DNA from: a virus
DNA: 39,051 bases
IMG/VR virus record: IMGVR_UViG_3300009370_002675
Coordinates: 1-39,051 of that record
Reading direction: 5' to 3' (one strand)
The notes under the pieces: generated by a model
The model's database searches: none
The model's input: only the letters and a program-made list of their open reading frames with translations
Told to the model about the DNA's origin: nothing
Program-made: the position numbers and the translations under genes
Shown: positions 1 through 39,051 of the stretch, one piece after another
Position numbering within the stretch: position 1 is the first letter of the stretch
Layout: the number at the start of each line of letters is the position of its first letter

Positions 1-5622: not shown

Positions 5623-7067
5623 TGCTAAGCGACCTGCCAGCAGAAAGAGCGATCCTCGCCGGAATATTCAGATACGGAGCAGAGGCGTATTATGATGTCG
5701 CAGATATTGTTTCTGAAACATCGTTCTGCGATGAGTCAAACTCCATTCTATACTCCTGTATGAAGCATATCCTTGAGGCAGATGATACAACATCCCTAGA
5801 TGTCCCCTCAATGCTGTCGGCGGCAAAAGAAAAAGGACTCGCAGACTTTTTTAATAATCAAGAAGTCCAACACATGTCTTCTATCACGAAGTTCCCCGTA
5901 CTTCTAGAGAACGTGCGAAGATTTGCAGCTAAAATTAGAAAGCTGGAGATTGCACGAATGATGTACGATGAACTTGAAATGACAAAAGAGAGATATGCAA
6001 ATGTCAAAGGTGATGAACCAATATCCGAGATACTGGGCATAGCAGAAGAGTCTGTAATGAATGTCTCGTCTCTTGTCTCTGGAGCTGACGATGTTCCAAC
6101 TATGATGTTTGATAATATACATGAGTATGTAGAGGGGTTGTCTGAAACCCCTGTAGACCAGATAGGTATACCTACAGGCTTTTCAAGATATGATTTTGCT
6201 ATCGGCGGAGGATTAAGAAGAGGGACTGTGAATGTAATAGGGGCAAGACCTAAAACCGGCAAGACATTACTAGCTGACAATATGGGAGTACATATAGCCC
6301 GCCAAGGAATACCTGTTCTTAATCTAGATACAGAAATGAGAAAAGAGGATCATCAAAATCGCCTACTAGCTATGCTTTCAGAGGTCACGATTAATGATAT
6401 TGAAACTGGAGCATTTTCCAAAAACCCTATGAACAATAGAAAGGTACAGGATGCGATAAAAGATATTAGCGATCTCCCTTACTACTTTAGGTCAATAGGA
6501 GGGGCTTCATTTGAAGAACAACTAGCAATCATAAGAAGATGGATTAGTCGCGTAGTAGGACTTAATGATAAGGGTAAGGCTAATGACTGTGTTATTATCT
6601 ATGACTACCTGAAACTCATGGACTCTGCTCAAATCAAAGGAGATATGAAGGAATTTCAGGTCCTCGGATTCATGATGACAGCATTACATAATCTATCTTT
6701 AAAGTATGAAGTTCCAGTCCTGTCTTTCATTCAGCTAAACAGGGATGGCATCAGTAAAGAATCGACAGACACAGCCTCAGGCTCAGATAGAATTATTTGG
6801 CTATGCTCTAACTTTACAATATACAAGTACAAATCGGACGAAGAGATCGCATCTGATGGCCCTGAGAATGGGAACAGAAAGCTAGTGCCGATCATTGCAC
6901 GACACGGAGAAGGCTTACAGCCAAGTGATTACATTAACATTACTATGAGAGGCCAGTTCGGTCAAATTATAGAAGGTAAGACCGCTTTTGAATTAGAAGA
7001 CGGCGTGTCTGACATAAATAGCTTAGAGGAAGATTATGACACAGAAGCAGACATCCCCTTCGTATAA
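5622..7067 (+). CDS. dnaB: DnaB-type replicative helicase
   Basis: The 481-residue protein would unwind the replication fork as a hexamer. Residues 1-110 match the DnaB N-terminal helical domain (LPAERAILAGI at 5-15). A linker leads to the RecA-like ATPase domain from about 175, with IPTGFSRYD, Walker A GARPKTGKT at 207-215, the LNLDTEM strand at 233-239 and a Walker B of CVIIYDYLKLMDS. The sensor strand LSFIQLNRDG and the SGSDRIIW segment follow, all typical of the family. Length is close to E. coli DnaB (471). The ATG at 5622 overlaps the previous TAA; an in-frame upstream start is not needed. The primase gene overlaps its 3' end by 32 bases. Confidence 0.9.
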   Translation: MLSDLPAERAILAGIFRYGAEAYYDVADIVSETSFCDESNSILYSCMKHILEADDTTSLDVPSMLSAAKEKGLADFFNNQEVQHMSSITKFPVLLENVRRFAAKIRKLEIARMMYDELEMTKERYANVKGDEPISEILGIAEESVMNVSSLVSGADDVPTMMFDNIHEYVEGLSETPVDQIGIPTGFSRYDFAIGGGLRRGTVNVIGARPKTGKTLLADNMGVHIARQGIPVLNLDTEMRKEDHQNRLLAMLSEVTINDIETGAFSKNPMNNRKVQDAIKDISDLPYYFRSIGGASFEEQLAIIRRWISRVVGLNDKGKANDCVIIYDYLKLMDSAQIKGDMKEFQVLGFMMTALHNLSLKYEVPVLSFIQLNRDGISKESTDTASGSDRIIWLCSNFTIYKYKSDEEIASDGPENGNRKLVPIIARHGEGLQPSDYINITMRGQFGQIIEGKTAFELEDGVSDINSLEEDYDTEADIPFV

Positions 7068-8196
7068 AGGCAAATACGATTTTGGAAAGATCAACTCATT
7101 GTCAAAGATAGCAATGAACTATCTAGATGAGATTTACGAATATTTTGGAATAAAGAGATCATATAAAAATGAAATTCTCGTAAAATCATGTTGCCCTATA
7201 CACGGGGGAGACAACCCAACAGCCCTTAACATGTACTATAATGGAGACTTTAAAATTCACTATAAGTGCCGGACGAGTCAATGTGAAGATCAATTTGGGA
7301 ATGACTTCATTAGTTTTATCAAAGGATGTTTGTCTAGGTTCAAATACAACTGGGAAAAGAACGGAGACAAAGAGGCTACTTTTTCTGAGGCGGTAAACTT
7401 TCTCTTAAAGTTCTTAAACAAAGACCTAAACTCCCTAGAATCAGAAAGCGCTAATATAGAAAAAATGAAATTCGGAAGCATGGTCAATAACCTAAGCTCC
7501 GATGATGCCAAAAAGGGCCTTATAAGCAAGGATGAATATAGAAAAAAAGTTGTTATCCCGGCCCCTTACTATTTACAAAGAGGTTTTTCAAGAGAAATTT
7601 TAGAAGAATATGGAGTTGGCTACTGTGACAATCCTAAGAAGCCTATGTATGGAAGAGCCATCGTTCCTATCTACGACAATGAATATGAGAATATAGTTGG
7701 ATTTACCGCCAGAAGCACCTTTGATAAATGCAATCAATGCAACCATTACCACAATCCTTCAGAAAAATGTAGACATTTTCCAAAATGGATGCACAGTAAA
7801 GGCTTTCAAAAACAAAAATGGTTGTATAATTACTGGAGGGCTAAGGATGAAATATTAAAGACAGGAGTAGCAATTATAGTCGAGTCTCCGGGGAATGTAT
7901 GGAGACTTGCTGAAGCTGGAATACATAACGCTGTGGCGATCTTTGGAACGGCTCTTAACACAGACCAAAGATATTTACTAGATGAATCAGGAGCGTTGTC
8001 ATTAATATGCTTAATGGATAATGATGACGCTGGCCAAAAAGCGGCGAAAAAAATAGAAGAACAATGTTCAAGATTATATAGATTATTTTTCCCTAGTTTT
8101 GAAGGGAATGATGTAGCTGACTTGAACATAGATAAAGTTACATCAGATATTAAACCTTTTATTGAAAACGCCATGGGCGTTTATAAGGAGATTTGA
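7036..8196 (+). CDS. DnaG-type primase (zinc finger plus TOPRIM)
   Basis: The 386-residue protein would synthesise RNA primers on single-stranded DNA. A CHC2-like zinc finger lies at residues 52-83 (CCPIHGG, then CRTSQC), followed by the typical FISFIKG. The TOPRIM domain begins near 277: VESPGN has the catalytic Glu283, and LMDNDDAG has the acidic cluster at 328-331. It is shorter than cellular DnaG (about 580) and lacks an obvious helicase-binding domain, which is usual for phage primases. The ATG at 7036 follows GAGGAAG and overlaps the helicase, consistent with a coupled helicase-primase pair. Confidence 0.85.
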   Translation: MTQKQTSPSYKGKYDFGKINSLSKIAMNYLDEIYEYFGIKRSYKNEILVKSCCPIHGGDNPTALNMYYNGDFKIHYKCRTSQCEDQFGNDFISFIKGCLSRFKYNWEKNGDKEATFSEAVNFLLKFLNKDLNSLESESANIEKMKFGSMVNNLSSDDAKKGLISKDEYRKKVVIPAPYYLQRGFSREILEEYGVGYCDNPKKPMYGRAIVPIYDNEYENIVGFTARSTFDKCNQCNHYHNPSEKCRHFPKWMHSKGFQKQKWLYNYWRAKDEILKTGVAIIVESPGNVWRLAEAGIHNAVAIFGTALNTDQRYLLDESGALSLICLMDNDDAGQKAAKKIEEQCSRLYRLFFPSFEGNDVADLNIDKVTSDIKPFIENAMGVYKEI

Positions 8197-8451
8197 ATGG
8201 CGTTTAGAAATAATGCTATTGAGTACTTGTGGAGAAACGCTCTTGCAGACCAGTCGAAGGCAAGAGTTTCTTTGGATATCCTCTTGGATCACCCCGCTGG
8301 AATTGGAGACCACTCTACCGGAGATCTTCATAATAACTTGAATGAGGCTTTAGCAGCTTTAGCTGATGCCGAAGACAGAATTGAGACATTACAAAGGTAT
8401 TATGCTCCTGCAGAAGACACTTCTCCAGCAGAAGAAAAGGGCGAAGAATAG
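8197..8451 (+). CDS. Small acidic hypothetical protein
   Basis: The product has 84 residues. The first part is amphipathic, a predicted helix runs from about 48 to 68 (NEALAALADAEDRIETLQRY), and the tail is Glu- and Pro-rich. A strong AAGGAG precedes the ATG. It sits between primase and dNMP kinase, and its TAG overlaps the GTG of the kinase. The helix could form a small coiled coil. No family recognised. Confidence 0.55.
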   Translation: MAFRNNAIEYLWRNALADQSKARVSLDILLDHPAGIGDHSTGDLHNNLNEALAALADAEDRIETLQRYYAPAEDTSPAEEKGEE

Positions 8452-9218
8452 TGACTCAAATTTTAGGATTTGCAGGCAAGAAGCAAAGCGGCAAAAATAC
8501 CGCATGCAATTATATTATTGCCCTTAAACTGGTAGAACTAGGAGTCTCTAAAAAGACAAGGCTTGCACCTAATGGAATGATTGAGGTAAGCGATATCTTT
8601 GGAGAGACAAAAGGAGAGCAGGAATGGTTTGAGTTTAGCGAAAAAAACTTGAACATAGACAAGCTCTTCAATGATGGTGTTGGACAGTATGTCAGGATTT
8701 ATGGACTTGCCGATACATTAAAAGATATGTGCATAAATGTATTTGGCTTGACCTACCATCAAGCGTATGGAAGAGACAAGGACAAAAACTCGGAGACCGA
8801 CATACTCTGGGGAAATGTTCCCACTCCAAACAGTAACTTTAAAAACAAGAAAATGACAGCTAGGGAAGTCTTGCAATACGTAGGGACAGATATTTTTAGG
8901 AAATTAGATCCAGACGTATGGATTAAAAGTCTGCTAAGAAAAATTGAGAAAGACTCTCCGGAAGTTGCTTTAATTTGTGACGTTAGATTCAAAAATGAAA
9001 TCCTAAAACTTCAGGAGTCAGGAGGCTTCATTATCGGACTCACTAGAGACCCATACAATAATGCAGATTCACATTCAAGCGAAAAAGAAATCGAAGAAGG
9101 CTTCTCTTTGTGTGATTGTATTGTAGACAATCAAGATAAAACAGTTGAACGACAGCTTGAGCTTATTCATGGATGTATTAAGCACTTACCAAATGTACTC
9201 CCAGCAATGGAGAAATAA
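8451..9218 (+). CDS. Deoxynucleoside monophosphate kinase
   Basis: The 255-residue P-loop kinase would convert dNMPs, including those from degraded host DNA, to dNDPs. The P-loop is GKKQSGKNT at residues 9-17. The family's lid and base region includes LICDVRFKNEI, and a Thr-Arg-Asp-Pro segment follows, as in T4 gp1-type kinases. The start is a GTG overlapping the previous TAG, needed to place the P-loop near the N-terminus. The stop overlaps the next ATG (TAATG). Placement among replication genes fits nucleotide supply. Confidence 0.8.
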   Translation: MTQILGFAGKKQSGKNTACNYIIALKLVELGVSKKTRLAPNGMIEVSDIFGETKGEQEWFEFSEKNLNIDKLFNDGVGQYVRIYGLADTLKDMCINVFGLTYHQAYGRDKDKNSETDILWGNVPTPNSNFKNKKMTAREVLQYVGTDIFRKLDPDVWIKSLLRKIEKDSPEVALICDVRFKNEILKLQESGGFIIGLTRDPYNNADSHSSEKEIEEGFSLCDCIVDNQDKTVERQLELIHGCIKHLPNVLPAMEK

Positions 9219-10255
9219 TGAGTATTCCGATTGTATATTTTAGAAGCAGCTCTTTTAATTCACATAGGATGTGCCCTATGCAATATTACATGGAATACGG
9301 ACTAGGTTGGCGTGGTAATTCAGGCAAGAAAGCGGACAAGGGAACCATAGTTCACAAAATACTTGAGCTAGCAGCAGTCTCCAAAAAGGCTTTGCAGGAG
9401 GGTCAAGACACAATTGATGATAGTGAGATAGGTGAAATTGAAACGGCTAATTACGATCCAGAATATTTAGATGAAATTATAGATAAGGTCTATGAGTATT
9501 ATACATCTAGGACTACACATCATGAATGGAAACCTCTTGACCTTAAGCACTGTAGAGCATGGGTCTGGAAGATATTTAACGACGATGATGGTTTCTTTGA
9601 CCCAAAGAATAGAGTGGTAGTCGATGCAGAACCCCACTTTGATTTTGAGATTGAGGAAGAATGGGCTAAGTATTCCTATGAACTAGCAGATGGAACGGTA
9701 CTGGAGGGGAACTTAGCCTTAAAGGGCACAATTGACCTTATAACAGACATAGGGGATAATACATATGAGATTATAGATTGGAAGACTGGGAGAAGGTTGG
9801 ATTGGGCTACAGGTAAAGAAAAGACTATGGCCAAACTACAGAAAGATCCTCAATTAAGAATGTACCACCTCGCATGTAAAAAACTCTACCCTCATGTAGA
9901 CGCTTTCTTGGTAACAATACACTTTATGAATGACGGAGGCCCTTTCACTCTACACTTTCAAGACAGTGACATTCCTGAAACCTTAGAAATGATTAAGGCA
10001 AAGTTTGAAGTTATAAAGAAGACCGATCTTCCCCAGCAAAAGAAGTCTTGGAAATGTTCTAAACTATGTAATGCTGGCAAAAGCACTTATGAAGGGACGA
10101 ATGTAGATGTAATGTATAACGTGTTCGGTGCGCCACTGACGAAATGTGAGCAGACCCACGAAATGATTAAAGAACACGGTATCGAGTGGGTAACACAAAA
10201 CTGTACGGCTCCTGACCATGCAATAGGTAAATACCAAGCTCCGGGTGAAGTATGA
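9218..10255 (+). CDS. RecB/Cas4-like PD-(D/E)XK nuclease
   Basis: The 345-residue protein fits the RecB-nuclease (PD-(D/E)XK) superfamily. GTIVHKILE carries His46, LKGTIDLI carries Asp173, YEIIDWKTGR carries Asp187 and Lys189, and a Gln-x3-Tyr follows at 212-216. Cys19 near the N-terminus, together with Cys280, Cys284 and Cys310 or Cys329 near the C-terminus, recalls the iron-sulfur arrangement of Cas4 and AddB. It probably acts as an exonuclease in recombination or DNA processing. The ATG at 9218 overlaps the kinase stop and its own stop overlaps the next ATG. The Fe-S cluster is inferred from cysteine positions. Confidence 0.8.
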   Translation: MSIPIVYFRSSSFNSHRMCPMQYYMEYGLGWRGNSGKKADKGTIVHKILELAAVSKKALQEGQDTIDDSEIGEIETANYDPEYLDEIIDKVYEYYTSRTTHHEWKPLDLKHCRAWVWKIFNDDDGFFDPKNRVVVDAEPHFDFEIEEEWAKYSYELADGTVLEGNLALKGTIDLITDIGDNTYEIIDWKTGRRLDWATGKEKTMAKLQKDPQLRMYHLACKKLYPHVDAFLVTIHFMNDGGPFTLHFQDSDIPETLEMIKAKFEVIKKTDLPQQKKSWKCSKLCNAGKSTYEGTNVDVMYNVFGAPLTKCEQTHEMIKEHGIEWVTQNCTAPDHAIGKYQAPGEV

Positions 10256-10797
10256 TAAGGCTTCCTTTTTCAGAGAGCATGGTAGAAAGAGCAAAAGAAA
10301 AAGCCTTGACACTCGGATCTATAAATAATTCTATCCTTCAAGGTAGGGGTAACATTGCTGGATATCTTGGAGAGGAAGCTCTGGCCCCATTTGTTAATGC
10401 AGAAATTGTAAGTAACAATAGAGGTCTTGACAAATATAACCACGACTTATTGTTAGGAAATTCAGACAGACTAGAAGTAAAAACAAAAAGGAGAACTGTA
10501 TCTCCAAGAGACTTTTATGATGTCTCTATAGCTGAAACAAGCGCTCACCAAAGGCCAGACCTGTATGCTTTTATAAGTCTAGAGTTTTCTAAAGCAACCA
10601 AGACCCATCCTAAAACATACTACGGTCTAAAAAATATATGGCTGTGTGGATTCATAACAGCTGAAAGATTTTGGAATGAGTCGGTCTTGTGGGAAAAGGG
10701 CAAGATAGACACAAGAAATAACTTCAAGACGCATGTAAACATGTATAATTTAGAGATAAGAAATTTACACAAAGACCTAACAGGAATAACAATATGA
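10252..10797 (+). CDS. Putative restriction-fold endonuclease
   Basis: The 181-residue protein has features of the PD-(D/E)XK fold: a helix GYLGEEALAPFV (about 38-49), then YNHDLLLG with an Asp near residue 64, then LEVKTKRR with Glu and Lys at the expected spacing. Several resolvase- and restriction-type enzymes share this shape, so it may be a junction resolvase or structure-specific nuclease. It overlaps its upstream neighbour by four bases and the DnaE gene by four bases. The family assignment is by pattern only. Confidence 0.5.
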   Translation: MIRLPFSESMVERAKEKALTLGSINNSILQGRGNIAGYLGEEALAPFVNAEIVSNNRGLDKYNHDLLLGNSDRLEVKTKRRTVSPRDFYDVSIAETSAHQRPDLYAFISLEFSKATKTHPKTYYGLKNIWLCGFITAERFWNESVLWEKGKIDTRNNFKTHVNMYNLEIRNLHKDLTGITI

Positions 10798-12653
10798 AAT
10801 ATGTGCCACTTCATGTACACAGCGAATACTCACTCTTAGATGGTTTATCGCAAACCTCTCAAATATCAAAGAGACTTGAAGAAATAGGGGTTGACGCATG
10901 CGCTCTCACCGATTACGGCACTATTTCCGGAGCTATTGACTTTCATAAAACAATATCCAACGGATTTAAACCTATCCTAGGATGTGAGCTATACTTATCT
11001 TCTCAAGACTCGTCTATAAAGACAGTTGAAAATAAAAGCCTTTCCCACCAAGTTGTATTGGCAAAAAATTTAGATGGATGGAAGAAGTTATTATCTCTTG
11101 TTTCTATCTCCAACAATCCAGACAACTTCTATTATAAGCCCAGAATAGGCTTTGATGATTTCCTGTCTCTTGTGTCGTCAGATGGAAATTTAATTTCTTT
11201 TAGCGGACATCTAGGCTCTCACTTGGGAAATCTAGTTACAGATAATCCGAACTGGAAAAAAGAAGGCTGCGCTGAAGCTAGAAGACTTCAAGAGTCTTTT
11301 GGTAAAGAAAATTTCTATATAGAGATACAACTGATAGACTCTTTGACTAACAGTAAAGCAAAGGAGTGTGCAGAAAAGTTAAGAGAAATATCTAAGGCTA
11401 CTGGAATACCATGTGTTGCAACTCCTGATGCGCATTATTGCAGAAAGGAAGATTCCCACGATCAAAGGGTTTTGTTATGTACAGCATTAAGAAAAAGTAT
11501 CAGCCAGATACAATCGGAAATCAATCAGGGCAAGCTTGTGTCAATGAAGGCTTTCTTTGAGTCCGACAACTACCACATACCATCTTGCGAGGAAATGAAT
11601 CAGCTTCACACTCCAGAAGAGCTACAAAGCACTCTTGATATTGCTGAGCAATGCACAAACTATGAAATTTTAGGCCCTCCAAATCCACCTGTTTTTGATT
11701 GTCCTGAGGGAATGTCCCCAAATGACTACCTTAGATACCTATGTCGCGAGGGCTGGGTGGAAAAAATGGATCATATAAACAAAGGCCACGACCTCTTTGG
11801 GACTTACGGAGACAGGGTTGATAAAGAAATAAAAATCTTTACTGAAACTAATCTGTCTAGCTATTTCTTGATTGTTAGAGATATTTTACAGTATGCAAAC
11901 TCTAAGGGTTATCTGACTGGACCGGGAAGAGGAAGCGCTGCAGGATGTATGGTTTCATACCTAATGGGTATAACTAAAATTGACCCGGTGCCGTATAATC
12001 TTATTTTTGAGAGATTTTACAATGCTGGTCGTAATGCTGGAGGTAGGGTGTCAATGCCAGATATTGATGTCGATGTTCCTAAGTACGGAAGGAATGATAT
12101 AATAGCATACATTAAGAAAAAATATGGTAAAGACAATGTTGCTCAAATCATTAGCTTCCAGACGCTCAAGGGTAGAGCTGCTTTAAAAAGAGTTATGGCC
12201 TCAAGAGGTAACATAGGTTTTGATGAGCAGAACGCTATAACTTCTTACATTTTAGATGAGGCTAAAATTGCTGATGATCTTCAGGATATGAAAGAAGAAC
12301 TTGGGACTTCTTCTGTGATTACTTGGGCTCTTGAAAACAGGAAGGACAAACTGAGTGAATGGTGTCAGGTGAATGAAAATGGAGAGCTGGAAGGCAGGTT
12401 TGCTAAAATATTTGAGCAGGCAGTAAGACTGGAAAACACAAAAATAGTGCAGTCAAAGCACGCTGCGGGCGTTGTTGTCTCCCCACAGCCCATCTATGAT
12501 GTTTGCCCTATGGTAATCGACAGGGAAGGTAAAGATCTTTTGGCTGGATTCGAAGGCCCTAGCTGTGAAGATGCAGGCTTGTTAAAGTTAGATATCTTAG
12601 GTATCAAAATGTTAGATAAAATTATGGACATATCAACGATTTTAAAGGTATAA
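10794..12653 (+). CDS. dnaE: DNA polymerase III alpha, N-terminal half (split DnaE)
   Basis: The 619-residue product matches the first half of bacterial DnaE. The PHP domain starts with LHVHSEYSLLDG (His7, His9). The palm contains GPGRGSAAG (376-384) and PDIDVD (422-427), which hold the first two catalytic Asp residues. KHAAGVVVS follows, and the third catalytic Asp is in LLKLDILG (Asp600). The chain then stops 19 residues later, before the fingers domain. It therefore holds all three catalytic acids but cannot bind the incoming nucleotide or the clamp alone. The rest is encoded at 13509-15146. No intein sequence is present at the break. The two products presumably assemble non-covalently. 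Confidence 0.9.
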   Translation: MKYVPLHVHSEYSLLDGLSQTSQISKRLEEIGVDACALTDYGTISGAIDFHKTISNGFKPILGCELYLSSQDSSIKTVENKSLSHQVVLAKNLDGWKKLLSLVSISNNPDNFYYKPRIGFDDFLSLVSSDGNLISFSGHLGSHLGNLVTDNPNWKKEGCAEARRLQESFGKENFYIEIQLIDSLTNSKAKECAEKLREISKATGIPCVATPDAHYCRKEDSHDQRVLLCTALRKSISQIQSEINQGKLVSMKAFFESDNYHIPSCEEMNQLHTPEELQSTLDIAEQCTNYEILGPPNPPVFDCPEGMSPNDYLRYLCREGWVEKMDHINKGHDLFGTYGDRVDKEIKIFTETNLSSYFLIVRDILQYANSKGYLTGPGRGSAAGCMVSYLMGITKIDPVPYNLIFERFYNAGRNAGGRVSMPDIDVDVPKYGRNDIIAYIKKKYGKDNVAQIISFQTLKGRAALKRVMASRGNIGFDEQNAITSYILDEAKIADDLQDMKEELGTSSVITWALENRKDKLSEWCQVNENGELEGRFAKIFEQAVRLENTKIVQSKHAAGVVVSPQPIYDVCPMVIDREGKDLLAGFEGPSCEDAGLLKLDILGIKMLDKIMDISTILKV

Positions 12654-12657
12654 TTTA

Positions 12658-12852
12658 ATGAACGAACAAAGCTTTGAAGTTAGGTTTGAACCATCAATTG
12701 GAGAACACTGTTATGTCTACCAAAGAAATGATGGTTCTAGCTTTGGGTCTATAGTAAAACCCCATGAGTGGGGGGAAAATTACCAATACAAGTTTTTATA
12801 TAAAGCGACATATACCTCAGAAGGAAAGTGGAAAAAGAACAATGAACAATAG
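12658..12852 (+). CDS. Small protein resembling DUF2452
   Basis: The product has 64 residues. The pattern FEPSIGEHCYVYQRNDG...VKPHEWG...YKATYTSEGKW resembles, from memory, the C-terminal portion of DUF2452 proteins, which have no known function. The ATG at 12658 follows AAGGTATAATTTA, four bases after the DnaE N-half stop. It overlaps the exonuclease start by 11 bases. Its place between the two polymerase halves suggests it came with the exonuclease gene. Confidence 0.5.
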   Translation: MNEQSFEVRFEPSIGEHCYVYQRNDGSSFGSIVKPHEWGENYQYKFLYKATYTSEGKWKKNNEQ

Positions 12853-13522
12853 ATGGATAATTGTATTCGACTGGGAAACTGATAGCCCAAACCCAAACAC
12901 ATGCAACCCTGTTGAGCTTGCTGCCGTACCAGTGAATCCTCGCACGTTAGAAATAAAAACAGATCAAGCATTTCGGGCAACTATTCGTCCAGACGATATT
13001 GATTCCGAAGAATATTTTACCAAAGAAAGACAAGGAACTATAGCTTGGCACGCGAAGCAGCGTGGAGTAGAAACAGAAGAGATTATAGCAGACTGGAAAC
13101 AAGGTCAAAGTGAAAAAGTTGTCTGGAAAAACTTTTGCAACTACTGCGCTAAGTACGAAGTAGACAAAAAGCCGGGACAATGGTATACAGAACCCATCCC
13201 TTCAGGATATAATATTATTGGATTTGATCTTGTCATTGCCAATAGGATGGTTGAAAAACACAAAACAAAGTCTCCTTTCTCAAAGGTAACTAAGATTGAC
13301 ATGATGGACATCCTGTTTATGTGGTTCGAAAATTTAGATGAGCCTAGCAGTATGAAGCTTGATGCTTTCCGAGACTTCTTCGGAATGGAAGCAGCACAAG
13401 CACATGAGGCACTATCAGATACTATTGACGAGGCTGAGCTGTTAGTGAAGTTCATGAAGTTTCATCGAAGACAATCGACAGTTGGAAAATTTAAGGATTC
13501 ATTTGCTAATGCTAAAGTTTAA
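12842..13522 (+). CDS. DEDDh 3'-5' exonuclease (DnaQ/epsilon-like)
   Basis: The 226-residue protein has the three exonuclease motifs in order: Exo I VFDWET (Asp10, Glu12), Exo II NIIGFD (Asp129) and Exo III AHEALSDTIDEAEL (His188, Asp193). This places it in the DEDDh group with the epsilon proofreading subunit of DNA polymerase III. It would remove misincorporated bases for the split polymerase around it. The ATG at 12842 follows GGAAAGTGG; an upstream GTG at 12764 would overlap the previous gene heavily and add no domain. Its last 14 bases overlap the DnaE C-half start. A separate exonuclease gene lying inside a dnaE gene is unusual. Confidence 0.85.
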   Translation: MNNRWIIVFDWETDSPNPNTCNPVELAAVPVNPRTLEIKTDQAFRATIRPDDIDSEEYFTKERQGTIAWHAKQRGVETEEIIADWKQGQSEKVVWKNFCNYCAKYEVDKKPGQWYTEPIPSGYNIIGFDLVIANRMVEKHKTKSPFSKVTKIDMMDILFMWFENLDEPSSMKLDAFRDFFGMEAAQAHEALSDTIDEAELLVKFMKFHRRQSTVGKFKDSFANAKV

Positions 13523-15146
13523 GTGTGGATGTGAATTTCACCAAGACGAAAATGGAAAGACCATATTCGATCCTGATATCAGCAAACTAAACATGGACTG
13601 TGTTGCCACTTGGGATATGATCTGCGATGGAAACACCAAGGGGGTATTTCAGTTAGAGTCTCAACTAGGACGGTCTCTGTCCTCTCAAACAAAGCCTAGA
13701 GACATAGCAGAACTATCAGACTTGATCGCAATTATGCGGCCCGGATGTCTAGAGGCTATAGTTAATGGTAAAACTCTGACTATGCATTACATTGATAGAA
13801 AACACAAAAGAGACGCTGTAGAATATTTTCATGACTCCTTAGAGAGCATACTGGGCAGCACGTATGGTATTTTAGTGTACCAAGAACAGGCAATTCTAAT
13901 TGCTACAGAAATAGCCGGATTTGATTTGCAAGAAGCTGACATTCTCAGAAAGGCTATCGGTAAGAAAAAGGCAGATGTAATGGCTGAGGTTAAAAAGTCT
14001 TTTATTGAAAAGGCTATAAAAAAAGAGATTGTTAATAGAGAACAGGCTGAAGAAATTTTTAGCTGGATCGAGAAATCTCAAAGATATTCTTTTAATAAAT
14101 CTCACTCAGTAAGCTACGCCTACAATGCTTACCTAACAGCATACGCAAAAGCACATTTTCCACATGAATTTTTTACCTCATATCTAAGAAATGCCGTTGG
14201 TAAACCAGACACCTTCATGGAAGTACAAGAGCTTGTCAATAACGCTAAAATAATGGGAATCAATGTAATGCCTCCAAGTGTTACAAAAATGAATGAAGAA
14301 TTTAAGCTAATGGGGGATAACCCTACTTATGGAATGACCAATGTAAAAGGGGTAGGCTCGTCTGTATTTGCAAAGATGAGTGCAGACATGGAGGAAAGAG
14401 GCATTGACCCAGAGAATTGCGATTGGGACTGCTTTCTGCTTTTAGTGTCTCCCCACGTTAACAAAAAGGCATTTTTAAACTTGATACTAGCTGGGTGCTT
14501 TGATTCTTTTAAAATATCTAGAAGTAAGATGCAGCACCAGTACAGCATTGTAAAAGAACTTTCGAAGAGAGAAATTACTTGGCTGTCGGAATACAAGACA
14601 GACAATCCTGAAGAGAAGGTTAAAGAATGTCTATTAAAAATGATAAGTGTATCGGATTCCAAGGATAAAAAAAGACCAATTTTCAGAAAGGCTAGAATTC
14701 CAGTGGTTGTAGACCTAGTGGATGCTTATGAAAATCCGGGATATGACCTATACGATTCTCCGTCTTGGCTCGCAAAACAAGAGGAGGAGCTTCTGGGAAC
14801 AGCATTAACTTGCAGTAAAGTAGATGAGTATGACACAAGCAGGTCCAACTGTACATGCAAAGAATTTTTAGACGGATTCCAAGGTCAGCAGGGTATATAT
14901 TTAGCGGTACAAGTCAACGCTGTCCGGGAATGGGAGATTAAAAAAGGACGTTCAAAAGGTCAAAAGATGGGCTTTTTAACAGTGAGTGACACTAGCTGTT
15001 CTATAGATAATGTAACAGCTTTTTCTGAAGAATGGGATAAGTATAAAAAATTACTCCATGAAGGCAATACGGTACTACTTAGAGGTATCAAAGACAAGAA
15101 TAGAGGAAGTTTTTTGATTAAAAAGGTAGAACAATTAACAAGTTAG
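13509..15146 (+). CDS. dnaE: DNA polymerase III alpha, C-terminal half (split DnaE)
   Basis: The 545-residue product supplies the missing half of DnaE: TKGVFQLES (43-51), the fingers segment with YGILVYQEQ (119-127), ADILRKAIGKKK (143-154), SFNKSHS (194-200), a helix-hairpin-helix-like part (MTNVKGVGSS) and a C-terminal OB fold (GIYLAVQVNA and FLTVSD). The ATG at 13509 lies 11 bases after AAGGA; a TTG at 13482 is less likely. The first 30 residues contain CGCEFH and lead into DCVATWDMI, as in the normal connector. The SFNKSHS motif, the insertion site of the cyanobacterial split DnaE intein, is intact here, so this break is a different event. Confidence 0.9.
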   Translation: MLKFKCGCEFHQDENGKTIFDPDISKLNMDCVATWDMICDGNTKGVFQLESQLGRSLSSQTKPRDIAELSDLIAIMRPGCLEAIVNGKTLTMHYIDRKHKRDAVEYFHDSLESILGSTYGILVYQEQAILIATEIAGFDLQEADILRKAIGKKKADVMAEVKKSFIEKAIKKEIVNREQAEEIFSWIEKSQRYSFNKSHSVSYAYNAYLTAYAKAHFPHEFFTSYLRNAVGKPDTFMEVQELVNNAKIMGINVMPPSVTKMNEEFKLMGDNPTYGMTNVKGVGSSVFAKMSADMEERGIDPENCDWDCFLLLVSPHVNKKAFLNLILAGCFDSFKISRSKMQHQYSIVKELSKREITWLSEYKTDNPEEKVKECLLKMISVSDSKDKKRPIFRKARIPVVVDLVDAYENPGYDLYDSPSWLAKQEEELLGTALTCSKVDEYDTSRSNCTCKEFLDGFQGQQGIYLAVQVNAVREWEIKKGRSKGQKMGFLTVSDTSCSIDNVTAFSEEWDKYKKLLHEGNTVLLRGIKDKNRGSFLIKKVEQLTS

Positions 15147-15177
15147 TTTGGAAGCTACGCTATAATAAGGTATAAGG

Positions 15178-15630
15178 ATGCAGGATTTAATTGAACAAAA
15201 CATGGGGCTGGTAGTGTCTGTAGTAGAATCTTTCAGACCTAAGAGCTCCGAGGAAAGAGATAGTTTTATACAGGCTGGGAGAATAGGTCTATGGAAGGCT
15301 CTTCAAAAGTATGACTCTACTAAGGGTGCAGCTTTATCAACCTTTGCTTGGAACCCTATTAGGTGGGAGATAATCAAAGAAATAAAGACAGTTTCTAAAA
15401 ATAAATGTTATTCAATATCAGGAATGCCCAACATTTGTTATGAAAATAAGAATGATTTCTCTGAATTATATCCTACAAATTTAACAGAAGAGGAAGCTTT
15501 TATTATAGACCTAAGAAGATGTGGATATAAACTAAGGGAAATATGCGACATTGTTGGTAGGGGAAGATCCTATATTAAAAAAACTGTATATAGAGCTATT
15601 TCAAAAATAAGGGATGCCAATGACGAATAA
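15178..15630 (+). CDS. Small sigma-70 family factor
   Basis: The 150-residue protein contains sigma region 2 (residues about 8-72: NMGLVVSVVESF, DSFIQAGRIGLWKALQKYD and LSTFAWNPIRWEI) and region 4 (about 105-146, with the helix-turn-helix LREICDIVGRGRSYIKKTVYRA). Region 1 and most of region 3 are missing, as in alternative or ECF-like factors and T4 gp55-type phage sigma factors. It would direct RNA polymerase to a phage promoter class, probably late genes. It is preceded by a 31-base gap with an AAGG before the ATG. Confidence 0.85.
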   Translation: MQDLIEQNMGLVVSVVESFRPKSSEERDSFIQAGRIGLWKALQKYDSTKGAALSTFAWNPIRWEIIKEIKTVSKNKCYSISGMPNICYENKNDFSELYPTNLTEEEAFIIDLRRCGYKLREICDIVGRGRSYIKKTVYRAISKIRDANDE

Positions 15631-17254
15631 GAAGAGGGTTCTGTTTGTATCTGAATCACACAACCTAGCTTCGGGATTCGGTACATACGCTAAAGAGGTT
15701 TTAAGTAGGCTTCACGCTACAGGTAAGTATGATATCGCTGAGTTTGCTAGTTACGGCAGTCCCGCGAGTGTAGGAAATGTCCCTTGGAATTACTACGGGA
15801 ATATGCCAGACCCAGCAAACCAGCAGCAGTCTCAACATTATGAGTCCACTAGTTTGAATCACTTTGGTTTTTGGAGATTTACTCATGTTCTGTTAGACTT
15901 TAAACCAGACATTGTTCTAACATATAGAGATCCTTGGATGGACATGTGGATAAAGGATAGTCCGCTAAGAAGATTTTTTCACTGGGTATGGATGCCTACG
16001 GTTGATTCCGCTCCACAAAAACGAGAATGGTTGGAAACATTCAAAACCTGCGATGCTGTTCTAGCGTATTCTGAGTTTGGTCAAAAGACACTAGACGAAC
16101 AATCTAATGGGGCTATAAATACGATAGGCTGCGCCTCTCCAGCTATTGACCCTACGGTGCACTACCCCTTCTCAGACAAGAAGGCCCATAAGGAATCTCT
16201 AGGTATAGATGGAGATTCTTTTGTAGTTGGTACGGTGATGCGTAACCAAAAAAGGAAACTCTTTATAGAGCTAATGAGATCATTCAGAATGTTTCTCGAT
16301 AATGCTCCCAAAGAAGTAAGCGAAAAAACTTTTCTGTATCTACACACTAGCTATCCCGAAAAAGTCGGATGGGACATTCAGGCAGGTCTACTGGAGGAGG
16401 GAATAGGGGCAAACACGCTGTGCACATACATTTGTCGCTCATGCAACTATTGGAAGCCTATGAAGTTTAGAGGGGCAATAGCCACATGTCAATCTTGTGG
16501 AAATAGAACTGCGTTTATGCCTAATGTGGGAAACGGCTTAGACATACCTGACCTAGTAAAAGTCTATAATAGTTTCGATTTGTACGTACAGTATGCTATA
16601 TGTGAAGGCTTTGGGATGCCTCAAGTAGAAGCAGCAGGCTGTGGCGTACCTGTCGCCTCTACAAACTATAGTGCAATGGAGGACGTTGTAAGGAACACAA
16701 AAGGATTTCCAATAAAGATAGATAAGATGTATCGAGAAATGGAGACTGGCGCTGATAGGGCATACCCTAGTAATAAACATCTAAGTGAAATCATGTTAAA
16801 GTTTTTTACAAAAGATGAGGCATACAGAAAGAAAAAGTCTGCTCAAGCTAGACAAGGGGTTCTAGATAGATATAGTTGGGACGATACTGCTAAGGTGTGG
16901 GAAAACTACATAGACACATACACTCCTATCGGAAGTCAGGGAAAGTGGAACTCCCCAAAAAGGCAAGTGCCCGTTCCATCTGAGGCACCATCAGTTCAGA
17001 GTCCAGAAGACCTAACAAGATGGTCATATGCTCAAATATCACAAAATGACAGGATGTTTTCTTATGATGCTGCTTTAACAACAACAAGCCTAAATTATGG
17101 ATGTATGCTATATAATGGTCTCGAACCATTCAATAGAGACACGGTATTAAATAAGACACAAGTGCTGGCGAAAGACGCGAACATCGTGGAGGAAATAAGG
17201 TGTGGAGAAAGACAAATGACACCTATAGATTTCTTCAAAAGGGGTACAGGTTAA
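15620..17254 (+). CDS. GT-B glycosyltransferase with zinc-ribbon insert
   Basis: The 544-residue protein is a GT4-like glycosyltransferase that would transfer a sugar from a nucleotide donor. The N-terminal Rossmann half begins VLFVSES with a Gly-rich FGTYAKEV loop. The C-terminal donor-binding half has EGFGMPQVEAAGCGVPVAS (329-347). A four-cysteine zinc ribbon (Cys272, Cys275, Cys290, Cys293) interrupts the C-terminal half just before the donor motif, an unusual insertion. The ATG at 15620 is preferred over 15614 because TAAGGG ends at 15613. It overlaps the sigma gene by 11 bases and is coupled to the next gene by TAATG. Acceptor unknown. Confidence 0.8.
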   Translation: MTNKKRVLFVSESHNLASGFGTYAKEVLSRLHATGKYDIAEFASYGSPASVGNVPWNYYGNMPDPANQQQSQHYESTSLNHFGFWRFTHVLLDFKPDIVLTYRDPWMDMWIKDSPLRRFFHWVWMPTVDSAPQKREWLETFKTCDAVLAYSEFGQKTLDEQSNGAINTIGCASPAIDPTVHYPFSDKKAHKESLGIDGDSFVVGTVMRNQKRKLFIELMRSFRMFLDNAPKEVSEKTFLYLHTSYPEKVGWDIQAGLLEEGIGANTLCTYICRSCNYWKPMKFRGAIATCQSCGNRTAFMPNVGNGLDIPDLVKVYNSFDLYVQYAICEGFGMPQVEAAGCGVPVASTNYSAMEDVVRNTKGFPIKIDKMYREMETGADRAYPSNKHLSEIMLKFFTKDEAYRKKKSAQARQGVLDRYSWDDTAKVWENYIDTYTPIGSQGKWNSPKRQVPVPSEAPSVQSPEDLTRWSYAQISQNDRMFSYDAALTTTSLNYGCMLYNGLEPFNRDTVLNKTQVLAKDANIVEEIRCGERQMTPIDFFKRGTG

Positions 17255-18279
17255 TGACCAATATATTAACAATAAGTCCATACAAGGAATTCTCATCTAT
17301 GGGTGAAAAATCTTTTAACTTTATATCTGCTTTAGATAGTCTGGACTCTGTAAATACCTTTAATGTACACTACAGCATGGAAAGGGAGTCTAACGAAAAA
17401 ATAAATATCCCTTTTGATAACAAAGATCTAGATATAGACATTTGTGCGATATACTTGGCTCCAGAAAACTTTGCCAAGACAAAGTATCACACAGTGGGAA
17501 TTTTTGAACCAAGCACGTCAGGTAATCATTCACAAAAATCATACACAGAGCATTTGGACTCATTGATAGTTTATAGCAATAAGCAAAAAAATGCCTGCAA
17601 AAGCTTAAACGGAAATATAAATGTTTTAAAACCCTCTATAAACCTAAAGAGTGTCTTGAATCCCATGAAGTCTGTAGACAGATCTCTCAAGTTCTACATT
17701 CCGTCCCTTGAAAAAACAGCGAACATAGACCTTGTTGTCAAAGCATACTTCAATACATTCTCTGCTTCTGATACTGTAGCGTTAGGTGTTCTGTCGCAAA
17801 ACCCACAAGAGGACATTAAAAGATTCGACAGTATAAAAAAAGAATGTTCAAACGCTCCAGATAATGAATACCCAGAAATAATACTCTTTACAGACGTTAA
17901 AGAAATGCACGAGCAATGCCATTGCTGCATTGATGTAGACAGTACTTACAAAATAAATCTGGGTCCGCTAATAGGTTTAAGGTTTGGAAACCCTATCATA
18001 TGCCTTGAGACATCTTCTATACAGGAGTGGCTCCCAGATGATGTGTGCTACAGAGTTAAATCTTATGAGGACTTTGTTATTGATTCAGGACAATCTTTTA
18101 CATATCGCGGTGAGGTGTGGCAGATGTTTTCTATGTTGGAAATTTCTTTTACAATGAGGTCTATATACGAGGAAAGATCCAATTTTCGCAAGAAACAACA
18201 TAAAATCGTAACCGAACACCATAGTTTTTTTGATCCGGCTAATTCAACTTCCACAATAGAGCAGGCAATATGTTTTTAG
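17254..18279 (+). CDS. Putative GT-B-like glycosyltransferase
   Basis: The 341-residue protein has a layout like a diverged glycosyltransferase. It starts with a hydrophobic strand (NILTISPY). Residues about 95-125 read as an acceptor-side Rossmann segment (HLDSLIVYSN). The second half includes INLGPLIGLRFGNPIICLE, the position where GT-B enzymes carry the E-x7-E donor motif, but the usual EGFG sequence is absent. The start is set by the TAATG overlap with the upstream GT gene. It may be inactive or act on an unusual donor. Confidence 0.45.
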   Translation: MTNILTISPYKEFSSMGEKSFNFISALDSLDSVNTFNVHYSMERESNEKINIPFDNKDLDIDICAIYLAPENFAKTKYHTVGIFEPSTSGNHSQKSYTEHLDSLIVYSNKQKNACKSLNGNINVLKPSINLKSVLNPMKSVDRSLKFYIPSLEKTANIDLVVKAYFNTFSASDTVALGVLSQNPQEDIKRFDSIKKECSNAPDNEYPEIILFTDVKEMHEQCHCCIDVDSTYKINLGPLIGLRFGNPIICLETSSIQEWLPDDVCYRVKSYEDFVIDSGQSFTYRGEVWQMFSMLEISFTMRSIYEERSNFRKKQHKIVTEHHSFFDPANSTSTIEQAICF

Positions 18280-19148
18280 TTAAAAATATAATTAACTCGG
18301 TCACTAACCAAGATATAGAAACAGCCCTAGTCATATGTGAGGGTAGGGAAAATTATGCTATTGACTTGTGCAAGGTATTCAAAAAGGTTTTTTTCTATAA
18401 TCGTTTTGTTGACCCGGGCCTGCCTAGTAATGGTCGAATTATCAATAACATTAATGCAGGGGTTCTTCAAACCTCCTTTGATATAGTTATATCCATAGGA
18501 GAGGGTGCAAATGTGGATGCGGGGTATGAGATATCAAATAAGCTGCACACCTCATTTTTACAGATAAAGACGGTTAGCGATTTTGTTGGAATTTCAAGAC
18601 CATTTTCCACTCCCAAAACCGGGCCGAATCAACACAAGGGTGTCTCGCAGATTTCTATGTACCCCTCTGTTGAGTCATCTTCTAATATATGCATACCTGA
18701 TATAACTAACGATATTACAAACAATGAAAAAGACCTAAGCTATATAGGGATAGCTCCTGTTCCCGAAATTTTTATGAACATGTATTTAGGTCTTCTAAGC
18801 GAATATCCAATCAAAGTAATGCAGCAAACCGATCCTTCATGTGGTATAATGATAGATACATGGCTCGGCAATAGCACACATCTTTTGGAATGTTTAAGAG
18901 CAGGAACGACCGTTATCTGCCCAAGAACTCCAGAGAGTGAAAGGCTTATCACCGAAGGTCGTAACGGATTTCTGTATAAAGACTTTAGAGAGCTAGCCAA
19001 ACTCGTTAATTATGTTTATTCCAATAAGGAATCTATAGTAAACGTAGGTAAGTCTGGACAAAAACTTTACTCAGAAGTAACAATAGATAAAAAAACATTC
19101 ATTCGTAAGTGGAAAGATGTTATAAAAAATACAGTGAGGAAGATTTAA
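18270..19148 (+). CDS. Putative GT-B-like glycosyltransferase
   Basis: The 292-residue product ends like a GT-B enzyme: THLLECLRAGTTVICPR, then ERLITEGRNGFLYKD and LAKLV, which correspond to the C-terminal donor half and final helix. The N-terminal half is shorter than usual (total about 290 rather than 350-400) and keeps only parts of a Rossmann fold (FDIVISIGEGA). It overlaps the previous gene by ten bases and shares a TAATG with the next. A truncated or partner-dependent transferase seems likely. Confidence 0.5.
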   Translation: MFLVKNIINSVTNQDIETALVICEGRENYAIDLCKVFKKVFFYNRFVDPGLPSNGRIINNINAGVLQTSFDIVISIGEGANVDAGYEISNKLHTSFLQIKTVSDFVGISRPFSTPKTGPNQHKGVSQISMYPSVESSSNICIPDITNDITNNEKDLSYIGIAPVPEIFMNMYLGLLSEYPIKVMQQTDPSCGIMIDTWLGNSTHLLECLRAGTTVICPRTPESERLITEGRNGFLYKDFRELAKLVNYVYSNKESIVNVGKSGQKLYSEVTIDKKTFIRKWKDVIKNTVRKI

Positions 19149-19564
19149 TGAAATTACTTATTTATAGCGGAAAAGAACAGTTCGTTTCCTCAGGGGTTGA
19201 TAGTAAATCACAAGTCATAGAGGGGACGGATCTTAGTCAAACAATAGAGGGGGCATATAATACCGTTGAAGCATTTGACTTTATTGAGTCTGCAGAATGT
19301 GAAGACCCACTAGATATGCTATTGTCTAGGTTAAGAAAAGGAGGAACTTTGTCTATACAGGGTGTTGATGCAACAAAGGCAGCTTCCTTGTTTATAGAAG
19401 GGAACATGGACTCCAAGTCATTTTCGGACCTTCTGGTTGTTAGTAACAAGAGAGTTGTTAAAGTAGGTGATATTATTAAACATGTAGAATCTAAGAGTGG
19501 TTATGAGATACAGTTCGCAGGGATTAGCGGATTACATTATATAGTAGAGGTGACTAGAGGATGA
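19148..19564 (+). CDS. Possible methyltransferase-fold protein
   Basis: The 138-residue protein resembles the second half of a class I SAM-methyltransferase: DPLDMLLSRLRKGGTLSIQGVD looks like the post-motif-II helix followed by the LkpGG strand. The N-terminal Gly-rich SAM loop is not seen, so it may be a degenerate or binding-only relative. The start is the ATG at 19148, overlapping the upstream TAA. The in-frame upstream region overlaps the previous gene and is unlikely to be used. Fold assignment is weak. Confidence 0.4.
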   Translation: MKLLIYSGKEQFVSSGVDSKSQVIEGTDLSQTIEGAYNTVEAFDFIESAECEDPLDMLLSRLRKGGTLSIQGVDATKAASLFIEGNMDSKSFSDLLVVSNKRVVKVGDIIKHVESKSGYEIQFAGISGLHYIVEVTRG

Positions 19565-20364
19565 TAAATTCTATACATACAGCGTGTAAAGACTGTGCAT
19601 TTGCGATATATAAAAATGGAACTCAGGAAGGTTGTGAATTCAACCGTATCGAGCTATACAGGGAGTCTGGAGCAGAAGTGATTCCTGTATATGACGATGA
19701 AAGTAATAATTTTTATGTCATAAATAACCGAATTTGCATTTATCATAGAGACAAAAAATGGGTTGACAAATACCCGAAATCTGAAATAAAGAATATTGTC
19801 GAGGCTCAAACGAAATCACCCTACCACGCTATTTTGATTAGGGATGAAGACAAGACTGTAGAAGATGTTAAGAAAACAATAGACTCTCTGGCTAGTCAAT
19901 ACAACCCTCCTACCGTTGTCAGTATTATCAATATGGATATATCTGGCAGTAATTATGAGTTTAGTATGCAGATGGAAAAGATATGTAAAGAACACAGTGA
20001 AAAGTTTTCTTGGCGTGTCCAGAATATTGTAAACTCTGATAGAACGTCTCGTGAATGTATTGACCTCGCAATAGATGCGACCTACTTCAGTAAGGCCTAT
20101 ACCTTTTATATCCTCTTTGAGGCTGGATTTGTAGTGCCCGACAGCTTTACTAAAGAACTGCATGATGCATTCTCAGTTAATCAGATAGTATTTGCGTTTC
20201 CTGTTGATAACATCAATGGTTTACTGTGTAATAAGCTCCTTCATAGAAAGCATACAGGAAATGCATTCTATATTAATATAGAGGATAAGTTAAAAGAATT
20301 TGAACAAGGTGTAGAAAATCACTTATTCCAAATAGAAGAATTATGTCCAAGCTTGAAACAGTAA
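19561..20364 (+). CDS. Cys-motif protein of the sugar island
   Basis: The 267-residue protein begins with a four-cysteine site (Cys9, Cys12, Cys25, Cys59: CKDCAF, EGCEFNR, NRICIYHR) likely to bind zinc or an iron-sulfur cluster. Residues 80-240 form an alpha/beta domain (AILIRDED, VVSIINMD, YTFYILFEAG) that reads like a GT-A or nucleotide-sugar enzyme without a clear DxD. It overlaps neighbours by four and 22 bases. The cysteine site plus transferase-like body recurs in phage sugar clusters as far as I recall, but function is unknown. Confidence 0.5.
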   Translation: MINSIHTACKDCAFAIYKNGTQEGCEFNRIELYRESGAEVIPVYDDESNNFYVINNRICIYHRDKKWVDKYPKSEIKNIVEAQTKSPYHAILIRDEDKTVEDVKKTIDSLASQYNPPTVVSIINMDISGSNYEFSMQMEKICKEHSEKFSWRVQNIVNSDRTSRECIDLAIDATYFSKAYTFYILFEAGFVVPDSFTKELHDAFSVNQIVFAFPVDNINGLLCNKLLHRKHTGNAFYINIEDKLKEFEQGVENHLFQIEELCPSLKQ

Positions 20365-20747
20365 TAATTGCAAGTGAAACCCCAAGTAAGCCCGGTCAAG
20401 ATTATAAAAAGGTTATTACTTGGTTTAACATACCTCCTAGGCCAGACTTTTTTAATTGGGTATATCAAAAGCAAAAATATGATATCTTTGGAATAATATT
20501 TTATCCCTTTAAATTTACCGATAGAAACTCATTATCAAAAATAGTAGAGGCTTTTAATTTGCACTCAGATAAAATGCTTTGCATACATTCTGCTGAAGAT
20601 ATAGACGGTAAACAGTGTCTGTTTATAAATAAGCGACTAGTAGATATGGAACACATAGGTGGATTAGAATCTATTATAGAGTATGCTTCTGAAAAGAACT
20701 ACAAAGTTTTTTCTGTAAAAGGTTTATTTAAAAATGGCAAATCATAA
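20343..20747 (+). CDS. Hypothetical protein in sugar island
   Basis: The 134-residue protein has alternating strands and helices (ETVIIASE, YDIFGIIFYPF, DKMLCIHSAED, NKRLVDMEHIGG) like part of a GT-A-type or nucleotide-binding domain. It is too short for a full transferase and no catalytic motif is seen. It overlaps the upstream gene by 22 bases and the nucleotidyltransferase gene by 14, so it is made with them. Confidence 0.45.
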   Translation: MSKLETVIIASETPSKPGQDYKKVITWFNIPPRPDFFNWVYQKQKYDIFGIIFYPFKFTDRNSLSKIVEAFNLHSDKMLCIHSAEDIDGKQCLFINKRLVDMEHIGGLESIIEYASEKNYKVFSVKGLFKNGKS

Positions 20748-21435
20748 AATCAGAAGCGAAGAAGAAGACCCTATTACAGTTATAATAGCCGCTGCTGGAG
20801 CTGGCAGAAGGATGAGATCTTATGGGCCAAAACCTTTATTGACAATAAAAGGAAAAACAATATTATCTAGGCAACTAGAGGAAATACAAACAAAATTCCC
20901 AACGGCTAACATAATATTGGTGTGTGGGTTCGAGGCTGATAAGGTTATGGATCGAGTACGGGGTAATATAATTACTCTAGAAAATGAAAACTATCAAGAT
21001 ACGAATATAACAAGAAGTGTGTCAATAGCATTGCGGGCGATAAGCACCGATAGGGCTTTAGTAATTTGTGGAGACCTTGTTTTTTCTAAGGGGACACTTA
21101 ATCACCTTAATTATGACATGTCTAGCATTCTGGCAAATAAAGATGATCGTCAATCATCTGAAGTTGGTTGTATTGTAAACCAAGACGGGAATATAGAAAA
21201 TATGATGTACGACCTAGACTTAAAGTGGTCACAAATAATATATCTTCAAGATCGTGTTTTAGAGGCGTTTAAAAAATTAGTATTTGATAGAAGTAATAAA
21301 AAGTTGTTTTTGTTTGAAATAATAAATAAATTGATTGATAGTGGATGTAAAATAAAATGTGTAGAAAACGATTCTATTCAAGTAGTTGATGTAGATGTGT
21401 CAAAGGATATCGTTATAGCAGAGGATATAGTATGA
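20734..21435 (+). CDS. Sugar-nucleotide (MobA/GlmU-like) nucleotidyltransferase
   Basis: The 233-residue protein carries the nucleotidyltransferase signature IIAAAGAGRRM (17-27) followed by GPKPLLTIKGKTIL (31-44), with a later ALVICGDLVF strand whose Asp is a likely metal ligand. Such enzymes join a sugar or polyol phosphate to an NTP to give the activated donor. It would supply donors to the surrounding glycosyltransferases. Length matches the family (220-250). It is closely related in layout to IspD, MobA and GlmU, and the substrate cannot be told. Confidence 0.75.
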   Translation: MANHKIRSEEEDPITVIIAAAGAGRRMRSYGPKPLLTIKGKTILSRQLEEIQTKFPTANIILVCGFEADKVMDRVRGNIITLENENYQDTNITRSVSIALRAISTDRALVICGDLVFSKGTLNHLNYDMSSILANKDDRQSSEVGCIVNQDGNIENMMYDLDLKWSQIIYLQDRVLEAFKKLVFDRSNKKLFLFEIINKLIDSGCKIKCVENDSIQVVDVDVSKDIVIAEDIV

Positions 21436-22256
21436 AGATATTAATAGAGTCAAGTAATACAATCTCAACTAGTATTCACAACGCTTTAGTTAAAGGGGGT
21501 GTTCAATCATTCTTATGGGATAATACTAATGCGGGCATTATAGATGTTTACGATGATATTAGACCTGATATCATTATCATAAATGACCAGTGTAATCCCA
21601 TGCAATGTAAGGGGCTCGCAGCGCTGGAGAATAACATTAACTTCATTTTCATTGGAAAGTGGAACGAAAATTTTCCCAAGCCCATCTTGTGTTTAAGTAA
21701 CGAAACTTATGAACAATTCCCTTCAATACCATTGCCTCCATCAACTGTTGATATAGCTCAAATTGTAAGAGGTTTTTTCGATCCAAAAGTTGCATGCGAA
21801 ATCGCCATATTTACCGACGGAATGACTGAAGATTTTATTAATGCTCATTTAGAGGTCATGAATTTACTGATAGTTAAACAGGCTAGATTTTTTGGAAGTT
21901 TACGACTCCCTATACCAAACTATCTAGGGGTGGTAGACTTTGATTTAAAATCAAAAATAATAGCATCCTCTGATATTTGTGTAGATGTGACGGGAAATCT
22001 ATGGAAACCACTGGCGCTATCTGGAGCTGTCGTCTTGTCACAAGGGTCTCCTCTAGAAGAATTCTTATTTACAGATGCTAATAGCTTAGATGAAAAAATA
22101 GAACAATTCCTAGAGTCTCGGCCAAATACCTCTAGTCTTAAAGCAATAGCGATGGAAGGATCTTCCGTTGACATATGTATTGATATATTTAGATTCCTGA
22201 AAATTCAGCAGTTGGTAGAACACTTTATTAAAATGAGGCAATCGCTTTTACAATGA
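21432..22256 (+). CDS. Putative GT-B-like transferase
   Basis: The 274-residue protein has a GT-B-like C-terminal half: SDICVDVTGNLWKPLALSGAVVLSQGSPLEEFLF, followed by DEKIEQFLE, fits the donor-binding domain with its A/L-x-S-G core. The N-terminal half starts with KILIESSN and includes IRPDIIIINDQ. The active motif is degenerate. It overlaps the nucleotidyltransferase gene by four bases and the following gene by four. Probably a partner in the same glycan pathway. Confidence 0.45.
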   Translation: MKILIESSNTISTSIHNALVKGGVQSFLWDNTNAGIIDVYDDIRPDIIIINDQCNPMQCKGLAALENNINFIFIGKWNENFPKPILCLSNETYEQFPSIPLPPSTVDIAQIVRGFFDPKVACEIAIFTDGMTEDFINAHLEVMNLLIVKQARFFGSLRLPIPNYLGVVDFDLKSKIIASSDICVDVTGNLWKPLALSGAVVLSQGSPLEEFLFTDANSLDEKIEQFLESRPNTSSLKAIAMEGSSVDICIDIFRFLKIQQLVEHFIKMRQSLLQ

Positions 22257-22663
22257 TAGGTATAGTTTTAGAAAATCTTAAAAGTTTTAATCTTGACGCA
22301 TTGAATGACTCCTGTGATAAAAACACTATTGTTTTTACAGACTGTGTGCTACCACCCAAAGAGTATCGTAACCTTTCCTTTTTTACCACCTGTCTAGCGT
22401 ATGACTTCAATGGCGATCTAGTATCAACCTGTATAAAAAGTTCAATGAATATATTGGATATGCCTCTAGCTAAAAGGAAATTTTTTATCGTGCCTCAAAG
22501 CTTTTGGGTAGATGAAGAAGTTACCTACAGCACCCTACTGGGTATATATGGTAATGACAAGTTAGAGCTCTTAGCGACCACAGAAGAGCAGGCGGATATT
22601 GTATCCAATTTTTTCAAAAGGCCTACTGTTATACAAAGTATATTAGATATTAAGGAAATATAA
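22253..22663 (+). CDS. Hypothetical protein at end of sugar island
   Basis: The 136-residue protein is not recognised. It is alpha/beta with strands IGIVLENL, NTIVFTDCV and KFFIVPQSF, and a Thr/Glu-rich C-terminal part. It starts in an ATGA overlap with the upstream transferase and ends one base before the second Vsr-like nuclease. It resembles the small N-terminal Rossmann-like units of its neighbours, so it may be a fragment or partner. Confidence 0.45.
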   Translation: MIGIVLENLKSFNLDALNDSCDKNTIVFTDCVLPPKEYRNLSFFTTCLAYDFNGDLVSTCIKSSMNILDMPLAKRKFFIVPQSFWVDEEVTYSTLLGIYGNDKLELLATTEEQADIVSNFFKRPTVIQSILDIKEI

Positions 22664-22664
22664 G

Positions 22665-23447
22665 ATGTATGAAAATTATAGTGACGATAAGAAAAAGAAG
22701 TTCTTAGTTCGAGAGTATATTGATAACCAAAAAAGTTTTTCAGCAATAGCTAAACAGGTAGGCACATATGCTAACAAAATAAGAAGAGATGCAAAAAGGC
22801 TCGGTGTGGTGTCTAGAGATAGAAGTCAGGCTGCGAAAATAGCCCTTGAATTTGGGAGGTCAATTCATCCAACAAAAAATAAAAAAATGACCAACGAAGT
22901 TAAAAATAAAATCAGCGAAAGTCAAGGCAAGGTTTGGGACTCGCTGAGCGAAGAAGGTCGAGAAAAAAGAAGCGAGATAGGCAGGCGATCTTGGGAGAAT
23001 AAGACCGAAAAAGAAAAAAGATATACCATACAAAAAGGTGCTGACGCAATTAGAGAAGCCGCCAGAACAGGGTCTAGGTTAGAAAAGTTTTTACTTTATG
23101 AGCTAACTAAGAAGAAATTCGAGGTACAATTTCATAAGGAACATTTACTTAAAAATCAAAAACTCCAGATAGACTTGTTCATTCCCAAATTACGTGTTGC
23201 CATAGAGATAGATGGCCCTTCTCACTTTAAACCCGTATGGGGTGAAGAGAACTTAGAAAGAAACAAAAGGTCAGATCGTCAAAAGACAGGTCTGATACTC
23301 GGACAAGGATTTGTTTTAATTAGGATTAAACAAGACAAAAGAATCTCCCAAAGGTACTTTAGAGGAGTTGTTGATTCTTTGGTCGTGGAATTGGAGAAGA
23401 TTAAAAAGTCTTTTCCGCAGGAAAGTAAAAGGTATATAGAGCTATGA
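22665..23447 (+). CDS. HTH plus Vsr-like homing-type endonuclease
   Basis: The 260-residue protein has three parts. Residues about 8-50 form a helix-turn-helix (FSAIAKQVGTYANKIRRDAKRLG). Residues 75-125 form a NUMOD-like helical DNA-binding stretch (KNKISESQGKVWDSL). The Vsr-like nuclease covers 135-255 with LQIDLF (Asp170), VAIEIDGPSHF (Glu181, Asp183, His187) and a final FVLIRIKQD strand. This order matches free-standing phage homing nucleases of the EDxHD type. It lies between the sugar island and a recombination-like gene, without an intron or intein. Its ATG is one base after the previous stop and its own stop is overlapped by the next ATG. Confidence 0.8.
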   Translation: MYENYSDDKKKKFLVREYIDNQKSFSAIAKQVGTYANKIRRDAKRLGVVSRDRSQAAKIALEFGRSIHPTKNKKMTNEVKNKISESQGKVWDSLSEEGREKRSEIGRRSWENKTEKEKRYTIQKGADAIREAARTGSRLEKFLLYELTKKKFEVQFHKEHLLKNQKLQIDLFIPKLRVAIEIDGPSHFKPVWGEENLERNKRSDRQKTGLILGQGFVLIRIKQDKRISQRYFRGVVDSLVVELEKIKKSFPQESKRYIEL

Positions 23448-24190
23448 GTAAAACTAAAAAACAAGAAGCTAGCTTCGAAGATATAGTTGAAGTTATGGAA
23501 GAAGAGAAAGTTAGTCAAGAAATTCGTGAAGACATTAAGACTCCGGCGGACGAAGAATGGAGTGAATATGTTCTAGATCAAATGCATGACAGCGAACTCA
23601 GAGATGGAAACCCTACAGTTGATGGACTAAGAAGAGTAACTGAGCGTGTTTATGGTGAAATTGTAGCATCTACAAGTCATATCATCAACCATAATGATAT
23701 CAATGGCAATTGCACTATTAAGCATACTTTATTAATCCAAAAATACTCCACAGGAACTATAATAACTGTAGATGGATGTGTGGATGTCAAACAAAAGAAT
23801 GTCCCATACCCATTTAGCCAGCACATTGTGGCTACGGCTGATACTCGTGCAGAAGGCAAGGCTCTGAGACGTGCCCTTAAGCTTCGAGTTGTTACAGCTG
23901 AAGAAATGCAAAACACATCGGAAGATGACATTTTAGCTGCTGAAGAAAATATTACCGACCAGCAGATACTAGCTATTAATCAGATGTGTAAGCGACTTGA
24001 TGTAAGTTTGGTTGAAGCGGTTAAAGCCTCTTGTGCCAATGCTGAATCAATCCGAAACGTAAGCAACCTTCAAGGTAGGAACCTGTTGTCCTCTTTGTCA
24101 GAGTATCAGAGAAAGCCTAAGTCTATTCCTGATGATCTAAAAGGTTACAACACAGAATGGCGTGAATCTTTTGATAAGGGAGATAAATAA
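23444..24190 (+). CDS. Candidate ssDNA-annealing/recombination protein
   Basis: The 248-residue protein has a central domain (about 55-160) containing TVDGLRRVTERVYGEI, HTLLIQKY and ATADTRAEGKALRRALKLR. Phage ssDNA-annealing and Rad52/Erf-like proteins often share a TRAEARALR-type segment, which is the basis for this call. The N-terminus is an acidic coil. The C-terminal part (165-230, ITDQQILAINQMCKRLDVSL) resembles the helical tail of such proteins. It overlaps the Vsr-like gene by four bases. The call is tentative. Confidence 0.4.
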   Translation: MSKTKKQEASFEDIVEVMEEEKVSQEIREDIKTPADEEWSEYVLDQMHDSELRDGNPTVDGLRRVTERVYGEIVASTSHIINHNDINGNCTIKHTLLIQKYSTGTIITVDGCVDVKQKNVPYPFSQHIVATADTRAEGKALRRALKLRVVTAEEMQNTSEDDILAAEENITDQQILAINQMCKRLDVSLVEAVKASCANAESIRNVSNLQGRNLLSSLSEYQRKPKSIPDDLKGYNTEWRESFDKGDK

Positions 24191-24192
24191 AT

Positions 24193-24579
24193 ATGAAAGC
24201 AAGTGTCAAAGTAAATAACGAACTATCTTTCCAAGTAGAAGCTGAGACTGAAGAGAAGGTATTCAAGCAAGTTGCTAGAGTTCAGGAAATTTTTCAACAT
24301 CAGTCATGTGGAAAGTGTAATTCACCCAATATTAAATTCGTGTGCCGTCACGATAGTTCTGAAAATGATTGGTTAGAAGTAGTCTGTCAGGACTGTAGGG
24401 GAAAACTAATCTTCGGTAGAACTAAAAAAGGTGGCCAGATATACCCTAAGATCAGATGGGATCAACTTTCTGAGAAGCAAAAAGAACAAAGGATAAATGA
24501 AAAGGGTTATGCTGATAACAATAGAGGTTATCTACCCGATAAAGGGTGGTTTATTTATAAGCCTGTTAGCTCTTCATAG
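24193..24579 (+). CDS. Zinc-ribbon hypothetical protein
   Basis: The 128-residue protein has an N-terminal strand-helix region, then a zinc ribbon with CGKC (about 39-42) and CQDC (about 65-68). A basic stretch follows (GRTKKGGQIYPKIRW), then a C-terminal aromatic tail. The layout suggests nucleic-acid binding. It starts two bases after the preceding stop and is the last plus-strand gene before the terminator. A small hairpin (24568-24573 with 24578-24583) spans its stop codon. Confidence 0.6.
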   Translation: MKASVKVNNELSFQVEAETEEKVFKQVARVQEIFQHQSCGKCNSPNIKFVCRHDSSENDWLEVVCQDCRGKLIFGRTKKGGQIYPKIRWDQLSEKQKEQRINEKGYADNNRGYLPDKGWFIYKPVSSS

Positions 24580-24609
24580 AGCTGCTCCGGTTATCTTTTA
24601 AATATAAGA

Positions 24610-24631
24610 GGGGGTTTATACCCCCTTTTTT
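24610..24631 (+). terminator. Intrinsic terminator of the plus-strand block
   Basis: GGGGG (24610-24614), a six-base loop and CCCCC (24621-24625) are followed at once by six T. This is a standard Rho-independent terminator for the plus strand. The minus-strand reading lacks a good T-tract directly after the stem, so it would stop minus-strand transcription less well. The convergent coding regions meet here, and the minus-strand gene ends at 24631. Confidence 0.85.
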
Positions 24632-24918
24632 TATTCGCTCTCTTTTTCTTCATGTTCTTTGAAGTAAGGCCATAGGCTATTAAGGAATTTCTTTCTTTTT
24701 CCGCAACCACACCCTTCAGAATCCACATCAAAAGCTCTTTGTATCTTTTCAGATGTAATGCCCATCTTGTTAAGAACTCTTTCTATAGTGTCTCCCAATC
24801 CTCCTCTAGATGAAGCCGCATGCGGAACCGAAAGCTCATCTATATTTTCTTGTCTAAAATTATGAATAAGTTCGTCTGCTAGTTCTTCATCGGTAAGCTC
24901 TTCTTTTTCTTCACTCAT
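24631..24918 (-). CDS. Small CxC-R-LN motif protein (paralogue 1)
   Basis: The 95-residue protein has an acidic N-terminal helix, then GLGDTIERVLNKMGIT (about 41-56), then GCGCGKRKKFLNSLWPYF (69-86). The same pattern occurs in the next minus-strand gene upstream, so the two are paralogues. Paired Cys before Arg/Lys and Leu-Asn is a recurring small domain in phage genomes as I recall it, with no assigned function. A GGGG ribosome binding site lies eight bases before the ATG. It overlaps its neighbour by four bases. Confidence 0.6.
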   Translation of the reverse strand: MSEEKEELTDEELADELIHNFRQENIDELSVPHAASSRGGLGDTIERVLNKMGITSEKIQRAFDVDSEGCGCGKRKKFLNSLWPYFKEHEEKESE

Positions 24919-25367
24919 TTTATATCCCCTTTAGAAAAGATTTTGTTAAGCCATTCTTCTCTTCTGTCACACTTGCAGTCGTTTATTCCAGCAACTGTTG
25001 ACATTACTTCTTTTGTTATACCAATCTTGGATAATATATTGGTTATTGTCGTTCCAAGTCCTTTCTTTTTATTTCCATCTATAGAATCTGGATTAATCCC
25101 TTCTTTATTCAACTCCTTTACAGCCTTATCAAACTTATTTTTAGAGGTCGCTCTTTTTTGAGCCTCCTCAAATCTTTTGCGACCTTCTTCACTATAGTCA
25201 GGTCTGAAAGTATGCCACCATTGATTTCTGGCAGACTGAAGAGTTTTACATTGATGTTGAATCCCCCTGTGAATAAACTGTTGATATATAGGGCAATGTC
25301 CAGCACCATCGCATATACACTCAGAAGGCCCTCCGTTTTTTTCAATCTCATCAAAATCTATTTCCAT
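24915..25367 (-). CDS. Cys-motif protein with CxC-R-LN domain (paralogue 2)
   Basis: The 150-residue protein has an N-terminal cysteine cluster (CICDGAGHCPIYQ, then HQCKTL), a charged middle, and a C-terminal domain (GLGTTITNILSKIGIT, then CKCDRREEWLNKIF) that matches the neighbouring 95-residue protein. The first cluster looks like a metal site. AAAAGGAG precedes the ATG. It is downstream of the cysteine-rich tail protein and probably in the same transcript. It may act in tail decoration or maturation; unproved. Confidence 0.6.
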   Translation of the reverse strand: MEIDFDEIEKNGGPSECICDGAGHCPIYQQFIHRGIQHQCKTLQSARNQWWHTFRPDYSEEGRKRFEEAQKRATSKNKFDKAVKELNKEGINPDSIDGNKKKGLGTTITNILSKIGITKEVMSTVAGINDCKCDRREEWLNKIFSKGDIK

Positions 25368-25383
25368 AATATTCTCCTTTTAA

Positions 25384-26268
25384 TTAACAACATCCTCCCG
25401 GAGGTTCCGGTGTCACTATGGCCAGTACTGTAATAGGGGTTGACGTGTCAGGATCTCCCCCTCCAGCACAGCAGTCGCAATTCCACAGAACGTCCGTTAA
25501 GTTGAACGTGACAGACCAACCCTCATTTCCTCCAAATGCTTCTGGGACACCTGATCCACATACTCCACTTTGCATAAACCAAGTTCCTATGTTCTCACTT
25601 CCGGGAGTCCCATCTTCGGGCGGAATAAAGTGCTGCTCAAAAAACCCTAGAGGTGGACATGTGCAATACTCATATGTTCCCGGCTGAGTTTGCCAGTTCC
25701 ACGTAAATTGATATCTACATGCGTGGCAATCGTCGTGAAAGCCCGGAGCTTGCTTTGCTGCAGCAGGAGTGTCACAACAGCAGAGTGAAATGTTTACTAC
25801 TTCTCCGTCGCATGAACCCGTTTGACATACAACTCCCTCATATGACCACTTTTCAAATTCCCAAGTGCTTAGACTCAATCTAAAATCTTCATTTGGATCT
25901 GGACAGGAAGGAGATTCAGGACATCCAGTATAAACATCAGGATGATAACAAGTTTCTCCACCTATCTCTCTCTCAGGACCATGCCCCCCTACGCCGGGAC
26001 AGTAATCAGCATAGGTTGATGTATATTGATACGGGTTAACACCTGTAACTACAGCGGGCCCCATAGTAAAACAGGTAGTCATCAGATTAGGGCAAAGCCC
26101 ATGACCTGCTGGGTCTGCGAATTGAACACAAACATTACCTGTTGGAGGACACGGGCAACAATGAGCCGGGCATCCGCCAATATCATTCTCAAGTGATGAT
26201 GTACACTTACCACAACACTTGCAGCAATTGTTTCCACCTTTTGGTCCAATCTTTGTAGTTTTAACCAT
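25384..26268 (-). CDS. Very cysteine-rich virion-associated protein
   Basis: The 294-residue protein has about 31 cysteines (over 10%), including CCKCCGKC near the N-terminus, CCCD, CDCC and a terminal GGCC. It is also rich in Gly, Pro and aromatic residues. No signal peptide is visible. The position directly after the giant hub/fibre gene suggests a tail tip or fibre-associated component. The cysteines could bind metal or form disulfides once outside the cell. An AGGA ribosome binding site precedes the ATG. No known family recognised. Confidence 0.6.
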   Translation of the reverse strand: MVKTTKIGPKGGNNCCKCCGKCTSSLENDIGGCPAHCCPCPPTGNVCVQFADPAGHGLCPNLMTTCFTMGPAVVTGVNPYQYTSTYADYCPGVGGHGPEREIGGETCYHPDVYTGCPESPSCPDPNEDFRLSLSTWEFEKWSYEGVVCQTGSCDGEVVNISLCCCDTPAAAKQAPGFHDDCHACRYQFTWNWQTQPGTYEYCTCPPLGFFEQHFIPPEDGTPGSENIGTWFMQSGVCGSGVPEAFGGNEGWSVTFNLTDVLWNCDCCAGGGDPDTSTPITVLAIVTPEPPGGCC

Positions 26269-26289
26269 ATTCCTATATCCTGTTTTTAA

Positions 26290-29200
26290 TTAACAACCTT
26301 CACATTCACAGGGCCCATCATCGTCTGATACATGGGTAAACAATCCGCACGCGCTAAAGTTTAATGTTGAGTATCTAACCGTTAAGTCATCTCCTGTGCA
26401 ACAAACGTCTCTTACTAACGTAACTCCAGAAGCCGCTCCTCCATGACACGGGTTCGCGGAAGATATTGTCCTTCCAGCATTAGGGTCGATGCTTATTTTA
26501 GCACCCTTTTTGTCACCACATAGCGTATCACTACTAGCTTCTAGTTTTAATCCACACCCTAACTCTATATTCTCTAAGTGGCTAAACGTCTCTGTAGACA
26601 TGCTGCTAGAGGTTCCTTCACAGGTGCCACTTTGACCTTTCAATGTTAGATTGGTATAAACTATAGCATCACAGCCATTTTCTCTACCTGTAATATAAAC
26701 TCCGGGACCAGCAAATATATCACAAACATTTGAAGGAGCATGAGTCCATCCAGCTAACGGCGTACAACTAGCAGTGCCTTCGCTGTTAAAATCAAAACGC
26801 TGAACCCCTGTCATGTCTATCTCTAAGAATATATCATGGGAACACATGTCCGGATAGTATTTTGAAGTTAGACCGCAGCCAAAGTTGAGTTCTGTAAAGC
26901 TTTCCCCGTCAGAGTCTGCGAGAGAGCTATAAGGAGAGACCCCTACGCAATGACTTGAGTTCAGAACTTTCATCGGATTGGTGAGAACCTTTGTTCCACA
27001 TCCAGACGATGTTAAGGAAAGACCTGTAGATACAATTAATTTACTGAACGGGGATTCAGTAACGTCCATTGGAAGACAGTCTCCGGGGCCTTCACAAGAG
27101 CCTCCATCACACCACTTTTCTCCAGATATTTTTGGACCGCTAATAAGGAAACCGCAAGGATCACCCCCTCCGGTGCTCTCAATATTAATGCCTGTTGTAA
27201 ATATAAGGTCATGGAAGAATGTTCTTGAGAAATCTAGTGCTCCATCACAACCAGAACCACTCACATACTGTGGAGCATGAATGACAGGATGACAATCTGT
27301 ATTGGTTTTTTCAAATCCAGTTCCAAACGTTAGCTGTTGGAAAGGCTTGCCTCCCCAGTCTCCACCACCACCATCAAGACTACAAGAGCCAATCCCACTA
27401 ACCCTAGGGCCAGAAATTATAAATGAGCAATTATCACCCTCGTTTGTGCTCTGGATAGTTGTACCAGTTGTAAAAATCAACTCATTAAAGAAAGATCTTG
27501 CAAACGTATTTTCGCAGTCACCTGATCCGCTAACATATTGAGGAGCGTGGACGATAGGCTGGCAATCCGTTCCCCCTTCTTGAGAAAATCCTGAGCCAAA
27601 AATCAACGTATCAAAAGGAAGTCCTCCCCAATCTGAAGCTCCTGCTTGAGCAGTACAAGACTCTATACCGCTCACTTTAGGTCCAGATATTACGTATCTA
27701 CAGTCATCTCCCGGAGCAGCATCTTGTATGTTAACTCCTGTTGTAAATATTAGCTCATTAAAGAATTTACGGGTAGTAAACGTATTGCAATCGCCTGAGC
27801 CGCTAACATACTGGGGTGCGTGGACGATAGGCTGGCAATCCGTTCCCCCTTCTTGATGAAGTCCTGAGCCAAACACTAGCATATTGAATGGGTTGCCGCC
27901 CCAGTTACCCGCTCCAGCTTGTGATGTGCATGATGCTAGACCGCTCACTTTAGGTCCTTCAATAAACCATGAATTGGCCTCAGCAGTATTTTCAGAAACT
28001 TTAAGCCCCGTGCTGAAAAGCATGTGGGAAGCTATTTGTTTTACTGGAGTATTATTGGTACAGCCAGTATTGCTTATAAAGGTAGAACCTCCTCCTCCTC
28101 CAGAGCCTGATGACCAGATTTCATAACTGCAATCACCTAGCGATCTTACACCTAGCCCGCTTGTGAACGACAGGTTGTTGAAGAATGCACTACTTATCGA
28201 TGTATCGCTCTCTAGTAAAGTAGTTCCCGTAGCAGATATAGTATGGTCTGCATCAATTCCATATTCACAGTCAGCTCCAGTAACCTTTAAGCCCGATCCA
28301 AACTTCAAATGCTCATACGGCTTATCGGAAATAGAAGGAGAGTGATTACAATAGGAATCATCAGTAATCTTGTGAGCGGATTTTATTATATAATCACAGT
28401 TAGCGCCAGTTTTCTCTACATCAATACCTGTTGAGAAGTATAACAGGTCAAATGGAACACTATCTATTGATAAAGTATTATCACAAGTATTTTTAGATAT
28501 CCTTCTTGATGAACCTATGGTAAATTCGCAATCACCATCATCTTTGACATCTATACCAGTGCTAAAGGTTAAGAGTCTAAATAGCTGATCTGGTACGGCG
28601 GGTGAACCACAAACTTCCTCAGCCTTAATTCTATGGTCTGCATCAATAGTGAAGTCACAGCTTCCACCACTAACTTTAAGACCTGATCCAAAAATAAGAG
28701 TTTCAAAATATTGCTTATCAGATGCTACGGTTGGAGAATATGCACAATACCCAGTGTCTTTCACAAATCTTGAGACGTTAACCCCATAAGAGCAATCGGC
28801 TCCAGTAACTTGCAAGCCTGATCCAAAAGCTATGTTTGTAAAGAATGATTCTGCTGGAATCTCTGGACTATATTCACAATAGGCTATATCTGAGATGCTG
28901 TGATCCGCAACGATTCCAAATTCACATGCTGAACCTGTTGTCTTTAGGCCTGAACTGAAGTTAAGTTTTGTGTATGAGGTATAGTCTAGGAGTGTTCCTG
29001 TATGACCACAATACTCACCATCTTTAAGTTTATGTGCAGAGGATATTTTAAATGCACAATCCCCTTCATCTGATACCTCCATACCAGTGCCGAATAGTAA
29101 CTTCTTAAAGAATTGTTCAGGAATAGTCTCAGTGTCGCATTCTCCGCTGGTGGAGATATATCTTTCTACATCAATTGTAGGATTACAATCGGTTCCAGTC

Positions 29201-32200
29201 ATCTTAAATCCAGAACCGAATATTAATGTGCCAAAGGACTTGCCTCCCCAATTAGAGACTCCACAACTCCCAATACCGCTAAGTTTGGGACCTTCAATCA
29301 GCCAAGAGTTTGGAGAGTCTAGATTTTGAGTAACATCTAGGCCGGTGCTAAATACCATATGTTGTGTTGGTTGGAAACTGGGCCCACTGGCATCACAACC
29401 ACTATTTGATATATAAGAAATTGCACCTCCTGAACCGGAAGCAAACACCTCATAAACACAGTCTCCTAAATCTTTCACCCCTAAGCCACTTGTAAAACTT
29501 AGATTCTTAAAGAATTGATTATTAACACTATCAGAGTCCGTCAAAGTAGAGCCGGTGCTACTTATAGTTATATCAGTACTTATAGAATAATTACAATCAC
29601 CTGAAGAGTTTACATTAAGACCACTATTAAAGATAAGATTATTAAACAATGTTGGAGCTAGTACTTCATTCCCTACACAGCCCTCTACGTGAGAAATAGT
29701 TCTATTAGAGTCTATCTTAAACTCACAGTTAGCGCCCTCCTCTATCGTTAAACCCGATCTTGCAGTAATCTTTTTAAAGGGCTTGTCAGTTACGGAAACC
29801 GATTCGTTACAAGTAGCCTCATCCTTCAGGAGAAGATTAACATCTAGCTTGTATTCACAATTGCTAGCCTCTTCAATTTTCAATCCTGAACGTGCAGTGA
29901 TCTTCTTAAAGTTCTTATCTGTAACTGTAACTGTGTCACCACATGTGGCCTCATCGTTAACTTCTAGATTTACATCTAACTTGTATTCGCAGGCATCTGT
30001 AGTGATGAACCTTAAACCAGAACGAGCTGTAATCTTCTGAAATGGTTTATTATGCATATTAACTACATCGCCACATGTAGCCTCGTCGTCCACTAGAAGA
30101 TTAACATTTATATCGTATCCGCAATCATCGGATTCTTCTAAAGTCAATCCTGACTTGAAGTTTAATTTACTAAATAATTCATAGTCTGCTACCGTAGATG
30201 TTGTAGAGCAAGTTGATTCATCTTTAACCTGAATGTCGGAACTTATAGTTCCCGTACAGCTTCCTGCACCTGCATACTTAAGGCCTGTTCCCATAACAAG
30301 AGTAGTAACATTCTCTGGGGCAACTTCGTCGTTTCCGCACACACCTGAAGAGCCAACCTTAAAGTCAGAGGAAATCTTATAGCCACAATTTCCCTCTGAC
30401 CCTAAAGTAAGACCTGTTCCTATAATTAAGCTATCATAGAAACCCCCTTCTTGACCTGTATTACCACATGTAGCTGCTCCGGTAATTGTATTAGTGCTGC
30501 TAATTGTCCATTCACAACCCGTCCCAGTAACTTGCAGTCCGGAAGAGAAGTTGAGTCTATTGAAGAATGAATAGTTTGACGGCGCATCTTCTGCAGAGAC
30601 TGAACCGCATGTAGGGGTAGATTTTATGCTATGATCAGCAGTAATCCTATATGCACAACCCGAGGTTTCACCTCCTGTTCCGGTAACATCATCAACGTAA
30701 AGACCTGTTCCAAACTCTAAGTGCTGAAAAAAGGCACCTTCAAGTAATCCAGTTCCCGTATTGCCTGTATGACCACAGTATTTACCATCCGTAAGGGTCT
30801 GCTCGGCTGTAATTACGTAATTGCAACTGCCTTCACTTCGCTCGACGGCTAACCCCTTTGAAAATAGCAAGTTTTCATAAGTTACACCTGTGAGGTCGTC
30901 CCCTGTTCCTGTTCCGCAACTTCTGTTGGAAAGGGTCTTGGTGCTAGATATGGAATACGTACATCCGCTCACGTTCTCAACAAACAATCCAGTTTTGACT
31001 AGAAGGTTATTAAAGAAGTTATAACCATAATCACCAGTTCCAGTTCCAGAACAGATTGGATCGAAACCTATCTGATGATCGGCATGAATACTGAATGAAC
31101 AGTCAGTATCACCAGTAATGACATTTAAGCCAGTCGCGAATGTAAGGTCTGTAAACCTTCGGTTTGTAATTGGTAGTCCTGTTCCAGTTTGGCAACCGCT
31201 AAGATTGGTTATCTTTATATCGGAAACTATTGCATACTTACAATCTCCTGAACTCTCTACTCCAATTCCAGTGCTAAATAAAAGACCGCTATAGACGGCG
31301 TCTTGAATACTACCTGATTCACCACCACACTCAAAGAGACTTAGCCTTTGTAGGATAGGATCAACAGTAAAGTCACCATCACACCCAGAATTCTCCCCTG
31401 TGTTTTTAGATAAAATAAAACCCGAGCCAAAATTAAGACTCTCGAAAAATCCTCCAGTAGGCTGTGCTTCTCCCGAACAGAAGTTTCCCTGACCCGTAAC
31501 TGATAAGTTAAGTTCAATTACAGCAGAATGAGTTCCACTAGGATCATTCATAAAGTTGCCTGAACCTAAACCTTCTGCGCATCCGCCAGTTCCAGTGTTG
31601 GTTCCCGACAAGCAGACAGTCGATAATGCAAGACCTTTTCCTAAGACTAAGTTTGTTACATCACATATAGATGGGAATTCATATCCTGTTCCATCAGCTG
31701 AATAGTCACCAGAACCGCTAGCCTCACAACCACTGGAAATGACGCATAGACTAGTTCCGCTAGAAGGGGAGGACAGTAAAGGATAATAGGTACACTCAAC
31801 ATTATCATAAAAGGCGAAGAAAGTATCCCCGCTTTCTGGAGGAGTCATTCCAGAAGGAACTGTGTATATGATACTTCCGCTTGTTAGCGGATTTCCACCG
31901 GAATCATACGTCTGAGTTAGATTTTTTATTGTAGCTCCAGCGCCGTTCTCGCCAGATCCAGTAGCTGTAGCAACACCTATTCTGAACTGGTTGGGAACAG
32001 TCCATACAGCTCTAGTCCTGTCAAACCTTAAGTCTATTGGTGCTACAGGCCATGTCTCTTGATTTGTTAACCATCCCGTTAAAAATGTATCTTTTAATCC
32101 GGTATGTTGAAATGTGCCATCCCTAGCGTCGATTGGGTCGTCCACATAGTTAGGTATAGGTTTTCCTTCTGTATCATAACCCCACCCATGAAGTAACATA

Positions 32201-39051: not shown

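Follow-up and report, generated by a model that had tools for sequence, protein, structure and literature searches.

A predicted two-chain DNA polymerase III alpha with an exonuclease gene between its halves in a phage clade

Replicative polymerases are usually regarded as single chains that must stay intact, and the cyanobacterial DnaE, which is encoded in two pieces broken at the motif FNKSHS, is joined by an intein. Split replicative polymerases do have precedents in phages. Group 2.2 jumbo phages carry a split, minimal polymerase III (PolIII) alpha in distant genes, alongside a family B polymerase (Iyer et al. 2021, PMC7824862); Aeromonas T4-like phage 25 makes a replicative polymerase in two chains from a split gene 43, whose products 43A and 43B purify together and have polymerase activity (PMC2988022); and Rossellomorea phage phiT1 encodes a DnaE split between gp20 and gp18 (PV767480). 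DnaE also occupies two adjacent genes in the Microbacterium Krampusvirus phages RikSengupta and Kate; there the chain is broken at about 345 aa, before the palm, and the annotation places no exonuclease gene between the two. A PolIII alpha combined with a DEDDh exonuclease is likewise familiar from PolC, although PolC is one chain, with the exonuclease domain embedded in its PHP part. Beyond Iyer et al. 2021, we found no phage report of a split DnaE accompanied by an exonuclease in the open-licence literature.

Here we analysed a 39,051-nt stretch of viral DNA (IMG/VR record IMGVR_UViG_3300009370_002675; hereafter the window) in which PolIII alpha is encoded on the plus strand as two halves with an exonuclease gene between them. 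The N-half (10794..12653; 619 aa; Pfam PHP and DNA_pol3_alpha) comprises PHP, palm/NTPase and thumb, contains the catalytic aspartates D423, D425 and D600, and alone scores 454 bits against TIGR00594. The C-half (13509..15146; 545 aa; Pfam DNA_pol3_finger and HHH_6) begins at the ATG at 13509 and comprises fingers, HhH and OB fold, preceded by a Cys-containing N-terminal extension of ~22 aa. The break itself holds a 64-aa DUF2452-like ORF (12658..12852) and a predicted DEDDh 3'-5' exonuclease (12842..13522; 226 aa), whose start we place at ATG 12842, conserved across relatives, rather than at position 12764 of the raw ORF list. On the same strand, a gene with no Pfam or PHROG match (10252..10797) shares an ATGA overlap with the N-half start and is kept 5' of the N-half in most close relatives, and a sigma-factor-like gene (15178..15630; Pfam Sigma70_r2), kept in closer relatives, lies 3' of the C-half.

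The DnaE-type modules PHP, palm, fingers, HhH and OB are all present and in order by Pfam and PDB profiles, and the break falls in the palm-finger linker, at the boundary between the palm and finger Pfam domains. As the original prediction had stated, the N-half ends 19 residues past the third catalytic Asp, and the C-half resumes ahead of TKGVFQLES, which starts at its residue 43. In the PDB profile match, the N-half covers DnaE up to profile position 618 (Taq DnaE 636) and the C-half begins at profile position 21 (Taq 642, E. coli 585); on these alignments DnaE sequence is covered on both sides of the break, and none is missing at the break itself. The further claim that nothing is lost proved inexact. 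Compared with DnaE structures (Z about 20), the C-half model can be aligned as far as residue 1125 of Taq DnaE (about 1220 in all) and residue 1074 of the E. coli protein (1160 in all), a little beyond the OB fold, and the C-terminal tau-binding region is absent; the normal DnaE total length is explained by a longer N-half that offsets the missing C-terminal region.

These features set the locus apart from its nearest counterparts. Whereas the group 2.2 jumbo phage polymerase is minimal, without other PolIII domains, and encoded in distant genes, the halves described here are near full length, retain PHP, HhH and OB, and cluster around the exonuclease (up to about 6 kb apart), with no PF00136 family B polymerase in 16 contigs. 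Phage phiT1 is broken at the same palm-finger linker, but its gap holds a 49-aa ORF and no exonuclease; because phiT1 falls outside the clade in our tree and its closest relatives among phage records are annotated with one gene, its break appears to be independent of the clade's. The Aeromonas split differs in belonging to family B, in its linkage to a seg homing endonuclease or untranslated sequence, and in its restriction to few phages.

Relatives were gathered by separate searches seeded with the C-half, the N-half and the exonuclease, yielding 336 clade loci. The order N–exonuclease–C was found in 309 of these, 215 of them with distinct exonuclease sequences, and the remaining 27 run into the edge of a contig or stretch, with the N-half located about 6 kb upstream in two of them. 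Fused halves occurred in 0/336 loci, and an intact gene, which the original prediction had suggested seeking in relatives, was thus absent from the clade; every locus holding both halves has two ORFs, and the exonuclease was missing from 0/336. Among loci newly fetched with the exonuclease seed, 73/73 contained the N-half and 67/73 the full N–exonuclease–C arrangement. Phylogenetically, 35 split polymerases formed one clade (SH-aLRT 100), supporting a break that is old and fixed in the clade and not a mutation of the window genome alone. Because the arrangement recurs in 215 distinct loci with low dN/dS (wherever dS was measurable, each of the three genes stayed at about 0.04 or less), sequence comparison indicates that it is not due to chance and that the loci are under purifying selection.

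We consider it very probable that these genes specify a two-chain DnaE-type replicase, as the original prediction proposed. The N-half would supply PHP, palm, thumb and all three catalytic aspartates, and the C-half the fingers, HhH and OB fold; the chains, predicted from separate frames and starts to be made independently from a single cluster ordered N–exonuclease–C, would come together non-covalently at the palm-finger boundary to form an active polymerase, with the DEDDh exonuclease from the gap acting as its proofreading subunit. AlphaFold2 modelling of the C-half as a single chain gave a pLDDT of 91.9, predicting that it can fold alone. On the simplest reading, the break would be a single event at the root of the clade, falling in a linker that tolerates it, and purifying selection would then have preserved it.

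Cyanobacterial DnaE offers a precedent for a different outcome, namely protein trans-splicing, in which split-intein pieces carried by the halves would join them, and two clade members do have their N-half interrupted at GPGRG|SAAG by a split intein (L233, with TIGR01445 intein_Nterm at 35.3 bits against a cut-off of 24.5, and L249, with weaker Hint/intein matches). Those two cases also indicate that inteins are detectable by the libraries used, which detected no Hint or intein sequence in either polymerase half of the window. Nor is there room for an intein at the N|C break, since the N-half tail beyond the palm profile is never longer than 26 aa (median 4), and ahead of the C-half's profile match the open frame reaches back a median of 9 aa, with a maximum of 37 aa in all cases but one. 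The known cyanobacterial split site, (Y)SFNKSHS, is intact in the C-half, as the original prediction had noted. We therefore regard trans-splicing as scarcely credible, and at the window's break the short tails and lack of an intein match refute it.

Group I introns with nuclease ORFs often interrupt phage genes, and a spliced RNA intron, or a translational bypass, could in principle join the coding regions and make the exonuclease an intron-borne gene. This is very improbable here, as the window gave no Rfam match, ten relatives showed no intron family, and gap content and length vary freely between loci. The nuclease at the break is of the DEDDh rather than the homing type in every complete locus. 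Unrelated genes (ThyX, UDG, QueF, cytidylyltransferase) also stand at either junction, so that recoding or ribosome hopping would be unable to join the halves. The C-half has a start of its own. In the window this start lies within the exonuclease gene, giving a 14-nt overlap in different frames behind a putative ribosome-binding site, AAGGA, read in the sequence at 13493..13497; across representatives, the exonuclease stop overlaps the C-half start in 66/94, and SD-like 4-mers precede that start in 50/94 against a 19% background. We take the exonuclease/C-half junction to be often translationally coupled.

The halves might instead belong to a polymerase that is redundant or in decay, or be an artefact of assembly, given that the source is metagenomic contigs and that extra stops occur in a few loci (L358, L076). 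The likelihood of this is close to nil: the same break recurs across the distinct loci at the low dN/dS given above, and the three catalytic aspartates and the G(P)GRGS motif are present in 95/95 representatives. Searches of 16 large contigs, which may be incomplete, found no family A or B polymerase. Each held one PolIII palm gene, except a 206-kb contig with two. The contigs searched yielded no beta clamp.

We then considered the exonuclease, the part of the gap content in the original prediction that was borne out, recurring in all complete loci. It matches Pfam RNase_T (E=5.5e-7), and its AlphaFold2 model (pLDDT 93.7) has an RNase H-like fold with D-x-E, D and H...D residues, which in the window are D10, E12, D129, H188 and D193. 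These five were unchanged in 95/95 representatives, whereas the PHP metal ligands were degenerate in 26/95. A 2026 NAR survey of bacterial polymerases assigns the proofreading of C-family polymerases to PHP and DnaQ nucleases (PMC12926913). Because the exonuclease gene is linked to both halves and its catalytic residues are invariant while PHP decays, a role as the proofreading subunit of the split polymerase is strongly suggested, in keeping with a proofreading takeover.

Its family is a separate matter. Structural comparison of the model gave near ties among DinG (Z 19.9), RNase T (19.1), the PolC exonuclease (19.0, rmsd 2.1) and E. coli epsilon (18.4), and sequence models for epsilon matched only weakly, none above cut-off. 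Foldseek/VIA lists singled out no one DEDDh family, and absence from those lists carries no evidential weight. With the predicted fold tied among these four, calling this protein an 'epsilon subunit' is a guess at its function. A conserved K-x-[AS]-F tail occurs at the exonuclease C-terminus in 70/95 representatives by a loose pattern only, so we refrain from naming it a binding motif. A fold as near to RNase T, DinG and ExoI as to epsilon leaves a small chance that the enzyme has another role, such as primer or recombination processing, and was simply retained in the operon. Locus L005 is compatible with this, its exonuclease being 95% identical to that of the window while N and C are 74% identical, so the exonuclease is exchangeable between lineages. 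Its constant position, flanked by N and C wherever the locus is complete, argues against such a role, as do the invariant catalytic residues beside a decaying PHP site.

A more elaborate architecture is also conceivable. The C-half cysteines C6, C8 and C31 co-vary near the new N-terminus, and in a sequence search for a fourth metal ligand, C435 of the C-half was seen to co-vary with them (89% vs 5%). One could imagine an obligate three-chain replicase in which the exonuclease is itself part of the framework, a third subunit bridging the halves or nucleating their assembly, with a metal site (C6, C8, C31) locking the break in many members, but we think this unlikely.

If the two-chain replicase is borne out, a C-family enzyme that is normally one chain has been kept as two over a wide, apparently uncultured phage clade and a long evolutionary time, with a nuclease gene locked in the gap between its halves. 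It would supply a naturally occurring place to split a C-family polymerase and a test of palm-fingers cooperation across a non-covalent boundary, as well as comparative evidence that proofreading can shift from PHP to a separate DEDDh subunit. For annotation, such pieces are likely to be misread as fragments or broken genes. Querying the phage collection with the exonuclease at E 1e-3 gave no match, and hence we found no cultured clade member; C-half matches there all lay below about 30% identity. MT83xxxx, the start of OQ572403 and L028-L032, among the top C-half matches, were dropped as likely host DNA because they are embedded among ordinary bacterial genes.

The remaining gene of the window's gap did not hold up as part of the system. 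The 64-aa ORF fell just short of the DUF2452 cut-off (E=1.7e-5; 24.8 bits against 25) and tblastn failed to find it in the first 27 relatives, which have short gaps or unrelated ORFs there instead; we rejected it as a system component, and it is probably a passenger. Other loci show their own variations. The gap of L078 contains an additional HNH-like ORF, recognised by eye and without a Pfam match, and in L054 a homologue of the 10252..10797 gene sits between the exonuclease and the C-half.

In the window, the split polymerase follows, on the plus strand, a RecA/UvsX-like recombinase, a DnaB helicase, a Toprim primase, a dNMP kinase and a PD-(D/E)XK nuclease. The N-half (10794-12653, +; 619 aa) carries PHP and DNA_pol3_alpha domains and the C-half (13509-15146, +; 545 aa) the finger, HhH and OB domains. 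The gap between them holds a plus-strand 64-aa ORF, read as DUF2452-like, and a plus-strand DEDDh exonuclease (ATG at 12842 to 13522) whose 3′ end shares 14 nt with the C-half start in a different frame. This 39,051-base virus record and a 79,624-base IMG/VR contig come from one virus: the two sequences agree at each of the 17,635 bases compared. When profiles of the two halves were compared with solved structures, the N-half ended at residue 636 of Taq DnaE, and the C-half became DnaE-like from Taq 642 (E. coli 585) onwards; the break site is the palm-finger linker. The cyanobacterial split site, FNKSHS, is unbroken inside the C-half, which yields a confident predicted fold on its own (pLDDT 91.9; Z about 20 for the model against DnaE structures). 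The original prediction of a polymerase split around an exonuclease was confirmed with small corrections: the C-half stops directly past the OB fold, at the position of Taq 1125 or E. coli 1074, and therefore lacks the C-terminal region, which binds tau in bacteria, and the total length is near that of a normal DnaE because the N-half is longer than usual.

We searched IMG/VR with the C-half, exonuclease and N-half as separate queries, as well as ~85,000 bacterial and archaeal species genomes; each search comprised the best 80 loci, so that more distant members, a fused one included, could exist. Among these best matches, 309 of 336 clade loci encode N-half, exonuclease and C-half in that order on a single strand (215 of them differing in exonuclease sequence), and all the others are interrupted by an edge; none of the 336 encodes a fused polymerase or holds both halves without the exonuclease. 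Two loci with only exonuclease and C-half in the fetched stretch have an N-half in the same orientation, ~6 kb upstream. The N-half adjoins the exonuclease in 73/73 loci newly fetched by the exonuclease-seeded search; among the best matches, then, the family of this exonuclease accompanies only the split polymerase. Cellular genomes contributed just two clade members (L108 and L109), both split and each from a short contig, one binned in a Flavobacteriales MAG and the other in a Lokiarchaeota MAG; these contigs are probably misbinned phage. Below these, matches fall to ordinary bacterial DnaE at ~33% identity.

A quick tree of the concatenated halves, with SH-aLRT as its one support measure, united 35 split polymerases in one clade with full support and a long stem (1.08), separate from bacterial DnaE, intact phage DnaE and phage phiT1. 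On the simplest reading of these sequences, a single break would have occurred at the clade base and been retained since. Other phages also carry breaks: DnaE of Rossellomorea phage phiT1 is broken at the same linker but without an exonuclease, and that of Microbacterium Krampusvirus upstream of the palm, unlike the clade's palm-finger break. The linker therefore tolerates cuts. Group 2.2 jumbo phages encode a split minimal PolIII alpha in distant genes alongside a family B polymerase (Iyer et al. 2021, PMC7824862), whereas the present enzymes are neither minimal nor encoded by distant genes, and no family B polymerase was found in 16 large contigs of the clade. None of the papers searched describes a phage DnaE interrupted by an exonuclease gene; the novelty of the present case lies in a split fixed across a wide clade and an exonuclease locked in the gap.

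That the polymerase is made as two chains, as originally predicted, is supported by the sequence at the main break. There, N-half tails extend ≤26 aa beyond the palm and the C-half frame is open upstream by a median of 9 aa, leaving no space for intein halves; a library search found no intein family in the window halves, and trans-splicing by an intein at this break was rejected. The libraries do detect inteins, as a positive control from two relatives demonstrates: at L233:1987-5117 and L249:2316-4287, a recognised split intein, which scores above the TIGR01445 cut-off in L233 and shows Hint matches in L249, cuts the N-half within the active-site motif of the palm (GPGRG|SAAG). An endonuclease-like ORF occupies the L233 N-half gap, and both loci appear to be fractured-gene arrangements in which the polymerase would be built from three polypeptides. 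In another relative (L358:5066-6706), an in-frame stop codon straight after GPGRGSAAG in the N-half may be a sequencing error, an inactivation or a readthrough site. Rfam families gave no match anywhere in the window. Recoding across the main break was likewise rejected: unrelated genes (ThyX, uracil-DNA glycosylase, QueF, cytidylyltransferase and other ORFs) lie at either junction in relatives, with gaps of up to 3.8 kb between exonuclease and C-half and up to about 6 kb between N-half and exonuclease, which recoding cannot bridge. One such insertion, at L044:6950-7324, is a QueF-like gene (7-deazaguanine pathway) between N-half and exonuclease; the phage contig L060, with ThyX between exonuclease and C-half, also has a permuted tmRNA Rfam match (87.8 bits) at L060:294-495. 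The stop codon of the exonuclease gene and the start of the C-half overlap in 66/94 representatives, and SD-like sites precede that start in 50/94, against a 19% background, which suggests translational coupling of the two genes.

We propose that the replicase would consist of the N-half and C-half joined non-covalently, with the DEDDh exonuclease as a plausible proofreading subunit. A split phage replicase can work: in Aeromonas phage 25, the gp43A and gp43B chains purify together and carry out polymerisation (PMC2988022). Sixteen large contigs (up to 206 kb) contained no family A or B polymerase and one PolIII palm gene each, except for two in the 206-kb contig; no beta clamp was found in the contigs searched. 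Those two palm genes (L232 record, 206,326 bases; 53291-54163 and 199351-200223) lie 146 kb apart with differing scores, and the record may be chimeric or come from a genome with two split polymerases. The predicted exonuclease fold (pLDDT 93.7) resembles those of DinG, RNase T, the PolC exonuclease and E. coli epsilon to about the same degree.

Across 95 non-redundant sets, all three polymerase aspartates, the GRGS motif and the exonuclease's five DEDDh residues are invariant, and dN/dS does not exceed about 0.04 in any of the three genes among near relatives with measurable dS. Proofreading could also reside in the PHP domain, but its metal ligands are degenerate in 26/95 sets (such as L212, L245, L003, L005 and L200), most of which fall in one subclade whose N-half is shorter (about 520-545 aa); the ligands were lost several times, the separate exonuclease meanwhile remaining invariant. 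The window exonuclease (12842-13522) shares 95% protein identity with that of L005, against 74% for both polymerase halves, suggesting that recombination swapped the exonuclease gene between these lineages. At its new N-terminus, the C-half bears cysteines (CGC...C) at residues 6, 8 and 31 (window 13524-13616), complete in 56/95 representatives; the remaining 39 lack both C6 and C8 and mostly have Asp in place of C31. A further cysteine, C435, co-varies with these residues, and the cysteines at the break are a possible metal site.

Elsewhere in the window, a 3026-aa minus-strand ORF (26290-35370) and two further large minus-strand ORFs adjoining it (35403-37055 and 37015-39030) have no Pfam match. 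Within the replication cluster, a 418-aa protein (3001-4257, +) carries a Cas12f1-like TNB domain of the TnpB/IS605-like nuclease type, and an HNH homing-type nuclease comes next (4357-4773).

Follow-up and report, generated by a model that had tools for sequence, protein, structure and literature searches.

Triple beta-spiral fibres, which include the adenovirus fibre, reovirus sigma1 and regions of the T4 short fibre, are built from repeats of about 15 residues that contain no cysteine. Among siphophage tail-tip proteins, Tal consists of a hub domain followed by an extension, and some Tal proteins reach 2000 residues or more (PMC7291167). Disulfide bonds are known from the particles of certain tailed phages. 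The Agrobacterium phage Milano has Cys-enriched structural proteins that are crosslinked by disulfides into a large network, and reduction yields a fragile particle or tail contraction (PMC10811340, PMC10491603); phage T1 has disulfides in its tail tube (PMC11945409). The statement in the initial annotation of the present locus that phage fibres normally avoid disulfides therefore needs a qualifier, as both of these tails contain them. The available portions of these reports describe no periodic Cys ladder along a fibre shaft for Milano or T1, and the T5 pb1 fibre is not described as disulfide-rich in the available part of the CASP16 paper.

We analyzed a window of 39,051 nucleotides (the whole of IMG/VR record IMGVR_UViG_3300009370_002675), in which an ORF on the minus strand, running from 35370 to 26290, encodes a 3026-residue protein that we call P0001. 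The window sequence is one end of a longer IMG/VR record, IMGVR_UViG_3300009370_001778 (79,624 bases), and the ORF ends agree in the two. The parts of P0001 and its neighbouring genes are listed below, where L numbers denote loci.

26290..35370, minus strand: hub-fibre protein P0001, 3026 aa, 95 Cys; L015/L017 carry a full-length homologous ORF of 2713 aa
32866..35370, minus strand: aa 1-835, hub of the gp27/Tal/VgrG type with large insertions, from the AlphaFold2 model (pLDDT 69) and PDB fold matches
32656..32865, minus strand: aa 836 to about 905 (end at 905 estimated), with a long helix predicted to exit the hub (836-879 in the AlphaFold2 model); the division into hub and fibre genes in L029 and L033 falls near this point
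31744..32655, minus strand: aa 906-1209, conserved, Cys-poor shoulder domain; hub plus shoulder 46% identical in L017
27049..31659, minus strand: aa 1238-2774, fibre array of about 34 modules (about 44 aa each) with the two-Cys ladder, from a turn regular expression and an HMM
29236..29646, minus strand: aa 1909-2045, irregular triple of modules, copy 1; the same block, with extra Cys, occurs in L017 and L030
27889..28317, minus strand: aa 2352-2494, irregular triple, copy 2, with the same Cys pattern by alignment to copy 1
26290..27048, minus strand: aa 2775-3026, the final two module turns plus a Cys-rich cap at the C-terminus (Cys at 6.5% over aa 2766-3026)
25384..26268, minus strand: P0004, 294 aa, 31 Cys (10.5%), gene next to the fibre, of no known family
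24915..25367, minus strand: P0005, 150 aa, small downstream gene with homologues in most relatives
35403..37055, minus strand: P0002, 550 aa, Dit-like by gene order, conserved in nearly all relatives
37015..39030, minus strand: P0003, tape-measure C-terminal part, truncated by the contig end and free of Cys; named from size and place

Several other genes on these records deserve mention in their own right. DNA polymerase III alpha seemingly occupies two ORFs (window 10794-15146), one with the PHP and NTPase domains and the other with the finger and HHH domains, and an RNase_T exonuclease ORF (12764-13522) sits between them; this could be a gene break, an intron or intein remnant, or a true split. 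An ORF with a Cas12f1-like TNB domain (TnpB-like) lies among the replication genes at 3001-4257. A 911-aa ORF on the same contig (L007:17111-19846) looks repetitive and very Cys-rich, has no Pfam match and is possibly another Cys-rich virion protein. L006:4840-19096 holds a large block of sugar or surface-polymer genes, with a NeuB-family synthase and others that by the look of their sequences are glycosyltransferases, methyltransferases and epimerases.

The N-terminal region was modelled with AlphaFold2, for which residues 1-880 and 16 family members were used. The model had a pLDDT of 69, and the limits of the hub domain are for that reason approximate. The best PDB matches found with Foldseek were hubs of contractile injection systems, VgrG, Mu gp44 and related tail proteins, while the best 45 rows from VIA-align were almost all hub, VgrG or Tal chains (Z 6.0-10.4, 199-248 residues aligned). 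These data support a hub fold of the gp27/Mu gp44/Tal/VgrG type, bearing out the hub-like N-terminal domain that had first been proposed; by analogy with known hubs, it would be trimeric. Gene order agrees with this assignment. In nearly all relatives in which the flank is available, a large Cys-poor ORF is followed by a member of the P0002 family and then by the hub, so that the P0001 gene directly follows the genes that we name tape measure and Dit, both names resting on order and size. The relatives' ORFs in the tape-measure position are mostly 1600-2750 aa long and contain 0-8 Cys, most having none. P0002 itself matched no family in Pfam or PHROGs.

A fusion of hub and fibre had also been considered rare, and this view did not survive comparison: Tal proteins are known as hub plus extension (PMC7291167), and fused and split forms both occur among the relatives of P0001. 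In L029 and L033 the hub is a gene of its own (887 and 860 aa, respectively) and the fibre is encoded by the next gene. That gene opens with the shoulder domain (37-40% identical to aa 886-1209) and closes with the same Cys-rich cap as P0001. Since the Tal/gpJ plan is known and these two loci are split, we regard the fusion as an ordinary, variable trait. The shoulder is recognizable by the motif ...LLHGWGYD.EGKPIPN...WPVAPIDLR.DR.R.VWTVP..., and a cap motif close to the C-terminus, D[IV]CC...L.F..CGLF, is common to several relatives, fused or separate. The extension of P0001 showed no recognizable receptor-binding domain. The separate fibre of L033 (L033:12547-16497, 1317 aa, 59 Cys) has shorter repeats, GQGxITVTxxGxCGYIVSGC, and represents another shape of Cys ladder.

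The modules of P0001 are about 44 aa long and follow the consensus FxxLxFGSGLxV-(4-8)-C-xYxI-(11-12)-C, the two Cys of which we term C1 and C2. A regular expression for the turn FxxLxFGSGLxV found 36 turns at aa 1238-2932, with most modules 42-56 aa long, and a module HMM built from the window and L017 found 34 modules, in good agreement with the earlier estimate of about 35. Across the regular stretch of the array, C1 occupies module positions 17-25 (usually 17-19) and C2 positions 32-41 (usually 33-35). Residues 1301-2760 contain 61 Cys, and 25 of the 60 successive spacings equal 15 or 16; when Cys were placed at random in 20,000 draws, such spacings had a mean of 2.7 and a maximum of 11. 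Moreover, 23 of them are followed by a spacing of 26-32, against a random mean of 0.24 and maximum of 4. When 47 modules from the window and L017 were aligned, each of the two Cys was found in 96% of them, as expected from the initial observation that most modules have one Cys after the turn and one at the module end. Only the turn Gly is more conserved (100%), and mean identity outside the Cys columns is 25.5%. The codons at C1 and at C2 are in each case 20 TGT and 9 TGC; because both are in use, it is the residue and not the codon that is conserved. From the excess of regular spacings, the retention of Cys at this level of identity and the use of both codons, we conclude that the ladder is real and strongly selected. 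That it is regular and non-random confirms what had been noticed in the window, and it is kept in relatives.

Other genes of the window also have a fair amount of Cys (mean of 1.9% in the plus-strand genes), and the enrichment could on that account be viewed as a passive property of the proteome of the phage or its host, without a role in the fibre. Within a single operon, however, Cys makes up 0.9% of the hub (8 Cys in aa 1-880), 0.3% of the linker, 4.4% of the fibre, 6.5% of the C-terminal part and 0% of the P0003 tape-measure fragment. A passive origin also sits badly with 96% retention at two exact columns, and we find it scarcely credible. With the 10.5% of P0004 included, the structural proteins here are Cys-enriched relative to the other genes and the tape measure, as they are in Milano.

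The first relative was located by a DNA pattern for the module, and hub alignments then led to 26 IMG/VR loci, which include several same or nearly same phages. At least 12 distinct relatives possess a hub and a Cys-rich fibre, with 2.5-5.1% Cys in the fibre and from a few to 36 modules, and the ladder is therefore a trait of the lineage. Another locus matched by the DNA pattern, L010, was rejected as an unrelated, ordinary siphophage. Searches of Pfam, PHROGs and PDB sequences with full P0001 gave nothing useful (no Pfam family at E 1), and hub searches found no family member in Pfam, PHROGs, PDB sequences or GenBank phages. Likewise, tblastn of the hub, the fibre, P0002, P0004 and a run of modules gave no match among GenBank phages. 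A match to phrog_31660, 'tail fiber protein', at 5e-4 came from a single sequence of the module alignment and is a weak hint only. The P0004 homologue in L017 is 37% identical, and homologues with 8-10% Cys lie beside most relatives' fibres; P0004 is a candidate virion tip or fibre partner. In distant hub relatives (L038, L039, L040), the first 1100 aa of the hub ORF include 23-27 Cys, and a protein encoded downstream has 56-59; Cys-rich tail tips may reach beyond this clade.

A single-chain prediction of five modules had a pLDDT of 38, too low for Cys-Cys distances to be taken from it. In this low-confidence model each module forms one hairpin, in which C1 comes immediately after the turn and C2 falls within the loop past the second strand. 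Instead of a trimeric shaft, the modules could be blades of a beta-propeller or units of some other repeat fold within one chain, with a disulfide pinning each blade. The module profile does match the designed Pizza propeller, a 42-residue NHL-type repeat, with an E of 2e-5. However, two repeat sequences whose units are of similar length may match through periodicity alone. Individual stretches reached just 0.02-0.15, natural NHL proteins gave no match, and the Pfam search described above found no family for P0001. Moreover, the prediction, at its low confidence, gives two long strands per module and not four short ones. We consider a propeller or similar fold quite unlikely.

Where the ladder is interrupted, the pattern of Cys loss bears on how the Cys are paired. 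In each irregular triple, one module has C1 only, the next retains C1, with C2 displaced to a distance of 21-23 residues and a Gly/Ser-rich loop, and the last has C2 only. The window's two triples represent a single event that was copied, as 96 of 187 aligned positions are identical (blocks 1909-2087 and 2352-2536). If C2 of one module pairs with C1 of the next, the two leftover Cys of a triple fall in the same module and can pair, whereas pairing inside each module leaves two distant Cys unpaired. The homologous blocks of L017 and L030 contain an extra Cys seven residues after C1. They also contain two additional, closely spaced Cys immediately ahead of the module without C1, and this close pair is present or absent as a unit in 6/6 blocks examined. 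Single-Cys modules alternate between C1 only and C2 only in 4/4 cases in the window protein and in the first six of L023. In alternating arrays (L023 and the end of L030), isolated modules retain both of their own Cys, which fits pairing within the module better. These patterns were counted by eye on alignments, and the two window triples are not independent of each other. The number of fibre Cys is even in nine nearer relatives (9/9) and odd in five more remote ones (5/5). With just 9/14 even, we rejected even counts as proof of pairing, and because the five remote relatives are all odd, parity is only suggestive. Overall, the data are suggestive of fibre Cys that have partners, most often C2 of one module with C1 of the next in unbroken arrays, within or between chains.

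Some trimeric phage fibres contain metal ions, and the Cys of P0001 might bind metal between chains or modules and stiffen the shaft in that manner. Their fixed spacing provides two ligands per module per chain, of which a trimer could bring six together. Yet there is no CxxC in aa 1191-2760, no His is conserved to 50% in the module columns, and the whole shaft has 23 His. We therefore judge metal binding to be very unlikely.

Evidence on the host came from accessory genes. Three DUF1501 genes lie on the 79,624-base record (L007:11000-16147, equal to positions about 31000-36150), and such genes occur in 5/20 family records. One of the encoded proteins is 87% identical to proteins of Rhodopirellula/Pirellulaceae MAGs, and nearly all of its 80 best matches are from Planctomycetota. 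The DUF1501 genes point to a marine planctomycete (Pirellulaceae) as the likely host, and the lineage probably infects marine Pirellulaceae. No match to the hub profile turned up among genome contigs or the 392 Planctomycetota genomes scanned, and 294 Planctomycetota genomes were equally negative for the module profile; both genome searches were run without a positive control, and these absences carry little weight. As no family member was found in a planctomycete genome, we infer the host from the accessory genes. Planctomycete walls are reported to be made of Cys-rich protein that is stabilized by disulfides (PMC3035269, PMC8567305).

Such a wall raises the possibility that the fibre Cys are reduced thiols or reactive disulfides that exchange with wall disulfides, whereby the fibre would be bound to the wall covalently or would loosen it. 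The presumed Pirellulaceae host, the disulfide-stabilized envelope protein of planctomycetes (PMC3035269, PMC8567305) and the conserved, adjoining, very Cys-rich P0004 would all suit this mechanism. On the other hand, binding needs a few exposed Cys at the tip and not two per module across about 36 modules, the modules have no homology in the host genomes searched, and the matched losses of Cys suggest that their partners lie within the fibre. We regard such exchange as unlikely. A combined scheme, in which staples in planctomycete phages co-evolved with the disulfide-bonded host wall and the cap and P0004 engage the wall by thiol-disulfide exchange, is speculative and in our estimation improbable; phage attachment by such exchange was not found in the literature searched.

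Disulfide stapling is the most economical and most likely reading of the ladder, and since the walls of the likely hosts are reported to be disulfide-bonded and the ladder recurs in the family, we reasoned that the fibre is probably disulfide-stapled. With moderate confidence, we propose that P0001 is the siphovirus-like central tail-tip protein of a Pirellulaceae phage, composed of a hub, a shaft of about 36 modules and a cap, the Cys of which oxidize to disulfide staples. The N-terminal part would form a trimeric hub that closes the tail tube, and the helix and shoulder domain would lead into a shaft of beta-hairpin modules. The Cys-rich cap at the end of the shaft would probably bear the receptor-binding tip or hold it in place. 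Of the two Cys in a module, the first would lie just past the predicted turn of the hairpin and the other 15-16 residues further on, in the loop to the next module. Oxidation of C1 and C2 would take place when virions have left the cytoplasm, whether after lysis or in an oxidizing compartment. C2 of one module would then probably bond C1 of the next, within or between the chains of the trimer, to give a covalently stapled fibre, and such a stiff or protease-resistant fibre would suit the disulfide-stabilized protein wall reported for relatives of the host. Genes of the thioredoxin/glutaredoxin family were not found in the window's contig and occurred only in distant family members, so nothing phage-encoded was seen that would drive the oxidation.

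The analysis gives a likely host to an uncultured phage family that lies outside Pfam, PHROGs, PDB sequences and the GenBank phage set searched, and it does so in a phylum, the planctomycetes, on which the literature searched holds little phage work. A fibre-shaft module built on two nearly invariant Cys is an addition to the known hub-fibre plan. If the disulfides are true, P0001 would stand as a naturally occurring protein fibre of great length with staples at regular intervals, useful as a model of phage stability and of how a phage copes with a wall of cystine-bonded protein. Relatives differ widely in their number of modules, which lets shaft length and Cys pairing be compared.

Set beside the described systems, the modules of P0001 share with triple beta-spirals a short strand, a G-x-G-L type turn and a second strand, repeated in a presumed trimer. 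They differ in their unit of about 44 residues, their long second loop and the presence of Cys, and with modules mostly of 42-56 aa where the class has a repeat of about 15, P0001 falls outside it in spite of the similar turn. The YTV-domain wall proteins of planctomycetes (PMC8567305), compared by description only, are likewise Cys-rich and extracellular; they are proteins of the host, whereas P0001 is that of a phage. Milano and T1 share with P0001 disulfides in a tailed-phage particle, demonstrated in those phages and predicted from sequence here. There the bonds crosslink sheath, tube, baseplate, neck and capsid, and hosts and folds differ. P0001 also resembles the Tal/gpJ hubs (p2, A118, SPP1 gp21 and lambda gpJ; PMC7291167), which have the same gp27-like N-terminal hub, the same gene position after the tape measure and Dit-like genes, and a long extension expected to bear or bind the receptor-binding part. 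P0001 departs from them in having no detected sequence similarity, in its large hub insertions, in a length of 3026 aa that is near the top of their known range, and in an extension that is an array of Cys-ladder modules.
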